DNA of 64,000 nucleotides from Nitrospirota bacterium (lineage in GTDB: Bacteria > Nitrospirota > Thermodesulfovibrionia > Thermodesulfovibrionales > JdFR-88). Positions 1-64,000 of the stretch are shown here, piece by piece. The notes under the pieces are model-generated. The model was given only the letters and a program-made list of their open reading frames with translations. It ran no database searches and was not told where the DNA came from. The position numbers were made by a program, and so were the translations under genes. The first letter of the stretch is position 1. Each line of letters opens with the position of its first letter. The stretch lies in assembly GCA_021813405.1 (NCBI GenBank), contig JAKAKS010000031.1, positions 1-64,000 of the forward strand, read 5' to 3'.

Positions 1-118
1 CACAAGCGTGTGCCGGTGGCGGGTATGACTGTAATAGCTTTGGTGGCAACGATTATTCAAGCACTTATCCCGGTTTTGTTTCGTTGCCCAATGGAACAGT
101 AGGCAGCGGAAACTGGCA
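1..118 (+). repeat. Exact 118-bp direct repeat, copy 1 (continues beyond the window edge)
   Basis: Bases 1-118 are identical to 8091-8208. Identity stops at TT versus GG just after AACTGGCA. The copy is cut by the window start, so the true repeat may be longer. It lies in the same reading frame of two paralogous beta-helix genes in direct orientation, 8,090 bp apart. Confidence 0.95.
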
Positions 119-338
119 TTTGCTAGCCTCCTCACCAGCGGCTGAGGCTGGTGCGAATCTGACGGAAATTTTTACGGCCAGTAAGTTACCTACAAATAAC
201 TTAAATAATGGCATTACCGATATTAGTCAAGTAATTACGCGTCCCGCGCCTATTGTTTTGACCACAGGCTCACCAACCGGTTGGTCCATCGGGGCCTATG
301 AGGGGAAGCGGCCCAGTTCGCCGTTTAATTTACATTAA
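3..338 (+). CDS. C-terminal part of a secreted beta-helix-type protein (5' end outside the window)
   Basis: The reading frame is open from the window edge to TAA. Its 111 visible residues match the end of the beta-helix section of the large lipoprotein encoded at 6623-9541: both run through the GGNDYSSTYPGF segment and end with a GAYE motif. That indicates a paralogous extracellular, probably carbohydrate-binding or matrix, protein. This copy stops shortly after GAYE and lacks the tandem repeats and fibronectin part of its relative. The first 118 bases are identical to 8091-8208, so the two genes have recently recombined or duplicated. The function is inferred only from the paralogue. Confidence 0.7.
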   Translation, partial: QACAGGGYDCNSFGGNDYSSTYPGFVSLPNGTVGSGNWHLLASSPAAEAGANLTEIFTASKLPTNNLNNGITDISQVITRPAPIVLTTGSPTGWSIGAYEGKRPSSPFNLH

Positions 339-383
339 ATTATTTCTTTCTGGCAGGCAAATGTTATCATATTACAAGCTGAA

Positions 384-788
384 ATGGGACGACCTCAGAG
401 GTTTTTCTATATGCTCATGCTTATCCTGTTGTCAGCAGTCCTTCCGGCCTGCAGCGCTGGAGGCTCATCTAGCGCACCGGCGGGACAAATTGCTCCGCCG
501 ACAACTGGGAATGCCAGCACAACTCTTACTTGGGATGTGCCCAGCACGAACGTGGACGGCAGCGCTTTGATTGACCTGGCGGGATTCAGGATATATTACG
601 GGACATCATCGGGGCAGTACCGAGCTAAAGTAGACGTGCCGTTAAGTGCATGCAACATGTCCACAGGCACGTGCTCATATCCGGTCGGGGGACTTGCTGC
701 TGGGCAATATTATTTTGTTATTGCCGCTCTGGATAGTTATGGCCATGAGAGCGATTATTCCAGAGAATTGCCCAAGATGGCCCAGTAA
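384..788 (+). CDS. Small lipoprotein with a fibronectin type III-like domain
   Basis: This 134-residue protein begins with an Arg-containing n-region, a hydrophobic stretch and the lipobox LPAC, so it should be exported and lipid-anchored at the Cys near residue 23. After a Ser/Ala/Pro-rich linker, residues about 45-130 read like one fibronectin III-type beta-sandwich (TLTWDVP, FRIYYGTSSGQY, YYFVIAALDSYGHES). An alternative ATG at 411 has a better ribosome-binding site (AGAGG 9 nt upstream) but loses the positive n-region, so I keep 384. It follows the beta-helix gene fragment and is probably part of the same surface/matrix gene group. The exact role is unknown. Confidence 0.75.
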   Translation: MGRPQRFFYMLMLILLSAVLPACSAGGSSSAPAGQIAPPTTGNASTTLTWDVPSTNVDGSALIDLAGFRIYYGTSSGQYRAKVDVPLSACNMSTGTCSYPVGGLAAGQYYFVIAALDSYGHESDYSRELPKMAQ

Positions 789-890
789 AACCGGCATCCC
801 CTGGCAAATAAAACAACCCTTGCCCTCATTACAAGAATTCAAAGGGCATCAGTGCCGGCCATGATTTTAGTCTAATCCCTTAGCAGAGTA

Positions 891-908
891 CCACGGGCAT
901 GCCCGTGG
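891..908. repeat. Perfect 18-bp palindrome
   Basis: CCACGGGCATGCCCGTGG is perfectly self-complementary and lies about 100 bp after the small lipoprotein gene. It could be a transcript-end hairpin, but no T-run follows. The rest of 789-1047 shows no gene. Confidence 0.5.
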
Positions 909-1047
909 GTATCTATATTGAAATACACACCTGATTCCTTTTATTGAGACTAAACAATTTGTTGCTGGGCTATCGAGAATGCAAGCACAGTGCACGTTTC
1001 TCCAGAGAATGATTTTTCATTATCACAATTGCCCAGGAGGTCCTTTA

Positions 1048-1861
1048 ACAGGTTGTTGAAAAAGTCACCTGGAATGGCATAAATCATGCATATTGATTTC
1101 AGCCTCAAGAAATTTTCAACAGAAGAGGGAAACGATATGCGCGGCCGTAACGAGGAGGTAGATTTTCACGGAGAGAAACGCTCGAATGAGACTCACAAAT
1201 CCACGACCGATCCTGAAAGCAGGTTATTCAAAAAGGGCAAAGGCAAGGAAGCCAAGCTGTCTTATATGGGGCATGTGCTAATGGAAAACAGGAACGGTCT
1301 TGTCGTTGATACCGAGCTTACGTTAGCAACTGGAACAGCGGAACGCGAAGCGGCAAAAGACATGGTGGAAAACATTTCCGGCTCGCACCGGATAACAGTA
1401 GCCGGCGGCAAGAACTACGATACAAAGGATTTTGTAAAGGCGCTTCGGGGGTTTAATGCCACACCGCATGTGGCACAGAATGATAAGAGCCGGTCCTCCG
1501 CAATAGACCAAAGGACAACCCTGCACGAAGGATACGCAATCAGCCAGAAATTTCGAAAACGGATTGAAGAGATATTTGGATGGATGAAGGCAGTCGGCAA
1601 TTTAAGGAAGATCAAATACCGCGCCCAGACAAAGGCCGAATGGCACTTCACCTTCGCAGCGGCGGCATACAACCTGGTAAGAATGAGAAATCTCGGAGTT
1701 GGTACGGCATGAGCGCGGTAAAAAGCGGAAAGCGAATCAAAGTATCAGATGAAAATAGGCCAAAAGGCTTGAAGATGAAGGCATCGAATGTTGAAAATGC
1801 AAACAGGAAATTCCAAATGAAAGGGAATCCGGTTAAAAAACTGAGTTTTTCAACGTCCTGC
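1048..1861 (+). mobile_element. IS5-family insertion sequence remnant with both terminal inverted repeats
   Basis: The left end 1049-1068 (CAGGTTGTTGAAAAAGTCAC) and the reverse complement of the right end 1841-1860 (CAGGACGTTGAAAAACTCAG) match at 16 of 20 positions. A TA lies just outside each end (1046-1047 and 1862-1863), which fits a 2-bp target duplication. The element is only about 0.81 kb, shorter than a complete IS5-type element, because the 5' half of the transposase gene is missing. It separates the small lipoprotein gene from the nucleotide-sugar dehydrogenase gene, whose start codon is 13 bp beyond the element. Confidence 0.8.
1086..1712 (+). pseudogene. IS5-family transposase, C-terminal fragment, catalytically dead
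   Basis: The 208-residue frame aligns with the C-terminal half of IS5-type DDE transposases: KRSNETHKSTTDPESRLFKK, KGKGKEAKLSYMGH, TPHVAQN, SAIDQRTT, RKRIEEIFGWMK and AAAAYNLVRM. The N-terminal half carrying the first catalytic Asp is absent. The usual ADK-YDT segment with the second Asp reads GGKNYDT, so that Asp is replaced by Gly. The Glu of EEIFGWMK remains. The fragment therefore cannot be an active transposase. The first ~20 residues do not resemble the family and probably arose at the deletion junction. Confidence 0.85.
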
Positions 1862-1874
1862 TAGGGAGAACTGA

Positions 1875-3188
1875 ATGAAAACGCTAGATAAGATTAAAGA
1901 TCGCAGTGCAACCGTTGGCATTATCGGCCTTGGCTACGTCGGGCTTCCATTGGCCATAGAATTTGGAAGGGCGGGGTTCCCGGTAATCGGCTTTGATGTC
2001 GACGCAAGGAAGATAGACGCCCTGGATCAGGGCAAGTCTTACATAAAGCATATACCGCCGGGTGGTATACGTGAGATAAAAAACAAAGGGAACTTCAGGG
2101 CGACGACGGACTTCTCCCTGCTTGGGGAGGCCGACTGCGTTATTATCTGTGTGCCGACCCCTATCAATAGGTACCGTGAGCCCGACCTTACATATGTACT
2201 AAATTCCGCCAGGGCCGTTGCCTCTCGCCTCAGAAAAGGGCAGCTCATTGTTCTGGAGTCAACCACTTATCCCGGCACTACCGATGAGGACATGCGATCG
2301 ATATTGGAGGAAACAGGTTTAAAGGCGGGGCGGGATTTTCACCTTGCCTTCTCCCCGGAAAGGGAGGACCCAAACAACAAGAGCTTTTCTACCAGGACGA
2401 TACCAAAGATAGTGGGTGGGTATACCCAAACGTGTCTCAAGCTGGCCAATGCCCTTTATGGCTCTGTAATAGAAAAAACGGTACCGGTCTCCTCAACTAG
2501 GGTGGCGGAAGCGGCAAAGCTGCTTGAAAACATTTACAGGGCAGTCAACATAGCCCTGGTAAACGAGCTTAAGGTTCTGTTTGACAGAATGGATATAGAT
2601 ATATGCGAGGTCATTGAGGCGGCCAAGACTAAGCCCTTCGGGTTTCAGGCATTTTATCCCGGCCCGGGCCTTGGCGGACATTGCATACCCATAGACCCGT
2701 TCTATCTTACCTGGAAGGCAAGGGCGTATGATTTTCATACCAGGTTTATCGAGCTTGCCGGAGAGGTAAACACCTCGATGCCATATTATGTGGTAGACAG
2801 GATCGTAGAATCTCTTAACAAAAAGGGGAAAAGCATCGTGGGCTCAAGGGTCCTCATACTGGGGCTTGCCTATAAAAAGGACATCGACGACGTGAGGGAG
2901 TCGCCCTCGTTCAAGCTTATAGAACTGCTGAAGATGAAGGGCGCCGTGGTGGACTACAACGATCCCTTCGTTCCCAAGACACTGAAAATGCGAAAGTATA
3001 ATTTTAAAATGAGGTCGGTCCCCATCACGGCGGAGAACCTCAAGCGGTATGATTGCTCTGTCATTGCCACCGACCACTCCTGTTACGACTATGGGTTCAT
3101 AGCTGAAAACTCGCCGCTTCTTGTGGACACGCGCAATGCCACAAGAGAAGTGAAAGCAAGATACAAAAAGAACATAGTTAAAGCATGA
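1875..3188 (+). CDS. UDP-N-acetyl-hexosamine 6-dehydrogenase (WbpA/UDP-sugar dehydrogenase family)
   Basis: A 437-residue NAD-dependent dehydrogenase that should oxidise C6 of a UDP-N-acetyl-hexosamine to the uronic acid for polysaccharide synthesis in the cytoplasm. The N-terminal Rossmann motif GLGYVGLPLA lies near residues 19-28. The catalytic loop GGHCIPIDP places the nucleophilic Cys at residue 270, and the C-terminal part has the second NAD/UDP-binding lobe (VLILGLAYKKDIDD). The IDPFYLTW context favours the WbpA-type subfamily over plain UDP-glucose dehydrogenase, but the substrate is not proven. GGGAGA lies before the ATG. Its stop codon overlaps the exosortase start (ATGA), so the two are translationally coupled, tying polysaccharide synthesis to PEP-CTERM protein sorting. 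Confidence 0.88.
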   Translation: MKTLDKIKDRSATVGIIGLGYVGLPLAIEFGRAGFPVIGFDVDARKIDALDQGKSYIKHIPPGGIREIKNKGNFRATTDFSLLGEADCVIICVPTPINRYREPDLTYVLNSARAVASRLRKGQLIVLESTTYPGTTDEDMRSILEETGLKAGRDFHLAFSPEREDPNNKSFSTRTIPKIVGGYTQTCLKLANALYGSVIEKTVPVSSTRVAEAAKLLENIYRAVNIALVNELKVLFDRMDIDICEVIEAAKTKPFGFQAFYPGPGLGGHCIPIDPFYLTWKARAYDFHTRFIELAGEVNTSMPYYVVDRIVESLNKKGKSIVGSRVLILGLAYKKDIDDVRESPSFKLIELLKMKGAVVDYNDPFVPKTLKMRKYNFKMRSVPITAENLKRYDCSVIATDHSCYDYGFIAENSPLLVDTRNATREVKARYKKNIVKA

Positions 3189-4126
3189 GTGCAGGCGTGT
3201 CTGGGCCGGCAACATCAGGCGAATCTGCACCAGTGTTCCTTTCCGGGCCGAAAAAGATGGTTTCTATCTTGTTGGCCCTTACCGGAGCGGCCATATTTTA
3301 CGGGTCCCTAAAGGAGCTGCTTGAGTTCTCATTTCAGAATGAGAACTATTCGCATATGCCCCTGATTCCCTTTATAAGCGGGTACTTTTTTTGGCGGAAA
3401 AGGCATGAGATATCCTCAAATACAGGGAGTAAATTTAATGTCTTGGGTATACTGGCCCTGCTTTCTGGTGCTGCGGCGTATCTGATAGGTGTGCACAGGG
3501 CAGGCGTTTTTAATGAGAACGATTATCTTTTTTTCATGACGCTGGCGGCGGTCCTCTATTTTTTGGGCTGCTTTGCGCTTCTATTTGGGGTGGCTGCCTT
3601 CAGGGCCGCTGCGTTTCCGTTGCTTTTTCTTTTTTTTATGTTGCCGTTTCCATCTTTTATTCTGAACAAGGCCATATTTTTCCTGCGGGAAGGCTCAACT
3701 TGCGGTGCCAATTTTATATTCAAGATTGCCGGGATACCCTTTTTACACCACGGCTTTACTTTTGATTTCCCTGGGCTCAGCGTCTATGTGGCCCATGAGT
3801 GCAGCGGGATTCGTTCGAGCATCTCGCTTATTATCATGGGCGTGGTAATGGGCCAGATTTTTCTTGCAAGGTGGTCCGGCAGAATCCTCACGCTACTGGT
3901 GGCCGTTCCTCTGGCGATGTTTAAAAATTCGATCCGTATAGCCACGCTTACTATGCTTTCCCTCTATATTGACAGATCATTCATATACGGCAGATTGCAC
4001 AGGGACGGGGGCATCATTTTTTTCCTGATCGGTCTTTCTTTTTTGGGGCTGTTCATCCGTTTTGTAAGAAAATTTGAATGCCGGGGCGCAATGCCGGCTG
4101 AAAAAGCAGAGAAAATTAACAATTAA
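3185..4126 (+). CDS. xrt: Exosortase (EpsH family transpeptidase-like membrane protein)
   Basis: A 313-residue polytopic membrane protein with about eight hydrophobic segments. The exosortase catalytic triad is visible: Cys206 in HECSGIRSS, Arg251 in FKNSIRIATL and His272 in GRLHRDGG. Exosortases are thought to cleave the C-terminal PEP-CTERM signal of exported proteins at the cytoplasmic membrane, probably joining them to a surface carrier; this is family knowledge. There is no fused EpsI domain. The gene overlaps the dehydrogenase by 4 bp. A matching substrate lies 1.4 kb downstream. Confidence 0.9.
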   Translation: MSAGVSGPATSGESAPVFLSGPKKMVSILLALTGAAIFYGSLKELLEFSFQNENYSHMPLIPFISGYFFWRKRHEISSNTGSKFNVLGILALLSGAAAYLIGVHRAGVFNENDYLFFMTLAAVLYFLGCFALLFGVAAFRAAAFPLLFLFFMLPFPSFILNKAIFFLREGSTCGANFIFKIAGIPFLHHGFTFDFPGLSVYVAHECSGIRSSISLIIMGVVMGQIFLARWSGRILTLLVAVPLAMFKNSIRIATLTMLSLYIDRSFIYGRLHRDGGIIFFLIGLSFLGLFIRFVRKFECRGAMPAEKAEKINN

Positions 4127-4219
4127 AATTCCTGGCTCGGGTTTTACGTCTGAGGCGGCCCTGTTTTATGACGCCTGCCTGCTATTTGCGAACAGAAAAT
4201 AGTATATACAGGCATAAAT

Positions 4220-5287
4220 ATGGAAGGAGAAGCTGGATCAAGAGGCATGAGAGCAGATGAAAAAATAACCATGATCAGTAATGGCCATGGCCCTGTGACT
4301 GATGACAAGGCCTCAGGTATGTTCGGGATATTCGGACAATGCGCTCAGATTCAGAAGGTGTTCTCCACTATACGGAAGGTTGGCCCTTCAGACATTTCGG
4401 TGCTGGTGATAGGAGAAAGCGGTACGGGCAAGGAGCTTGTAGCCAGGGCAATACACGCTTTGAGCCTGCGTAATAGCGGCCCTTTCATCTCCATAAACTG
4501 CGGAGCAATCCCGGACAACCTGCTGGAAGCCGAGCTTTTCGGCCACGAAAAAGGGGCTTTTACCGGGGCTCATGTGCAGGTGATGGGCAAAGTTGAGTAT
4601 GCAGATAATGGCACTTTCTTTCTTGATGAAATAGGCGAGCTCCCTTTAAGTCTTCAGGTAAAACTCCTTAGATTTCTTCAGGAGCGCACTATCCAGCGGG
4701 TTGGCGGCAGGGAGGACATACTTGTGAACACAAGGATCATTGCCGCTACCAACGTGGATATAATGAAGGCTGTCAGGGAGAAGACCTTCCGGGAGGACCT
4801 CTATTACAGGCTTGGTGTTATGGTACTGCACCTCCCGCCGCTTAGAGAACGGGGAGAAGATATAATGCTACTGGCAAATATGTTTTTAATGAGGTTTGCC
4901 GAACGAATCGGGAAAAAGGAAAAGGGATTGAGCAAACAGGCCCAGGAATTCATAAATAATTATAAATGGCCGGGCAACATCAGGGAGCTTGAAAACAGGA
5001 TACAAAGAGGGGTCATAATGTCAGAGTCGCCTCTCATTGAAATACATGACCTTGGATTCACTGACGACGAAAGATGTTCAAAGGCGGTTTATATGAGGGG
5101 AGAAACCCTCAAGGCGGTAAAAAACAAAGTAGAAAAGGATTTTGTAATGAATGTTATAGACCGGCACAAGGGAAACATGACAAGGATAGCAGAAGAGCTT
5201 GGCGTAAGCCGTCAGACATTGTACGATCTTATTAAAAAACATGGTATCGCCAGCTACGTAGGCACCCGGACGGTCAGGGAGAGATAG
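4220..5287 (+). CDS. Sigma-54-dependent transcriptional activator without a receiver domain (PrsR-like)
   Basis: This 355-residue enhancer-binding protein has a central AAA+ domain with Walker A GESGTGKE (about residues 64-72), the sigma-54 contact loop GAFTGA (about 112), Walker B FFLDEIGE, the Arg-finger region REDLYYRL and WPGNIRELENR. The Fis-type helix-turn-helix is at the C-terminus (RIAEELGVSRQTLYDL). Its AAA+ sequence resembles the PEP-CTERM-associated regulator PrsR, but the N-terminal ~40 residues are too short for a phospho-receiver, so activity must be set another way. Alternative ATGs at 4250 and 4271 cannot be excluded. It probably drives the sigma-54 promoter of the neighbouring PEP-CTERM gene. 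Confidence 0.88.
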   Translation: MEGEAGSRGMRADEKITMISNGHGPVTDDKASGMFGIFGQCAQIQKVFSTIRKVGPSDISVLVIGESGTGKELVARAIHALSLRNSGPFISINCGAIPDNLLEAELFGHEKGAFTGAHVQVMGKVEYADNGTFFLDEIGELPLSLQVKLLRFLQERTIQRVGGREDILVNTRIIAATNVDIMKAVREKTFREDLYYRLGVMVLHLPPLRERGEDIMLLANMFLMRFAERIGKKEKGLSKQAQEFINNYKWPGNIRELENRIQRGVIMSESPLIEIHDLGFTDDERCSKAVYMRGETLKAVKNKVEKDFVMNVIDRHKGNMTRIAEELGVSRQTLYDLIKKHGIASYVGTRTVRER

Positions 5288-5316
5288 TAGTTGAGATAAG
5301 CGCGTTTCGGGCAAAC

Positions 5317-5355
5317 TGTAAAGAAAAATAGACAGTTCCTCAGGTTTTCTTTACA
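5317..5355. promoter_or_regulatory. Candidate upstream activator site: 11-bp perfect inverted repeat
   Basis: TGTAAAGAAAA (5317-5327) and TTTTCTTTACA (5345-5355) are perfect inverted repeats with a 17-bp spacer, 52-90 bp upstream of the -24 element of a sigma-54 promoter. That is the usual place for an enhancer-binding protein. The AT-rich stem without a clean T-run makes a terminator less likely. Confidence 0.5.
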
Positions 5356-5406
5356 CTTTAATTTTTATTTTGAATGGATTTTCTTAAAAATCAATGGTTT
5401 TCATCC

Positions 5407-5422
5407 TGGCATGAAACGTGCG
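5407..5422 (+). promoter_or_regulatory. Sigma-54 (-24/-12) promoter of the PEP-CTERM gene
   Basis: TGGCATGAAACGTGCG has the invariant GG and GC separated by exactly 10 bp, close to the consensus TGGCAC-N5-TTGC. Transcription would start near 5433 and leave a leader of about 100 nt, which contains a small UUCG-capped hairpin (AGTCTTCGGACT). Confidence 0.65.
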
Positions 5423-5535
5423 CTGACAATTTAAAAGAAGAAAAATCCTATTATCATTATCGGTTTTTCGCTGTATCATAGTACATGGTTTAGTCTTCGG
5501 ACTTTAGAGATGCTAATAAAGCAGGAGGGCACTTT

Positions 5536-6291
5536 ATGAACTGTCGAATAAGATCCGCGGTGATTATCATGTTCGTCCTGGTGTTCATTTTGCCAGTAGC
5601 CCGGGCCTATGCGGATCTGATTGATCCGGCAACGCTTCAGATCGGCAATCCGCCAACGGGAGGGGATCCTAATCTGATATCCTCGGCCTTCGGGATATAC
5701 CAGAATTCCAATTCGCCGGCGAATGCGCTTTACAATCCGCTGCTTCTTATCATAGGCATCCCCAACGTAGATGCGTCAAGCGTCATAGGGGGGTCTTTTC
5801 CGCTGCCGGGCATCAGCGTAAATAACGGTGGCACGGGGCAACTTGGCGGAGCTGATGTTTACGGAGGGAATTGGAATTACGGCGCCGGGTCCCCTTCAGG
5901 GTTCGGAGGTGACATGACGTCGGGAGATGAGATATATTCTTTTCTTGGAATTACAGGGACCGACCACTCCAATTCCTTCACGAATTGGTCTGGCGCAGAT
6001 AAGACATTGGGAATTGATCCTACAGAATTTGCCACATTCGTATTCGAGTTGACAGACACAAACATCAATCTATATCCCAATAAACAGGTTGTAGATGTGA
6101 CATTATCCGGAATCAAGCCCGGTACGCTTGCGGTTGCATATGGACAGGATGCAACTCATTTATATGATACGCCATTTACTCAAGCGGGTATGATAAATAA
6201 GGTGCCTGAGCCTTCCTCTATTTTCCTGCTGGGCAGTGGTGTGCTTGGCTTGGCATTATTATTTTGTTACCGCAGGAGAGAACTGGTTTAA
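5536..6291 (+). CDS. PEP-CTERM sorting-domain surface protein
   Basis: The 251-residue protein has an N-terminal signal peptide ending in ARAYA (about residue 26), a Gly/Asn-rich body, and a C-terminal exosortase signal: VPEP at 223-226, a hydrophobic helix (FLLGSGVLGLALLFC) and the basic tail YRRREL. It should be exported by Sec and processed by the exosortase encoded 1.4 kb upstream. The start is fixed by GGAGG 6 nt before the ATG. It sits alone behind the sigma-54 promoter and is closed by a strong terminator, so it is probably a monocistronic matrix protein. The body matches no enzyme family I recognise. Confidence 0.9.
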   Translation: MNCRIRSAVIIMFVLVFILPVARAYADLIDPATLQIGNPPTGGDPNLISSAFGIYQNSNSPANALYNPLLLIIGIPNVDASSVIGGSFPLPGISVNNGGTGQLGGADVYGGNWNYGAGSPSGFGGDMTSGDEIYSFLGITGTDHSNSFTNWSGADKTLGIDPTEFATFVFELTDTNINLYPNKQVVDVTLSGIKPGTLAVAYGQDATHLYDTPFTQAGMINKVPEPSSIFLLGSGVLGLALLFCYRRRELV

Positions 6292-6320
6292 AACAAAAGC
6301 AAGTGGCATTTTTTGTTATG

Positions 6321-6347
6321 AAAGGGGGCTTTTTGCCCCCTTTTTTT
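6321..6347 (+). terminator. Rho-independent terminator after the PEP-CTERM gene
   Basis: AAAGGGGGC, a TTTTT loop and GCCCCCTTT, followed by a run of T. Confidence 0.9.
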
Positions 6348-6440
6348 ATTTCCTGATGTGACCTGGGTTACATTTTTTTTTGCCGGAAGGTGATAAAACT
6401 TAATAGGTAAGTAGCAAGGCTCTTTGTAAATCAATAGTAC

Positions 6441-6530
6441 GGTCGTTTCCGAAAAGGTAAACCATGGGCAACCATGGGGCACAAAGCCACGGGACCTGAT
6501 ATGGGTCAGCCGGGCTGCCGAAGAAACAGT
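6441..6530 (+). ncRNA. c-di-GMP-I (GEMM) riboswitch aptamer
   Basis: The leader of the large lipoprotein gene carries the GEMM signature: GGTAAACC, a CCATGG-GCAA-CCATGG hairpin with a GNRA tetraloop (6462-6477), then GGCACAAAGCCACGGG, then AGCCGGGCTGCCGAAG. A closing stem can form from GTTTC (6445-6449) and GAAAC (6523-6527). Bases 6535-6552 are complementary to 6452-6469 at 17 of 18 positions, so an alternative fold would destroy the aptamer. GAAACAG (6523-6529) can also pair with CTGTTTC of the downstream terminator. This is a typical ligand-dependent transcription-termination layout; which state is ON cannot be decided by eye. Confidence 0.85.
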
Positions 6531-6559
6531 GCTTGCCCACGGTTTACCTTTTCAGCGTC

Positions 6560-6592
6560 AGGCCTGTTTCCTTTTGGAAACAGGCCTTTTTT
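6560..6592 (+). terminator. Leader terminator (expression platform of the c-di-GMP riboswitch)
   Basis: AGGCCTGTTTCC, loop TTTT and GGAAACAGGCCT form a perfect 12-bp stem followed by T6. It lies between the aptamer and the start codon at 6623, so it can only work as a conditional attenuator of the gene behind it. Confidence 0.88.
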
Positions 6593-6622
6593 ATTGTGAA
6601 ATTTGACGCAGGGAGGTGCGAT

Positions 6623-9541
6623 ATGCGGCAGCGCAGCAGTGAGCGACAGGGGTTAATGGTTGGGAGTAGAGGACGTTTTGAAGTAAGCCGTGTAAGAAAT
6701 TTTCTGGCTGTATTTATTTTGCCGCTTGCCTTAATGGCGTGCGGCAGCAACGGGGGGGGCGCTGCATTTTCCTCCTCACAAACATACAGTGCAGCACAGA
6801 TCAAGACCTCATCTACATTTCCTTCAACCTCCCGCGTTTTTTACATCGATTATGTTAACGGCAAAGATTCCAACAATGGGACATCTGAAAGCACACCCTG
6901 GAAGCACCAGCCATATATGAACGGCTTTACCGGCACGTACACGCACCAGGCCGGGGACATATTCGTATTCAAGGGTGGAGTGAGGTGGGCATGGTCCGCG
7001 GCGGACCCTATATACCCATGGGAAATACAGACTGGTGGTGCATCTGGGAATCCGGACCAGTACACGGTAGATAAAACATGGTATGCAGGGGCTTCCTATA
7101 CCCCCCCAGTATTCGATGGATGCCAGACGGCTGAGGGCCTGAAAGTATGCGGGTTAAACGGGGCCTCAACATTGGGTGAGGGTAGCCAGCTTATTGGCGA
7201 CAACAATGGGCAATATTCCGTTTCTAACATTGTTATTAACGGCCTTCAATTTCAAGATATAGGCAGTCCTGGCGACGGCTCCGGGACAGCAATTAACTTT
7301 CTTGGCAGTGGCAGCTCGATAGAAGTCAAAAATTGTATTATCGCTCCCCATGCCATTCAGGCCTTTGCCTATGCGAACGCAAACAACCAGAAAAATGCCG
7401 ATGCTATTTATTTCCATGATAACCAAATCAGTTATTCCGGGCGTGAAGTGGTTTACGGCTATCAAGGATATACCCTCAATGATGTGGAGATCTATAATAA
7501 CAGAGTAGAAGGCCCAGGGCTTACGCTTGCCAATGATCTCTATGCCGGCCCAAGTAATTATCATATTGATGGGTTCATGGTTGAAAACCCGGGCGTTTCT
7601 ACTACCACTCCGACAATAACTAATGTTCTTTTCTATAACAACCTGTTTTATGGCGCATGGGATTGGTGTACTAGCGAATATTATACGGACGGCGGTGTTC
7701 AAAATCTTTCCATTTACAATAACGTTTTTAGTATAGAGCAAACTGCAACAAATTCAGGCAACCCGCCTATGTATGCTTTCGTAAGGCTGAACCAGAATGA
7801 TTATGGCACGATAAACGTTTACAACAATACATTTTCTACAGATTCTTTAATCGGGAATCCAGGTGTAGAAATTGGTTTCTGGTTCGTTAATCCAGATACT
7901 GCCAAACCAGTGGCCATAAATATCAAAAATAACATTTATTCAGGGGGACTTACCGGCAATAGTTTAGGTACTGCAAGCAACACATGGACATCCTTGAATA
8001 TTGATCACAATCTTTACAATCTGACAACATATCAAGGAGGTAATGGCAACTTAGACCTGCTAAACAACGGCCCTAACTGGACTTCACCTGCACAAGCGTG
8101 TGCCGGTGGCGGGTATGACTGTAATAGCTTTGGTGGCAACGATTATTCAAGCACTTATCCCGGTTTTGTTTCGTTGCCCAATGGAACAGTAGGCAGCGGA
8201 AACTGGCAGGTGCAGGCAGGCTCCCCGGCAATAGGAAGCGGGGCAAATTTAAGCAATATATTTACTTACGATATAACAAATGCCACGCGGCCATCAACGG
8301 GCGGGTGGACCATGGGAGCCTATGAGTACAATGCCAGCCCAACTTCATCCACCACTTATACAGTTACCCCATCGGCAGGCAGCGGCGGCAGCATCAGCCC
8401 TGCAACGCCCCAGACTGTGAGCAGCAACGCGACCACGTCATTCACGGTAACTCCTGCTACGGGTTACAACATCTCTTCCGTAACAGGCTGCGGCGGCACG
8501 TTATCAGGGAATACCTATACTACAGGCCCCGTAACCGCTAATTGCACAGTAACCGCGGCTTTTGCGATAAACACCTATACGGTCACGCCATCAGCGGGCA
8601 GTGGAGGGACGATCAGCCCAGCAACGCCCCAGTCTGTGAATTACGATGCGGCCAAATCATTCACGGTAACTCCTGCTACGGGTTATGGCATCTCTTCCGT
8701 GACAGGTTGCGGCGGCACGTTATCAGGGAATACTTATACTACAGGCCCCGTAACCGCTAATTGCACCGTTACTGCCAGTTTTTCAAGTACCCCAACTGGC
8801 GGTTCTACAGGCGGCACTACAACCACTTATACCGTAACCCCATCAGCGGGCAGCGGCGGCAGCATCAGCCCGTCGACGCCCCAGACGGTGGACAACGATG
8901 CGGCCACGTCATTTACGGTAACTCCTGCTACAGGTTATGGCATCTCTTCCGTCACAGGTTGCGGCGGTTCTTTGTCCGGCAACACATATACTACCGGGCC
9001 AATAACCGCTAATTGCGCCGTTACTGCCAGTTTTTCAAGTACTACGTCCTCTACATCCACATCACCGCAGTTGGTTTCCCCTTCCAATGGGCAGACCACT
9101 TCCACAACTGTAACGTTTACATGGACAAAGCCGGGCAATAAAATTGGGCACTATAAACTGCTCTATTCACAGAATTCCAACTTGAGCAGTTCGTCTACAA
9201 AGCTGATTGCAAGTTCACAACAGAAGCCTTCTGTTTTTGCCGGGCTTGGGATGGGGCTGCTGCCGTTTGGGATTATATTGCCGATGGGCATTATGCTTGC
9301 CGACAAAAAGAAAAGGCTTCTTCTCGTTGCGGCACTTCTCATCGCGGCCGCGGCCCTTTCTTCATGCGGAGCTGGCGGAGGAGCCACACCTGCTGGCGGC
9401 AGCGCTCCCTCAGGCAGCACACAGTCCTACACTGTTTCAGGATTGACCAGCAATACCACTTATTACTGGGCGGTCCAGGCCCTTGATTCAAACGGGCAGG
9501 TAATATCGCAGAGCACTACGGGATATTTTCAGACCCAATAG
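6623..9541 (+). CDS. Large c-di-GMP-controlled beta-helix/repeat lipoprotein with membrane segments inside its last domain
   Basis: I start at ATG 6623 (GGGAGG 6 nt upstream); a longer frame from 6533 would run through the riboswitch terminator. The 972-residue protein has a lipoprotein signal ending LALMAC. A right-handed beta-helix region follows to about residue 570, rich in Asn/Tyr ladders (SIYNNVF, INVYNNTFS). Then come three 69-residue repeats (YTVTPSAGSGG...ANCTVTA.F). The C-terminal fibronectin III-like domain is split: between HYKLLYSQNSNL and the TYYWAVQALDS strands sit about 85 residues with two hydrophobic stretches, a KKKR turn and a lipobox-like ALSSC. A surface matrix or carbohydrate-binding role is inferred from the architecture and riboswitch control. 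Confidence 0.85.
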   Translation: MRQRSSERQGLMVGSRGRFEVSRVRNFLAVFILPLALMACGSNGGGAAFSSSQTYSAAQIKTSSTFPSTSRVFYIDYVNGKDSNNGTSESTPWKHQPYMNGFTGTYTHQAGDIFVFKGGVRWAWSAADPIYPWEIQTGGASGNPDQYTVDKTWYAGASYTPPVFDGCQTAEGLKVCGLNGASTLGEGSQLIGDNNGQYSVSNIVINGLQFQDIGSPGDGSGTAINFLGSGSSIEVKNCIIAPHAIQAFAYANANNQKNADAIYFHDNQISYSGREVVYGYQGYTLNDVEIYNNRVEGPGLTLANDLYAGPSNYHIDGFMVENPGVSTTTPTITNVLFYNNLFYGAWDWCTSEYYTDGGVQNLSIYNNVFSIEQTATNSGNPPMYAFVRLNQNDYGTINVYNNTFSTDSLIGNPGVEIGFWFVNPDTAKPVAINIKNNIYSGGLTGNSLGTASNTWTSLNIDHNLYNLTTYQGGNGNLDLLNNGPNWTSPAQACAGGGYDCNSFGGNDYSSTYPGFVSLPNGTVGSGNWQVQAGSPAIGSGANLSNIFTYDITNATRPSTGGWTMGAYEYNASPTSSTTYTVTPSAGSGGSISPATPQTVSSNATTSFTVTPATGYNISSVTGCGGTLSGNTYTTGPVTANCTVTAAFAINTYTVTPSAGSGGTISPATPQSVNYDAAKSFTVTPATGYGISSVTGCGGTLSGNTYTTGPVTANCTVTASFSSTPTGGSTGGTTTTYTVTPSAGSGGSISPSTPQTVDNDAATSFTVTPATGYGISSVTGCGGSLSGNTYTTGPITANCAVTASFSSTTSSTSTSPQLVSPSNGQTTSTTVTFTWTKPGNKIGHYKLLYSQNSNLSSSSTKLIASSQQKPSVFAGLGMGLLPFGIILPMGIMLADKKKRLLLVAALLIAAAALSSCGAGGGATPAGGSAPSGSTQSYTVSGLTSNTTYYWAVQALDSNGQVISQSTTGYFQTQ
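8091..8208 (+). repeat. Exact 118-bp direct repeat, copy 2
   Basis: Identical to 1-118 and inside the beta-helix part of the large lipoprotein gene. Recombination between the copies would delete the dehydrogenase, exosortase, activator and PEP-CTERM genes and fuse the two beta-helix genes. Confidence 0.95.
8357..9034 (+). repeat. Three tandem 69-residue protein repeats
   Basis: Units at 8357-8563, 8576-8782 and 8828-9034 (207 bp each) encode near-identical Bacterial-repeat/InlB-B-like modules. Each contains one CGG or CGGT and one ANC, giving two conserved Cys that could form a disulfide outside the cell. DNA identity is high, so copy number may vary between strains. Confidence 0.9.
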
Positions 9542-9568
9542 ATTTTCCTAACCCTCTCTCCCTTCAAA

Positions 9569-9602
9569 TGGCGCGGCCCAGGCCGCGCCACTCTTTTTTA
9601 TT
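9569..9602 (+). terminator. Rho-independent terminator after the large lipoprotein gene
   Basis: TGGCGCGGCC, CA and GGCCGCGCCA form a 10-bp stem followed by CTCTTTTTTATT. The group II intron begins right behind the T-run. Confidence 0.9.
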
Positions 9603-11066
9603 GTGCGCCCGGCACGGGCGCATGCTTGGCGGTGAAAGTCCGCTGCGGGGGTTGATAGCGCCAACCGCTAGCCAAAGGCAAGGGTGTCCACCGTGAGGTG
9701 GAATCTGAAGGAAGCCGGCGGCAAAACTCCGGTCCGAGGAACACGAACCGCATATAAGGCTTATGCAGGCCGGGCGAGTTTGCAATACAAAACGAAGTCC
9801 AAAGCTATCTGAGGTCTGTGGAGTAAATGCGGCGGATATATGGAGTGAAAGTATGCGTTCTTACCCGGGGAGGTCTGGCCGGAACGATGGGGGCGTTGTT
9901 TCAGAACTGGCAATCCTTGCAGCGATGCAAGGCTGAGCGGCCAGAAGTCAGCAGAGGCTATAGTATCCCTCTAGGGAGAAGGGCCGAGCGTAAGGTGTCC
10001 CTAAAGCTTGAGGAGACTAGCGGGCGATATGAAGAAAGCAGAAAATCACGTTCATCGTGACCGGCGCGAGGAAGCAGGAGTGGAACTCCAAGGTAATCGC
10101 GGGGAGCCGAGTATCGCCCCGGCGTTGGCAAGTGGCGGGGACGGGAGCGCAGCGGACATCAGTAAACTGCTTGAGAGAATTCTTCACAGGGACAACCTGA
10201 ACCTTGCCTATAAGAGGGTAAAGAAGAACGGCTCAGCCATGGAATCGATGGGATGCAGGAGGATGAACTTCTGCCCTTCCTTCGGGAACATGGCGAAGCC
10301 ATCAGGCAGGCAATACTGGAAGGGAAGTACCGGCCGCAGCCCGTGCGGAGGGTAGAAATACCTAAACCGGACGGCGGGATAAGGCTGCTTGGGATACCTA
10401 CAGTGCTAGACCGGATGATACAGCAGGCGATAGCGCAGGTATTAACCCCTATGTTCGAGAAGGGCTTTTCCGATTACAGTTACGGTTTCCGGCCCGGACG
10501 CAATGCACACCAAGCCATAAAACAGGCGCAGGCGTACATAGGGGAAGGGTTCAAAACCGTAGTTGATATTGACTTGGAGAAGTTCTTTGCCCGGGTCAAT
10601 CATGACAAGCTGATGGGTCTGCTATCGAAGAGGATAATGGACAAACGGCTGCTCAAGTTGATACGGTTGTACCTTGAAGCGGGGGGCATGATGGGCGGTC
10701 TGGTGTCGCCCACGGACGAAGGCACGCCGCAAGGCGGGCCGCTGAGTCCGTTGCTGTCAAATGTGATGCTTCACGAGCTTGATATGGAACTTGAAAGACG
10801 AGGCCATCGCTTCTGCCGTTATGCCGATGACTGTGCGCCGCAGGCGCACAATGAGGCTTTTTTTTTAAGAGAGCCGCTTTGTGTGGCCCATATCCAATAG
10901 CCCTGTCTTATCCACAACCCTGAACAACAGTCATTTCCGGCGCGCAGGCCTTATCGGGCTTCTTGATGTTTACGGCTCTTATAACTTACGAACCGCCGTA
11001 TGCCGGACGGCACGTACGGTGGTGTGAGAGGACGGCAGGCGAAATAATCACCTGCCTCCTACTCGA
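9603..11066 (+). mobile_element. Degenerate group II intron, probably class C, inserted behind a terminator
   Basis: The 5' end GTGCGCCCGGCACGGGCGC and the following domain I-like sequence (GTGAAAGTCCGCTGCGGGG, CCTAGGGAGAAGGG-type segments) are typical of bacterial group II introns. The 3' end has a domain V-like hairpin around 10990-11030 (GAACCGCCGTATGCC ... ACGTACGGTGGTGTGAG) and ends in CTACTCGATT. Class C introns characteristically insert just after rho-independent terminators, exactly as here. The encoded reverse transcriptase is frameshifted and lacks its maturase end, so it cannot move by itself. The 3' boundary is uncertain by a few bases. Confidence 0.8.
10029..10900 (+). pseudogene. 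Group II intron reverse transcriptase, frameshifted and truncated
   Basis: A first frame from 10029 (MKKAENHVHRD ... LLERILHRDNLNLAYKRVKK) carries the RT-0 region. A one-base shift near 10240 moves the homology into a second frame, with IDGMQEDELLPFL, RRVEIPKPDGGIRLLGIP, YGFRPGRNAHQAI, DIDLEKFFARVNHD, GTPQGGPLSPLLSN and the catalytic YADD near 10825-10836. Homology stops right after YADDC. The maturase (X) and DNA-binding domains are missing and are replaced by an unrelated hairpin GTGCGCC-GCA-GGCGCAC plus an eight-T run. No functional protein is expected. Confidence 0.85.
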
Positions 11067-11158
11067 TTCTGAATTTTAATTGCCAGAACCGTATAGTAGG
11101 GAGAGGATATAAAGCCCTCATCGTGGCCCTTTAACTGTTGGCACTTTCTAAACATTGT

Positions 11159-11200
11159 AAACCAGCGGGCCTGGCTAGTTCCTTTCAGGCGCGCTGGTTT
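11159..11200. terminator. Hairpin between the intron and the peroxidase gene (possible bidirectional terminator)
   Basis: AAACCAGCG (11159-11167) pairs perfectly with CGCTGGTTT (11192-11200), with inner CCTG/CAGG pairing. The plus strand continues TTGTTTCT. It lies just past the stop of the minus-strand peroxidase gene. Confidence 0.5.
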
Positions 11201-11205
11201 TGTTT

Positions 11206-12246
11206 CTAATCTAGTCTCGGTTGTGGTGTTTCCCGTGTGGGCGCTGGCAGCACGGGGTATTCTATCTTCGGCTGAACGCCAGTAGTTGCGTGCAAAAAAT
11301 CATCTATCTTGTCCACCTGGGCGCTGGTGAGCGAGATTCCCAACTGGGCGGCCCCCATTATCTTTATGGCTTCTTTAAGATCCCATACCTTGCCCGAATG
11401 GAAGTACGGCGGCGTAAGCGCTATATTACGAAGAGACGGCGCTTTGAATACGTATTGGTCCGCTTTGGAGCGGGTTATCTTGTACCGGCCCGCATCCCCT
11501 GCCATTATTTCTGACGGAGGGCTTTCTACTAGCCCAAACGGATAATATCCGGCCCCGCCCATATTTATACCGCCGTGACACCTGCCGCATCCTTTGTCTA
11601 TAAATAGTTTAAGTCCCTCTTTCTGGGACGCAGTCAACGCCTTGCTGTTGCCCTTTAAATACTCGTCAAACGGTGAGTTAGGGGTGATTAGTGTTGCCTC
11701 AAACGCCTCGATAGCTTCCGCTGCATTTTCGAAGGTGACGGGGTTTGCCTCTCCGGGAAAGGCTTTTTTAAAAATGGCAATATAGCCGGGCATGCTTTTT
11801 ATCGTCTTTACCACATTTTGAGGTGTGTTGTTCATCTCCACGGAGGCCTGCATCGGGCCTTGCGCCTGCTGTTTTAAATCCTTTGCCCGCCCGTCCCAGA
11901 ATTGGGCGATATTGAATATGGAATTAAAAACAGTTGGAGCGTTCCTTGGCCCTTTTTGCCAGCGGTGGCCGATAGATGTTTCCTGAAAATCAATGCCACC
12001 CATTCCTACGTTGTGGCACGTATTGCAGCTTATGAGATCACTGGCAGAGAGCCGCGGGTCAAAGTAGAGGGCCTTACCAAGCCTCACCTTTTCCTGTGTT
12101 AGGGGTTTCCCCCGGATGCGTGAGACCTTCTGCGGGATTGGTTTAAACATACTGCGTGCTTTCTCCATTAATACGCCATCGGCAAGAGCTGTTAGATTTT
12201 GGGACAGAAAAAACGTTAAAAGTACAAGCAGCATCAGTTTTTTCAT
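11206..12246 (-). CDS. Periplasmic di-heme cytochrome c peroxidase (CcpA/MauG family)
   Basis: The start is ATG 12246, preceded by GGAGG; the longer frame to 12318 adds no signal-peptide sense. The 346-residue product has a signal peptide (MKKLMLLVLL...TALA), then two haem c motifs: CNTCH at residues 74-78 (low-potential site) and CGRCH at 220-224. Family-typical FWDGRA and APSLRNIALTPPYFHSG segments are present. Enzymes of this family reduce hydrogen peroxide to water in the periplasm with electrons from c-type cytochromes. It stands alone, with no obvious operon partner. Confidence 0.92.
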   Translation of the reverse strand: MKKLMLLVLLTFFLSQNLTALADGVLMEKARSMFKPIPQKVSRIRGKPLTQEKVRLGKALYFDPRLSASDLISCNTCHNVGMGGIDFQETSIGHRWQKGPRNAPTVFNSIFNIAQFWDGRAKDLKQQAQGPMQASVEMNNTPQNVVKTIKSMPGYIAIFKKAFPGEANPVTFENAAEAIEAFEATLITPNSPFDEYLKGNSKALTASQKEGLKLFIDKGCGRCHGGINMGGAGYYPFGLVESPPSEIMAGDAGRYKITRSKADQYVFKAPSLRNIALTPPYFHSGKVWDLKEAIKIMGAAQLGISLTSAQVDKIDDFLHATTGVQPKIEYPVLPAPTRETPQPRLD

Positions 12247-12395
12247 GGGTTTTACCTCCGGATGATTAAATCCTATCATTGCGAGATTTAAAATCAAGCA
12301 AAGCAACCTCCAGGGCATTTTAAAACAATAAAGCTGGTCCTATTGATCAGGGGATGCCAGTGTTCAGAGCTGGGCGGCGTAACTGTTTGTTTTAT

Positions 12396-12471
12396 TGGCG
12401 GTCCCAACGGGATTCGAACCCGTGTTTTAGCCTTGAGAGGGCCACGTCCTAGGCCTCTAGACGATGGGACC
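12396..12471 (-). tRNA. tRNA-Glu (CUC anticodon)
   Basis: A full cloverleaf on the minus strand: acceptor GGTCCCA/TGGGACC, anticodon loop CTCTCAA (CUC), T-loop TTCGAAT, discriminator G and an encoded CCA end. Confidence 0.95.
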
Positions 12472-12490
12472 AGAAGCAAAGAGGGAAAGA

Positions 12491-12564
12491 TGGCTGGGGA
12501 GAAAGGAATCGAACCCTTATAAGCAGATCCAGAATCTGCCGTCTTGCCATTAGACGACTCCCCA
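12491..12564 (-). tRNA. tRNA-Gln (CUG anticodon)
   Basis: A full cloverleaf on the minus strand: acceptor TGGGGAG/CTCCCCA, anticodon stem GCAGA/TCTGC with loop TTCTGGA (CUG), T-loop TTCGATT and encoded CCA. It lies 19 bp from tRNA-Glu and is probably co-transcribed with it. Confidence 0.95.
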
Positions 12565-12651
12565 AAAAGCCGATATTCCCTTTGTTTTGGAGCAGTTTCA
12601 GATTATCATAAAGCCCCAAAAAGAGTCAATTTTTTGAAATGCGCCAGGGCG

Positions 12652-14205
12652 TTACTCCTCTACAAACGGCCCTTTTTCTTTTGTTGTCCCGATGTGGCTT
12701 TTCCAGTTGGTGGTCTTCATCGGGAAGTCGGAGCGGTAATGGGCCCCGGCGCTGTTTTTGCGCAAGAGCGCAGCCCTGGTGATCAGCGAGGCTATCTGGA
12801 TCATGTTCTTCAGCTCCAGTTCGCGCCGTGTGACGAACACCTTGTCTTCTATATACGACCATTTTCCCAGCTGTTCCGCCGCCGCCTTCAGTGAATTGCG
12901 GCTCCTGATTATCCCAACATTGCGCCACATCAGCCGCCGCAAGTCGCCCCTGATTTCGTCGTGGGCCGGTATTGAATGAGGCAGAAGGTTCAGTTGCAGG
13001 CCGTCTGCATCAGGCTGTCCGGCAGCCTCCAGAGCGGCTGCGCTGCCAGCCCTTTTGCCAAACACCAATCCCTCAAGCAGGCTGTTGCTGGCCAGTCGGT
13101 TAGCCCCGTGCACGCCGGTGCAGGCGGCTTCTCCCGCGGCAAAGAGATTTTGTATGCTGGTGCGCCCGAAAACGTCTGTCTTCACCCCGCCCATCATATA
13201 ATGCGCGGCCGGGCATACCGGGATAAGTTCTTTGGCAATGTCCAGCTCGTAGCGCTGGCAGGTTGAATATACCATTGGGAAACGTTTCTTGATGAATTCC
13301 CTTCCCATGTGCCTTAAATCCAGCCAAACGTGGCTTGCGCCGGTCCTGTTCATCTCCGTTATTATGGCCCTGGACACAACGTCCCTGGACGCAAGCTCCA
13401 TGTCGCGGTGGTATCTCTTCATGAATCTTTCGCCGGATGAATCAAGCAGTATCCCACCTTCGCCCCGGAGCGCCTCGGTAAGCAGGAAATGCGGGGCCGA
13501 GGGCAGATAAAGGCTTGTGGGATGGAACTGCACAAACTCCATGTCTTCCAGCGTTGCACCCGCGCGGTAGGCTATGGCTATGCCGTCGCCGGTCGCAACT
13601 TCCGGGTTGGTGGTAACTGCATAAACCTGCCCTGTACCTCCGGTTGCAAGCACAGTGGCCCTGGCCAGGATAATCGAGGGTGCCCTTTCGCGGGAAACAG
13701 CGGCCCCCAGGCATGCTCCGTTTTCTACTATCAGGTCCACAGCCAGTGTAAAGGGATAACGCTTTATGTTCGGGATGCTCCTTGCCTTATTAATCAGCAC
13801 CCTCTCAAGCTCCTTGCCGGTGGAATCTCCCTTGCTGTGGAGTATCCTTTTTCTCGAATGGGCGGCCTCCAGCCCGAAGGCCAGTTTTGCGCCCTCTTTA
13901 TCGAACTCGGCCCCCCAGGAGATCAGCTCCATAATCCGTTCCGGGCCTTCCTCCACCAGTGTCTTTACGGCCTGCTCCCTGCAAAGCCCGTCTCCTGCCC
14001 GCAGGGTGTCCTCGTAATGGATGCCCACTTCGTCTTCATCGCTCAGGGCAACAGCTATCCCGCCCTGCGCATATTCGGTGCTGCCCTCCGTGGGAATGTC
14101 CTTGGTTATAACCAGCACCTTCCCGTGTTTTGAAAGCTCTATGGCGGCGCTCAACCCGGCCACGCCGCTGCCTATAACCAGAAAATCGGTTTTCTCTTTC
14201 TGCAT
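12652..14205 (-). CDS. nadB: L-aspartate oxidase
   Basis: This FAD enzyme oxidises L-aspartate to iminoaspartate, the first step of de novo NAD synthesis. The 517-residue protein starts at ATG 14205 (the track-length start 14253 would overlap the upstream gene). It shows the dinucleotide fold VIGSGVAGLSAAIELS, EGSTEYAQGGIAVAL, the substrate-site region ASHVWLDLRHM, AAHYMMGGVKTD, GEAACTGVHGANRLASNSLLE and the C-terminal YRSDFP family motif. The upstream ChaN-like gene stops 1 bp before its start, so the two are coupled. nadA and nadC are not in the window. Confidence 0.93.
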   Translation of the reverse strand: MQKEKTDFLVIGSGVAGLSAAIELSKHGKVLVITKDIPTEGSTEYAQGGIAVALSDEDEVGIHYEDTLRAGDGLCREQAVKTLVEEGPERIMELISWGAEFDKEGAKLAFGLEAAHSRKRILHSKGDSTGKELERVLINKARSIPNIKRYPFTLAVDLIVENGACLGAAVSRERAPSIILARATVLATGGTGQVYAVTTNPEVATGDGIAIAYRAGATLEDMEFVQFHPTSLYLPSAPHFLLTEALRGEGGILLDSSGERFMKRYHRDMELASRDVVSRAIITEMNRTGASHVWLDLRHMGREFIKKRFPMVYSTCQRYELDIAKELIPVCPAAHYMMGGVKTDVFGRTSIQNLFAAGEAACTGVHGANRLASNSLLEGLVFGKRAGSAAALEAAGQPDADGLQLNLLPHSIPAHDEIRGDLRRLMWRNVGIIRSRNSLKAAAEQLGKWSYIEDKVFVTRRELELKNMIQIASLITRAALLRKNSAGAHYRSDFPMKTTNWKSHIGTTKEKGPFVEE

Positions 14206-14206
14206 G

Positions 14207-15076
14207 TCAGTACCATGTGTAATCGGCCACTGTGTGGTCCAGTTCCTTTCCAAATAGAAAATTGATTTCCTCCGGCACCATTACCGTATATGGCGGGGCC
14301 TTGCTGAAATCCATGGCCATAAATAACGGCACCGCTCTCTTAACGGCGTGCGCGGCCCCAAGCAAAACAACAACAGGCCCCCTGTATTTTACGGCAAGCT
14401 CCGCCACATGCCATGCCATTATATAATCTCTAAGCCTCTGGGCGTTGCAGAAGTTGTTAAAAACGGCGTGATGGATAGTAAATCCGGCCATAAGCATGGT
14501 CCTGTATGCGGGGTCGCTGGAGCAAGGGGTAAAATTTATCCTGAGCAGATCCTCCGCCCGGAGGACCGAAAGCCCGTTCAGTTCCACCTCCTGAATAAAC
14601 TCTTTTCCGGCGTTAATGCCCACAAGCGGGAGCCTGTGTTTTTTTGCGTACTCAAATATGTTTGCGTAATGCGAATACCCGATCTCCCAATGATTTTTGT
14701 AAAACTGCCTGAACTGCTGCTGGCTGATTCTTCCCTGCTCCCATCTGTTTAGAAAAACCCCGTCGCCGTCCGGAAACATCTCCATGGCTATTACCGGCCG
14801 GCAGCCTTTTTTAACAAGGTATTTTATCACTTCCAGCTGCACGGAATGGTCGCTGTTTTGCGTGTGTGCCTCGCCTATGAATATAACGCGATTGTGTTGC
14901 AGCCCGGAGAGCAGTCCGCCTTCGTCCAGCTTGCGGCTGCCATTGGCCGTAAGGCGCTCGAAATTGGTCGGAACTGCGTAGCCGGCGCCGCAGGAAGCAA
15001 GCATAAACAGGCATGCGGCAAGCAGAAGCAGGCGCAAAGCAGACCCGGCCGTCCGGATTTTCTTATTTCCCGCCAC
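14207..15076 (-). CDS. ChaN-like lipoprotein (haem/iron-related family)
   Basis: A 289-residue exported lipoprotein: basic start, hydrophobic stretch and lipobox LASC near residue 29. The body matches the ChaN/DUF399 family (RVIFIGEAHTQNSDHSVQLE, FYKNHWEIGYSHYANIFEYA, LPLVGINA, VVVLLGAAHA). Members of the family are outer-membrane-anchored proteins reported to bind haem and be linked to iron uptake. It lies between the acetolactate-synthase-like gene and nadB on the same strand, with a 26-bp gap and a 1-bp gap, so it is probably co-transcribed. No functional link to NAD synthesis is obvious. Confidence 0.8.
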   Translation of the reverse strand: MAGNKKIRTAGSALRLLLLAACLFMLASCGAGYAVPTNFERLTANGSRKLDEGGLLSGLQHNRVIFIGEAHTQNSDHSVQLEVIKYLVKKGCRPVIAMEMFPDGDGVFLNRWEQGRISQQQFRQFYKNHWEIGYSHYANIFEYAKKHRLPLVGINAGKEFIQEVELNGLSVLRAEDLLRINFTPCSSDPAYRTMLMAGFTIHHAVFNNFCNAQRLRDYIMAWHVAELAVKYRGPVVVLLGAAHAVKRAVPLFMAMDFSKAPPYTVMVPEEINFLFGKELDHTVADYTWY

Positions 15077-15102
15077 TTGCGCCAGGGCCTTGTGCAGTGT
15101 AT

Positions 15103-16770
15103 TTACATGGGGCAGGTGATAGAACCAAGTTTTTTTGTAAGCTCCATGTTGCCGGAATAATCAACGGGGCAGTCTATTATCGAGATGGTTTTGGCAGACA
15201 GAGCTTCCCGGAGTATCATGCCAAGGTCCCGCGGCTTTTCCACTCTGTAACCCTTTGCGCCGAATGCGCCGGCCAGCGCCATGAAATCCGGGTTGCCGAA
15301 TTGAACGCCGAACTCCTCGCCAAACCGCATCCGCTCTTTCCAGCCTATAAGCCCGTAAGCGCCGTCATTGAATATCAGCACCGGGAAGGAAACGCCCAGC
15401 CTGCGCGCGGTCTCCAGTTCCGAAAGGCTCATCATGAATCCGCCGTCGCCGACAGCCGCAAGCACCTTTCTTTCCGGGCACAGCAGCTTGGCAGAGATGG
15501 CCGTGGGTATGGCAAACCCCATCGAGGCAAGCCCGTTGGAGATAAGCACGGTATTGGGGCTGAAGGCCTCGTAGAAGCGGGCTATCCATATCTTGTGCGC
15601 GCCAACGTCGCTGATCAGGATATCTTTTTTGTCCAGGGCCTCTCTCATCGCCCGCACTATCCGGGAAGGTTTTGGCGGGGACTGTCCGTCCTTGCCGCCG
15701 TCCTTGTTGCCGTACATGCCAATATCAAGCCCGTTATGCGCCAGTTCCCTTATCTTCATGAAATATGCTGGCGCCGGTCTGCTGAAGTCCCCGGCCCTTG
15801 TTAGAATGGACAGGGTCTTTTTTATATCCCCTATCAGCTCCAGGCTTTTAAACGGGAATTCGGCCTCCGCCGGGGTTGCGCTGATATGCACAACCGATTT
15901 GGCCAGCATCTTTTCATCCGCTTTTTTACTCCATGACGCGGGGTTGAACTCCACCGGGTCAAACCCGATTGTGATTATAAGGTCCGCTTTCTCCAGCCCG
16001 CAGGTTATAAAATCTCTCTGCTGAAGCCCCACTGTGGAGATATATAAAGGGTCGTCTGCCGGTACTGCGCCAAGCGCCATGAATGTGACAGCCGCAGGCA
16101 GGTTGAACTTCCGTATGAACTTCAGAAGCGCGGCCGATGCCCCTGCGCGCAGCACGCCGTTTCCGGCCACCACTAAAGGATTGGATGCTGATTTTATAAG
16201 CTCAAGCGCGGCTGTTATATCGGATTTGGCAGGCTCAGGATGTACCGGCTGGTACGGGGGCAGAGGCTGGCCCTGGGCGTCCATGCAGGCAACGTCCTCA
16301 GGCAGTTCCAGGTGCACCGGGCCGGGCTTTTCCGCCTGCGCCACCCTGAACGCCTTTTTGATTATGTCGGGGATATTTTTGCCGCCGATGCTTGCGCCCC
16401 ATTTGGTAACAGGCTTGTAGATGGACATTATGTCTATGTATTGATGGGCCTCGCGGAATGTTTCGGAAAGGCTCTTCTGAGCGGTTATGGCTATCATCGG
16501 GGCAAAGTCCAGATAGGCGTCCGCCACCCCGGTAAGCAGGTTCATGGCCCCAGGCCCCAGAGTAGACAGGCAAACCCCGGGGCGGCCGGTGAGCCGGCCC
16601 CATCCAGCGGCCATGAAAGAGGCCCCGCGCTCATCCCTTGCCGTCACGAAATGGATGCCGGAGCTTGCTATGTTTTTCAGGAATTCTATGTTCTCTTCAC
16701 CCGGCACCCCGAAGATGTGCCGTACCCCTTCGGCCTCAAGGCACCTTACTATCAGTTCCGCCGCTTTCAT
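15103..16770 (-). CDS. Thiamine-diphosphate enzyme, acetolactate synthase large-subunit type
   Basis: A 555-residue ThDP enzyme that closely resembles catabolic/anabolic acetolactate synthases (condensing two pyruvates to acetolactate). Visible parts: the N-terminal Pyr domain with the catalytic Glu in RDERGASFMA, GVCLSTLGPGAMNLLTG, the central domain NPLVVAGNGVLRAGA, and the C-terminal PP domain with the ThDP motif GDGGFMMS...FPVLIFNDGAYGLI. The FAD-binding central region looks shorter than in classical IlvB, and no regulatory IlvN subunit is nearby. It may therefore be an AlsS-like or other 2-oxo-acid ThDP enzyme. Its start overlaps the HAD gene stop. Confidence 0.82.
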   Translation of the reverse strand: MKAAELIVRCLEAEGVRHIFGVPGEENIEFLKNIASSGIHFVTARDERGASFMAAGWGRLTGRPGVCLSTLGPGAMNLLTGVADAYLDFAPMIAITAQKSLSETFREAHQYIDIMSIYKPVTKWGASIGGKNIPDIIKKAFRVAQAEKPGPVHLELPEDVACMDAQGQPLPPYQPVHPEPAKSDITAALELIKSASNPLVVAGNGVLRAGASAALLKFIRKFNLPAAVTFMALGAVPADDPLYISTVGLQQRDFITCGLEKADLIITIGFDPVEFNPASWSKKADEKMLAKSVVHISATPAEAEFPFKSLELIGDIKKTLSILTRAGDFSRPAPAYFMKIRELAHNGLDIGMYGNKDGGKDGQSPPKPSRIVRAMREALDKKDILISDVGAHKIWIARFYEAFSPNTVLISNGLASMGFAIPTAISAKLLCPERKVLAAVGDGGFMMSLSELETARRLGVSFPVLIFNDGAYGLIGWKERMRFGEEFGVQFGNPDFMALAGAFGAKGYRVEKPRDLGMILREALSAKTISIIDCPVDYSGNMELTKKLGSITCPM

Positions 16771-17432
16771 TTCATAAGCTCCTTGAAATCCGTGACCACC
16801 TGGAAATCATGGCTCTCCTTTTTCTTCCTGGTTACAGTCCTGGAGGCCGCCTTGCCCTTAAGGTAAAGATATTTTATCCCGAATTGCCTGGCAGTCCGCA
16901 GTATGGCCACAGTATCGTCTATGAATGCAGTGCGCTCATTCCGGAAGCCAAGCCTCTTTCTGGCATCTTCCCAGAATGCCAGGTTCTCCTTCGCCGCGCC
17001 AACTTCCCAGGAGGCCAGCACGTGGTCAAAATATCCGCCGATACCGGTCTTCTTGAATTTTATCTCAACCGCCTTGTAGTGTGCGTTTGTAACAAGATAT
17101 ATTTTTTTGCCTGAATGCTTCAGCATCCCTAAAAATTCTTCAACGTGCGGGTGCACTTCTATGAGGTGTTTTATCTGCTCTTTCAGGGCGGGGATGTCCA
17201 GCCCAAGCTCGCGGGACCAGAAATCAAGATCGGTCCAGTTCAGCGTGCCCTCATGCGCCTTGTACTTTTCAAGGAGCTGCTTCTTTGCCTCCCCGAAAGT
17301 CACGTCGAATTTTTCCGCGTATTTCTCCGGCACAAGATGCTCCCAGAAGTAATCGTCAAAGTACTTGTCCAGAAGCGTGCCGTCCAGGTCCAAAAGTACG
17401 CAGTCTATTTCGTCCAAAGGGAAAAGAGCCAT
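16767..17432 (-). CDS. HAD-superfamily phosphatase, YrfG-like (GMP/IMP nucleotidase type)
   Basis: A 221-residue HAD hydrolase with the nucleophile motif DLDGTLLDKYFDDYFWEHL near residues 15-33, motif II VTNAH, a conserved Lys region, and motif IV FIDDT. The DDYFWEHL extension and overall length match YrfG-like 5'-nucleotidases acting on GMP/IMP, but the substrate in this organism is unproven. The stop codon overlaps the start of the ThDP enzyme gene (4 bp). The C-terminal end is unusually Lys-rich (TVTRKKKES). Confidence 0.82.
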   Translation of the reverse strand: MALFPLDEIDCVLLDLDGTLLDKYFDDYFWEHLVPEKYAEKFDVTFGEAKKQLLEKYKAHEGTLNWTDLDFWSRELGLDIPALKEQIKHLIEVHPHVEEFLGMLKHSGKKIYLVTNAHYKAVEIKFKKTGIGGYFDHVLASWEVGAAKENLAFWEDARKRLGFRNERTAFIDDTVAILRTARQFGIKYLYLKGKAASRTVTRKKKESHDFQVVTDFKELMK

Positions 17433-17551
17433 AGGTTACATTGTAACCCAGAAAGAACCTATCTCAAAATAGATTCTGGCTATAAGAGGCAGAAGCCGCG
17501 GCACGGCATTGTCCATATGACATGGCTTGAAGGCAATTGGCGCAGGTATTG

Positions 17552-18142
17552 TTAAATCTTGCCCTTGGTAGACGGAACACGCCCTGCCTGCCGGGGGTCC
17601 AGCGATACGGCTTCCATGATGGCCCGGCCAACGGCCTTGAAAACGGCCTCTATCATGTGGTGCACGTTTCTTCCATATGGGACCTGGATGTGCAGCGTCA
17701 TCCCGGCGTTGCCCGCAAGCGCCTGGAAGAAATCCTGCGCCAGGTCCGCATCGAAATCCTTTATTTTGGCCTTTTTGGGGAGGGCCAGATTATAAACCAG
17801 GTACGGTCTGCCGCTTATGTCCAGATATGCATGGGCCAGGGCCTCGTCCATAGGCACGGCGGCCGCGCCGTACCTGCGTATGCCTTTCATATCGCCCAGG
17901 GCCTCTTTTATGGCCTTGCCAAGCGCGATGCCCACGTCCTCCACCGTGTGGTGGTAATCCACGTCCACGTCCCCTTTGGCCTTGATCTTCAGGTCCATAA
18001 GTCCGTGGCGGCTCATAAGCGTGAGCATGTGGTCAAAAAAAGGGACGGAGGTTTTTATATCGTTATTGCCTTTTCCGTCCAGGTTTATTTCAAGAGCGAT
18101 ATCGGTTTCCCTGGTCTTTCTTTTAAGCGATGCCTTTCTCAT
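17552..18142 (-). CDS. hisB: Imidazoleglycerol-phosphate dehydratase
   Basis: Removes water from imidazoleglycerol phosphate in histidine synthesis. The 196-residue monofunctional protein has the metal-binding motifs [23 protein letters not shown] and the C-terminal STKGKI. It overlaps hisC by 4 bp, which is transcribed just before it on the minus strand, so the two are translationally coupled. A 119-bp gap separates it from the HAD gene. Confidence 0.95.
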
Positions 18143-19221
18143 TTGAGGGCCCTCTTCATGGCTTTTATGAACAGCTCATTTTCCTTGCGGGCGCCAACGG
18201 TCACCCGCACATATTCCTGTCCGCCGGGCACCACGATATGCCTGAGGCGCACTCCGGCGCTGCGGTAAACGTTTTCGCACAGGGCGGGCGCTGTAATCCC
18301 CTTTTTGTGGCTTACCGAAAACAAAATGAAATTGGCGCTTGTAGGATGCGGGGTTATGCCCTGCATGGCCGACAGCGCCCTGAAAAGCCTGCCGCGCTCC
18401 GCGATTATCTTTTCAATGGACCTGTTAAGCGGGGCGGGATTGCCCAGCGCCCCGGTAGCGGCAGCCTGCGAAAGGGAGTTTACGTTAAAAGGGAGCCGCA
18501 CTTTGTCCACCTCGTTTATGACCTCCGGTACGGCTATGAGAAACCCGAGCCGCAGCGCGGCAAACCCTATCTTTGAGAGCGTCTTCAGGACTGCGATATT
18601 TGGATGTTTTTTTATCTGCCTTATGAAACTCTTTTGCCCGGAGAAGGCCTGATATGCCTCATCCACAACCACCAGCCCACGGCTTTTTGCGGCAATTTTC
18701 AGGATGTCCGCCTGGGAAAAAGAATTGCCCGTGGGGTTGTTGGGCGTGCTTAAAAAAACCATGCAGGGGCCTTTGGCGGCCTCTTTTATGATGGCGGGCG
18801 TATCCAGTGCGAAATTTTTCTTAAGCGGAATTTCGAGCGTCTTTTCATTCAGCGCCTGCGCAATCTTGCCGTACATGGAAAATGTGGGGGTAGGGGAGAT
18901 CACCGGCCCCTTGAAGGCGCATATCAGGTTGAAGATAAGCTCGTCGGAGCCGTTGCCGTGCAGTATCCAGTCCGTGCCGATCTTTTCGTCCAGGAAACCG
19001 GCAAGGGCCTCTTTAAGCGCCCTGGCCTGAGGGTCCGGATACCTGTTGGGTTGCACCTCAAGCATGGCCTGGTAATCTATTGCTGCCGGGTACGGGCTTT
19101 CGTTTGCGTCCAGTTTGGCAGTGCAGGGAATTTCTTCGGCAGTATAAGGGACAAGCCTGCGTATGTTGGGGCGCACCAGGCCGCCCAGTTTAAGGCCATT
19201 GGTTGTTTTTACTGAGCTCAT
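18139..19221 (-). CDS. hisC: Histidinol-phosphate aminotransferase (histidine-operon copy)
   Basis: A PLP enzyme of 360 residues that transaminates imidazole-acetol phosphate. Family features: [34 protein letters not shown], the Schiff-base Lys in [16 protein letters not shown] and the final RVTVG. Coupling to hisB by an ATGA overlap makes histidine synthesis the likely job. A second HisC-like gene (40263-41348) sits in the aromatic operon. No good ribosome-binding site is visible before the ATG. Confidence 0.93.
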
Positions 19222-19313
19222 TTTTAAAGGGGATTATAACATATATATGGGTGGCCACCGGAGACGGAAACCTCTTATAATATTGTGTTCACAAAAAACC
19301 CAGGGGGCGGAAA

Positions 19314-20090
19314 ATGAGACTTGACCTCTCGATAATAAAGCTGGCAGCCTTTGCGGCCGTTGTGGTGGTGTTCGGGGTTCAGGCGGCAATCGCCGGCGAT
19401 CAGTGCTATGATCTTGGGAAAAAAGGGCATCATCATCAGGCAATTAATGCGTGCACCGGCGAGATAAATTCCGGCTTGCACACAGGCCACAACCTTGCCA
19501 TTTTGTACGTGAACCGCGGCGCGGATTACGGGGCAACCGGCCAGTTTACCCTTGCGATTGCGGACTTCAGCAAGGCCATAGATGTGGACCCGTCAAACAC
19601 CAACGCATATGAGGGCCGCGGCGCGGCTTACGCCCTTAACAGCCAGTACGCACTGGCCATGGATGATTTTAAAAAGGCATTGCAGATGGACCAGTATCTT
19701 GCCGATGACTATATCGGCGTTGGCGGGTTTGCCCAGTTAAACGGTAGCGGTGATATAACCGCCCCCGGGAAAAACAGGCATGATTATTCGCTGGTTACTT
19801 TTGATGCCTCCGTCTGCCATGAAGGCGGGCAGCTGATAATAAACGGCCGGGCAGGCAAGGGGCAAAGCGCCGCTTCGTTCGATATCTTCCTTGCTAACCA
19901 GCCAGTAACCATCAGCGGCCGCCCGGTATCCTGCGGCCATGCCTACGATGTGCACCCCGGTTCTCCTTACATCTTAAGCTGCATATTCCCTGCCGGCCAG
20001 AAGCTGACATTTGGCGCTGAGGGCAGCTGGTTCAGCCCTGCCGGGTCCACAAACACCCATACCTATTACGCGATTATAAATTGCAAGTAG
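19314..20090 (+). CDS. Exported TPR-repeat protein
   Basis: A 258-residue protein with a signal peptide ending AAIAG (about residue 28) and two clear tetratricopeptide repeats at about residues 60-130 (VNRGADYGATGQFTLAIADF, GRGAAYALNSQYALAMDDF). A Cys-containing C-terminal domain of about 110 residues (SVCHEGG, PVSCGHAY, ILSCIFP) matches nothing I recognise. TPRs normally hold partner proteins, so a periplasmic scaffold is plausible. It is divergently transcribed from hisC and convergent with tyrS. Confidence 0.75.
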   Translation: MRLDLSIIKLAAFAAVVVVFGVQAAIAGDQCYDLGKKGHHHQAINACTGEINSGLHTGHNLAILYVNRGADYGATGQFTLAIADFSKAIDVDPSNTNAYEGRGAAYALNSQYALAMDDFKKALQMDQYLADDYIGVGGFAQLNGSGDITAPGKNRHDYSLVTFDASVCHEGGQLIINGRAGKGQSAASFDIFLANQPVTISGRPVSCGHAYDVHPGSPYILSCIFPAGQKLTFGAEGSWFSPAGSTNTHTYYAIINCK

Positions 20091-20134
20091 GCAGCATAAG
20101 GCGGATTGAAAGAAGGGATTAAAGCGCTGCTGCT

Positions 20135-21349
20135 TTAAGCCGGTATGATGCGGGCGTATTTCCTGCGGCCTACGCTTATAACATATTCGCCCTTCTGAAG
20201 TTTTTCCGCGGGGTCCGAAACCTTTTCGCCGTTTACCTTCACGCCGCCCTGCTTTATAAGCCGCTGTGCCTCGGAGGTGCTTGGCGCAAGCCCCGCCGCC
20301 TTCATGGCCTTTGGAATCCACAGCCTGCCTTCGTCCCATTCAAGTTTTACCACGGGCATGTCTTCCGGCACCTCGCGCTCCTTGAAGACGCGCGCGAATT
20401 CGGCCTTTGCGGCTTCGGCCTTGTCTTTTCCATGATATCTTTCCACCAGTTCGGAGGCCAGCGCCTCCTTGGCCCTCATCGGATGCACGGAGCCATTTTT
20501 TATGCCCTCCTGCAATTGCCGGAGCGCCTCGTTGGAGATATGGCTTAAAAGCTCGTAATACCTGAGCATCAGGGTATCCGTTACGGACATCACCTTGCCA
20601 AACATCTGGAAGGGTTCCTCTTCTATGCCTATGTAGTTGCCAAGGCTCTTGGACATTTTTTTCACCCCGTCCAGGCCTTCTAATAAAGGCATCAGCACGA
20701 TATTCTGCGGCTCCATGCCGTATGCCTTCTGAAGCTCCCGCCCAACTATAAGGTTGAACTTCTGGTCCGTGCCGCCAAGCTCCACGTCCGCCTTCAGCTC
20801 CACCGAATCGTAACCCTGGATAAGCGGGTACATGAACTCGTGAATGCTGATTGGGCTCTGGCTTTGGAAGCGCGTCTTGAAATCCTCGCGCTCAAGCATC
20901 CGGGCAACGGTATATTGGCTTGCAAGCCGTATCATCTCCCCGGAGCTCAGGCGCCCCATCCAGCGGGAGTTGAACTCGATGCGGGTCTTTTCCCGGTCCA
21001 GTATCTTGTATATCTGCTCCTTGTAAGTGGCCGCGTTTGCCGCCACCTGGTCCATGGTGAGGGGCTTTCTGGTCTCGCTTTTACCGCTTGGGTCGCCAAT
21101 CATTCCGGTGAAATCGCCGATAAGGAAGATGACCTCATGGCCCAAATCCTGGAACTGGCGCATCTTTTCCAGAAGCACGGTGTGGCCAAGGTGGATGTCC
21201 GGCGCGGTTGGGTCGAACCCGGCCTTTATCTTTAAAGGCCTGCCCTTTTTGAGCTTATCAAGCAGTTCCGCCTCGGAGATTATCTCTGAAACGCCCCGCT
21301 TTATTATGTCCATCTGCCTGGTTGCGTCCATCATGGGAATACCTATCAT
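20135..21349 (-). CDS. tyrS: Tyrosyl-tRNA synthetase
   Basis: Charges tRNA-Tyr. The 404-residue protein has the class I signatures [10 protein letters not shown] (HIGH) and [10 protein letters not shown] (KMSKS). It also has [15 protein letters not shown], the tyrosine pocket [24 protein letters not shown], and a C-terminal S4 RNA-binding domain ([17 protein letters not shown]). The region length fits the TyrS/TyrZ type 2 group. Alternative in-frame ATGs lie 5 and 6 codons in, and none has a clear ribosome-binding site. Confidence 0.94.
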
Positions 21350-21388
21350 AAAGCGCGCGGGAGGGAGCAGTCAAACATCTGAAAAGTA

Positions 21389-21428
21389 TTGACAGTATAT
21401 ATTCAAACATGCTAATGTTTGCATATAT
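21389..21428 (+). promoter_or_regulatory. Promoter plus ArsR-type operator of the arsR-selD-tauE operon
   Basis: A perfect -35 TTGACA (21389-21394) is followed by a palindrome: TATATTCAAACAT (21398-21410), GCTA, ATGTTTGCATATA (21415-21427), 12 of 13 arm positions matched. The palindrome covers the spacer and -10 region and resembles known ArsR/SmtB operators (ATTCAAAC...GTTTG-AT). Autorepression by the following gene product is likely. Confidence 0.75.
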
Positions 21429-21440
21429 TTTGGAGGGAGA

Positions 21441-21782
21441 ATGGTTGCCCAATTGGACAAGATAGAGCTTTTGAAGGCCGTGGCCCATCCGGTGCGGATA
21501 AAGATACTTGAGGAGCTTTCCACGGGCGTCAAATGCGTTAGCGATTTTGAGGAGTTTCTGGGTATAAACCAGCCCAACGTCTCTCAGCATCTTTCAGCCC
21601 TGAGGAGCAAGGGCGTAATAGATTATTATGTAGACGGCAGGCTCCGGTGCTACTTCCTTGTGGATGCTTTCATCCCCGATCTGCTGGAGATTTTAAAAAA
21701 AGAATATGCGGAGCCTTTGCCCGCCCCTGCGTGCTGCCCGGTTACAAGGAAAGGCAAATACCCTGGGGATAGAAGAAGGTAA
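21441..21782 (+). CDS. ArsR/SmtB-family transcriptional repressor
   Basis: A 113-residue winged-helix regulator with the family core LLKAVAHPVRIKILEEL, a recognition helix in INQPNVSQHLSALRSKGVI, and the wing YYVDGRLRCYFL. Cys residues that might sense a thiophilic ligand are C32 (VKCVSDF), one in the wing and a CC pair near the C-terminus (APACCPVT). There is no classical ELCVCDL arsenic site. GGAGGGAGA precedes the ATG. It overlies its own operator and is 19 bp ahead of selD, so it probably controls selenide metabolism or an oxyanion response. Confidence 0.88.
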   Translation: MVAQLDKIELLKAVAHPVRIKILEELSTGVKCVSDFEEFLGINQPNVSQHLSALRSKGVIDYYVDGRLRCYFLVDAFIPDLLEILKKEYAEPLPAPACCPVTRKGKYPGDRRR

Positions 21783-21801
21783 TGCCCGAAAGGAGGCCAT
21801 T

Positions 21802-22866
21802 ATGGAAATTATAAGGAACAACAAGAGTGTAAAGCTTACCGCGATGTCCAGCTGCGCCGGGTGAGCGGCCAAATTCAGTCCTAAGGACCTGTCCCAGGTG
21901 CTGGGGCAGCTGCCGCCCATAATGGACCCCAACGTCCTTGTGGGCTCTTCAAATGCCGATGATGCCGGCGTTTACAAGGTAAATGACGAAACGGCCATAG
22001 TCCTTACTGTAGATTTCTTTACCCCCATCGTGGACGACCCTTACATGTTCGGGGCCATAGCCGCGGCCAACTCGCTTTCCGATGTCTACGCCATGGGGGC
22101 AAGGCCGGTTGTCAGCCTTAACGTTGCCATGTTCCCCGGCGATGCCGAGTTCTTCCCCTCGCTCAAGCAGATTATGCAGGGAGGGATAGACAAGATGGCC
22201 GAGGCCGGTGTTCCAATTATCGGCGGGCATACGATAAAGGACAAGGAGCCCAAGTTCGGCTATACGGTTATGGGCCTTGTCCATCCGGAGAAAATACTGG
22301 ACAACGCGAAGGCCAGACCGGGAGACGCCATAATCCTCACAAAACCCATCGGCACCGGCGTAATTTCAACAGGGGTGAAGCAGGGGGTTGTGGATGCGGC
22401 CACCGCGGACTTGTTCACAAAATCGATGGCGGCGCTGAACAAGAGGGGGGGCGAGATAATGGTGGAAGTGGGCGTAAGTACTGCCACTGATATAACCGGG
22501 TTCGGGCTGCTAGGGCACATGATTGAGGTGCTTGCTGCAAGCCGCGTTTCCGCAAGTGTTTACGCAAACGAAGTCCCCTATTTCAAAGCGGCAATAGAAC
22601 TTGCGCAGCGCAATATTGCGCCTGGCGGCACCATAGCCAATCTCAAAAATTATGAGCAGTATGTGGAATGGGGCAGCGGAGTTTCCGAAACCAGCAAAGT
22701 GCTGCTTAACGACGCGCAGACCTCCGGCGGTCTGCTGATTTTTGTGCCGCAGGCCAATAAAGCAAGGCTGGTGGAAGCGCTGCAAAAGGAAGGCGTTCTG
22801 GCGGCGCATATAGGCGATGTCACCGGCAAAAACGAATCGGCGGCCAGGATTAAAGTGGAGGCCTGA
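21802..22866 (+). CDS. selD: Selenide, water dikinase with an in-frame UGA (selenocysteine)
   Basis: SelD makes selenophosphate from selenide and ATP for Sec-tRNA and selenouridine. The true start is ATG 21802 with AGGAGG 5 nt upstream. Codon 21 (21862-21864) is TGA in the context SSCAG-U-AAKFSP, exactly the catalytic Cys/Sec position of the family, followed by an uninterrupted 333-residue body (DDAGVYKVND, GAIAAANSLSDVYAMGARPV, GGHTIKD, TSGGLL). The product is therefore a 354-residue selenoprotein, and the cell must have selA, selB and selC elsewhere. A naive gene caller would start near 21898 and lose the active site. The stop overlaps the next gene (TGATG). Confidence 0.92.
21865..21910 (+). 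promoter_or_regulatory. Candidate bacterial SECIS element in selD mRNA
   Basis: Just behind the UGA a small hairpin can form: CAGTCC (21876-21881), loop TAA, GGACCTG (21885-21891, one bulged C). That is about 12-27 nt after the UGA, within the range used by SelB. The fold was judged by eye only. Confidence 0.35.
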
Positions 22867-23648
22867 TGGGCCTTCAGCTTTATCTTTTCCTGATACTGGC
22901 GGGCGCGCTTGGCGGTTTTCTTTCCGGGCTGCTGGGGATAGGGGGCGGGATCATCATGTTCCCGCTCCTTTTGTATGCGCCTTCCGTACTGGGGCTGCCC
23001 GCCATAGGGGTTAAAAGCATCACCGGGCTTACCATCACCCAGGCATTCTTCGCCGGGATGTCCGCGCTTGTTTTTTACAGGAAGGAGCGCCTTGTAAACC
23101 GGGGGCTTGTGCTGACACTCGGTCTTGCGCTCTTCTGCTCCTCCCTGGCGGGTTCGCTTTTTTCCAAAAGGGTGGGGGACGGGCCGCTGCTGGTGATTTA
23201 CGGGATGCTTGCGCTATTTGCCGCCGTAACGATGCTGATTCCGCGCAATTATGAAATGGACGGCCTGAAAAGCGAGCGCGTCACATTCAATAAACTGCTG
23301 GCGCTGTCTTACGGGGTGGGCGTGGGTTTTCTCCTTGGCATGGTGGGGCAGGCCGGGGCTTTTATAACGATCCCGCTTATGCTCTACATTCTTAAAATTC
23401 CTCTGCGCGTAGCCGTGGGCAGCACGCTTGCCATCGGGCTTTTCTCGTCCACCGCAACGCTGATAGGGAAAGCGGCAACCGGGCAGGTGCGCTTTGATAT
23501 GGCCGCCGCCCTGCTGGTTGGGGCTATCCCGATGGCTTATGCGGGGGGCGCAATCGGGAAGAAGACGAGCACCAAATTTTTAAAGTGGCTGCTGGCAGCC
23601 ATCATCTGTGCTGCCGCGGTAAAAATTTGGGCTGATATTCTTTTTTAA
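22866..23648 (+). CDS. TauE/SafE-family membrane transporter
   Basis: A 260-residue integral membrane protein with about eight helices. It has the duplicated family signature LSGLLGIGGGIIMFPLLL near the N-terminus and FLLGMVGQAGAFITIPLML in the second half. The family transports sulfur-containing anions (sulfite, sulfoacetate and similar) and other small anions. Here the ATG overlaps the selD stop (TGATG) under an ArsR regulator, which suggests export or import of a selenium or sulfur oxyanion. The substrate is inference only. Confidence 0.85.
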   Translation: MGLQLYLFLILAGALGGFLSGLLGIGGGIIMFPLLLYAPSVLGLPAIGVKSITGLTITQAFFAGMSALVFYRKERLVNRGLVLTLGLALFCSSLAGSLFSKRVGDGPLLVIYGMLALFAAVTMLIPRNYEMDGLKSERVTFNKLLALSYGVGVGFLLGMVGQAGAFITIPLMLYILKIPLRVAVGSTLAIGLFSSTATLIGKAATGQVRFDMAAALLVGAIPMAYAGGAIGKKTSTKFLKWLLAAIICAAAVKIWADILF

Positions 23649-23690
23649 AATCTGTCTTAAAACTGCTTCTGGTTGCAAGAGGCTGAAATG

Positions 23691-23862
23691 AAGCGAGGCG
23701 AGGCCGAATGCAGACGAACACCGCCCCGCTGAAAAATCAGAGGGCAAATGGGCATTGGCAATTTGAATCAAGCATGACAGATGCGAAGGCTATGGACCCA
23801 GGCTTTCGCCCGGAGACTGTCTTGGGAGCACGCCATATACCCATAGGAACCCCAGAAGAGCC
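23691..23862 (+). repeat. Conserved intergenic sequence, copy A (shares two blocks with 31285-31454)
   Basis: Block 1 (23691-23726) matches the minus strand at 31419-31454 at 32 of 36 positions: AAGCGAGGCGAGG is identical, then GCAGACG and ACACCGCCC. Block 2 (23828-23840, GCACGCCATATAC) is identical to the minus strand of 31307-31319, and both copies then continue GGAA, CAG and AGCC with small gaps. Between the blocks the sequences diverge. Neither copy holds a convincing gene: the matching reading frame is broken by stop codons here. It may be a structured RNA, a decayed element or a repeat family. The rest of 23649-23932 shows nothing I recognise. Confidence 0.6.
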
Positions 23863-23932
23863 AAAAAATAAAACAAAATAAAAGAATACTGTGGAACTGT
23901 AGCGCTGTCGCACCGTTTATGTAAAATATACA

Positions 23933-24904
23933 ATGAAAAAAATCGCTATTACCATGGGGGAGCCCGGCGGCATCGGGCCGGAGATAGCCGTTAAAGCCTC
24001 ATTAAACCAGCAGGCAATGTCCATCTGTATTCCAGTTATCATAGGGGCCGGAAAACCCCTTGAGGACGCGCTGGCGCTTATTGGCGGCGCTGTCCGGATC
24101 AATACAATTCATTCCCCGGCGCAAGCCGCGCATGAACCCGGCGTAATCAATTTTATCGAAGTGGACGCTCCGCAAGACTACACAAAAAACAAGCCGTCAG
24201 CCGGAGGCGGGCGGGCATCCTATGAGTTTATACGCAAGGCCACCGGGCTTGCTTTGAATAAGGATGTGGACGGGATATGCACGGCCCCAATCTCCAAGGA
24301 GGCGCTGAAGATGGCCGGGGTGGAATTCCCGGGGCACACGGAGATGCTTTCGTTTCTTACCGGCACGCCGCGCCACGCTATGATGCTTATGGGCGGGCCG
24401 TTAAGGGTTGTGCTTGTGACCACGCACGCGGCCATCAGCAGGGTTCCGTATCTGATAACCCGCAAGGCCGTCCTGGAAAAAATACAGATAGCCTGGGATG
24501 CCGCCCGGCTGCTTTCCGTTGCCAGCAACGAGATTGCCGTGTGCGGGCTTAACCCGCACGCAGGGGAGGGCGGGCTGTTTGGGCGCGAGGAGATTGACGA
24601 GATTGCGCCCGCCATAGAGGACGCAAAAAGACAGGGCATAAACGCAACGGGCCCGCATCCGGCCGATGCCTTGTTCAGAAGGGCCTGGACAAGCGACGTC
24701 GGGATGATAGTTGCCATGTATCATGACCAGGGGCTTGTTGCGCTTAAGATGGCGGCCTTCGATACGGGCGTGAATGTTACACTTGGGCTTCCCATTGTGC
24801 GGACCTCACCGGACCACGGCACGGCTTATGACATAGCGTGGAAAGGAATTGCGAAAGCGGAAAGCATGATAGAGGCGGTGAAAACTGCCGCTTACTTGGG
24901 CTGA
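23933..24904 (+). CDS. pdxA: 4-hydroxythreonine-4-phosphate dehydrogenase
   Basis: An NAD-dependent enzyme of pyridoxal-phosphate synthesis. The 323-residue protein has ITMGEPGGIGPEI at the N-terminus, the metal-binding His in EFPGHTEML, CGLNPHAGEGGLFG, MIVAMYHDQGLVALK and TSPDHGTAYDIA near the C-terminus, with the family's usual length. It stands alone on the plus strand, and its last 13 bp overlap the convergent yidC. Confidence 0.95.
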   Translation: MKKIAITMGEPGGIGPEIAVKASLNQQAMSICIPVIIGAGKPLEDALALIGGAVRINTIHSPAQAAHEPGVINFIEVDAPQDYTKNKPSAGGGRASYEFIRKATGLALNKDVDGICTAPISKEALKMAGVEFPGHTEMLSFLTGTPRHAMMLMGGPLRVVLVTTHAAISRVPYLITRKAVLEKIQIAWDAARLLSVASNEIAVCGLNPHAGEGGLFGREEIDEIAPAIEDAKRQGINATGPHPADALFRRAWTSDVGMIVAMYHDQGLVALKMAAFDTGVNVTLGLPIVRTSPDHGTAYDIAWKGIAKAESMIEAVKTAAYLG

Positions 24905-26496
24905 CTGTCCGGAATAAGGCGGACACCCAACTTTTTGTTCACATAGAACTGCTGGGCGATTGAAAGCACGTTGCTTACGGACCAGTAAAGTGCAAGACCG
25001 GAAGCAAGTTTAAAAAACATCACCATAAAGATCAGCGGCATGAACATCATCATCTTCCGCTGCGCGGGGTCGCCGCCGGTGGGCGTCATCTTCTGCTGTA
25101 AAAACATTGTTGCTCCCATAAAAATGGGCAGGACGTAATACGGGTCATGCATGGAGAGGTCATGTATCCATAGGGCAAAGGGCGCTCCCCTCAGCTCTAT
25201 CGCAACCAGCAGCACCTTATACAGCGCAAAGAAGACGGGTATCTGGATAAGCATCGGCAGGCATCCGCCCATCGGGTTTACCTGATGCTTTTTGTAGATG
25301 TCCATCATCTCTTTTTGCATCCTCTGTGGGTCCTTTTTGTACTTCTGCCTTATCTCGTTTATCCTGGGCTGGATGGCCTGCATTTTTGCCATGGACTTCT
25401 GGGCCTTCATCACAAGGGGAATAAACGGGATCCTTATCAGTATTGTAAGGACGATTATCGCCCAGCCGTAATTGCCGGTAAAAGAATAAATCCTTTTCAT
25501 CAGCCAGAATATCGGCCTTGCGATTACCGAGAATATTCCGAAATCCACTATGGAATTAAGCTCATGGCCGGCGGCGTTCAGTTGCCTGTCCGCCTTGGGG
25601 CCGGCGTAAAGCGTGAAGTTCCGGATTATGGGGCCCGCCGCGGCGGGGCCGGACGTAAGCGACATTACAGGCTTGCCATCTATAAGCGACGCCGAGGCAA
25701 CGGGGGAGTTGTAAAGCGGGATAAGGGCGGCGCAGAAGTATTTGTCCTCCTGGGCAATCCATTTTACGTCACTGGTGTAAGTGATGCTCCCTTTTTCTAC
25801 GTTTTTGGCGTATATGTCTTTTCTTGTAGTGTCGTACAGTATAACCGGGCCTGTATGCGTCCGCGGCTCGGCCTGGTAAACGCCGAAAGCGGGGCCAAGA
25901 GTTATTGTGTAATCCGGCACGCCGGTTACCTGGTCCGTCAGGCCTACCGTGTAGGCGCCGGCTTTAAACGTATATGTCCTTCTGATATTTATGCCGCCAA
26001 AGGAATAATCGAAGGTAACCGAGCCCTGCGGGTTGGCCTTGTCCAGCTTCAGGTTGCCACCGGCAACCGCGAAATTAAGCTGCCCGCCTTTAAAGTCCCC
26101 GCCCCATCCTATGGCCAGCGGGGCAGGACTGCCGGACTCGTTTATAAGGGAGACCTCTTTGTTTGCGGTCTCTTTTGTGCTGCCCTTGTATTTTTTCAGT
26201 GTCCAGGAGACGGGCACGCCGCCAATGGAAGAGAATTTGGCGGTGTAAAGGTCCGTATCAACCGTGATGGTCTTTTCAGCAGCCGGGGCCACAGTTGCCT
26301 GTGCCTGGCCGCCCGGTATCAAGGGGGCCGGTGCCGATGGCGCGTTTGCAGCCGGAGCCGCAGCGGAAACGGCATTCTGCGCCGCCTGCTGTTGCATGGC
26401 AAGTTGCCTGGCCTTCTGCTGCTTCATCTCGAAGTAATTGAAGCCAAGCAGCACCATGATTGAAAGCACTACGGCTATGACTGTTTTGTTGTCCAT
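24892..26496 (-). CDS. yidC: Membrane protein insertase YidC
   Basis: A 534-residue inner-membrane insertase of the Gram-negative type: an N-terminal helix (TVIAVVLSIMVLLGFNYFEM), an Ala/Pro-rich linker and a large periplasmic beta-domain (to about residue 330). The conserved five-helix core follows (IIVLTILIRIPFIPLVMKAQKSMAKMQ, NPMGGCLPMLIQIPVFFALY, GLALYWSVSNVLSIAQQ). It inserts and folds membrane proteins alone or with Sec. It follows yidD and rpmH on the minus strand. Confidence 0.96.
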   Translation of the reverse strand: MDNKTVIAVVLSIMVLLGFNYFEMKQQKARQLAMQQQAAQNAVSAAAPAANAPSAPAPLIPGGQAQATVAPAAEKTITVDTDLYTAKFSSIGGVPVSWTLKKYKGSTKETANKEVSLINESGSPAPLAIGWGGDFKGGQLNFAVAGGNLKLDKANPQGSVTFDYSFGGINIRRTYTFKAGAYTVGLTDQVTGVPDYTITLGPAFGVYQAEPRTHTGPVILYDTTRKDIYAKNVEKGSITYTSDVKWIAQEDKYFCAALIPLYNSPVASASLIDGKPVMSLTSGPAAAGPIIRNFTLYAGPKADRQLNAAGHELNSIVDFGIFSVIARPIFWLMKRIYSFTGNYGWAIIVLTILIRIPFIPLVMKAQKSMAKMQAIQPRINEIRQKYKKDPQRMQKEMMDIYKKHQVNPMGGCLPMLIQIPVFFALYKVLLVAIELRGAPFALWIHDLSMHDPYYVLPIFMGATMFLQQKMTPTGGDPAQRKMMMFMPLIFMVMFFKLASGLALYWSVSNVLSIAQQFYVNKKLGVRLIPDSQPK

Positions 26497-26544
26497 TATT
26501 CGGTCCCGAAACCGGAGCTTTTCAGAAAATAAAGAAAGAAGGCT

Positions 26545-26757
26545 TTACTTGACAGGGTCATAGCCTCCGGGGTGAAAGGGGTGGCATCTGAGCAACCGCC
26601 TTATCCCAAGGAATGTGCCCTTAACCGCGCCATAGCGCCGGATTGCCTCCTCCGAATATGCCGAGCAGGTAGGTGTAAACCTGCACGCACCCGGCAGAAA
26701 AGGCGATATCGCGGCACGATAAAGCCGGATTAAAAAGAGGGACAGCCTTTTAAGCAT
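26545..26757 (-). CDS. yidD: Membrane protein insertion efficiency factor YidD
   Basis: A 70-residue protein with the family pattern [31 protein letters not shown] and [13 protein letters not shown]. It acts at the inner face of the membrane, helping YidC-dependent insertion. It lies 48 bp from yidC. Normally rnpA sits between rpmH and yidD, but here only 76 bp separate them. Confidence 0.95.
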
Positions 26758-26833
26758 TTAAGGATTTCAGACCCCGTCCGAAGATAATCAAATCTACTTT
26801 TCCTTATTGACCGCGGAGGACTTTCCCGCAGCC

Positions 26834-26977
26834 TTAGACGGTGAGCTTCTTCCTGCCTTTGGCCCTTCTTCTTTTAAGCACGCCGCGGCCGCCCCTGGTG
26901 CTCATTCTTTCCAGGAAGCCGTGGACCCTCTTTCTTCTTCTGTTGTGAGGATGAAATGTTGTATATGTTCCGCCCAT
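26834..26977 (-). CDS. rpmH: Ribosomal protein bL34
   Basis: A 47-residue ORF on the minus strand reads [18 protein letters not shown] followed by [16 protein letters not shown] and [13 protein letters not shown], the bL34 signature. The N-terminus differs from the common M(K)RTYQPS form but keeps the TY and HNRRRKR features. Its start codon lies only 8 nt after the -10 box of a strong promoter, so the mRNA is probably almost leaderless. It heads the rpmH-yidD-yidC unit. Confidence 0.93.
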
Positions 26978-26985
26978 AGTCGTAA

Positions 26986-27015
26986 AGTATAACTGGATTT
27001 CACAATATTTGTCAA
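26986..27015 (-). promoter_or_regulatory. Sigma-70-type promoter of rpmH-yidD-yidC
   Basis: On the minus strand TTGACA (27010-27015), an 18-bp spacer and TATACT (26986-26991). The predicted start is near 26979-26980, only 2-3 nt before the rpmH start codon. Confidence 0.75.
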
Positions 27016-27055
27016 CGATTTTACCAGGAGTTTGTGCGCTAAAAATGCGGCGGGT

Positions 27056-29020
27056 TTACTTGTACTCTATCTTCTGCACAAGCTCCGCCAGAACCGGATA
27101 ACTTGCGCCGGCCTCGGACAGGTCTTCTTTCAGCAGCCTAAGGCCTTCCGGGACATGCTTCAGGAAATACTTTTTGCCTTTCACCTGTGCCAAAAAGGCG
27201 TAGGCCCCAAGCGCCTGCATATGCCTTTGAAGGCGGCAGGGCAGGATGGTTTTTCTGAAGGCGGACTCGGAGAAGGCCGTGCCTTCCGCGGATTTCCTCA
27301 GCTTTATGTAATGCGCAAGTATTTCGCCGCGCATTGCGTTATCCAGCCTGTGATAAGGGTCCCAGAGTATGGATGCAAGGTCGTATGCGGCCGGGCCTAT
27401 GCGCGCCCCCTGGTAGTCTATGACTCTTGGCGTATCGCCTTTAACCACCATGATGTTTTGTGACTGGAAATCCCTGTGCACCACCGTTTTTGGAAAAGAA
27501 TCGGCAAGGTCCGCCAGCCTGTGAAATTCCCTTTCCAGCACCTGCCCGTCAACGTCCATGCCCATGAGCCCGTTGACGAACCTTTCAAGGAAATAGCCTG
27601 TCTCCCAGCGCAGGTGCTCGTAATCGAAAAGCCGCTCTCCCAGCATTGGGCATTTTTCAAGCTGCTCCAAAGTGTCCAGGTGCAGCTTTGCAAGTATTTC
27701 CATTATCCGCATGTACAGCTTTGCCGTTCTGGCCGATGCACGGGGCAGTTTAAGCCAGGAGTAAAACGGCGTGCTGCCCAGGTCCTCGAAAAGCGCCCTC
27801 TTGCCTTTCCAGTCCATAGCGATAAGCTCCGGCACAGGGACCATGCTGGAAGCAAAAAACCTGGTGTATTCAATATGCCGCTCGAAGTCCGGGTCCGTGG
27901 GGTTGCACTCCATCAGCACAAAACTCTTCTGCGTCATATGGTCCCTTATGCGGAAATACCTCCGGTCCGAACCGCCAAAGCCAATCAGGATGGCCTCCGT
28001 TTTCCCGTCTGGATTTATGAAGCCCTGATAAAGCTGGTCCGGCGGGGCCAATGAAATCTCCTTGCCCTGGGCCGCAAATATTGACGGCTGCATGGCCGCC
28101 TCGGTAAGCTCCAGAACGTAATCCGGCCCGATTATGCTGTTTGCGAAGTTTGCATTTTTGGCGGCCTGCGCGCCGGGCATCAAAATGCAGTTTAAGAGCC
28201 TTGCGCCTGTTTCCGCCTTGCACCCGCGCTCCAATGCAATATAACCGTCCGCCTCGATGTCTCCGCAATCCGCTTCTGGCGGCAAATACAGTGTTTCACC
28301 GTTCTGGCTCAGCGCATCGAACAGGCTTTGCGCATAGGCCGCGGGCGTGCCCAGGTCGTTCCAGTAGCACCCGGTGAAATCCAGCGCCTGCACCTTATGG
28401 CCCGCCTGCGCCGCGGCAAGCCAGGCGTCTGTTACGTGCGATACGCCTGAAGGCAGGAAATCCAGGAACTCCGGGCTGTACACAGCTATGCCGGTAAAGG
28501 CCGTTTTCAAAGCTGGTTTTTTCATTCTGCCCGTTTTGTTTGCGGAGGGGGTTTCAATGCCTGTAAAGCAATCTTTCTTGTCTAACAGAACATTGCTGTA
28601 TAACGGGTGGCTGTGCGTTGCAAGTGTGGCGATATTGCCGGATGCTATATGGTGCCCGATAAGGCGTTCAAAATCGATGTCCGCGATAATGTCCGCGTTA
28701 TGCACCAGGAACACGCCTTTTGAAAGCAGCCGGGCCGCGTTTTTAAGCGCCCCGCCAGTCCCAAGCAGTTTTTTTTCGGTATAAAGTTTTATGCGGGATT
28801 TATAGGGGGAGCCTGCCGCCCAGGCTTTAATCAGTTCCGGCTGGTAATGCAGGTTTATGCCTATCTTGCCGGAGCATACCGGGCCAAGCCTGTCCAGAAT
28901 GGCCTCGATAAGCGGCTTGCCCAGCACCGGCAGCAGCGGCTTTGGCAGATGGTTTGTGATTGGCCTTAACCGCTCGCCAAGGCCTGCGGCGGGCAGAAAA
29001 ACAGTTACCGGCTCAGTCAT
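27056..29020 (-). CDS. Fused MurNAc-1-phosphate uridylyltransferase and MurNAc/GlcNAc anomeric kinase (MurU-AmgK)
   Basis: A 654-residue bifunctional protein. Residues about 1-240 are a sugar-1-phosphate nucleotidyltransferase (PAAGLGERLRPITNHLPKPLL, GTGGALKNA, VHNADI, WNDLGTP). Residues about 325-650 are an aminoglycoside-phosphotransferase-fold kinase (GSDRRYFRI, VHRDFQSQNIMV, VIDYQGARIGPAAYDLAS). In Pseudomonas, AmgK phosphorylates MurNAc at C1 and MurU makes UDP-MurNAc, bypassing de novo synthesis. Here one gene encodes both. Its start overlaps by 8 bp the stop of the NamZ-type gene, which would release MurNAc. Substrates are inferred from family and context. Confidence 0.82.
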   Translation of the reverse strand: MTEPVTVFLPAAGLGERLRPITNHLPKPLLPVLGKPLIEAILDRLGPVCSGKIGINLHYQPELIKAWAAGSPYKSRIKLYTEKKLLGTGGALKNAARLLSKGVFLVHNADIIADIDFERLIGHHIASGNIATLATHSHPLYSNVLLDKKDCFTGIETPSANKTGRMKKPALKTAFTGIAVYSPEFLDFLPSGVSHVTDAWLAAAQAGHKVQALDFTGCYWNDLGTPAAYAQSLFDALSQNGETLYLPPEADCGDIEADGYIALERGCKAETGARLLNCILMPGAQAAKNANFANSIIGPDYVLELTEAAMQPSIFAAQGKEISLAPPDQLYQGFINPDGKTEAILIGFGGSDRRYFRIRDHMTQKSFVLMECNPTDPDFERHIEYTRFFASSMVPVPELIAMDWKGKRALFEDLGSTPFYSWLKLPRASARTAKLYMRIMEILAKLHLDTLEQLEKCPMLGERLFDYEHLRWETGYFLERFVNGLMGMDVDGQVLEREFHRLADLADSFPKTVVHRDFQSQNIMVVKGDTPRVIDYQGARIGPAAYDLASILWDPYHRLDNAMRGEILAHYIKLRKSAEGTAFSESAFRKTILPCRLQRHMQALGAYAFLAQVKGKKYFLKHVPEGLRLLKEDLSEAGASYPVLAELVQKIEYK

Positions 29021-30182
29021 ATATCAGGAAACGCCCCCTTGCCTCGTCAAAAGCCTTGCATTGCCTGTTCCACCAGCGCTCCATTTCGTCCAGGGCAATC
29101 CCGGTTTCTATCAGCTGCCGCAGCTCCGGCGAGCCGGCAAGTATGTCTATCGGAAGTTTTTCCTCCTCGTATTCGTAAGGAGGGTCCCGCCACAGTTTCT
29201 CTTCAGGATAAAGTTCGTTTACCGCTTTTAATATGGCAACCGCCGTCTTGAAGGGACGGAACTTCTCCCTTTCAGTTACATGTATTTGCGCTCCGCCGCA
29301 TATCTTACCCGAATGCTTCTGGAACGTGGGCTGGAAATAAAGCGGCCTGAATACCGCGCCGCGCAGCCTGAATTCCGAAAGCCTGGCGGCAAGTTTATCC
29401 GGATTGATAAAGGGCGCTCCGAATATCTCAAACGGTCTTGTTGTGCCTCGCCCCTCGCTTAGCGTTGTGCCTTCCAGAAGGCACATGCCCGGATAAACAA
29501 TGGCGGTGTCCAGCGTGGGCATGTTGGGCGAGGGCAGCACCCAGGGAAGGCCGCACTGGTCAAACCAGTGGCTTCGCTTCCAGCCGCTCATCTTTATTAC
29601 GTTAAAGGAAAGCCCCCGGTGGAACATTTCCCACAGATAAAGCCCAATCTCGCCGATGGTCATGCCGTGCCGGATTGGCAGGGGGCGCATGCCAACAAAA
29701 GAGCTGTATTGCCGGGTCACCAGCGTGCCTTCGGTAAGATGGCCGCCGATGGGGTTTGGCCTGTCCAGCACTACGACGGCTTTGTTTTCTTCCAGGCAGG
29801 CCTGCATGCAAAGCTCCATGGTCCAGATGAAAGTATAATAGCGCGCGCCAACGTCCTGCAGGTCTATGACAAGCGCGTCTATGTCCTTTAGCATGGCGGG
29901 GGTTGGCTTGCGGTGCTCGCCGTAAAGGCTGTAAACCGGCAGCCCGGTTTTTTCGTCTTTAAACCCCTCCCATTCGATCATGTTGTCCTGGGTCTGGCCG
30001 TAAATACCGTGCTGCGGGCCAAAGATAGCCGATAGCCTGGCCCGTCCGGATTTGTAAAAAAGCGAGACTGCGTCCTCCAGGCGGCGGTTGACGGACGCCG
30101 GATGGGCCACAAGCCCCACGCGCGCGTCTCTTAACGCCTTTGGCCAGTCTTTTTCAAAAAGGTCCAGCCCGGTTTTAACCAT
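29013..30182 (-). CDS. Exo-beta-N-acetylmuramidase-like protein (NamZ/DUF1343)
   Basis: A 389-residue protein with the DUF1343 landmarks ARVGLVAHPASVNR, AIFGPQHGIYG, YSLYGEHRKPT, DIDALVIDLQDVGARYYTFIWTM, DRPNPIGG, LPIRHGMTIGEIG, SPNMPTLDTAIVYPGMCLLEGTTLSEGRGT and GAPFIN. The family founder NamZ cleaves terminal MurNAc from peptidoglycan fragments. I see no signal peptide, so it may work on fragments in the cytoplasm or be exported another way. It is coupled to the MurU-AmgK fusion, forming a MurNAc-salvage cassette. Confidence 0.85.
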   Translation of the reverse strand: MVKTGLDLFEKDWPKALRDARVGLVAHPASVNRRLEDAVSLFYKSGRARLSAIFGPQHGIYGQTQDNMIEWEGFKDEKTGLPVYSLYGEHRKPTPAMLKDIDALVIDLQDVGARYYTFIWTMELCMQACLEENKAVVVLDRPNPIGGHLTEGTLVTRQYSSFVGMRPLPIRHGMTIGEIGLYLWEMFHRGLSFNVIKMSGWKRSHWFDQCGLPWVLPSPNMPTLDTAIVYPGMCLLEGTTLSEGRGTTRPFEIFGAPFINPDKLAARLSEFRLRGAVFRPLYFQPTFQKHSGKICGGAQIHVTEREKFRPFKTAVAILKAVNELYPEEKLWRDPPYEYEEEKLPIDILAGSPELRQLIETGIALDEMERWWNRQCKAFDEARGRFLIYD

Positions 30183-30191
30183 TGTTGTATA

Positions 30192-30563
30192 TCATACGGT
30201 AAAAACCGCCACAAGGGTAAGCGCAATTACGGTTGCCAGAATTCCAGCCCCGATAACCGAGGCCTTCACATGCCCGTTGCCGCCTCTGCCTATGTAGGGC
30301 ATAAAAAAGATCAAAAGCCCGAAGCCAGCCGGTATAACAACCGCGCCGATTACGGCCAGCCCGCCTGGGAAATATCTTAGAAGCCGGTATATCCAGAGGA
30401 AATACCATTCCGGCCTTGGCTGATACTGCGCCACGAAATCTATCTTCTGGCCGATTGCCGGAGGGTATAGCAGGGCGGCCGCCAGGGCCGCCTCAAAAAC
30501 AATAAAGCCCGCCATGAATACCTTGTCCATATTGTCCGGATACAGGCTTCTTTTTTTTGCCAT
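30192..30563 (-). CDS. Cytochrome b C-terminal subunit (PetD/subunit IV type)
   Basis: A 123-residue membrane protein corresponding to the C-terminal half of cytochrome b. It starts at ATG 30563 overlapping the N-terminal half's stop (TGATG); the longer open frame upstream is an antisense-like shadow. It contains YPDNMDKVFM, three hydrophobic segments and the quinol-site signature PEWYFLWIYRLLRYFPGG. It works with the Rieske protein and the cytochrome b N-terminal part as a quinol-oxidising complex in the inner membrane. No cytochrome c subunit follows; the next gene is namZ. Confidence 0.85.
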   Translation of the reverse strand: MAKKRSLYPDNMDKVFMAGFIVFEAALAAALLYPPAIGQKIDFVAQYQPRPEWYFLWIYRLLRYFPGGLAVIGAVVIPAGFGLLIFFMPYIGRGGNGHVKASVIGAGILATVIALTLVAVFTV

Positions 30564-31255
30564 CAAAGCGCTCCGTTGCCTCCGGCGGCGTTGCCGGAGC
30601 CATTGGGATTGGCCCCCTTGAGCCCCTGTTTCTTTATCATGTGGAAATGGGCCCACAGCACAAGGGCCATCATAAAGGGCAGCCAAAGCGTGTGCATGCT
30701 GTAGAAACGCGTAAGCGTGGCCCCGCTGACTGCCCGCCCGCCGCGAAGCAGTTTCACAAGCGCGCCCCCGGCATAAGGCACGGTGCCGGCCATCGAAGTG
30801 CCAACTGTGGTGGCCCAGTAGGCCTTCTGGTCCCATGGTAAAAGGTAGCCTGTGAACCCTGACGCCAGCGTTATGAACAGAGTAAGCGAGCCCGCCATCC
30901 AGTTTAACTCCCTTGGCGGGCGGTATGCCTTGCTTATAAACACCCGCATCGCGTGGAGCGTTATAAGCACTATCAGTATGCTTGCGGACCATTTGTGCAC
31001 GCCCCGCACAAGCCATCCAAGCCAAACGTGCCTGTTTATCTGCGCGATGCTGCCAAGGGCCTCCTTGCCGGAGGGCACATAATAAAGCGAAAGCATGAGG
31101 CCGGTTGCGGCAGAGATGAGGAAGGCTGTGAAGGCCATGCCCCCGAAGCAATACGGGAAGCTGAGCCTGTCCGGCGTGAAGCGTGTAAGGAACTCACCGT
31201 GCGGTTTTTTTATGCCAAACCGCCTGTCAAACCAGTTGAGAATCAAATTAATCAT
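30563..31255 (-). CDS. Cytochrome b N-terminal subunit (b6 type) of a split bc complex
   Basis: A 230-residue membrane protein starting at ATG 31255. Four helices carry two bis-His haem sites: HKWSASILIVLITLHAMRVF in helix B and YSMHTLWLPFMMALVLWAHFHM in helix D. GFTGYLLPWDQKAYW is the classic cytochrome b Qo-site motif. It ends where the PetD-like gene begins, so cytochrome b is split as in b6f and Nitrospirota-type complexes. It is separated from the Rieske gene by 481 bp, unusual inside an operon. Confidence 0.9.
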   Translation of the reverse strand: MINLILNWFDRRFGIKKPHGEFLTRFTPDRLSFPYCFGGMAFTAFLISAATGLMLSLYYVPSGKEALGSIAQINRHVWLGWLVRGVHKWSASILIVLITLHAMRVFISKAYRPPRELNWMAGSLTLFITLASGFTGYLLPWDQKAYWATTVGTSMAGTVPYAGGALVKLLRGGRAVSGATLTRFYSMHTLWLPFMMALVLWAHFHMIKKQGLKGANPNGSGNAAGGNGAL

Positions 31256-31736
31256 TAACAAATGCCCGCCTTGAAAACCGTTTTGGCTTTCCTGTGATTT
31301 CCGGTGTATATGGCGTGCCTGAACCAGATGTCGATAGCCGGGGTCCGGCGGCTTTGTTCAGAGGCGGCATTCGCCGGTATAGTTGAATCTCTTCCCTTAT
31401 GTTTTATTTTTTTTCGCGGGCGGTGTCCGTCTGCGTTAGTCCTCGCCTCGCTTCCACCAGGCCCACCGTTTTCATCGCGCGGCTCACATGAATAAGGCAA
31501 AAGGCCATCGCCGCGCCACAGGTCCGATACGGCTCGTCCGGCCACTTCGCTCAACCGCCCGCTTTGCCCGGTACGGCAACTCGAATTCAACTTAAAAGGA
31601 GTCCTTTTACCAAAGAATCCTGAAGAACCACTATTTTGGGGAATCAGACCTCCTTGACAGGGCTTACATGACCAGGTGGTCCGAATTCCGCAGTGAAACG
31701 AGCAGCAAAAAACCTGATGAAATGCCATCTTTCCTC
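31256..31736 (-). other. 481-bp spacer between the Rieske and cytochrome b genes
   Basis: An open frame crosses this stretch (31255-31740, minus), but its composition, lack of a ribosome-binding site and stray Gly/Arg/Ser-rich sequence make a real protein doubtful. The stretch contains copy B of the repeat shared with 23.7 kb and a perfect GCGCGGC/GCCGCGC hairpin around 31476-31515. It might be an inserted element or a structured RNA within the operon mRNA. Confidence 0.5.
31285..31454 (-). repeat. Conserved intergenic sequence, copy B (shares two blocks with 23691-23862)
   Basis: On the minus strand block 1 lies at 31454-31419 and block 2 at 31319-31307, in the same order and at nearly the same distance as in copy A (about 100 nt between blocks). 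A frame through this copy reads GSEARTNADGHRPRKK and WFRHAIYTGNHRKAK; copy A has SEARPNADEHRPAEK and HAIYP but with stop codons and a frame change between them. An eroded short coding sequence is therefore an alternative to an RNA. Confidence 0.6.
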
Positions 31737-32168
31737 TCACACCTCTATTCCCACAAACAGCGAGCCCTCCGTAATTTTGTACGGAAGCCTTGTAAGCGGC
31801 CTTGGCGGAGGGCCGCCTATCACTATTCCGGAAATATCATACCTGCCGCCGTGGCAGGGGCAGTCGAACTCGCCTTTTGCGTCATTCCAGGCCACAAGGC
31901 AGCCAAGGTGGGAGCAGACAGGGGAAAGCACCAGCAGTCCTCCGGCGGTCCTGGCCATGTAAGCCCTGAACTTGCGGCCAGGCCCGGAGAATTCTATCAT
32001 TCTTACGCCGCGGCGTGGGATGTCCCATTCGTCCGCCGCCCTGAAATACCTGATATGGCGGGGGGGTGCATATACCGGAAAGAAGAACGGGGCCGCGGAG
32101 ATGGCCTGCGCCCCGGCCAGCGCTACGGAAGCACCATACACAAGACGCAGAAACTGCCTTCTGTTCAC
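31737..32168 (-). CDS. Rieske [2Fe-2S] protein of the bc complex
   Basis: A 143-residue protein with a twin-arginine-like start (MNRRQFLRL) and a membrane anchor. The cluster ligands are CSHLGC (Cys85, His87) and CPCHGG (Cys103, Cys105, His106), with the second Cys of each loop available for the usual disulfide. It then shows PPPRPLTRLPY. It passes electrons from quinol to a cytochrome c. It is the first gene of the bc complex set and follows the HU/IHF gene by 29 bp. Confidence 0.92.
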   Translation of the reverse strand: MNRRQFLRLVYGASVALAGAQAISAAPFFFPVYAPPRHIRYFRAADEWDIPRRGVRMIEFSGPGRKFRAYMARTAGGLLVLSPVCSHLGCLVAWNDAKGEFDCPCHGGRYDISGIVIGGPPPRPLTRLPYKITEGSLFVGIEV

Positions 32169-32197
32169 TTTAAGGCTGGCATTTAAAGGCCCGGGGG

Positions 32198-32494
32198 TTA
32201 CTCCCCCGCGCCGGATTCGATATTGATGGATTCCCTTAACGCCTTGCCCATCTTGAAGTGGAGGGCCACCTTCTGTGGCACATCCACGCTCTCCCCGGTC
32301 TTGGGGTTCCTTGCCTTCCTGGGCTTGCGGGCCCTAAGCCTGAAGTTGCCAAAGCCGCGTATCTCTATCTTTTCGCCTTTGGAAAGCGAGTCTTTCATGC
32401 TGTCAAAGACGGTATCGATGATCATCTCGGTCTGCTTAAGCGTCAATCCATCAACCCGCTGCACCACTTTTTCGATGAGCCCCGATTTGGTCAT
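32198..32494 (-). CDS. HU/IHF-family nucleoid DNA-bending protein
   Basis: A 98-residue protein with TKSGLIEKVV, the beta-arm region GFGNFRLRARKPRKARNPKTG and VALHFKMGKALRESIN. The arm GFGNF...RxxRNPxTG and the position behind rpsA-sppA suit an IHF-beta-like subunit. Proteins of this family bend DNA and could serve integrase complexes and sigma-54 promoters such as those found here; that link is inference. It has a short acidic tail. Confidence 0.92.
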   Translation of the reverse strand: MTKSGLIEKVVQRVDGLTLKQTEMIIDTVFDSMKDSLSKGEKIEIRGFGNFRLRARKPRKARNPKTGESVDVPQKVALHFKMGKALRESINIESGAGE

Positions 32495-32511
32495 TTTTTA
32501 TTAAAACCCTC

Positions 32512-33351
32512 CTATGGAGTATATAGATAGCTGAAGCGGGCAAACGGGGCGGAACCGGAGAACCCGGCCTTCGTTTTCAATATGTCAAAAAGGCTGCGCC
32601 CCTTTTTCTTTTCTATAACGGGTGCATCCGGCCTCAGGCCTGCAAGCTTCCTGGCCCCCGCAATTGCGTCCTGCAGGTCGCCTATCTTGTCCACAAGCCC
32701 TTCGCTTATCGCCTGGCGGCCGCTGAATATACGGCCGTCGGCTATCTGGCGCACCTTGTCCACCGGCATCTTGCGGCCCTGGGCAACGGCCTCTATGAAT
32801 TGCTCGTGCACGTCGTCAAGCACGTTCTGGATTATCTTCTTGTCTTCAGGCCCCATCTTTCTGAACGGGGAGGCCAGGTCCTTGTGTGCGCCTGCCTTTA
32901 CCACTTCCGCCTTCACCCCGATCTTGTCCATAAGCCCTTCGAAGTTGGGCACCTCCATGATAACGCCGATGGAGCCGGTGATGGTGCCGGGGTCCGCGTA
33001 AATTCTGCTGGCCGTGCAGGATATGTAATAACCGCCGGAAGCGGCCAGGGAACCCATGGAGACAACCACCTTCTTTCTGGCGGCGGTCTTTTTAAGCTCC
33101 TCGTATATCTCCTGTGACGGCGCAACGCCTCCCCCCGGGCTGTCAACCCGCACAACCACGGCCTTAACCGAGGGGTCCCTCATGTAGGCGTCTATGGTGC
33201 GCACTGCGTCCCCGGAGCTGGCGATTGCGCCTTCTATCCTTACAAGCCCCACCTTGTCGCCGCCCGGCGACCTGGAGATGACAGCGGCTATAATCCCTGC
33301 CACAATCAACAGTGCAAACAGCGCGGATATGCCGATGCAGATTTTCTTCAA
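32512..33351 (-). CDS. sppA: Signal peptide peptidase SppA, short form
   Basis: A 279-residue membrane-anchored serine protease with an N-terminal helix (residues 5-26), VDSPGGGV, the nucleophile Ser101 in VSMGSLAASGGYY, and the general-base Lys152 in VVKAGAHKD, the Ser-Lys dyad of the short SppA type. It degrades leftover signal peptides in the membrane. It overlaps rpsA by 4 bp (ATGA) and precedes the HU/IHF gene. Confidence 0.92.
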   Translation of the reverse strand: MKKICIGISALFALLIVAGIIAAVISRSPGGDKVGLVRIEGAIASSGDAVRTIDAYMRDPSVKAVVVRVDSPGGGVAPSQEIYEELKKTAARKKVVVSMGSLAASGGYYISCTASRIYADPGTITGSIGVIMEVPNFEGLMDKIGVKAEVVKAGAHKDLASPFRKMGPEDKKIIQNVLDDVHEQFIEAVAQGRKMPVDKVRQIADGRIFSGRQAISEGLVDKIGDLQDAIAGARKLAGLRPDAPVIEKKKGRSLFDILKTKAGFSGSAPFARFSYLYTP

Positions 33352-34940
33352 ATGGCGCTCAACCCTTCAGGCATTGCCTTCACGTTTCTCATGCTGAGGC
33401 CAATCTTCCTGTTGTCCAGGTCCAGCTTGATAATGCGGGCCCATACCTGGTCGCCTTCCTTAAGCCCGCTATTTTCGTCCTTTACGGTTTCCGACGCGTA
33501 TATCAGCCCCTCAACATCGCCCGGCATCTCTACGAAAACGCCGAAGTCGGTGGTCCTCAGGACGTTGCAGCGCACCTCGTCGCCAAGATGCATATTCTCG
33601 GGGATGTCTTTCTTCCAGGGGTCTTCTTTCACCTGCTTGATCCCCAGTGCGATGCGCTCCTTGGCAGGGTCTACGGACAGCACCATCGCGTCCACCGCCT
33701 GTCCTTTCTTAAGCACCTCGGAGGGGTGCTTTATGTGCCTGGTCCAGGAGAGGTCCGATATATGCACCAGCCCGTCCACGCCCTCGGGCAGCCCTATGAA
33801 GGCGCCGAAGTCCGTGATGCTCTTCACCTTGCCGGAAACCAGCGTGCCTGCTGCATAGTTCTGCGACACAAGCTGCCATGGCGAGGGTTTAAGCTGCTTG
33901 AGGCTGAGCGAAAGCCGCCTTTCGTCCTTGCCGCTCTTCAGCACCAGGGCCTCTATCTCGTCGCCAATATTTACGTACTTGGAGGGGTGCTTGGGTTTTG
34001 CTGCCCAGTCCATCTCGGATACGTGCACCAGCCCCTCAAGCCCTTCTTCCAGCTTCACGAATGCGCCGTAATCCGTGATGCTTACCACCTTGCCGGTAAC
34101 GCGGGTGCCGGCAGGGTATTTCTCGTCAACATTGCTCCACGGGTCCTGCATTTTCTGCTTGTACCCGAGGGTCACCTTTTCGGTGGCCGGGTCGAATTTA
34201 ATGACCACAACTTCAATCTCCTGCCCCACGGACAGCATCTCCGAGGGGTGGGAAATCCTGCCCCAGGACATGTCCGAGATGTGCAGCAGGCCGTCCATGC
34301 CGCCAAGGTCCACAAAGGCGCCGTAGTCCGTTATGTTCTTTACAGTGCCTTTGGTTACCGCGCCTTCCTGGATGCGGGCAAGGGTTTCGGTTTTCTTTTT
34401 GGACCTTTCCTCGTCGGCAAAGTTCTTTCTGGAAACAACAAGCATGGTGCGCTTGTTATTGGTTTTTAAAACCTTGAACTGGAATTTTCTGCCAATCAAT
34501 GAATCCATTTCGCCGGCCTTTACGCCCGATTGTGAGCCCGGCAGAAACGCGCTTACTCCGCATATATCAACGAAGAGGCCGCCCTTGGTCTTTCCTGTGA
34601 CTTCCCCTTCCAGAGGGGCGTCGGCCTTGAGGGCCTCATCTATCGCTTCCCATGCCTTTATCCGCAGCGCCTTGCTCCTGGACAGCACAACTGTCCCTTC
34701 GGCGTCCGCGATCCTCTGCACAAACACTTCCACATCGTTGCCCGGTTTCAACCCGGCTATTTCCTCTTCGGAGAATTCACCCCTTGGCAGGAAGCCCTCG
34801 GACTTGTACCCGACATCAACCACTATGCCGGCGTCCTTGACCGATATGACCCGCCCTTTTATCAGCGTGCCTTCTTCTACCTCATGGAAAGACTCCTCGT
34901 AAAGTTTGCTCAGTTCGTTTTCGTTCAGGTCCATTATCAC
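33348..34940 (-). CDS. rpsA: Ribosomal protein bS1
   Basis: A 530-residue protein made of six S1 (OB-fold) RNA-binding domains. Domains 3-6 are highly alike, each with a (D/F)GAF(V/I)-L---GL-H-SD-SW pattern (for example NITDYGAFVDLGGMDGLLHI, SITDFGAFIGLPEGVDGLVH); the first two are more divergent and bind the ribosome. It delivers mRNA to the 30S subunit. It overlaps ispH by 4 bp and sppA by 4 bp. Confidence 0.96.
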   Translation of the reverse strand: MIMDLNENELSKLYEESFHEVEEGTLIKGRVISVKDAGIVVDVGYKSEGFLPRGEFSEEEIAGLKPGNDVEVFVQRIADAEGTVVLSRSKALRIKAWEAIDEALKADAPLEGEVTGKTKGGLFVDICGVSAFLPGSQSGVKAGEMDSLIGRKFQFKVLKTNNKRTMLVVSRKNFADEERSKKKTETLARIQEGAVTKGTVKNITDYGAFVDLGGMDGLLHISDMSWGRISHPSEMLSVGQEIEVVVIKFDPATEKVTLGYKQKMQDPWSNVDEKYPAGTRVTGKVVSITDYGAFVKLEEGLEGLVHVSEMDWAAKPKHPSKYVNIGDEIEALVLKSGKDERRLSLSLKQLKPSPWQLVSQNYAAGTLVSGKVKSITDFGAFIGLPEGVDGLVHISDLSWTRHIKHPSEVLKKGQAVDAMVLSVDPAKERIALGIKQVKEDPWKKDIPENMHLGDEVRCNVLRTTDFGVFVEMPGDVEGLIYASETVKDENSGLKEGDQVWARIIKLDLDNRKIGLSMRNVKAMPEGLSAI

Positions 34941-35779
34941 TCACTTCCTCCAATTGCCCTCAAGACTTTTTCCGTCTCCTTTATGATCCAGTCGGGGGTT
35001 GAAGCCCCGGCGGTAATTCCTGCCTTCTTTATGCCCCGGAACCATTCTTCCCGAAGCTCTCCGGCCGTTTCAATGTGATAGGTGGGAACGGATTTTTCGC
35101 ACAGCCTGGTAAGCTGCGTTGTGTTGGCGCTGTTGCGCCCGCCCACCACCACCATGACTTCCACCTGCGATGCCAGCTCCATGGTCTCTTTAAGCCTTAG
35201 CGCGGTGGAACTGCATATCGTATTATATACTTTCAGCTCTCTGGCTTGCCCGGCGATTGCGGATATAAGCCTTATAAGAGCTTCAACAGGCTGGGTGGTC
35301 TGGACTACCAGGCCTACCTTGCTTTTCATCCTTGGCAGCTCGTCCGGGTGCCTTACCACTATGGCTTCCTGGCCGGCATAGCTTTTCAGGCCTTTCACTT
35401 CGGGGTGTTCTATATCGCCCAGAATGACTACCTGATAGCCTTCTTCCCTAAGAAGTTTAGCATAATGCTGCGCCTTTTTGACATAAGGACAGGTGAGGTC
35501 TTCCACGTTGAAGCCCTCCTGCTCCAGCATGCGCATTTCCTCCTGCGTAACGCCGTGCGTGCGCACTATGACCTTGCCCGCTTTCTTCTGTTTCAGTTCG
35601 GCGATGCTGTCGGCCACACACACGCCGTTTTCCCTCAGGGCGCTTACCAGCTGTGGGTTATGGATTATTGGGCCAAGCGTGAAAACGCCGTCGGCTGTTT
35701 TTGCCACCAGGAAGGCCGTGTCCACGGCCCGCTTGACGCCGAAACAGAACCCGGCCCTGTGGGCCACTATTATCTCCAC
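34937..35779 (-). CDS. ispH: 4-hydroxy-3-methylbut-2-enyl diphosphate reductase
   Basis: The last enzyme of the MEP isoprenoid pathway, an iron-sulfur protein of 280 residues. The three cluster Cys are visible: Cys12 (AHRAGFCFGVKRAV), Cys97 (DLTCPYVKKAQ) and Cys189 (YNTICSSTALR), with THGV and NSANTT substrate-site motifs. The stop overlaps the rpsA start, a linkage seen in several Nitrospirota, Firmicutes and deltaproteobacteria. It overlaps plsC by 10 bp. Confidence 0.96.
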   Translation of the reverse strand: MEIIVAHRAGFCFGVKRAVDTAFLVAKTADGVFTLGPIIHNPQLVSALRENGVCVADSIAELKQKKAGKVIVRTHGVTQEEMRMLEQEGFNVEDLTCPYVKKAQHYAKLLREEGYQVVILGDIEHPEVKGLKSYAGQEAIVVRHPDELPRMKSKVGLVVQTTQPVEALIRLISAIAGQARELKVYNTICSSTALRLKETMELASQVEVMVVVGGRNSANTTQLTRLCEKSVPTYHIETAGELREEWFRGIKKAGITAGASTPDWIIKETEKVLRAIGGSE

Positions 35780-36375
35780 CGGCTCAAATCCCTTATCTTT
35801 TCCAGCGAAACGCCTGATGCGCCAGCTTCCGCGCAGTCCTTTTCGTATGAAAAGGGTTTCCCTATTATAACCCTGATTTTAGCAGGCTTTATGAATTTGC
35901 CCCCTGCCGGCCAGGACCGTTCCGCGCCCTCTATATACACCGGCAGAATCGCCGCCCCGGAGCGCCTTGCAATCAGGTCTATCCCCTTCTGGAAATCCGT
36001 TTCCGTCCCGTCGCCGCTTCTGGCCCTGCCGCCGCCCGGGAACAGCGCGATGGCCCCTTCGGACGCTAAGGTTGCAAGCGCCTTTTTGATGGCCGACGGT
36101 ATTGCCCTGCCGCGGCCAACAGGCAGCGAGTGGTGTTTTATGAACGCGCCCAGAAAAGGCACCCTGAAAAGTTCCTCTTTTGCCAGGTAATAAAGCCTGC
36201 GCCCTTTTACCGCCGCGCCCAGTATGGTGGGGTCCAGATAGCTTGTATGGTTGGACACCACTATCAGCGCACCTTGCCGGGGGATATTTTCCCTGCCGTG
36301 CACTTCAAACCTGTTATACAGGCCAAAGATTATCCGCAGCAGAACGACTATCGGGTAGTAGCAGAATGAAAGCAT
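35770..36375 (-). CDS. plsC: 1-acyl-sn-glycerol-3-phosphate acyltransferase family protein
   Basis: A 201-residue membrane-associated acyltransferase that should acylate lysophosphatidic acid. The catalytic NHTSYLDP (HX4D) motif is at about residues 37-44 and motif IV near AAILPVYIEGA. Motif III, normally FPEGTRS, reads FPGGGRARS: the conserved Glu that helps bind the glycerol-phosphate is missing. Activity or substrate may therefore differ. The position between cmk and ispH is the usual one in this operon type. Confidence 0.85.
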   Translation of the reverse strand: MLSFCYYPIVVLLRIIFGLYNRFEVHGRENIPRQGALIVVSNHTSYLDPTILGAAVKGRRLYYLAKEELFRVPFLGAFIKHHSLPVGRGRAIPSAIKKALATLASEGAIALFPGGGRARSGDGTETDFQKGIDLIARRSGAAILPVYIEGAERSWPAGGKFIKPAKIRVIIGKPFSYEKDCAEAGASGVSLEKIRDLSRWR

Positions 36376-36376
36376 T

Positions 36377-37027
36377 TTACAGGGCAGCTTCCTCCAGCAT
36401 CCGGCGTATTACGTCTTCAGGTTTCATATCGGTGGAATCTATATAAACGGCGTCCGGGCTTACCTTCAGTGGCGCAATGTCCCTGGAGCTGTCTCTCTCG
36501 TCCCGTTCCATAACGTCCTGCACGGCGTCTTCCATTGTTACCGCTTTCCCGGAATCAAGCATCTGCCTGTACCTTCTTCCTGCCCGCTCCCGGGTGGAGG
36601 CGTCCAGGAAGAATTTTTTCCATGCGCCGGGGAATACCACGGTTGCCATGTCCCGCCCTTCGGCAACTATGTCCGCCGAAGCAGCAAACGCTTTTTGCAC
36701 TGGCAGAAGGAACTCCCTGACGGGCCTTCTTGCCGAGAACACGGATGAGTAATGGCCGGCCTCCCTGGTCCTGATGCGCGGGGAAAAATCTTCCCCGTTT
36801 ACAAGCACATGCCCATCGGAAAAAGTAACAGCAATGCCGCCAAGGGCTTTTTTTATCTCAGCATCATCTGATTCCGGGCTTACACCGCGCTCTATCAGCG
36901 CCAGCCCAACGGCCCTGTAAAGCGCGCCGGTGTCCAGATACTGAAACCCCAGCTTCTGCGCCAGCGCTTTGGCTATGGTGCTCTTCCCGGCCCCCGAAGG
37001 GCCGTCTATGGCAACAACCTTACCCAT
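36377..37027 (-). CDS. cmk: Cytidylate kinase
   Basis: Phosphorylates CMP/dCMP. The 216-residue protein has the P-loop IDGPSGAGKSTIAKALA, the CMP-specific LDTGALYRAVGLA, and DIVAEGRDMATVVFPGAWKKFFLDAS. Its start overlaps the aroA stop by 8 bp. The aroA-cmk order is widely conserved. Confidence 0.95.
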   Translation of the reverse strand: MGKVVAIDGPSGAGKSTIAKALAQKLGFQYLDTGALYRAVGLALIERGVSPESDDAEIKKALGGIAVTFSDGHVLVNGEDFSPRIRTREAGHYSSVFSARRPVREFLLPVQKAFAASADIVAEGRDMATVVFPGAWKKFFLDASTRERAGRRYRQMLDSGKAVTMEDAVQDVMERDERDSSRDIAPLKVSPDAVYIDSTDMKPEDVIRRMLEEAAL

Positions 37028-38348
37028 TAAAGCGAAGCTTGTTTAAAGTATTAAAAAATTCAGGGTACGATATGGAAACACATTCGGGGCCTTCTATTTC
37101 AGTTACGCCTTTGGCGGCCAGCGCGGCTATGGCAAATGACATGGCAATCCTGTGGTCCCCGAAGGAATCTATTTTAGCCGCATTAAGTTTGCCGCCGGTT
37201 ATGGCAAGGCCGTCCTCGAACTCCTCAACTTCTATCCCCATGGCTTTCAGCCCTGCCGCCATCGCCTTTATCCGGTCTGATTCTTTCACCCGGAGTTCCG
37301 CCGCTCCCCTTATCACCGAGCGGCCTTCCGCGCATGCGCAGGCTATGAATAATATAGGCAGTTCATCTATCATCAGCGGCACCAGTTTTTCATCCACGTT
37401 TACCGCCTTTAGTTTCCGGGCGCCTTTTACGTGGATGTCGCCCACGGTCTCGCCGGAAACTTCCCTCCGGTTTTCCACTTCCACCTTTGCCCCCATCGCT
37501 TCAAGGATGGCCAGCAGTCCGGTCCTTGTAGGGTTCAGGCAAACGTTGTTTATGTGCGCTTCGGAATTTTCTGTTATAAGCGCGCCAACCAGGAAAAACG
37601 CGGCGGACGAAAAATCCCCCGGCACAGTGATATCGAAAGACGCCAGTTCCGCCGCCGGACCCTCAACTGTTATTTGATTGTCCTCTGATTTCAGCCTGGC
37701 CCCCATGGACGAGAGCATCTTTTCCGTGTGGTCTCTGGAAGAATGGGGCTCCCTTATCACGGTCTTGCCATCGGCGTAAAGCCCGGCCAGTATCAGCGCG
37801 GATTTTACCTGTGCGGAAGCAACCGGCATATCGTATTCTATCGCCTTAAGCGGCCCGCCCTCAATCTCAAGGGGAGGATATTTGCCATCCACTGTGGCCT
37901 CTATCTTTGCGCCCATTAACGAGAGAGGTTTTATCACCCTTGCCATCGGCCTTTTGCTCAAGGACTCATCTCCAACAAGGACGGAGCGGAACGGCTGGCC
38001 AGCCAGAAGACCGGACAGAAGGCGCATCGTTGTGCCGGAGTTGCCGCAGTCTATCTCTTTGGCGGGATTTTTAAGCCCGTGCAGGCCGTGCCCTGTTATT
38101 TCGTAATTTTCAAAATATTCGCCGAAACCAGGCACGTTTATTGGTTTTTCAATCCCCTTGATATCAGCGCCAAGAAGTTTCATCGCATTCAATGTCGAAA
38201 TAGTATCGGCGGCCAGCAGCAGATTTTTTACAGTGCTTTTGCCTTGGGCGATGGAGGCCAACATCACGGCCCTGTGGGAGATGGATTTGTCTGGTGGTAC
38301 AGCCAGAACGCCGCGCAGGCGCCCGGCCCCCTCAATTTTTTTTGTCAA
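37020..38348 (-). CDS. aroA: 3-phosphoshikimate 1-carboxyvinyltransferase (EPSP synthase)
   Basis: The sixth step of the shikimate pathway. The 442-residue protein has the PEP/S3P motifs PPDKSISHRAVMLA, DCGNSGTTMRLLSGLLAGQPF, GDESLSKRPM, ASAQVKSALILAGLYA, SRDHTEKML, IDELPILFIACA, LRVKESDRI and GDHRIAMSFAIAAL. LAGQP and SGTTMR look like the usual glyphosate-sensitive type. It overlaps tyrA by 17 bp and cmk by 8 bp. Confidence 0.96.
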   Translation of the reverse strand: MTKKIEGAGRLRGVLAVPPDKSISHRAVMLASIAQGKSTVKNLLLAADTISTLNAMKLLGADIKGIEKPINVPGFGEYFENYEITGHGLHGLKNPAKEIDCGNSGTTMRLLSGLLAGQPFRSVLVGDESLSKRPMARVIKPLSLMGAKIEATVDGKYPPLEIEGGPLKAIEYDMPVASAQVKSALILAGLYADGKTVIREPHSSRDHTEKMLSSMGARLKSEDNQITVEGPAAELASFDITVPGDFSSAAFFLVGALITENSEAHINNVCLNPTRTGLLAILEAMGAKVEVENRREVSGETVGDIHVKGARKLKAVNVDEKLVPLMIDELPILFIACACAEGRSVIRGAAELRVKESDRIKAMAAGLKAMGIEVEEFEDGLAITGGKLNAAKIDSFGDHRIAMSFAIAALAAKGVTEIEGPECVSISYPEFFNTLNKLRFNG

Positions 38349-39207
38349 TCTTTTCCCTCAGTGTCCTGGAGCGCCCGAACTCGGCTTCCAGGGCGGCGGG
38401 ATTTTTTTTGGCTATGGCGTCCTCTATCTTGTCCAGTTCCTGCCTGAACGCCTTTATCGAAGAGATTACATGCTTGCCGTTAAGCAGGCAGATGTCCCGC
38501 CAGACCTCCGGTGAGCTGAGCGCTATGCGCGTGGTGTCCTTGAATCCCTGCCCCGCGTACTTTATGGATTTGCCGTCCATGCTGCCCACCGTGTTTACCA
38601 GCGAATAGGCCAGCACGTGAGGCAGATGGCTCATAAGCGCGTATATCATGTCGTGCTTGTCCGGGTCCATAAGCTCCACATTGCCGCCCAGGGCGCGCCA
38701 CATCAGTTCCATCCTCTCCAGCGCGTTTTTATCGGCGGCATTTGTCACGGTAACAATGCACCGTACTCCTTCAAAAAGGCCATCCACGGCATTGTCCACG
38801 CCGGGCCGCTCGCCGCCGCTGATGGGGTGGGAGCCTATGAAATTGGGGAGGATGGATTCAAGCTCGTTTACAAGCGCGCCTTTAACGCTGCCCACATCCG
38901 TCTGTATGGAGCCTTCCTCAACGGCATCCTTTATTTCCGATGCCAGGTCGCGGAACATGCCAACCGGTGTGGCAAGCACCACCAGGTCCGCCCCCTTTAC
39001 GGCCTTGCGCGGGTCCATGTGGTATTCGTCTATCATCCCGGCGCGAAGGGCTTTTTTAAGGTTCCCCTCGGTCCTTCCATAACCGGATATCCGCTTTGAG
39101 AGCTGTTTCTTTCTGAGGGCCAGGGCCAGCGAGCCGCCAAGCAGGCCCACCCCCAGGATGGCTGTTTTTTCGAAGGGCTTGAACGGCCCCTGTGCTTCCT
39201 TTTTCAT
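38332..39207 (-). CDS. tyrA: Prephenate (or arogenate) dehydrogenase
   Basis: An NAD(P)-dependent enzyme of tyrosine synthesis, 291 residues. The Rossmann motif GVGLLGGSLALALRKK, QTDVGSVKGALV, the catalytic His in GSHPISGGERPGVDNA, and MSHLPHVLAY are all present. It has neither a chorismate mutase nor an ACT domain. It lies between aroF and aroA in the aromatic operon. Confidence 0.94.
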   Translation of the reverse strand: MKKEAQGPFKPFEKTAILGVGLLGGSLALALRKKQLSKRISGYGRTEGNLKKALRAGMIDEYHMDPRKAVKGADLVVLATPVGMFRDLASEIKDAVEEGSIQTDVGSVKGALVNELESILPNFIGSHPISGGERPGVDNAVDGLFEGVRCIVTVTNAADKNALERMELMWRALGGNVELMDPDKHDMIYALMSHLPHVLAYSLVNTVGSMDGKSIKYAGQGFKDTTRIALSSPEVWRDICLLNGKHVISSIKAFRQELDKIEDAIAKKNPAALEAEFGRSRTLREKIDKKN

Positions 39208-39232
39208 TTTTAAAGCGGCGACCCTGCGGGTT

Positions 39233-40258
39233 CTATATCTCCCTTCCCACAGCGTGCGCCACGGCCTGAAGCTCCTTCATCAGCTTTTTAAACTCGTCAG
39301 GCCTCAGGGATTGTTCCCCATCCGATAGCGCCTCCTCCGGTTTCGGGTGCACCTCTATCATAAGGCCGTCGGCCCCGGCGGCTATGGCCGCTTTTGCCAT
39401 GGGGGCAACAAGGTGCCTGTATCCAACGCCATGGCTGGGGTCCACAACAACCGGCAGATGGGTAAGGCTCTTCAGCACCGGCACGGCGCTCAGGTCCAGG
39501 GTGTTTCTTGTGGCGGTCTCGAATGTCCTTATGCCGCGCTCGCACATTATCACGTCATGATTGCCCTGTGACATTATGTACTCGGCGGACATAAGCCATT
39601 CCTTTATAGTGGCGGAGAGCCCTCTTTTAAGCAGCACCGGCTTCCTGGACTTGCCAACCTCCAGCAGCAGCCTGAAGTTCTGCATGTTCCTTGCGCCTAT
39701 CTGGATGATGTCGCAGTACTTCTCCATCACTTCCATGTCGCGCGGGTCCATAAGCTCCGTTACAACCGGAAGCCCGGTCTTTTCCCTGGCCATGGCCATA
39801 TACTGGAGGCCTTCCTCGCCAAGGCCCTGGAAGGAGTAGGGCGACGTCCTTGGCTTGTATGCCCCGCCTCTTATGAAATCGGCCCCGGCGCTCTTCACCT
39901 TTTTGGCCACGTCCACCATCATGGCCTTGTTCTCAACGGAGCAGGGCCCAGCCATTACGTTTATTTTCTTGCCCCCTATAATGACGCCGCGGGATTTTAT
40001 TATCGTGGGCGTCTTCTTGAATTCGCGGCTAGCCAGCTTGTACGGTTTCAGCACCCTCACAGTGTTTTCCACCCCCGGCATGGCCCTGATGGAATTTTCC
40101 ACCTCTTCGGTTGTTTTTGAAGTATCGCCGATTACCCCCAGGATGGTCCTTTCGGTCCCCTTGGAAACCTGAGCGCGCAGCCCCAGGCTCTCCAGTTTTT
40201 TTGTTATGTGCTTCAGTTCTTCGTCAGTGGCCGACGGCTTGAGTACGATTATATCCAA
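39233..40258 (-). CDS. aroF: 3-deoxy-7-phosphoheptulonate synthase with N-terminal regulatory domain (AroF, type I-beta)
   Basis: Condenses PEP and erythrose-4-phosphate, the entry step of aromatic synthesis. I place the start at TTG 40258, 6 nt behind GGGAGGT; the longer frame overlaps the next gene. Residues about 1-70 form a ferredoxin-like/ACT-type domain ([17 protein letters not shown]), and the rest is the KDO8P-synthase-like barrel ([57 protein letters not shown]). The regulatory domain suggests feedback by Phe/Tyr. Confidence 0.94.
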
Positions 40259-40262
40259 GATG

Positions 40263-41348
40263 TTACCTCCCTGGGGCAATTAGTTTTTTAAATGCTTCGA
40301 TGAATCTTTCGTTTTCATGGTCAAGCCCGATGGTAATCCTCAGGGCGTTTTCTCCGGCGGGCCTTATTATTACGCCTTCGTGCAGCAGTTTTTCGTAAGC
40401 GGATGCGGCATTGTCAAATGGCATATAGATGAAATTGGCCTCGGTCCGCACATATTGCACGCCCAGCTTGTCCAGCTCCCTGTACAAATATTCCTTCCCC
40501 TGCTCGTTAACCAGCCTGGATTTTTCTATGTGGGCCTGGTCGTCAAGCGCGGCATATGCTGCCGCCTGGGCCGGAACAGACGTGTTGAATGGCGGCCTGG
40601 CCCTCTCCATCTGCCCGATAACCTCCGGGTGCGCGATGCCGTATCCCGCCCGCAGCCCCGCCAGCCCGTATGCTTTGGAAAACGTCCTCAGCACAAGCAC
40701 GTTCCTGCAGGCGCCGTTTTTTAAATACTCCAGCCCGTCGGGATAATGCCCGGATGTTGCGTATTCAAAATACGCTTCGTCCAGCACAACCAGCACGTCT
40801 TCCGGCACAAGCCTGAAGAGCCTTTCGTATTCGTCCCTGGTGTTTATGGTGCCGGTGGGGTTGTTCGGGTTTGCGATGAAGACCATCCTTGTGCGGGGCG
40901 TGACGGCCTTTGCCATCGCTTCCAGATCGTGCCTGTGGTCCTTTAGCGGTATTTCCACGGGTACGCCGCCCTGAATGGCCGTTGACGCCGCGTATACGAC
41001 AAATGACGGCCTGGCCATAACCGCCTCATCGCCCGGCCCCATGAACGTCCTTACGGCCACGTCCAGAAGTTCGTTGGACCCGTTGCCCAGGATTATCGAA
41101 CCGGCGCTTATTCTGTGCATGTCCGATAGCTTTTGCTTCAGCTTGAACCCGCCGCCATCGGGATATCGGTTAACTCCGGCCAGCGCCAGCGCCGCGGCCT
41201 CTATGGCCAGCTTTGACGGGCCGATGGGATTTTCATTGGAGGCCAGTTTTACGGCTTCGGTAATCCCCAGTTCCCTTTCCAGTTCCTCCACGGGTTTTCC
41301 AGGGACATAGGGTTTTACCTTAAGCACATGCGCGGGCGCTTTTATCAC
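40263..41348 (-). CDS. hisC: HisC-like aminotransferase of the aromatic operon
   Basis: A 361-residue PLP aminotransferase of the histidinol-phosphate type: [43 protein letters not shown], the Schiff-base Lys in [17 protein letters not shown] and RITIG. It sits between pheA and aroF, 2 bp after pheA. With a second hisC in the histidine unit at 18139, this copy is likely to serve phenylalanine/tyrosine transamination (aromatic or prephenate aminotransferase), an inference from context. Confidence 0.9.
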
Positions 41349-41350
41349 GG

Positions 41351-42430
41351 CTAGTCCGCTTCCACCCTGGGGAACGAGCCAAGCACTTTTACAAACAGGC
41401 AGGCCTTCGCTATGCCTTTAAGCGCCTTGTCCACTGGCTTGTCGGTGACGTGCCCGTCCATATCCACAAAGAATATGTACTCCCAGGCCTTCCTTTTTGA
41501 CGGGCGGGACTCTATCTTGGTGAGGTTCAGCCCGGACCGCTTGAATGGCGCCAGGACGTCATGCAGCGCCCCCGGCTTGTCTTTAACCGAAAGCATTACG
41601 GATGTCCTGTCCTTGCCGGTCCTGGGCGGATAATCCTTGCCTATCACAAGGAAGCGGGTGAAGTTGTGTTTTCTGTCCTCGATGCCCTTGGCAATGAACT
41701 TCAGCTTGTAAAGCTCTGCCGCGGCCTCGCTGGCTATTGCGGCGGAGTCTTCCTCCTGGGCCGCTATCTCGGCCGCCCTTGCAGTGCTGGTGGTCTCGAA
41801 CAGCCTGGCGCCAGGCACGTTCTTTTCCAGCCATCCCCTGCATTGGGCAATGCCCTGCGGGTGCGAATAAATGCGCTTGATGCCGCTTATGTCGCCTTTT
41901 TTTGAAAGGAGGTTCTGCTGCACTTCAAGGAGGGCCTCTCCGCAGATTTTAAGGTCGTATTCGTTGTTGATAAACATGTCCAGGGTGTTGCCCACTATGC
42001 CTTCATTGGAGTTCTCGATTGGCACCACGCCGAAATCCGCCCTGCCGGAATCCACCTCGTCAAATACGTCCTTCACCGTTTCCATCGGGCTTATCTTTGA
42101 GGATGCCCCGAAGTGCCTTAAAGCGGCAAGGTGCGCGAAGGTGGCAAGCGGCCCAAGGCAGGCGATGCGCAGCGGCCCCTCAAGCGACCTGGAGGCCGAT
42201 ATTATCTCCCTGTATACGTTTACCAGGGCGGCGTTTGAAAGCGGGCCGGCATTGGCTGCCTTGATGTTGTCCATTACTTCCCGTTCCCTTGCCGGGGAGT
42301 AACAGCTTGCGTTGCCGGTTTCCTTTATCCTGCCAATCTCTATCGCGGCCCGCGCGCGCTCGTTGAGAAGGGCAACTATCTCCCTGTCCAGTTTGTCTAT
42401 TTTTTTGCGAAGGGTTTCAAGGCCTTTCAT
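41351..42430 (-). CDS. pheA: Bifunctional chorismate mutase/prephenate dehydratase (P-protein)
   Basis: Makes phenylpyruvate from chorismate. I start at ATG 42430; an upstream TTG frame adds non-homologous residues. Residues about 1-85 are an AroQ mutase (LRKKIDKLDREIVALLNERA, GRIKETGNASCYSPARE). The prephenate dehydratase follows (FGVVPIENSNEGIVGNTLDMF, ESxA-like EEDSAAIAS, RKHNFTRFLVIG), then a C-terminal ACT domain (KPGALHDVLAPFKRSGLNLTKIESRPSKRKAWEYIFFVD) for phenylalanine feedback. It is the first gene of the 12-kb minus-strand operon reaching the bc complex. Confidence 0.95.
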   Translation of the reverse strand: MKGLETLRKKIDKLDREIVALLNERARAAIEIGRIKETGNASCYSPAREREVMDNIKAANAGPLSNAALVNVYREIISASRSLEGPLRIACLGPLATFAHLAALRHFGASSKISPMETVKDVFDEVDSGRADFGVVPIENSNEGIVGNTLDMFINNEYDLKICGEALLEVQQNLLSKKGDISGIKRIYSHPQGIAQCRGWLEKNVPGARLFETTSTARAAEIAAQEEDSAAIASEAAAELYKLKFIAKGIEDRKHNFTRFLVIGKDYPPRTGKDRTSVMLSVKDKPGALHDVLAPFKRSGLNLTKIESRPSKRKAWEYIFFVDMDGHVTDKPVDKALKGIAKACLFVKVLGSFPRVEAD

Positions 42431-42769
42431 AAGATAATAGGATAAAATTTTTTTCCTTTGTTTTTCAAGGTTTTTTGGGGAGGGAGGGGCATGTTCTAAC
42501 TTTAACAAACCTGAATCTGCAGGATAGGCGTGCTGCGCGCATAAGATGATCTTGAAACCCCGGCATGCCCGCCCTGACGCATTTCATATTGACAATGTCA
42601 TGCCTGCCCGTGTTACTAATAGGGCGGCGGGGGGGCCTTTGGCCGCATTGAAAAGGGAAATCGGCTACGGTTGGAGAATGGAACAGATGGAACAGGAATT
42701 TGGCCGCAAGTGGCTGAAAACAAAAGCAAATCCGGAAATGGCTGGAACATATAAAAAGAAAAGCGGAAA

Positions 42770-42826
42770 ATGGGCCCGAAAAACAAGCCCGCCCGTTTGG
42801 AATCCCGGGCCCATGGCGGGTATAAT
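42770..42826 (+). promoter_or_regulatory. Candidate promoter with 9-bp inverted repeat before the HsdR-N-like gene
   Basis: TTGGAA (42797-42802), 18 bp, TATAAT (42821-42826). ATGGGCCCG (42770-42778) and CGGGCCCAT (42806-42814) are perfect inverted repeats flanking the -35, a possible operator. The remaining bases 42431-42769 show no convincing gene; an open frame at 42546-42830 has no ribosome-binding site. Confidence 0.45.
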
Positions 42827-42831
42827 TTAGT

Positions 42832-43362
42832 ATGCGAAAAGATATGCATGAAGAACACGAAAAGAAGATAAAAGAAAATCTTGACGAGGAACACCAGAAG
42901 GCCATCATGGCCAGCGGGCTTATAAGGGAGCAGGTTTACGAGCTTCTGAAGGGCATGGGGTTTGGGCAGGATGAGATAGAACCCGATTACGGGTTCCCGG
43001 TGGAAGCCTCCGGCCATAATGAAACCTGCACCATAGATTTTGTAATTACGCTTGGCGGCAAGAGAGTGGCTGCCATCAAGTGCGCCCCGGACGCGATAGA
43101 TTCCAGGCAGCGCGAAGCCGTGGCCTTCTGCCGGGTGGCGGGCATCCCGATTTCAATAGTCACTAATTTCATTGAATCCAAGATACTGGACGCCGCCAGC
43201 GGCAAGCTCATAGGCGAGGGGATGGAGGCCCTTCCGGAAAAATCCACACTCGCGGGGCTTTGCGCTTCGGAAATTTGCGCGTCCGGAGCCAGGCTGGAAA
43301 AAGAGAAGATGATCCTTTTGGCCTTCCGCACGCTTCAGTGCCATCGGGACAGTCTGAAATAA
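42832..43362 (+). CDS. Stand-alone HsdR-N-like (type I restriction N-terminal domain) protein
   Basis: A 176-residue protein with a charged helical start, then a PD-(D/E)XK-like core: TIDFVITLGGKRVAAIKC followed by SRQREAVAFCRVAGIPISIVTN. This is the pattern of the small HSDR_N family proteins common in deltaproteobacteria. In active nucleases the second strand carries E-x-K; here it reads A-I-K, so the acidic residue is lost and catalysis is doubtful. No restriction/modification genes are adjacent. The ATG is 5 nt from a TATAAT box, so either the mRNA is leaderless or translation starts at ATG 42844. Confidence 0.7.
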   Translation: MRKDMHEEHEKKIKENLDEEHQKAIMASGLIREQVYELLKGMGFGQDEIEPDYGFPVEASGHNETCTIDFVITLGGKRVAAIKCAPDAIDSRQREAVAFCRVAGIPISIVTNFIESKILDAASGKLIGEGMEALPEKSTLAGLCASEICASGARLEKEKMILLAFRTLQCHRDSLK

Positions 43363-43365
43363 GTG

Positions 43366-43458
43366 CGGCAGTGCTACAGTACGGCAGCGCGGCGGAAACG
43401 GCAGAAATAAATAAAGAAATTACTTTTTTGCTTTTACTTTCGTACTATCGCACTGTTG
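43366..43458. repeat. Long imperfect inverted repeat between the HsdR-N-like and yceD genes
   Basis: CGGCAGTGCTACAGTACG (43366-43383) pairs at 14 of 18 positions with CGTACTATCGCACTGTTG (43441-43458). The AT-rich loop holds a TTTTTTG-CTTTTACTTT tract. It may end transcription of the upstream gene. A similar CTGTAGCGCTGTCGCAC string lies before pdxA (23896). Confidence 0.5.
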
Positions 43459-43474
43459 TGCTGCGGCGCCAAGG

Positions 43475-43502
43475 TTGACATTGGCTGAAGGCTCCCTATA
43501 TC
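43475..43502 (+). promoter_or_regulatory. Sigma-70-type promoter of yceD-rpmF-plsX-fabH
   Basis: TTGACA (43475-43480), 16-bp spacer, TATATC (43497-43502). It ends 29 bp before the yceD start codon at 43532, which has AGAGGG in front of it. Confidence 0.65.
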
Positions 43503-43531
43503 ATTTAAGTTCGCCAAAAAAGAGGGCTGGA

Positions 43532-44008
43532 ATGAAAATAAAGGTCTCTGATATCCCCGAAGAGGGGCTTTTGGCCGTTGATAAAACCAGGGTGGAGATT
43601 AACGGGCAGGATGTACCCGTGGACCTTGATCTGAAGGTGGGCAAGCAGGGCAGCGAAGTGCTGGTTGAGGGGAACATTGGCACCGTAATAGACATGGTGT
43701 GCAACCGGTGCCTGACGGAATTTAAACAGCGGATAGATGTTCCGGTGTCGCTTGTTTACCAGCCGGCTGAAGGTTTTAGCGGCCAGTCGCACGAGCTTGG
43801 AACTGATGAGCTTGATACCGGCTTTTACCGCGAGGACGAACTGGATTTGGATGCCGTTGCAGTGGAACAGATAATGCTTAACATGCCGATAAAGAGCCTC
43901 TGCAGCGAGGCCTGCAAGGGCATATGCCCGCATTGCGGGGCCAATTTAAACGAGGGAAGCTGTTCGTGCCCGGCCGGGCGGAGTACCGGGCATGGAATAA
44001 GACTATAA
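43532..44008 (+). CDS. yceD: DUF177/YceD family protein
   Basis: A 158-residue protein; the start at 43532 is supported by AGAGGG and by the promoter that occupies the longer frame. It has the CNRCL pair in the middle (VCNRCLTEF) and a C-terminal zinc-ribbon-like CSEACKGICPHCGANLNEGSCSC. YceD of this family is linked to 23S rRNA processing/50S assembly and nearly always precedes rpmF, as here (19-bp gap). Confidence 0.9.
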   Translation: MKIKVSDIPEEGLLAVDKTRVEINGQDVPVDLDLKVGKQGSEVLVEGNIGTVIDMVCNRCLTEFKQRIDVPVSLVYQPAEGFSGQSHELGTDELDTGFYREDELDLDAVAVEQIMLNMPIKSLCSEACKGICPHCGANLNEGSCSCPAGRSTGHGIRL

Positions 44009-44027
44009 GGAAAGGAGTCTTTGAACA

Positions 44028-44213
44028 ATGCCCAATCCAACGCATAAACACACGAGGAGCAGGAGGGACAAGCGCAGGGCCAACTGGAAAGGCGAAGTGC
44101 CTGCCCTGTCTGCATGCCCCGAATGCGGCGAAACCAGGCAGCCTCACAGGGTGTGCCCAAGCTGCGGGACATATAATAAGCGCAAGGTGCTCGAAGTAAT
44201 AGAAAAGGAATGA
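44028..44213 (+). CDS. rpmF: Ribosomal protein bL32
   Basis: A 61-residue protein with PNPTHKHTRSRRDKRRANW and a four-Cys zinc ribbon CPEC ... CPSCG. It keeps its Cys residues, so it is the zinc-binding (C+) form. Its stop overlaps the plsX start (ATGA). Confidence 0.97.
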   Translation: MPNPTHKHTRSRRDKRRANWKGEVPALSACPECGETRQPHRVCPSCGTYNKRKVLEVIEKE

Positions 44214-45247
44214 AGATAGCCCTTGATGCAATGGGAGGCGACCACGCCCCTTCAGCAATAGTGGAGGGCGCGCTTGAGGCTGTAAGGGAGTTCGACGAAG
44301 TAGAGATAATTCTTGTAGGCGACGAGCACGCCATTCTGGGCGAGCTGGCCGGCAAGAATGTGCCGGCGGGACGCATAGAAATAGCCCATGCCTCCGAGGT
44401 GGTGGAGATGGGCGAATCCCCCATGGCCGCCATCCGTAAGAAGAAGGATTCTTCTATCAAAAAAACGGTGGACCTGGTGAAGTCCGGCCAGGCCCGCGCC
44501 GCTGTAAGCGCCGGGCATTCCGGCGTGGCGATGGCGCTGGGGCTTCTGGTCCTTGGCAAGTCCGAGGGGGTGGACAGGCCGGCAATAGCCGCGCTGATGC
44601 CCACTATGAAAGGGCCTTTTGTCCTTCTGGACGGGGGCGCTAACGTGGACTGCTCCCCCATAAACCTCTTTCAGTTTGCTCTGATGGGCCATGCTTATTC
44701 CAAGCACATACTGGGCAGGCCGGACCCGAAAGTGGCCCTGCTTAGCATCGGGGAAGAGGCTTCCAAGGGCAACGAGCTTACCAAGGAAGTATTCAAGCTC
44801 CTGAAAGACTCCGGGCTGAACTTTATCGGGAACGTGGAGGGCAAGGACATATTTCAGGGCAAGGCGGACGTGGTGGTCTGCGATGGGTTTGTGGGCAATA
44901 TAGTGCTTAAGACCAGCGAAGGGCTGGCCGAGATGGTAGTGAAGATGCTGAAGATGGAGATAGCATCGCTGACAATGGGCAGGCTTGGATACCTGTTTGT
45001 GAAAGGCGCATTGCGCGGTTTCAAGAAAAAGACCGATTATGCCGAATACGGAGGCGCCCCCCTGCTTGGCATTAACGGGACATGCATAATCAGCCACGGG
45101 CGCTCCACATCAAAGGCCATAAAAAACGCTGTAAGGGTGGCGTGCGACTCGGTAAAGAAAAACCTGGACGAGGTCATCAGAAACGACATAGCCACAATGC
45201 AGCTGAAAATCCCTACCATTAAAGGCGGCGGGGTTGCCGCGGTCTAA
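44210..45247 (+). CDS. plsX: Phosphate acyltransferase PlsX
   Basis: Converts acyl-ACP to acyl-phosphate at the start of phospholipid synthesis. The 345-residue protein has IALDAMGGDHAP, GMGESPMAAIRKKKDSS-type region, SAGHSGVAMAL, LLDGGANVDC, IGEEASKGNEL, NFIGNVEGKDI, VVCDGFVGNIVLKTSEG and YGGAPLLGINGT. It is coupled to rpmF by a 4-bp overlap and followed by fabH after 16 bp. Confidence 0.96.
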   Translation: MKIALDAMGGDHAPSAIVEGALEAVREFDEVEIILVGDEHAILGELAGKNVPAGRIEIAHASEVVEMGESPMAAIRKKKDSSIKKTVDLVKSGQARAAVSAGHSGVAMALGLLVLGKSEGVDRPAIAALMPTMKGPFVLLDGGANVDCSPINLFQFALMGHAYSKHILGRPDPKVALLSIGEEASKGNELTKEVFKLLKDSGLNFIGNVEGKDIFQGKADVVVCDGFVGNIVLKTSEGLAEMVVKMLKMEIASLTMGRLGYLFVKGALRGFKKKTDYAEYGGAPLLGINGTCIISHGRSTSKAIKNAVRVACDSVKKNLDEVIRNDIATMQLKIPTIKGGGVAAV

Positions 45248-45263
45248 AGTTTTTCCCAGAAAA

Positions 45264-46244
45264 ATGCCCAGGGCCAGGATTGTCGCTACTGGGGCCTATG
45301 TGCCCGAGAAAATACTTTCCAACCGTGATCTGGAAAAGATGGTTGAGACCACGGACGAATGGATAACCGATAGAACCGGCATAAAAGAGAGACACATAGC
45401 ATCTTCGAAAGAGGCGTGCTCCGACCTGGCATATAATGCGTCCAAAGAAGCGTTGAAAACGGCCGGGCTGAAAGGCAAGGACCTGGACCTGCTTATAGTG
45501 GCTACCGTTACGGCCGATATGCCCCTTCCGGCAACCGCCTGCATACTCCAGGACCGGCTTGGCGCGCACAATGCCGCCGCTTTCGACCTGAATGCCGCCT
45601 GCTCCGGTTTTCTGTTTGCGCTTGCGACTGCCGAGGCGTACATAACTACCGGCATGTACAAGCGGGTGCTTGTGGCCGGGGCCGAGGTGCTTTCCAGGGC
45701 CACGGACTGGGAGGACCGCTCCACCTGCGTGCTGTTTGGCGACGGCGCGGGGGCCGCGATTCTGGAACCGGCCGAAGGTGAGGAGGGCATAATATCGATA
45801 AAGCTCTATTCGGACGGCTCCAAGGGTGACCTTCTTGAAGTTCCCGGCGGAGGCTCCAGGGTACCGTGCTCCGCAGAGTCGGTGAAAGAGGGGCTCCACT
45901 TCATAAAAATGAAGGGCAACGAGACCTTCAAATTTGCTGTAAAGACGCTTGAGGGGCTGGTAACGGGCATGCTGGAGGAAAACGGGCTTAGATCATCCGA
46001 TCTGGCCCTTTTAATACCCCACCAGGCCAACCTGAGGATCATAAAAGCTACTGCTGAAAGGATCGGGCTTCCGCTGGAAAAGGTGCTTGTGAACATACAC
46101 AAGTACGGCAACACATCCGCCGCCTCCATACCGATAGCGATGGATGAAGCAGTGCGGGGCGGGAAGATCAAAAACGGCGATTACGTACTGTTAGAGGCCT
46201 TTGGCGGCGGGCTCACCTGGGCTTCCGCCCTTTTGAAATGGTGA
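45264..46244 (+). CDS. fabH: 3-oxoacyl-ACP synthase III
   Basis: Starts fatty acid synthesis by joining acetyl-CoA with malonyl-ACP. The 326-residue protein has Cys113 in LNAACSGFLFAL, the His in LIPHQANLRI, and the Asn in YGNTSAASIPIA. ATG 45264 is the family-typical start (MPRARIVATGAYVPEK); the longer TTG frame would overlap plsX. Its last 54 bp overlap the convergent kinase gene. Confidence 0.95.
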   Translation: MPRARIVATGAYVPEKILSNRDLEKMVETTDEWITDRTGIKERHIASSKEACSDLAYNASKEALKTAGLKGKDLDLLIVATVTADMPLPATACILQDRLGAHNAAAFDLNAACSGFLFALATAEAYITTGMYKRVLVAGAEVLSRATDWEDRSTCVLFGDGAGAAILEPAEGEEGIISIKLYSDGSKGDLLEVPGGGSRVPCSAESVKEGLHFIKMKGNETFKFAVKTLEGLVTGMLEENGLRSSDLALLIPHQANLRIIKATAERIGLPLEKVLVNIHKYGNTSAASIPIAMDEAVRGGKIKNGDYVLLEAFGGGLTWASALLKW

Positions 46245-47336
46245 GGCCGCAAACTCCAGCCATCCGGCGGGAAACGCCAGAGTAAATGTAGCGCCTTTCC
46301 CTTGCACGCTGGCCACACGTATCGCCCCCCCATGTTCTTCCACTATCTGTTTTACTATCGGCAGCCCCGTACCCAGCCGCCCCTTTGTGCTGTAAAAAAG
46401 ATCAAAGACCTTTCCTAGTTCTTTTTCCGGGATGCCCATGCCCTCGTCAGTTAAAGAGACTGCTACCTTCCTGTCCTCCCTCCATGTTTTTAATGTTATC
46501 ACGCCGCTTTTCGGGGAGACCTCTATGGCATTTCTTACAAGGTGCACAAGCGCTATGCGGATGAGGTGCCGGACGGCATAGAAGGCCAGAGGGCTTTCAT
46601 CAAGCTCAAGCTTCACGGTGATCCCTTTTTTTGCGGTATGTTCAGCAAACGAATGCGCGATTTCCCTTATGATTTCATTTAAGTCTTCGGAGCGGAACAA
46701 ACTCTCCTTGCTCTTTAATATCTCTTCGTACTCCTTTACAATGTGGTCCAGCCTGGAGGAGGCGCCCTGTATCTCCCGGAGTTTTTCCTGTACAGGACCG
46801 GGCAGGTCGGGCGTATTGAAAAGCCTTAGCACTACGGCGCCAATCACGGTGGCCGGGTTCCTCACCCTGTCGGCAACCCGCAATGCCATGAGGTTCAGGG
46901 AGCGTTCGGATGCTATGCTCTCCAGCTGGGAATTCAATCCGGCCAGTTCCTTGTTTGCAAGCTCAAGCTGGCGCCTGCCCGCCGCCATCTTTTCATACGC
47001 CCTGCTTATGGCCAGAAAGAACAGGCTGATAGTGCCCGCAAATATGAAACTGATGGTGTTAAGAGATGCGCTGACCGGCTCCAGCACACGCCATATGTTT
47101 GTATAACCAGCCAGCACAAGCACGTAATGCACGAAATGGCCAGCTCCCCGTGAAAGCGAAAAGAACAGGAAAGCCGCGGAGAGCCAATACAGATATACCC
47201 AGATGATATTGTCCCTGTCCCTGGCGTGTATCCTTGCGGCCATGCGCGTGCTTAGGGCCGTAAATACAACGGCCAGCACGGAGCCTGCCGCATCCAGCAG
47301 GTGGACCGGCCATAAGGGAAATGCTGCCCCGGTCAT
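46191..47336 (-). CDS. Membrane histidine-kinase-like protein lacking the phospho-acceptor His
   Basis: A 381-residue protein: four or so N-terminal transmembrane helices (to about residue 110), a coiled coil, and a dimerisation helix whose H-box reads VADRVRNPATVIG. The position of the phospho-accepting His is Asp156. The ATPase domain is well kept (N-box HLVRNAIEVSP, G1 TDEGMGIPEKELG, F-box LFYSTKGRLGTGLPIVK, G2 GKGATFTLAFP). It may be a non-phosphorylating sensor or signal through another residue. It overlaps by 4 bp the small membrane protein gene before it; no response regulator is adjacent. Confidence 0.82.
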   Translation of the reverse strand: MTGAAFPLWPVHLLDAAGSVLAVVFTALSTRMAARIHARDRDNIIWVYLYWLSAAFLFFSLSRGAGHFVHYVLVLAGYTNIWRVLEPVSASLNTISFIFAGTISLFFLAISRAYEKMAAGRRQLELANKELAGLNSQLESIASERSLNLMALRVADRVRNPATVIGAVVLRLFNTPDLPGPVQEKLREIQGASSRLDHIVKEYEEILKSKESLFRSEDLNEIIREIAHSFAEHTAKKGITVKLELDESPLAFYAVRHLIRIALVHLVRNAIEVSPKSGVITLKTWREDRKVAVSLTDEGMGIPEKELGKVFDLFYSTKGRLGTGLPIVKQIVEEHGGAIRVASVQGKGATFTLAFPAGWLEFAASPFQKGGSPGEPAAKGL

Positions 47337-47779
47337 TCGGGTTTCTCCGGTTCTTTATAAATGCGCTTTACGCCCAGGTAGAAAAGGATCATGGCCGCGA
47401 CAAGAAATACCTGGTCCATCCGGCAGATCACATAGGCGAGGGCCGGGCCTTGCATCCTGACAGCCTCCTTATAGACAGTTCCTGGGTTTATGAAGTATTC
47501 CTGCTTCATCCTTAACGCCTCCATATGCCCCAGAAAAGCGAATATGTTCCAGGCAAGCAGCACCATGAAGGAAACTATAATGTGCTTCCATCCCCTTTGC
47601 CGCCAGTAGGCTTTCCTTATCTTGTGGACAATTATTACGGCCAGCGCTATTGCGAAAAAGATATGGGCAAGCTGGTGGGTATATATCCCAGGATAATTCT
47701 GGGGTATTATGGCCCATGCCCGCGCAGGCAGGAAGAAGATTATCAACAGAGATATCCAGAGCCTAAAACGCATAGCCAA
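47333..47779 (-). CDS. Small membrane protein co-encoded with the kinase-like sensor
   Basis: A 148-residue protein with a signal-peptide-like start (LWISLLIIFFLPARAWA) and about three more membrane helices. His residues lie in the periphery of the helices (YTHQLAHIFFAIALAVIIVHK, GHMEALRM), which might bind haem or metal. It is not a family I recognise. The ATGA overlap with the kinase-like gene suggests it is the sensing partner. Confidence 0.7.
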   Translation of the reverse strand: MAMRFRLWISLLIIFFLPARAWAIIPQNYPGIYTHQLAHIFFAIALAVIIVHKIRKAYWRQRGWKHIIVSFMVLLAWNIFAFLGHMEALRMKQEYFINPGTVYKEAVRMQGPALAYVICRMDQVFLVAAMILFYLGVKRIYKEPEKPE

Positions 47780-47824
47780 TGAATAAGCCAGTGTAGTGTC
47801 TTGGCTGCAATGGTCCTGAATTAA

Positions 47825-47855
47825 ATAAGGAAAGCTGTGTGGCAGCTTCCCTTAT
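47825..47855 (-). terminator. Hairpin terminator after the slipin gene
   Basis: On the minus strand ATAAGGGAAGCTG, loop CCACA and CAGCTTTCCTTAT (one wobble/mismatch), followed by TTAATTC. The T-run is short. Confidence 0.55.
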
Positions 47856-48616
47856 CACTTCTTTTCCATTAAGCCCCTTAACAAGTCTATGGGCACGGGA
47901 AATACAATCGTAGAGTTCTTTTCGGTGGCTATTTCCCCCAACGTCTGAAGAAAACGCAACTGCACGGTAACCGGGTTTTTAGCCAGTATGTCGGCGGCCT
48001 CCGAGAGCCTTTGAGATGCCTGGAACTCGCCTTCGGCATTGATTATCTTGGCCCTGCGCTCCCTTTCGGCCTCGGCCTGCCTTGCTATCGCCCTCAGCAT
48101 TTCCTGCGGCAGGTCCACGTTCTTTACCTCAACGGCCGTCACCTTTACGCCCCACGGTTCCGTCTGGAAGTCTATAACCTTCTGCAGGGCTGAGTTCAGT
48201 TCCTCTCTTTTTGAAAGCAGATCGTCAAGCTGATATTGCCCAAGTATGCTTCTAAGACTGGTCTGGGATATCTGCGAAGTGGCGAAAAAGAAGTCCTCCA
48301 CGTCGGTTATGGCTTTTACCGGGTCCATAACCCTGAAATACAGGACTGCGCTCACTTTTACTGTGACATTGTCCTTGGTGATAATGTCCTGTGAAGGCAC
48401 ATCCATAGCAATGGTCCGCAGGCTCACCTTGACAAGCTTGTCCAGAATAGGCCATATAATAACCAGCCCCGGCCCTTTCACAGGGATTACCCTTCCAAGC
48501 CGGAATACAACCCCCCTTTCGTATTCCTTTAATACCCTGACCGCCGAAGAAAGAAAATACAGGACAAAAAAGATAATCGCCAGAAAAGCTACAACTGAAG
48601 TAGTGACTGCCGGCAT
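47855..48616 (-). CDS. Slipin/SPFH (band 7) membrane protein
   Basis: A 253-residue protein with an N-terminal membrane helix ([19 protein letters not shown]) and the SPFH core [42 protein letters not shown] long charged coiled coil follows ([28 protein letters not shown]). Slipins form ring complexes in the membrane, usually with an NfeD protease, which is the gene directly ahead of it (2-bp gap). Substrates are unknown. Confidence 0.92.
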
Positions 48617-48618
48617 TT

Positions 48619-49956
48619 TTACGTGCCCTCCTTTTTTCTTACCTTTATCTTGAGTCCCGTCTGGGCAGGGCTGGATTCAACAAGCAACGGCTCTCCCTCA
48701 TTTATCTCCTCATCGGCCCACGCGGCCCATCTTTCTCCATGCACCAGCGCCGTACCGCCAGCCCGGTCTATTTTTGTCCCGGCCACCCCTTCCAGGCCCT
48801 CAAGCCCTTCTGGTCCGGTCATAGGCTTTCGCCTGTATGCACGCAGCGCCAAGCTTACGGTCAGTACAAAAAACAAGGCTGATATCAGCGCGGCGGGTAT
48901 TATAAATGCAAGAGACACCTGTATAAACGGGCTTGTCCTTTCAAACAGCATGATGGAGCCGATCACCATTGAGACCACCCCTCCTATGGCCAGCGCGCCG
49001 TGAGAAGTTATCTTTACATCCAGGATAAAGAGTATTATGGCAAGCAGTATAAGAAGGAATCCAGCATAATTTACAGGCAGGGTCTGGAAGGAATAGAATG
49101 CAACTATCAACGAGATCGCCCCGATCACTCCGGGGAATATGGCTCCGGGCCTCATGAATTCAAACAGCAGGCCGTAGAACCCCAGCAACATCAGGATATA
49201 CGCCACATTTGGATCGCTTATTACGGAGAGTATCTTCAGCCTTGTGCTCATCGGAACTTTTATTATTCCGGCATTAAGAGTATGCAAGGTCTTTTTTCCA
49301 TATGCCGTTTGCACTGTTTTTCCGTTTACTTGTTCCAGGAGTGATGGAATATCCGGAGCTATTATATCTATTACGTGTTTGGAAAGGGCGTCGGCGTCAG
49401 TTATTGATACGCTGTTTCTTACCGCGTCTTGTGCCCACTGGGCGTTCCTGCCCCTGCTTTCCGCTATTGATTTGATATAAGCGGCTGCGTCGTTTTCAAC
49501 CTTCTCAGACATTGTTTTGCCCAGCTTGCCGCTCATGCTCACCGGGTGGGCTGCCCCGATATTGGTGCCGGGCGCCATGGCGGCTATATGGGCGGCCATG
49601 GTTATAAACACTCCGGCCGATGCGGCCCTGGCCCCGCTGGGGGAAACATACACTATTACCGGCACGCCGCTTGCGTTTATCGTCTTGATTATCGAGCGCA
49701 TTGAGGTGTCCAGCCCGCCGGGAGTATCAAGCCCTATGATTACAGCCTGGTCATTTGCGAAGTCTGCCTCCTCAATCCCGCTATTAATGTAATCGGCTGC
49801 AACTGGATTTATTATGCCGTCATAGTCCAATAACAAAATCTTGTGGGAATTGGCTTGGGCAGCGGGGTTGTTTTGCAACGCCGTGGTTTGCCCGGCAATC
49901 GCCGGGATTGACCAAGCAAGCAGGGCAGCCAGTACGGCCGGCAGAAACAACTTCAT
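48619..49956 (-). CDS. NfeD family membrane serine protease (ClpP-like domain plus NfeD OB domain)
   Basis: A 445-residue protein: signal peptide (AWSIPAIAG), an extracytoplasmic ClpP-class protease domain ([14 protein letters not shown], the nucleophile region [26 protein letters not shown]), four to five membrane helices at residues about 240-380, and a C-terminal OB-fold ([20 protein letters not shown]). The partner slipin follows at once; the pair forms the classical STOPP module of membrane quality control. Confidence 0.92.
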
Positions 49957-49996
49957 TACATTATTGTACAGCCGTCAGAGCGAAATTTCGCATAGG

Positions 49997-50137
49997 TTAT
50001 TTTTTTGGGGGTTCCGGTTTGCATACTGGGCAGAACGGCTCGCCTCGGTCCAGAGGGCAAACGTGCCCGCAGCCAAGGCAGCAGTCACATTCGTTTGAGG
50101 CAGTTCCGCAGATCGGGCAAAGGTCTCCTTCGGACAT
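49997..50137 (-). CDS. Small Cys-rich zinc-ribbon-like protein (46 residues)
   Basis: A short ORF in a different frame from the longer minus-strand shadow reads MSEGDLCPICGTASNECDCC followed by LGCGHVCPLDRGEPFCPVCK. Nine Cys in 46 residues, in CPIC, CxCC, CxxC and CPVC pairs, suggest a double zinc ribbon. No good ribosome-binding site is seen, and it lies between nfeD and the PAS gene. The Cys spacing is the main support that it is real. Confidence 0.5.
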   Translation of the reverse strand: MSEGDLCPICGTASNECDCCLGCGHVCPLDRGEPFCPVCKPEPPKK

Positions 50138-50276
50138 TTATAATTATAAACCGGCCTGGAGAACCTTTCAATCGTCTCCAAACTCCTGTGCCGTAAAACT
50201 GGCAATATATTTTATAATGTATAAAGTTGCAATACGGTCCGCTGTTCGAAACCGGCGGGTTTTCAGGTGAACTTTT

Positions 50277-51338
50277 ATGGAAGATAGAACCAGGGCGCTT
50301 GAAGATGAGCTTGCCCGGACCAAATTGGCCCTGGACGAGGCCAGGCTGGAACTGGAAAAATTCCGTAAGGGTCCCGCCGAAGAGGAACTGCAACATAAGC
50401 TGTTCCGGGTAATGCTGGAAACTGTACCTGTCCCTCTTTTCATAAAAGACGAAAAAGGCATTTACCTTGCGTGTAATACGGCGTTTGGCGAATTATTCGG
50501 CGTGCATCCTTCAGAGCTGCCCGGTAAAACGGTTTACGATGTGGCCCCCAAAGAGCTTGCAGATATATATTACAACGCCGACAACGCTCTGTTTAAGGAT
50601 GGCGGTGATCAAATTTATGAAACTGCAGTAAGGCGGCCCGATGGCGTGCTGCGAAAGGTAGTGTTTCGAAAGGCCGCCTTTTACAATGAAGACGGCTCAT
50701 TAGGCGGTCTTGTGGGCAGTATATTTGATATCACCGAGCGCAAGCATATTGAAGAGGCCCTGCGAGCTTCCGAGGAGAAATTTTCGAAGGCGTTCCGTTT
50801 CAGTCCGGACTGGATCTTTCTATCTGCCGAAGACGGCACCCTCCTGGACGTTAACGACACGTTCGTTAAGGATACCGGTTATTCCAGGCAGGAAGCGCTA
50901 GGCCGTACATGCGTTGATCTTGGCATATGGAACAACCCCGCAGACCGTACCAGCCTGGCTCAAATCCTGCTTACAGAGGGCAGGGTGCTTTCAAAAGAGG
51001 TAAGATTCCGCTCCAAAAAAGGGGACCTCATTATAACACTCTGCTCCGCGGAGTTCATAGACCTGGCCGGTGTTCGTTGCGTTCTTACGGTTGTGCGTGA
51101 TATTACAAAGCGCAAGAGGGCGGAGGAGGAGCGCGAGGAACTGATAATAGGCCTTCAGGAGGCCCTGGCCAAGGTTAAGGCGTTGAGCGGTCTGTTGCCA
51201 ATATGTGCCTGGTGCAAAAAGATCAGGGATGATCAGGGCTACTGGAAGCAGGTGGACCATTACATCCAGGAGCATTCAAATGCTATGTTCACGCACGGCA
51301 TATGCCCGGAATGCAGCGAAAAACTTAAGGCAAAGTGA
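50277..51338 (+). CDS. PAS-domain protein with a C-terminal CxWC...CxxC module and no output domain
   Basis: The 353-residue protein has a short N-terminal coiled coil (to about residue 40), PAS 1 (residues ~48-165; VPLFIKDEKGIYLACNTAF, IFDITERKHIEEALR) and PAS 2 (~170-285; DWIFLSAEDGTLLDVND, VVRDITKRKRAEEE). The final 50 residues are LPICAWCKKIRDDQGYWKQV followed by DHYIQEHSNAMFTHGICPEC. That ending is a known tail of sensor proteins in deltaproteobacteria-like genomes and looks metal-binding. No kinase, cyclase or HTH part follows, so signalling must occur through a partner. AGGTGA precedes the ATG. Confidence 0.85.
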   Translation: MEDRTRALEDELARTKLALDEARLELEKFRKGPAEEELQHKLFRVMLETVPVPLFIKDEKGIYLACNTAFGELFGVHPSELPGKTVYDVAPKELADIYYNADNALFKDGGDQIYETAVRRPDGVLRKVVFRKAAFYNEDGSLGGLVGSIFDITERKHIEEALRASEEKFSKAFRFSPDWIFLSAEDGTLLDVNDTFVKDTGYSRQEALGRTCVDLGIWNNPADRTSLAQILLTEGRVLSKEVRFRSKKGDLIITLCSAEFIDLAGVRCVLTVVRDITKRKRAEEEREELIIGLQEALAKVKALSGLLPICAWCKKIRDDQGYWKQVDHYIQEHSNAMFTHGICPECSEKLKAK

Positions 51339-51368
51339 TTGCCCTTCTCTGAGATTTTCTGTTACACT
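51339..51368 (+). promoter_or_regulatory. Candidate promoter of the initiator tRNA gene
   Basis: TTGCCC (51339-51344), 18 bp, extended -10 TGTTACACT (TACACT 51363-51368). It begins one base after the PAS gene stop codon. Confidence 0.45.
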
Positions 51369-51378
51369 ATAAGTACAT

Positions 51379-51433
<55 letters not shown>

Positions 51434-51458
<25 letters not shown>

Positions 51459-52588
51459 CAAATCAAGGACTTAGGGGTTTCCTCTGAGTCCTTGATTGTT
51501 TTTAGGGCGGGATTTTCTAACGGCTTTCTAACGGAATTGAAGGAAACCTCTAAAAGCTCTACCTGTTGCCGGTTAAAGTTCGCGTCATTAAACAGGTGTC
51601 CGTAAATGTCCAGGGTAATATTGATGCTGGCGTGTCCCATCTGAGATTGAATGTACTTGATGTTCTGCCCGGCCTGAATCCTCATGCTTGCGTTACTGTG
51701 CCTCAGGCTATGGAAAGATACCTGCCTTAGTCCTGCATTCCTTAAAGCCGGGTTATAGTGCCTTTTAACCACGTTGTCATGCTGTGATGGCCGCCCCTCC
51801 GCGCTAGGGAATACAAGATCATGCTCATTAACAGGACATGCAAGCTTCCATTTTTTAAGCTCTTGAATGAGCATATCCGGTATATCTATCTGCCGGTTTG
51901 AAGTCTTTGACTTTGGGGTTTGGAAGCTTCCCTTCCATAAAGACCGGCGGACATGGATTCTCTTGGAGTTCCAGTCAATATCTCCCCATTGAAGGCCCCA
52001 CAGTTCCCCGGCCCTCATGCCCGTTAGAAAATCCGTTAGAAAGGCCGTCCTGTAATGGCCGCTTGCCTTTTCCAGTAATGCGCTGATTTCAGCCGGAGAA
52101 AGGACTTCTATTTCGGGTTTAGTAATCCGGGGCCTTTCCAGATATTCCGCCGGATTCAGTTTCAGGTATCCCCATCTGAGCGCGTGCTTGAACATCTCTT
52201 TGATAACCACGATCTCGTTAGTGGCTGTTTTCGCGGATACGGATTTGAGCCTGTCTGCAATGAAAGCCTGTAAATGGCCGGTCATTATATCGGTCATTTG
52301 GTAATGGCCGAAAGCAGGCTGTAAAAGCTTTTCAATTATGCGCTTGTACCCGGCCAATGTAGAGGGCTTGACACCTGGAGACGCGTAGCTGCTAAGCCAT
52401 ACACCGGAAAAATCCTTGAAAGTGGCCTTTGTGAGTTCCCGGTATGTCCCCTGTCCAATCTCATACAGCTTGTCATTCAGTGTCTTTTGGGCATCCTTCT
52501 TTGTGCCGCCCTTAAACCATTTGCGCTTGCCATTAAGGGCAATGACGGCGTAATACGTATTACCCTTTTTCTGGATGCTGCCTTTCAT
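51434..52588 (-). CDS. int: Tyrosine recombinase/phage-type integrase
   Basis: A 384-residue integrase starting at ATG 52588 (AAGGAGT upstream; 4-bp overlap with the XRE gene). It has an N-terminal arm-binding domain (SIQKKGNTYYAVI), a SAM-like core-binding domain, and the catalytic residues Arg in LTGMRAGELWGLQW, His-x-x-Arg in FHSLRHSNASM and the Tyr in TLDIYGHLF. The last residues (ICIGGGGRI) and the stop codon lie in the antisense of the tRNA attachment core, so the gene end is preserved in both integrated and circular forms. Confidence 0.93.
51461..51503 (+). terminator. Terminator supplied by the element behind the tRNA
   Basis: AATCAAGGACT (51461-51471) pairs with AGTCCTTGATT (51487-51497), followed by GTTTTTA. 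It mirrors the original terminator now behind attR, so the tRNA keeps a transcription stop after insertion. Confidence 0.7.
51514..51534 (+). repeat. Candidate integrase arm-site pair 1
   Basis: Two copies of TTTCTAACGG at 51514-51523 and 51525-51534 (11-bp step), about 60 bp inside attL, within the integrase 3' end. Confidence 0.55.
52021..52042 (-). repeat. Candidate arm-site pair in reverse orientation inside int
   Basis: CCGTTAGAAA at 52021-52030 and 52033-52042 (12-bp step), the reverse complement of the same motif. It encodes part of the catalytic FLTDFLTGMR region, so chance through protein constraint is possible. Confidence 0.35.
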
Positions 52589-52824
52589 TTCGACTCCTTT
52601 CCCGTTTTCTTTTTCGTTTTGCCCTGATCGGTTCTTCCCCCTTTCTTTTCCAAGCACTCAAGGGCAAGGTGCAGGAATGATGGTATTTCGCGTGTCCCAT
52701 GCTCCCATCTTGAAACGGAAACATTGGAGACGCCTAACATTTCGGCTAGCTCTAGCCGGTTATACCCGGATGCTTCAATCCATGCGGTAAGCTCTTTAGG
52801 ACTCATACTCTTATGTTTAACCAT
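52585..52824 (-). CDS. XRE-family helix-turn-helix regulator
   Basis: A 79-residue DNA-binding protein with a classic HTH (NRLELAEMLGVSNVSVSRWEHGTREIPSFLHLALE) and a Lys/Gly-rich tail. It is the likely repressor of the int/xis region: a perfect palindrome lies 50 bp upstream. The 4-bp overlap links it with int. The start codon at 52824 is only 7 nt from a -10 box, so the mRNA may be leaderless, or ATG 52806 is used. Confidence 0.82.
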   Translation of the reverse strand: MVKHKSMSPKELTAWIEASGYNRLELAEMLGVSNVSVSRWEHGTREIPSFLHLALECLEKKGGRTDQGKTKKKTGKESK

Positions 52825-52831
52825 TGGTTAA

Positions 52832-52861
52832 ATAATAATGGATAGTGAAATGGATTGTCAA
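52832..52861 (-). promoter_or_regulatory. Promoter of the XRE-int unit
   Basis: On the minus strand TTGACA (52856-52861), 18 bp, TATTAT (52832-52837). Predicted start near 52825. Confidence 0.65.
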
Positions 52862-52873
52862 GCATCTTTGACT

Positions 52874-52892
52874 GTTAGGTTTTAAACCTAAC
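52874..52892. promoter_or_regulatory. Operator-like palindrome between xis and the XRE gene
   Basis: GTTAGGTTT, one T, AAACCTAAC: perfect 9-bp arms just upstream of the -35 of the XRE promoter, a typical place for autoregulation by the XRE protein. Confidence 0.6.
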
Positions 52893-52935
52893 GTGCATAT
52901 TTTTTATGCTTTAAAATCAATGAGTTTGCAATGCC

Positions 52936-52955
52936 TTCTAACGGTCTTCTAACCG
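52936..52955 (+). repeat. Candidate integrase arm-site pair 2
   Basis: TTCTAACGG (52936-52944) and TTCTAACCG (52947-52955), again with an 11-bp step, at the 3' end of the excisionase-like gene. Confidence 0.5.
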
Positions 52956-53240
52956 TTTTGTGTTGCTTTTCATCCATGCAAGGATTTCAGCTTTTGAAAA
53001 CCGCAACTGCTTTCCGGCCTTGTAGTATGGGAAAGTGCTTAAGCCGTGCTGAGAACTATTTACCCATTGATATATCTGCCCCTTGCTTGTTTTGAGAAAT
53101 TCAGCAAGGCCCTGGACATCAAAGATCATATCATCGGCGGGCTTGCCAGTTCGCGCAAGCATGGGCTTGAGCATCTCCAGGACTGCGGAGGCGATAGCCT
53201 GGTAAGCTTCCGGCGCTATATCTTCCCGTTCGATCTTCAA
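52938..53240 (-). CDS. Excisionase/AlpA-type helix-turn-helix protein
   Basis: A 100-residue protein whose C-terminal half is a winged HTH_17-type domain (FDVQGLAEFLKTSKGQIYQW ... YKAGKQLRFSKAEILAWMK), the pattern of excisionases and AlpA regulators. It would direct integrase toward excision. The ~45 N-terminal residues are helical and unknown. It overlaps the next upstream gene by 4 bp. Confidence 0.82.
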   Translation of the reverse strand: MKIEREDIAPEAYQAIASAVLEMLKPMLARTGKPADDMIFDVQGLAEFLKTSKGQIYQWVNSSQHGLSTFPYYKAGKQLRFSKAEILAWMKSNTKRLEDR

Positions 53241-53446
53241 TTTCTTTTATCTCCGGATGCGTCCCGGCCCTTGGGCACTGATGGGCAAACGCAATATCGA
53301 AATCGCGGTCCCTTCTTGCGGCCCTCCCCGAATAAAGGAATTCCTACAAATTGCCCTCCCGGCGCATTGACAGTGCCCGCTCTACCCGGATATACTGCGT
53401 ATAATTCCCCCGGCAGGGCATGGGTCTTTATCTCCCCCGTTCTCAT
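53237..53446 (-). CDS. Hypothetical 69-residue protein of the element
   Basis: A Gly/Pro/Arg-rich small protein (LPGELYAVYPGRAGTVNAPG, PSVPKGRDASGDKRN). Four-base overlaps at both ends with neighbouring genes support that it is translated. I recognise no family. Confidence 0.5.
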   Translation of the reverse strand: MRTGEIKTHALPGELYAVYPGRAGTVNAPGGQFVGIPLFGEGRKKGPRFRYCVCPSVPKGRDASGDKRN

Positions 53447-53883
53447 GTAAAAAGCCCCTTTACGGAACTATGCCGGATAGCTTGGTTTTTTCTTTCCCAG
53501 TGTCTTTTTTCTACTTGTTCCCGCCTTGTCTCTGAGGCATTGGGTTTGATTTCCCGGATTATCGCGCCGGGGAATCCTTTCTTAACCGTGTGAATGCGCC
53601 GTAGGGCCTCAGGAGAGGGCTTTTGGACATGGAGTTTATCTATCTCGTCTGCCGTGTAGATAGGCTCCTGGATGTTCTCAGAAGCAATCAAGGCGGCCCG
53701 GTCAGCTTCGCCCTGAACAACCCAAAGGCAAGCGTCCAGAATGCGAGAATGAATCTTTACGGCCTGGAAACCACCAGTTTCCAAAAAGTTTCCTGATGAG
53801 TTTCCGTGTAGTACCTTTAGTGCCAAGCTTTTCAAGCTTTCAGTTTCCACGCTGTTTCCTCTGAGGTTTCCATTGGCAGGCAA
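53443..53883 (-). CDS. Hypothetical 146-residue protein of the element
   Basis: The body after about residue 40 reads ILDACLWVVQGEADRAALIA, IYTADEIDKLHVQKPSPEAL, GFPGAIIREIKP, with a basic Arg/Lys-rich C-terminus (RREQVEKRHWERKNQAIRH). It sits directly downstream of the primase-helicase gene (45-bp gap) and is coupled to the next ORF. No known function; it may be a replication accessory or regulator. Confidence 0.6.
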   Translation of the reverse strand: MPANGNLRGNSVETESLKSLALKVLHGNSSGNFLETGGFQAVKIHSRILDACLWVVQGEADRAALIASENIQEPIYTADEIDKLHVQKPSPEALRRIHTVKKGFPGAIIREIKPNASETRREQVEKRHWERKNQAIRHSSVKGLFT

Positions 53884-53928
53884 AAGTTTCCCGGTTTCCG
53901 CCTATATGTAGGGAAACTTGGAAACTCA

Positions 53929-55653
53929 TCATTTATCGGCCCTCAGCAAACCGGCTTCCTGGGCCTTCTTTTTGTGCTTGGAAACTGTACCTGGGGTAAC
54001 TTTAAGCTCTATTGCGACATCCTTTTGCTGGAGACCGTCATTTAGCAGCCGTGCTACTTTTTCGGTAAGAGAATCTTCAAGGTCTTTCAGTGCCCAGGTC
54101 TGCTGGCCTTCGCCATCGAATGTTAGTTTGGCCTCAAAAGCTTTGGCGTCATCCCCATAGAAACCCCGTGCCTTTTCAAAATGGACTTCAAACCGCGCCC
54201 CTTCGTCCGGACAATAATCGGCTGGCCGTTTAAGCTGTATCACGGTATCAAGCACGTCTTCTTTTTTAGACGTTCCGCGCTGAAAGCCGCCCTTGCCGTC
54301 ATGATGGAAGAAGACCGCTGATATACCGCGCCGTCTTAAGTGCAAAGCCCACGCTTGAGCAGGCGCCCAATCCTCAGCCTTGTTTTCTACCCCTGAAAAG
54401 AGAGTGCTTATGTTGTCCACAATGACTACCGATATACCTGTAAGAAATGGTTCAATCTCGGCCTGTCCTTCAGGAGTTGATAGGTCGGGCATTCCTGTTT
54501 CTTGTAGATCAGGGGTTATCAGCTTGAATGGAGCCTTAAGCGGTTTACCTATGCCGATTATCGCAGCCGCCAAGCGTTCCTGCATGGTTATAGCGGGCAT
54601 TTCGCCATCCAGGTAAAGCACGCCTTTGGGTACAGAAGCCGTCCATCTCAAAAAAGTTCCCGCGCTGGCAATTGCCGCACCAATGCCTAAACCGGAAAAG
54701 GTTTTGCCAACTCCACGGTATGCGTGAATCATTGCAAGCCCCTGTGTGGGCAGCCAAGGGTTCAAAATAATTTCTCGTGGAGGTAGTTCTAATTTGAGAA
54801 ATTCTTCCGCACTAACAGCTCGGAGACGGGATAACTTGTTTATTTCGATTTCTGGCGATTCCCAAGCCGGGGCTTTCTCGATAAGCTCAAGCAGGTCCGC
54901 TTTAGTGCCGTCCTGGGCTAACCAGTCCGATACATCACCCTTGACCGGCAGGCCGGGCAGTTCTACCACCTTCACGCTTTCCGCGGTCCCCTTGAGCGCC
55001 TGGGCTACCTGGTGCGCGTGTTTCCGGCCCGGTTCGTCATTGTCCGGCAAGATGGCAACGCGCTTGCCTTTGAAATACTCGTTATATTCGGGCCGCCACT
55101 TTTCCGCGCCCATCGGGTTACAAGTTGCCGTAAGCCCTAGTGCTTTGAGATTTAAGCAGTCCTTTTCTCCTTCACAGATTATGACGGACTTTGCCTTAAG
55201 GACTTCCGGCAAATTGAAGGGCACAAGCCGGACACCTTGCAGATTCGGAATATAGCCGCCCTTTCCGTCTGGCCGCCTTTGATAAAAGCCCTTTGGCTGA
55301 TAACGGAGCGCCTGAAAGAGGACGGCCCCGGTCTTGTCCGTATAGTCATAGACTTCCTTGATCGTCCTTTGCGTTTCCGAGACAAGCCCGGCCTCATTCG
55401 CCAGGGCTTCAAGAGCGGCCTTGAAATCAACCCTATGCCGGCCCATATAGAAATCAAAAATGCTGCCCTTCTTCTCGCAGCCGAAACAATGAAAATCCCC
55501 TGACTCAATGTTTACCGATAGAGACGGGTTCTTGTCCTCATGGAAAGGGCAAAGGGCCTGGGCCTGATTATTACCGTTTACCTTGAGGCTTGAAAGCTCT
55601 CCAGCATAATATGCCCGGATGTCAAGGCGGGAAAGAATCTTTTGCTTATCCAT
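53929..55653 (-). CDS. Primase-helicase (CHC2 zinc finger, TOPRIM, RecA/RepA-like ATPase) with C-terminal HTH
   Basis: The 574-residue replication protein has a CHC2-type zinc finger (Cys35, His38, Cys56, Cys59: CPFHEDKNPSLSV, FHCFGCEKKG) and a TOPRIM core with VIICEGEKDCLNLKALGL and VAILPDNDEPGRKHA. It continues with a RecA-like ATPase (Walker A AYRGVGKTFSG, Walker B VVIVDNIS) and a C-terminal HTH (KDVAIELKVTPGTVSKHKKK). Such proteins start replication of satellites and plasmids. Its start overlaps the small upstream ORF by 8 bp. The candidate origin lies about 0.3-0.8 kb ahead. Confidence 0.88.
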   Translation of the reverse strand: MDKQKILSRLDIRAYYAGELSSLKVNGNNQAQALCPFHEDKNPSLSVNIESGDFHCFGCEKKGSIFDFYMGRHRVDFKAALEALANEAGLVSETQRTIKEVYDYTDKTGAVLFQALRYQPKGFYQRRPDGKGGYIPNLQGVRLVPFNLPEVLKAKSVIICEGEKDCLNLKALGLTATCNPMGAEKWRPEYNEYFKGKRVAILPDNDEPGRKHAHQVAQALKGTAESVKVVELPGLPVKGDVSDWLAQDGTKADLLELIEKAPAWESPEIEINKLSRLRAVSAEEFLKLELPPREIILNPWLPTQGLAMIHAYRGVGKTFSGLGIGAAIASAGTFLRWTASVPKGVLYLDGEMPAITMQERLAAAIIGIGKPLKAPFKLITPDLQETGMPDLSTPEGQAEIEPFLTGISVVIVDNISTLFSGVENKAEDWAPAQAWALHLRRRGISAVFFHHDGKGGFQRGTSKKEDVLDTVIQLKRPADYCPDEGARFEVHFEKARGFYGDDAKAFEAKLTFDGEGQQTWALKDLEDSLTEKVARLLNDGLQQKDVAIELKVTPGTVSKHKKKAQEAGLLRADK

Positions 55654-55915
55654 TCCGGCCCCCTGATTTCAAGGCAAATATGGCCGCCCTGTATCCCTTG
55701 AGCGCCCGCATAAAATCAAGCACGCCGACTTGAGGATTGCTGTAAAGCTCCTGCAAAGCGGAATCGAGGTCTTCCCCCTGGACCATGAATTCAACCTGTC
55801 CGGTCTCCGGGTTTCTTTGCGGGCTGATCTTAAAGGGCTTACCTGATGCTTCAAAAAAGGCCGGTATCGCGGCGTCTGAATATATACGCCTCTCTAACTT
55901 CTTCCGTTTCTCCAA
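55646..55915 (-). CDS. Hypothetical 89-residue protein ahead of the primase
   Basis: Starts at TTG 55915 behind AAAGGAGAT. The sequence (PAFFEASGKPFKISPQRNPE, VQGEDLDSALQELYSN, VLDFMRALKGYRAAIFALKS) is not a family I recognise. The 8-bp overlap with the primase-helicase suggests a replication accessory role. Confidence 0.6.
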   Translation of the reverse strand: MEKRKKLERRIYSDAAIPAFFEASGKPFKISPQRNPETGQVEFMVQGEDLDSALQELYSNPQVGVLDFMRALKGYRAAIFALKSGGRNG

Positions 55916-55982
55916 GTTATTTTCATCTCCTTTCTCTGGGCTTTGGCTTTTTTGCTGCCCATATGAGAATTAAAACAAGCCA

Positions 55983-56428
55983 CAGTATTAAGCTGACAAG
56001 GGGCAAGCTGCTTAATACTGGCGTGGCCCATAAAGAAATAGCAGGGGGGGCAACCGCCCTCATACTCCCCCGGCGCGTTTCCGTTGATTTGGCTGGCTTG
56101 TCTTGTAAGATTATTTTCCGAAGGGGCGGTAAGAGACAAATAATGAAGTTTGTTTCCTTTGTGACAATGTCATAACCGATTACCTTGTTATCTTTGTAAC
56201 TTTGTCAGATTTCAAGGGCCGCGAAAAAATACGTGCCTGGTAAATTTTATAGACTTAAAAATAACAGATGTTAAGCCCTGCTTAAAGCAAGGGCCGCCCG
56301 GCTGGGCGGCCCGCATACCCGCTATCAAAAAACATCTTACGGAACGCAAAGAACGGAAAGGCCGCTCAACAAACGAACAAACGCCCGGCTAATTCCAACA
56401 AACGGCATTATTTAACAAACGAGCAAAC
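55983..56428. other. Gene-free stretch with iteron-like repeats and hairpins (candidate replication origin)
   Basis: No gene is visible in about 510 bp. Four direct copies of AACAAACG lie at 56368-56375, 56376-56383, 56397-56404 and 56414-56421. A perfect hairpin GGGCCGCCC-GGCT-GGGCGGCCC is at 56291-56312, and CAGTATTAAGC (55983-55993) is the inverted repeat of GCTTAATACTG (56010-56020). Lying next to a primase-helicase, this looks like an iteron origin. The GC hairpin might instead be the terminator of the 56430-57314 gene. Confidence 0.45.
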
Positions 56429-56429
56429 T

Positions 56430-57314
56430 TTAAGAAGGGGGTAGAGCTTGCACTACTTGCAGAAGGCCGCTGACTAATTTTTGAGGGTCGGGAATATTTT
56501 CATTCCGATAAAAAAATGAACATACGTCAATCTTGCAAAATAGAAGATTATGCAGCCACTCCAAAAGAACGATTTTGCCATGAGGAACTATCCTGTATCT
56601 GAGATCATGATAATTTTTTTTGTTATAGCCTAATTCCTTTAAAGGCATACGGCCAATAAATTTGTCGAAAATGGCACGGGATTTCTCAAAATCAGGTTTG
56701 TTATGGGTATTGTCTTTTTTCTGATATTTTTCCCAGTCCGGCAGTAGCCGCCTGCAACGCGGCCCCATTCGGTCTACCAGCCATTGCTTTATTTTTGTAT
56801 TCGTCAATAAATCTGCGGCCAAGTCATTCATTGCCGTATTTATGATGACAATGCCGTCAAGGACGTGCTTATTAAGCAAATGCTCTTCTTTTATCCATTT
56901 CGCGCTCTTATGAGTAGCCACAGCCTCAAAAATATTAGCCCCATGGGGAAGTGAACCATCCGGGTTTAAAACCCTTATATAAGCACAAGAATTTATCTCC
57001 GAATTCCCATTATTTGCCAGGAGTAGCACTTTCCAGGAAATTAAAGAGAGAGTGTTGATTGGAGGGTAGGCGTCTTTTATTCCGCGTAGATCGGTCAAAA
57101 GCTGTTCTATCATGGTAAGGTCTTTGCCGCGTGTCCGTTTTACTACATTCGTTTTAGCAGGAATGCTTTTTAGCGGAGGATTTTCTTCCGGGCATATCAG
57201 CCTTTGATACCGAATCCAATCAGGACAGGACTGTCTTTTTTCAGGCTTGCGGCAGTCGGTAGGGTTACAATCACCTTGCGCCGGGCAACTTATCATTTCC
57301 TTTTTCATTTTCAT
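56430..57314 (-). CDS. Hypothetical 294-residue Cys-containing protein of the element
   Basis: I start at ATG 57314 rather than the TTG of the longer frame. The first ~40 residues hold Cys pairs (CPAQGDCNPTDC, QSCPDWIRYQRLIC) that look metal-binding, followed by a helical, charged body (WLVDRMGPRCRRLLPDWEKY, FDKFIGRMPLKELGYNKKN). I recognise no family. Its lower GC and A/T-rich codons contrast with the chromosome and fit horizontal transfer. Confidence 0.6.
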   Translation of the reverse strand: MKMKKEMISCPAQGDCNPTDCRKPEKRQSCPDWIRYQRLICPEENPPLKSIPAKTNVVKRTRGKDLTMIEQLLTDLRGIKDAYPPINTLSLISWKVLLLANNGNSEINSCAYIRVLNPDGSLPHGANIFEAVATHKSAKWIKEEHLLNKHVLDGIVIINTAMNDLAADLLTNTKIKQWLVDRMGPRCRRLLPDWEKYQKKDNTHNKPDFEKSRAIFDKFIGRMPLKELGYNKKNYHDLRYRIVPHGKIVLLEWLHNLLFCKIDVCSFFYRNENIPDPQKLVSGLLQVVQALPPS

Positions 57315-57386
57315 GCCGCCTTTTTTTCGGCTCTCTTCAAAGCTCAAGGGCAGGGGCGTGGAGTGCGGCCTTTGAGCTATAATGCT

Positions 57387-58076
57387 TCAGTGCTTGGAAC
57401 AGACTCCTTTCAGCCAAGAAACTATAGAAGCATTCCGTACTTGATTGTGGTACGAATTTAAAGTCAAGTATCCGTAAGCATTTCCATTTTCATCAACGAT
57501 GATCGGGGGATGGCTTGCGAATTCATTGCAGGCGCTGGTGTCAGAAAACTTGCTTCCATATTCGGAGAACTCATTCATTACGCTAGTGGAAGAATACCCG
57601 GACCCATAGGTGCCGTATCCATTTAACACTGAATCGGAAGCGTACTCGGAACAATTCAAGCATCCTAAATACGTTTTGTGGTCTGAACCGCCAAAGATCA
57701 TAAGCTTGTGACCACTGGAAGACAAATGTTTTTTTTGTGCCTCGATTTCATCTAAAGCTTTCTGTTTCATTTTCTCTAAGTCCTTTATCGCCGCCTCTTG
57801 CTGTTGGACGGCTTTATTATACTCTTGTTGCAGTTCATCATTTTGAGAGCAGACGCTGACACATTCGTTTTCGTTTTCTTCGCATTTATCTATGCAAGCG
57901 TTATAACATGCAGCATATCCATTGCCCTTTGCAGCACCTATGCATCCTATACTGCACCAAGGTGTACAAGCCGCTTTATCATTTTCGCAGTTTTTTATGC
58001 AGGAATCGGCCATTGCATAGCCGGAGATCAAGAAACAGAGCACCAGTCCCAATGCGAATCCCTTTATTGCCAGCAT
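57387..58076 (-). CDS. Secreted Cys-rich protein with coiled coil and a Tyr/Gly/Ser C-terminal domain
   Basis: The start is ATG 58076. The 229-residue protein has a signal peptide (GLVLCFLISGYAMA), a Cys-rich section (CIKNCENDKAACTPWCSIGC ... CYNACIDKCEENENECVSVC), a coiled coil (EYNKAVQQQEAAIKDLEKMK) and a distinctive C-terminal domain, YLGCLNCSEYASDSVLNGYG followed by repeated EYGSKFSDTS-type motifs and PPIIVDENGNAYGYLTLN. That last domain occurs in many uncharacterised secreted bacterial proteins. Probably element cargo acting outside the cell. Confidence 0.72.
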   Translation of the reverse strand: MLAIKGFALGLVLCFLISGYAMADSCIKNCENDKAACTPWCSIGCIGAAKGNGYAACYNACIDKCEENENECVSVCSQNDELQQEYNKAVQQQEAAIKDLEKMKQKALDEIEAQKKHLSSSGHKLMIFGGSDHKTYLGCLNCSEYASDSVLNGYGTYGSGYSSTSVMNEFSEYGSKFSDTSACNEFASHPPIIVDENGNAYGYLTLNSYHNQVRNASIVSWLKGVCSKH

Positions 58077-58195
58077 TGCTTTAAAACACCTTTCTCTATG
58101 CAAGCCATTCCGCTTTTTTCGGCTTTCCTTAAGTATCAGGGCAGACGGTTAGGAATTGCCGCTTTTTTAGGCCGTCGGTCTAGCCCTTGAAATTA

Positions 58196-58555
58196 TTACT
58201 GCTGCGATTCAGCGTCTTTAGGAATTATATTGCTAGGCAAGCAAAGATAAGACTGCGAAGCTTTCAAGGTGTCGTTTACAGCGAAGGTCATTTCTCCAGC
58301 TCCTGGGCCATCATCCCATGCTTTGCCGTTTCTACGGAGACCGGTTTTGAACCTAAGGACTTCATCTTTTCTGGATTTATTGCAGCTATCATAGTCTGGA
58401 TAGCCACCGTCTATTTTATATTCATAGTGGTTGGCATTATTATTTGTACTGTTTTCAAGCCATGTCCTTTCCCATAGAATCCAGCTTTCCGCCCTGGCAG
58501 TAGCGGCAGTTCCGAAAAGCATAATAAGGATTATCCCCAATGAAAGCCTTTTCAT
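58196..58555 (-). CDS. Small secreted protein of the element, 119 residues
   Basis: The start is ATG 58555, overlapping the stop of the next gene (TAATG). It has a signal peptide ending ATARA, then ESWILWERTWLENSTNNNAN and a two-Cys body (YDSCNKSRKD, SYLCLPSN) likely to form one disulfide. No family recognised. It sits in a row of three secreted cargo genes. Confidence 0.68.
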   Translation of the reverse strand: MKRLSLGIILIMLFGTAATARAESWILWERTWLENSTNNNANHYEYKIDGGYPDYDSCNKSRKDEVLRFKTGLRRNGKAWDDGPGAGEMTFAVNDTLKASQSYLCLPSNIIPKDAESQQ

Positions 58556-58896
58556 TACCAACACCTCCGCGCATAGCCTTGACCTGTGCAAGTTTTACCT
58601 GTTCCGAAATTATGGTAATAGCCCGTGCTTTCGTCGTATTGCCAGTAATTCCCCTTACTATCTCTGCCATGCTGATTGCCATTGGGTTCAATCGTGGTCT
58701 GCCATCTTGTGCCAGTACGTAAGTTCATCCCATTTACATCTGTTTTGCCGGACATATCAGTTGACCAGTTATAAGAATTCCCGGTCCGTGTATTATATGT
58801 TGAACCTGAACCATTCCCCCAATCGAATGCAAAGGACTTTGAAGCGAATAAAAGAATTCCCGTCAGAAAGAAAGCCAGAATTAAGCCCTTTTTCAT
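58555..58896 (-). CDS. Small secreted Gly/Asn/Tyr-rich protein of the element, 113 residues
   Basis: A signal peptide (GLILAFFLTGILLFASKSFA), then a polar body with RTGNSYNWSTDMSGKTDVNG, MNLRTGTRWQTTIEPNGNQH and two Cys near the end (KTCTGQGYARRCW). GGGAGGG precedes the start. It leads the secreted cargo group and is the outermost gene before attR. Function unknown. Confidence 0.7.
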   Translation of the reverse strand: MKKGLILAFFLTGILLFASKSFAFDWGNGSGSTYNTRTGNSYNWSTDMSGKTDVNGMNLRTGTRWQTTIEPNGNQHGRDSKGNYWQYDESTGYYHNFGTGKTCTGQGYARRCW

Positions 58897-58985
58897 TTAC
58901 TTTTCCCTCCCTTGTTCCATTCCTGATAATTTAGCATGTCCGGTTAAAAAAAGGGCCTGAGTTGCCCCAGGCCCGTGCTTGCCGC

Positions 58986-59004
58986 TTCTAACGGTTTTCT
59001 AACG
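58986..59004 (+). repeat. Candidate integrase arm-site pair 3
   Basis: TTCTAACGG (58986-58994) and TTCTAACG (58997-59004), same orientation and 11-bp step as pairs 1 and 2, about 120 bp inside attR. Confidence 0.55.
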
Positions 59005-59123
59005 TAACAGCCTCAAATACCCTAAAACAGCATAAAAGCCGGGCGGAATAAAAAGGAAGAAAGTCGGCTTCCCCCTTGAGTTTGCTACATTCTGTTTTAT
59101 GCTGCTATATACTTTTAACTCGT

Positions 59124-59171
59124 CTCATAACCCGAAGGTCGCAGGTTCAAATCCTGCCCCCGCCACCAATA
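59124..59171 (+). repeat. attR: 48-bp attachment repeat (displaced tRNA 3' half)
   Basis: Identical to 51411-51458. It lacks the 5' half of the tRNA, so it is the chromosomal fragment pushed away by the insertion and not a working tRNA gene. Confidence 0.95.
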
Positions 59172-59174
59172 AAA

Positions 59175-59216
59175 TCAAGGGGTTACGGCTTTCGCCATAA
59201 CCCCTTGATGCTTTTT
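59175..59216 (+). terminator. Original tRNA terminator, now behind attR
   Basis: TCAAGGGGTTACGGC, loop TTTC and GCCATAACCCCTTGA followed by TGCTTTTT. It must have served the tRNA before insertion. Confidence 0.75.
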
Positions 59217-59353
59217 CAGGCCCCCCGACAGGACAGCCGGAAGTGTCTGCTACAATGAATGCTCACGAATTCATCCGCACATGATCCACCAAACTCCGCT
59301 CTGCCGAACCATTTTTTATATGATCTCAAGCCGTAAATTTTAAGGTGCGAATT

Positions 59354-59421
59354 CATATAGATTTAACCTATATGATTAATAGAATTTCACCTTGACAAAA
59401 TCATCGTAAGTTCCGTAGATT
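59354..59421 (+). promoter_or_regulatory. Promoter region of the giant repeat protein gene
   Basis: TTGACA (59392-59397), 18 bp, TAGATT (59416-59421). Upstream, CATATAG (59354-59360) and CTATATG (59368-59374) form a perfect inverted repeat, a possible regulator site. Nothing else is recognised in 59217-59503. Confidence 0.5.
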
Positions 59422-59503
59422 AGCTTACCGGGAAATTGGTTCCGGGATATTGCTAGAGAGGGCATTGCAAGATGTGTATTCAATGCATACCGGAGAGAAA
59501 TCA

Positions 59504-62500
59504 ATGACAAATCAAACACTTACGCCAAAACTCGCTTTGCGTTTCAAACGTACTTTCATAAACAGTTTGTTAAGTTTATTTGTCTTTTTATTCGCGGCCT
59601 TATTTGTAAGCCCGGCCATTGCTTCTGCTGCTACTGTTTACTCTATATCTGGCACGGTAGGCTATAGCGGAACGCATACCGGTCGGATTTACGTTGCCCT
59701 GTTTGACCAGAATGGCAACCTTACGGGATATGGAACCAGCATCGCAGCACCGGGTTCGTTCACGATCAACGGCGTCCCTTCGGGCACATACACGCTTGGC
59801 GCCATAATGGATGTTCTTGGTTACGGAACGATGAACGCTGCGGACCCGCTGGGCGGCTTTCAGCTAACCGTTACGGGTAATATGACCGGGCAGGCCATAA
59901 CGATTGCGGACCAGACCGTCCCCACTCCGGTTACACCGCTGATACAGGGCGTTATGACCAGCGGCGGAACGGCGGTTATCCAATGGCAGAAGCCTGAAAA
60001 CAATGCGCCGGTGAACAATCTGGAAATAGCAGACCATTACCAGATAAACTGGGGCACGGATACGGCCGCTTCAAACGGAGGGATCATAAATGTCCCGGCA
60101 AACGGCCAGAACATGTACATCCAGACCGGGCTTGCAAACGGTAGCAGTTATTATTACAGCATCCAAGCGATAGTAAACGGAACGGCCAGCGCGCCTTCGC
60201 CTGTTGCTGGTTCTTACACGGTTAATGCCGGTTCAGGCACGTACACGGTTTCCGGCATAGTCAACGTACCGATTGCCCCCACAGGGCCGCTGTATGTCGG
60301 GATTTATAACGGAAGTGTCTATACGGCCATAATCAATTCGCCCTTACAGGGGGCTAACGCCTATACCATTCCCGGCGTACCGGATGGCAATTACACTGCC
60401 TTTGCTGTTCTGGATCAGGACAACTCCGGCCAGTTCACCCCGGGCAACCTCATGATGGGAGTAAATGACGGGCCTCAATACCCAGTAATAATAAACGGGG
60501 CCGGCGCAACCCAGAACCTTGATCTTGCCATCGCAAATGCAACGGCGATAGTGAGCACAACTCACCAGTACGATGGGGTCAATAATAATTACACGCTTAA
60601 CCTGGAGGTGCAGGCCCAGCAGAAGCTGCCAGTGAGCGTGACTCTGGTCAACGGGCCCAACGTCGCTTACCCTGTGGATTATTCTCAAAGCGGAAACAGC
60701 AACCCCGGCTCTTTCAGCCAGTGGCCGTACATTGGTTCGGTCCGCCCGAACGTAGGCGACACTTATACGTTTGCTGTCACCTATTCCGACGGCACATCGG
60801 AAGATATTTCAGTGCAGGTATCGGACGTGCTTGACAGTTTTCCAACCAGCCTGAGCGTTACGAACACTCCAAGTGCAAACGTGCCTACGTTCAGCTGGGC
60901 GGCACCAACTATGCCGCCTTCCTATTACACATATGTGGTTGGCGTATGGCAGCAAAACGGCAGCCAGGTATGGAACTATCCCAATCAAGGCAATAACATG
61001 CCCAGCACCCAGACATCCGTTCAGTACAACAAGGACGGCAGCGCATATCAGCCTTCGCTTGTAAACGGGACAACCTACAGTTGGGGCGTTTCCACTGTGG
61101 ACGCAAATAACAACCAGGCGCAATATCAGGCGTACTACACGCCTGGCGGAGCCCAGTTCTTTAACTTGTCCGGAAACGTGAGCGGGGCCGTTTCCAACGG
61201 CGTCACCATGACCTTGAGCGGAGTCGCAAACGCAACGGCCACCACCGATATAAACGGCAATTACTCGTTCTCCGGCCTCGTAAACGGGGATGTATATACG
61301 GTTACCCCGTCCCTTGCGGGATACGCGTTCAACCCGTCCAGCGCCACGTATACCATAAACGGCGCTGATCAAACAGGCGTGAACTTTACCTCATCCGTAT
61401 CCAGTTCCCAGACCTACAGCGTGTCAGGCCAGGTAAGCGGGGCCGTATCAAATGGTGTCACCATGACTTTGAGCGGAGCTGCAAGCTCATCGGCCACTAC
61501 CGATATAAACGGGAACTATTCGTTCACTGGCCTGGTAAACGGCAGCAGTTATACGGTTACCCCGTCTCTTGCCGGATATACTTTTAACCCGGCAGATTCG
61601 CCATTCACGATAAGCGGCTTGAACGTGACGGAGAACTTCATAGCCAGTACTGTTTCAGGCTCAAATTATATGATAAGCGGAAGCATATGGAATGATAATG
61701 GAGGGCCTGCCCAGGGGGTTTCACTGGCTCTGATACAGAACGCAACTACCATCGCCACCGCAACTACCGATGGCAATGGGAATTATGCATTCTCTAATGT
61801 GCCGGATGGCACATATACCGTTACGCCCAGCCTCTCCGCTGGGAACTCTATCTTCTCTCCGCTGAACCAGACGGTGACGATAAACGGAAATAATGTCAGC
61901 GGGGTCAACTTTGGCGTGAACGCCGCATTCAGCGTGTCCGGCACGGTAAGTTACAGCGGCTCACAAACAGGATGGATTTACGTGGGGCTTTATGACCAGA
62001 GCGGCAATTCCACCGGTCATGGGATAAGTATCCAGACGCCCGGAGCATTTACGATCCGCGGGGTTCCGCCCGGTACTTACCTGCTGGGCGCCGGAATGGA
62101 CGTTCTGGGGTATGGCGTGCCGAATGTGATTGACCCGCAATACATGTCGGTCAATGCAACAATTGTAAATGGGGACGTAACCGGGCAAACTTTAACTCTT
62201 GCTAACCAGGCATCTCCGGCTCCAGTTGCGCCAACTTTAAAAAAGGTAAGTCCAGCCGATCATGCGGCGTTTATCAACTGGAAGCCTGCTTATAACGCCA
62301 GCAACCTGGAGATAGACGATCATTATCGTATCTACTGGGGCACCGATCCGGCCGCTTCAAACGGGGGGATCATAAACGTTCCGGCGGACGGACAGCATAT
62401 GTACATCCAGTCCGGTCTTACGAACGGTACGCAGTACTATTACAAGATGACAGGCCTGGTAAGCGGAATGGAGAGCGCAGCCACCGCAGTTTACGGGCCT

Positions 62501-64000
62501 GTTACGGTTGGGCCAGCATCCGGCCTGTACACGGTATCGGGCATAGTTAATGTGCCTGCCGGGACTACGGGGCCGTTGTACGTGGGCATTCGCGACGATT
62601 ATTCGGGGGCACTATACGCTACCGAGATAAGCTCGCCTTTAGCGGGCGCAAATTCTTATAATGTTGCGGGCATATCGAACGGCACGTATGGGGCATTTGC
62701 CTTCATAGACCAGAACAACGATGGCCAGCCGGACACTGGCGATCTCACCACGGGGATGAACGGCGATTACATCCCGGTTGTTGTAAACGGCTCCGGCATG
62801 ACGCAGAATCTTTCTCTTGCCTTCGAAAACGGCACGTCAAGCGTCACTACAACTCATTGGACTGATGGCGTAAACAGCAGTTACAGCCTGAATCTGGAAA
62901 TGGATGGCATGCAGAAGCTGCCTGTGAACGTTGCACTTGTCAATGGGCCCAATGTTCCTTATCCCGTCGATATATCGCCAAGCGCCAACGATAATCCCGG
63001 GTCGTTCCGCGACTGGACGGGCACCGGCGCTACCAGTCCCAACGTAGGGGATACTTACACGTTTGCCGTCACATATGCAGACGGGAGCACGGAAACATTT
63101 AGCTCACCAGTTGGGGCCGTGCTGGACAGCTTTGCGCAAAATCTGGGCGTTATAAATTCCCCCAGCATGAATGTGCCTACGTTCAACTGGAGTGGCCCGG
63201 CCTCGCCCCCGGCGTTTTACTCATACAGCATCAATGTCGGGCAGCAAAACGGAGGGCAGGTATGGAATTATCCCAAAAAGGGGAATATGCCCAGCAATCA
63301 GACTTCCGTTCAGTTCGATGCAGACAAAAGCGCAAACCAGTCCTCGCTTGTAAACGGGACAACATATGACTGGCAGGTTTCCGTAAACGATGCAAGCGGC
63401 AACCAGGCACAGTACAGCGCATATTACACGCCCGGCGGGGCATCCGTATCTGGAAACGTCAGCGGGGCCGTTTTAAACGGGGTCACCATCACGCTATCCG
63501 GAGCTGCAAGCGGAAGCACCGTAACGAACGTAAACGGCAATTACTTGTTTGCAGGGCTTTCAAATGGCATTTATACGGCAACGCCTCAGCTTTCTGGGTA
63601 TACGTTCAGCCCGCCGAGCCAGTCCATTACAATAAACGGCCAGGACTTGACGGGCGTGAACTTCACGTCCATTTCCAACTCAGTCTCTCAAACATATAGC
63701 ATATCAGGGCAGGTCAGCGGGGCCGTTTCAAACGGAGTCACCATGACTTTGAGCGGCACTTCAAACGCAACCGCCACTACCGATATAAACGGCAATTACT
63801 CATTCACCGGCCTTGTGAACGCTGGCAGTTACACGGTTACGCCGTCTGATAGCGGCTATTCGTTTACTCCGGCCAGCCAGTCCGTCATAATAAACGGATC
63901 GAGCGTAACGGGGGAAAATTTCACTTCCTCCGCCTCCGGCCACTCTATATACGGGAACGTATCGGCCAATAACGGAGGGGCTGCGGCACCGGGCGTAACA
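59504..64000 (+). CDS. Giant secreted repeat protein (3' end outside the window)
   Basis: The start is ATG 59504 (GGAGA 7 nt upstream). The frame stays open for 1,499 codons to the window edge. A signal peptide (LLSLFVFLFAALFVSPAIASA) is followed by two large modules of about 763 residues. Each module has a carboxypeptidase-regulatory-like beta-sandwich (GTVGYSGTHTGRIYVALFDQ), a fibronectin III-like part (DHYQINWGTDTAASNGG), a calcium-binding-like DQDNSGQFTPGN, and two CnaB/CarboxypepD_reg repeats (VSGAVSNGVTMTLSG, ATTDINGNYSFTGLVNG). It is probably a surface adhesin or matrix fibre; the anchoring end is not visible. Confidence 0.85.
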   Translation, partial: MTNQTLTPKLALRFKRTFINSLLSLFVFLFAALFVSPAIASAATVYSISGTVGYSGTHTGRIYVALFDQNGNLTGYGTSIAAPGSFTINGVPSGTYTLGAIMDVLGYGTMNAADPLGGFQLTVTGNMTGQAITIADQTVPTPVTPLIQGVMTSGGTAVIQWQKPENNAPVNNLEIADHYQINWGTDTAASNGGIINVPANGQNMYIQTGLANGSSYYYSIQAIVNGTASAPSPVAGSYTVNAGSGTYTVSGIVNVPIAPTGPLYVGIYNGSVYTAIINSPLQGANAYTIPGVPDGNYTAFAVLDQDNSGQFTPGNLMMGVNDGPQYPVIINGAGATQNLDLAIANATAIVSTTHQYDGVNNNYTLNLEVQAQQKLPVSVTLVNGPNVAYPVDYSQSGNSNPGSFSQWPYIGSVRPNVGDTYTFAVTYSDGTSEDISVQVSDVLDSFPTSLSVTNTPSANVPTFSWAAPTMPPSYYTYVVGVWQQNGSQVWNYPNQGNNMPSTQTSVQYNKDGSAYQPSLVNGTTYSWGVSTVDANNNQAQYQAYYTPGGAQFFNLSGNVSGAVSNGVTMTLSGVANATATTDINGNYSFSGLVNGDVYTVTPSLAGYAFNPSSATYTINGADQTGVNFTSSVSSSQTYSVSGQVSGAVSNGVTMTLSGAASSSATTDINGNYSFTGLVNGSSYTVTPSLAGYTFNPADSPFTISGLNVTENFIASTVSGSNYMISGSIWNDNGGPAQGVSLALIQNATTIATATTDGNGNYAFSNVPDGTYTVTPSLSAGNSIFSPLNQTVTINGNNVSGVNFGVNAAFSVSGTVSYSGSQTGWIYVGLYDQSGNSTGHGISIQTPGAFTIRGVPPGTYLLGAGMDVLGYGVPNVIDPQYMSVNATIVNGDVTGQTLTLANQASPAPVAPTLKKVSPADHAAFINWKPAYNASNLEIDDHYRIYWGTDPAASNGGIINVPADGQHMYIQSGLTNGTQYYYKMTGLVSGMESAATAVYGPVTVGPASGLYTVSGIVNVPAGTTGPLYVGIRDDYSGALYATEISSPLAGANSYNVAGISNGTYGAFAFIDQNNDGQPDTGDLTTGMNGDYIPVVVNGSGMTQNLSLAFENGTSSVTTTHWTDGVNSSYSLNLEMDGMQKLPVNVALVNGPNVPYPVDISPSANDNPGSFRDWTGTGATSPNVGDTYTFAVTYADGSTETFSSPVGAVLDSFAQNLGVINSPSMNVPTFNWSGPASPPAFYSYSINVGQQNGGQVWNYPKKGNMPSNQTSVQFDADKSANQSSLVNGTTYDWQVSVNDASGNQAQYSAYYTPGGASVSGNVSGAVLNGVTITLSGAASGSTVTNVNGNYLFAGLSNGIYTATPQLSGYTFSPPSQSITINGQDLTGVNFTSISNSVSQTYSISGQVSGAVSNGVTMTLSGTSNATATTDINGNYSFTGLVNAGSYTVTPSDSGYSFTPASQSVIINGSSVTGENFTSSASGHSIYGNVSANNGGAAAPGVT
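59642..64000 (+). repeat. Tandem ~2.29-kb modules within the giant protein gene
   Basis: Module 1 spans about 59642-61930 and module 2 starts at about 61931 and is cut by the window edge. Anchor motifs recur 2,286-2,289 bp apart: GGCACGGTA at 59651 and 61940, and TCCGGCATAGT/TCGGGCATAGT near 60251 and 62537. Within modules, smaller repeats begin near 61168, 61420, 63445 and 63697. Confidence 0.85.

Follow-up and report, generated by a model that had tools for sequence, protein, structure and literature searches.

The leader preceding a 972-aa lipoprotein gene in the window (the whole 64,000-nucleotide stretch of DNA analysed here, from an uncultured Nitrospirota bacterium) is probably a transcription-attenuating c-di-GMP-I riboswitch of that large surface-lipoprotein gene, with the ligand most likely turning the gene OFF. 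It is a member of a conserved leader family, whose core is a pairing platform between strand A of the aptamer's P1 helix and the terminator (A:T). The assignment would place large secreted proteins under c-di-GMP control in a phylum with little genetics. The leader elements, the lipoprotein gene and the genes described upstream of it lie on the + strand.

Aptamer, expected ligand and downstream gene

The c-di-GMP-I (GEMM-I) aptamer spans 6447–6523 and is recognised by two Rfam models. The covariance search proposed along with the original prediction gives a match to RF01051 (c-di-GMP-I) at 6446–6522 that is well past the gathering cut-off, with 66.7 bits against 35. In the scan of the window, RF03167 (c-di-GMP-I-GGC) matches 6447–6523 with 65.4 bits (gathering 59, E 3.4e-13). 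All GEMM hallmarks that had been claimed, namely a GNRA-capped hairpin, AAACC, CACAAAGCCACGGG and AGCCGGGCTGCCGAAG, are found in the window; the P2 hairpin CCATGG-GCAA-CCATGG occupies 6462–6477, its GCAA loop being the GNRA cap, which would dock into P3.

The pocket letters, read from the sequence and the RF03167 alignment, are G at 6456, A within CACAAAG and C at 6518. We take these to be G20, A47 (in CAC-A-AAG) and C92 in the Vc2 numbering. At the A47 position the RF03167 consensus has G where the window has A (CGC-G-AAG vs CAC-A-AAG). As we take this G to be the GGC signature, the window aptamer appears to lack it. The letter A20, found in cGAMP-binding GEMM-Ib aptamers, is also absent, 6456 being G. 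The usage of A20 and G20 in PMC6456294 and PMC9262584 agrees with our numbering.

Given this canonical G20/A47/C92 set and the 14 GGDEF domains in the same genome, c-di-GMP is the expected ligand. It is very improbable that the aptamer binds another cyclic dinucleotide such as 3',3'-cGAMP, even though a variant class ranks first among the Rfam models matching the window and cGAMP riboswitches were originally annotated as c-di-GMP riboswitches (PMC9262584): the window has G20, A47 and C92, and A20 occurs in a few other elements of relatives. An A20G change converts a cGAMP riboswitch into a c-di-GMP riboswitch (PMC6456294), G20 being described in PMC9262584 as a selectivity factor and not a hard filter. 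The A20 (cGAMP-type) GEMM-I elements of relatives include G003:C36:201582-201659 and G023:C3:92268-92343.

Downstream of the leader, a Shine-Dalgarno sequence, AGGGAGGTG (6610–6618), precedes the lipoprotein gene (6623–9541), which starts with ATG at 6623. Its product has an N-terminal lipobox-like LMAC, internal repeats and a choice-of-anchor Q match (NF041518, 27 bits vs cut-off 25); a partial match to NF058595 ('lipo-invert', NCBIfam) stays below its cut-off (22.2 vs 37 bits). A C-terminal tail is common to the window protein and four relatives. In it, two hydrophobic stretches flank KKKR or a similar run and are followed by a lipobox; in the alignment with paralogues these elements interrupt an fn3-like region. 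In the window protein, an internal lipobox, LSSC, follows two hydrophobic stretches; paralogues without an N-terminal lipobox-like motif have the internal lipobox too. An AlphaFold model made with six sequences has a mean pLDDT of 36.8, so that the beta-helix is a matter of family matches only. The protein had been described as a beta-helix/repeat lipoprotein: it has the repeats and the choice-of-anchor Q match, and a paralogue has a Beta_helix match, but the model confidence is too low to show a beta-helix.

The expected exosortase neighbourhood is there, as a PEP-CTERM locus. It contains the exosortase (3185–4126; PF09721, 166 bits), a sigma-54 activator resembling PEP-CTERM response regulators but devoid of a receiver domain (4220–5287; TIGR02915, 451.6 bits vs cut-off 502.6, profile 135–444 only) and a PEP-CTERM protein (5536–6291; PF07589), with a terminator-like site of its own behind it (6320–6345). 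Gene order is partly retained at the ortholog locus L079, where regulator, PEP-CTERM proteins, riboswitch and lipoprotein follow one another as in the window. The ortholog of the sigma-54 activator (L079:111-1523) keeps its receiver domain; none is visible just upstream of 4220–5287. On the other side, the lipoprotein gene is followed by a terminator-like hairpin and, immediately beyond this, by a group II intron at about 9600–11070 (D1-D4 and gpII matches), whose reverse transcriptase frame (10253–10900) is truncated.

A pairing platform shared with relatives

Four strands make up the platform in the window. P (GUUUC, 6445–6449) is the 5' side of P1 and has its partner GAAAC at 6523–6527. Strand A (GAAACAG-U-GCUUG, 6523–6535) provides both the 3' side of P1 and the 5' side of the antiterminator. 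Strand T (CAGGCCUGUUUCC, 6559–6571) is at once the 3' side of the antiterminator and the 5' arm of the terminator, which is completed by strand H (GGAAACAGGCCU with the U tract, 6576–6594). The predicted 12-bp leader terminator is found at 6560–6587, with 12 pairs (7 G-C) and then a T run. GAAACAG (6523–6529) pairs with CTGTTTC (6564–6570) in the terminator arm, as had been proposed; after a one-base bulge, the A:T helix goes on with GCTTG (6531–6535) and CAGGC (6559–6563), for a duplex energy of −14.3 kcal/mol, among the best of its family. The terminator T:H thus excludes the antiterminator A:T, whose A strand belongs to P1, as in a transcriptional riboswitch.

A further segment, S (6535–6553), is an anti-aptamer. 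The 17-of-18 complementarity claimed for 6452–6469 is real and extends to 18 of 19 pairs for 6451–6469, at −29.6 kcal/mol (shuffled-spacer mean −8.6, with 0 of 500 shuffles as good).

We searched 40 relatives and scanned named genomes for a DNA pattern (TTTCCGAAAAGGTAAAC, then CGNAGAAAC 50–80 nt further). The scan returned 25 stretches from Nitrospirae, Nitrospirota, Nitrospiraceae, Thermodesulfovibrionia, Thermodesulfovibrionales and Nitrospira japonica, with one exception from Desulfobacterales. After deduplication there are 29 distinct platform elements, mostly from Nitrospirota, which are mutually related and have the search-pattern letters in common. Most of them show, in order, GUUUC (P), the aptamer, GAAACAG-(C/U)-GCUU (A), AAGCCUGUUUC (T), GAAACAGGCUU (H) and U's. 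Strand A nearly repeats H but has one additional base, so that the A:T helix imitates the T:H stem of the terminator with a bulge.

The A:T helix is kept among relatives through compensatory changes. Across 24 distinct A/T pairs, 86.1% of cells are paired, against 31–53% when the strands are slid, and the covariation score is 0.191 (shuffles 0.131 ± 0.016, 0 of 500 reaching it), with segments selected by pairing energy, a choice that biases toward paired cells. The constancy of P and of GAAAC is uninformative on P:A pairing, as both are fixed in the search pattern for most relatives. The anti-aptamer reaches p ≤ 0.02 in about half of the 29 elements, the window's copy being the strongest. A permutation test (p 0.12) led us to reject the idea that S pairs with its own P2 across the family. 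A:T as a terminator in its own right was also rejected: just one paralogue has a long T run immediately behind strand T. In the translational relatives L071, L077 and L081, an anti-Shine-Dalgarno segment sits inside the A:T hairpin, and L016 has a segment like it; the longest exact Shine-Dalgarno complement found by script has 11 letters, in L071. One hairpin would thereby be common to the transcriptional and translational versions of the platform.

Six GEMM-I elements were found in the window's own genome. Two of them, on contig C35, have the window-type platform, each before a paralogue of the window lipoprotein; others precede PAS-HD and GGDEF genes (C34) and a histidine kinase (C17), and one lies at C4:134730. 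A second GEMM-I type (G000:C34:41548 and G000:C4:134730, with similar ones in relatives) has an aptamer segment CGAAAAGGC complementary to GCCTTTTCG, the latter located in the 5' arm and loop of the terminator. The proteins encoded behind the platform are for the most part large and either secreted or lipid-anchored: fn3/MopE-repeat proteins, subtilases, a glycosyl hydrolase 18, golvesin-like and Calx-beta proteins, a sortilin/BNR-repeat protein, DUF4382 lipoproteins and beta-helix-like proteins.

Probable direction of control

In the mechanism that we propose, a promoter with a CRP-like site would give a transcript carrying a boxA-like site, the aptamer and a three-strand decision. Strand A would pair either with P, forming aptamer P1, or with T, forming the antiterminator; T could alternatively pair with H as the terminator. 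With c-di-GMP bound, P:A would be held and T left free, so that the terminator forms and the gene is OFF. With c-di-GMP absent, A:T would occupy T long enough for read-through. The boxA-like site may recruit Nus factors, which would shield RNA polymerase or raise its speed on these long mRNAs.

OFF is the likeliest logic for the family, and we hold it with higher confidence than for the window member. It follows from the translational relatives, where P1 formation would break A:T, free the anti-Shine-Dalgarno segment and close the start site, and from the strand logic of the OFF-switch Cd1 (PMC9262584). In nested ensembles computed before H is transcribed, A:T is dominant in most of the 29 elements (0.99 in the near-ortholog G007:C102).

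For the window member, modelling leaves three outcomes: OFF, ON and a mostly constitutive attenuator. The original prediction had built one switch from both alternative pairings. Both exist, but as nested folds they are mutually exclusive and carry opposite logics: in the absence of ligand, the 17-of-18 pairing frees the terminator and the GAAACAG pairing blocks it. Before H, the window ensemble is wholly anti-aptamer, with a P(A:T) of 0.00 in nested folding, a class of energy models that disregards tertiary contacts, ligand energy, pseudoknots and transcription kinetics. The complete anti-aptamer (6451–6469 with 6535–6553), by excluding A:T, predicts termination without ligand. This would fit an ON-switch, a doubtful yet serious possibility, in which ligand-free S invades the aptamer over 18 bp and frees T for the terminator, while a c-di-GMP-held aptamer blocks S, lets A:T displace the weak P1 extension via the toehold AG-U-GCUUG and so allows read-through. 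The predicted global minimum is indeed anti-aptamer plus terminator (−78.0 kcal/mol, vs −60.3 for aptamer plus terminator), and at the pre-H stage with P2 and P3 held, A:T beats P1 (−48.9 vs −35.5). That c-di-GMP commonly favours surface proteins also counts toward ON control. So does the behaviour of the Geobacter cGAMP relatives, which are ON-switches (PMC6456294, PMC9262584). However, S is not universal, with about half of the 29 elements below the p value given above and no significant specificity for its own partner; the translational relatives have OFF logic; and a ligand-stabilised P1 takes the same strand as A:T.

The switch may instead have drifted, in its own genome, into a mostly constitutive attenuator on which c-di-GMP makes little difference, since T would be free both through the ligand-free anti-aptamer and through ligand-bound P1. 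We regard this as quite unlikely, the P, A, T, H and pocket letters being intact and the A:T duplex energy so high in the family ranking, although the inner stem of the window's A:T hairpin has just 3 bp, its anti-aptamer is complete and its barrier from A:T to T:H, estimated by a crude path search, is the lowest of six tested (5.3 kcal/mol, vs 6.4–8.6 in five relatives). Overall, we put OFF control of the window member at a little better than even.

Sites upstream of the aptamer and known systems

A boxA-like site, GCTCTTTGT, lies at 6419–6427 (+ strand). The form (G/C)(A/T/C)TCTTTG(A/T) recurs near the aptamer: 15 of 30 type-A leaders have it, where shuffles over 200 nt average 0.35. With A additionally allowed at one position, 16 of the 30 have it no more than 60 nt away (−18 to −32), and of 47 other GEMM-I leaders from relatives none does. 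This recurring motif resembles the boxA consensus of rRNA antitermination. In the genome itself, a 16S leader carries CGTTCTTTGAAAAGC some 65 nt ahead of the 16S match; a second 16S copy and, judged by sequence, a 23S leader have GTTCTTTGAAA, and two relatives carry TGTTCTTTGA. The window site equals its own rRNA boxA, GTTCTTTGA, at 7 of 9 letters; several relatives' leaders match it exactly. A terminator was detected by script in 15 of 16 leaders with boxA and in 8 of 14 without it (Fisher p 0.03).

Further upstream, at 6357–6372, the sequence contains a CRP-like palindrome, TGTGACCTGGGTTACA, to which no strand is assigned. Such sites, TGTGA-N6-TCACA or close to it, are enriched among type-A leaders, a strict form occurring in 14 of 30 (shuffle mean 0.17). 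The window and L079 have a looser form, which in L079 is TGTGATAGGAGTTACA at an equal distance. A CRP-family gene (L012:11059-11778) adjoins the riboswitch pair of C35. A sigma-70 consensus scan found no promoter. A sigma-54 promoter before the aptamer, considered on account of the PrsR-like activator nearby, was rejected for lack of a good match.

As many family leaders carry boxA-like and CRP-like sites beside the riboswitch, several regulators appear to converge on genes for big secreted proteins. A bolder and rather unlikely reading is that a boxA-loaded Nus complex and the c-di-GMP riboswitch act on the same RNA polymerase in a clade-wide composite leader. The Nus complex would then set elongation speed, RNA folding or termination resistance at the decision point, and a second messenger and the ribosome-synthesis machinery would jointly gate giant surface proteins. 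The leader family also suggests that boxA, mainly associated with rRNA so far, precedes riboswitches. In the open-licence literature we found no paper linking boxA to a c-di-GMP riboswitch, nor any combining 'c-di-GMP riboswitch' with 'Nitrospirae'. It is unlikely that the boxA-like and CRP-like motifs are due to chance or irrelevant to the switch. Such a reading could draw on the 57 occurrences of GHTCTTTGAAA in the genome (4 for the reversed control), many of which belong to an intergenic element that is dispersed through the genome and unconnected with the riboswitch, and on the two letters by which the window copy deviates from the rRNA boxA; the tight spacing to the aptamer and the 16 of 30 against 0 of 47 leaders argue against it, as do the shuffles, made for the slightly narrower motif.

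The dispersed element itself occurs in many copies among these 57 places of the genome (G000), for example L096, L103, L106, L110, L120 and L124. It consists of a promoter-like TGGACA...TATAAA, a GGGG-CCCC hairpin, the boxA-like GCTCTTTGAAA and repeated TTGAACA or ATGGAACA, and often adjoins gene 3' ends, with the boxA-like motif at about position 1500 of the loci named or near the contig start. Rfam matches were seen in 0 of 11 copies.

Among known systems, the RF01051 riboswitches are like the window element in fold, GNRA-capped P2 and pocket letters; the window adds to them the clade-specific platform, with its bulged near-copy of a terminator arm, and the upstream boxA-like site. Its overall sequence and structure are also those of RF03167, whose consensus differs by G at the one pocket position. 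The boxA of rRNA and suhB leaders (PMC5725501) is likewise near the leader start, whereas the window site precedes a surface-protein riboswitch, a case for which we found no example in the open-licence literature. The Geobacter GEMM-Ib cGAMP ON-switches, as described in PMC6456294 and PMC9262584, have a similar aptamer, surface-protein targets and control by terminators, but they carry A20, and the pilM terminator uses the aptamer's own 3' strand and so excludes the aptamer, whereas in the window a separate terminator follows. The c-di-GMP-I OFF-switch Cd1 of Clostridioides difficile has the same P, A, T and H strands and the same logic as proposed here; the excerpts of PMC9262584 describe for Cd1 neither a boxA nor an anti-aptamer as strong as that of the window.
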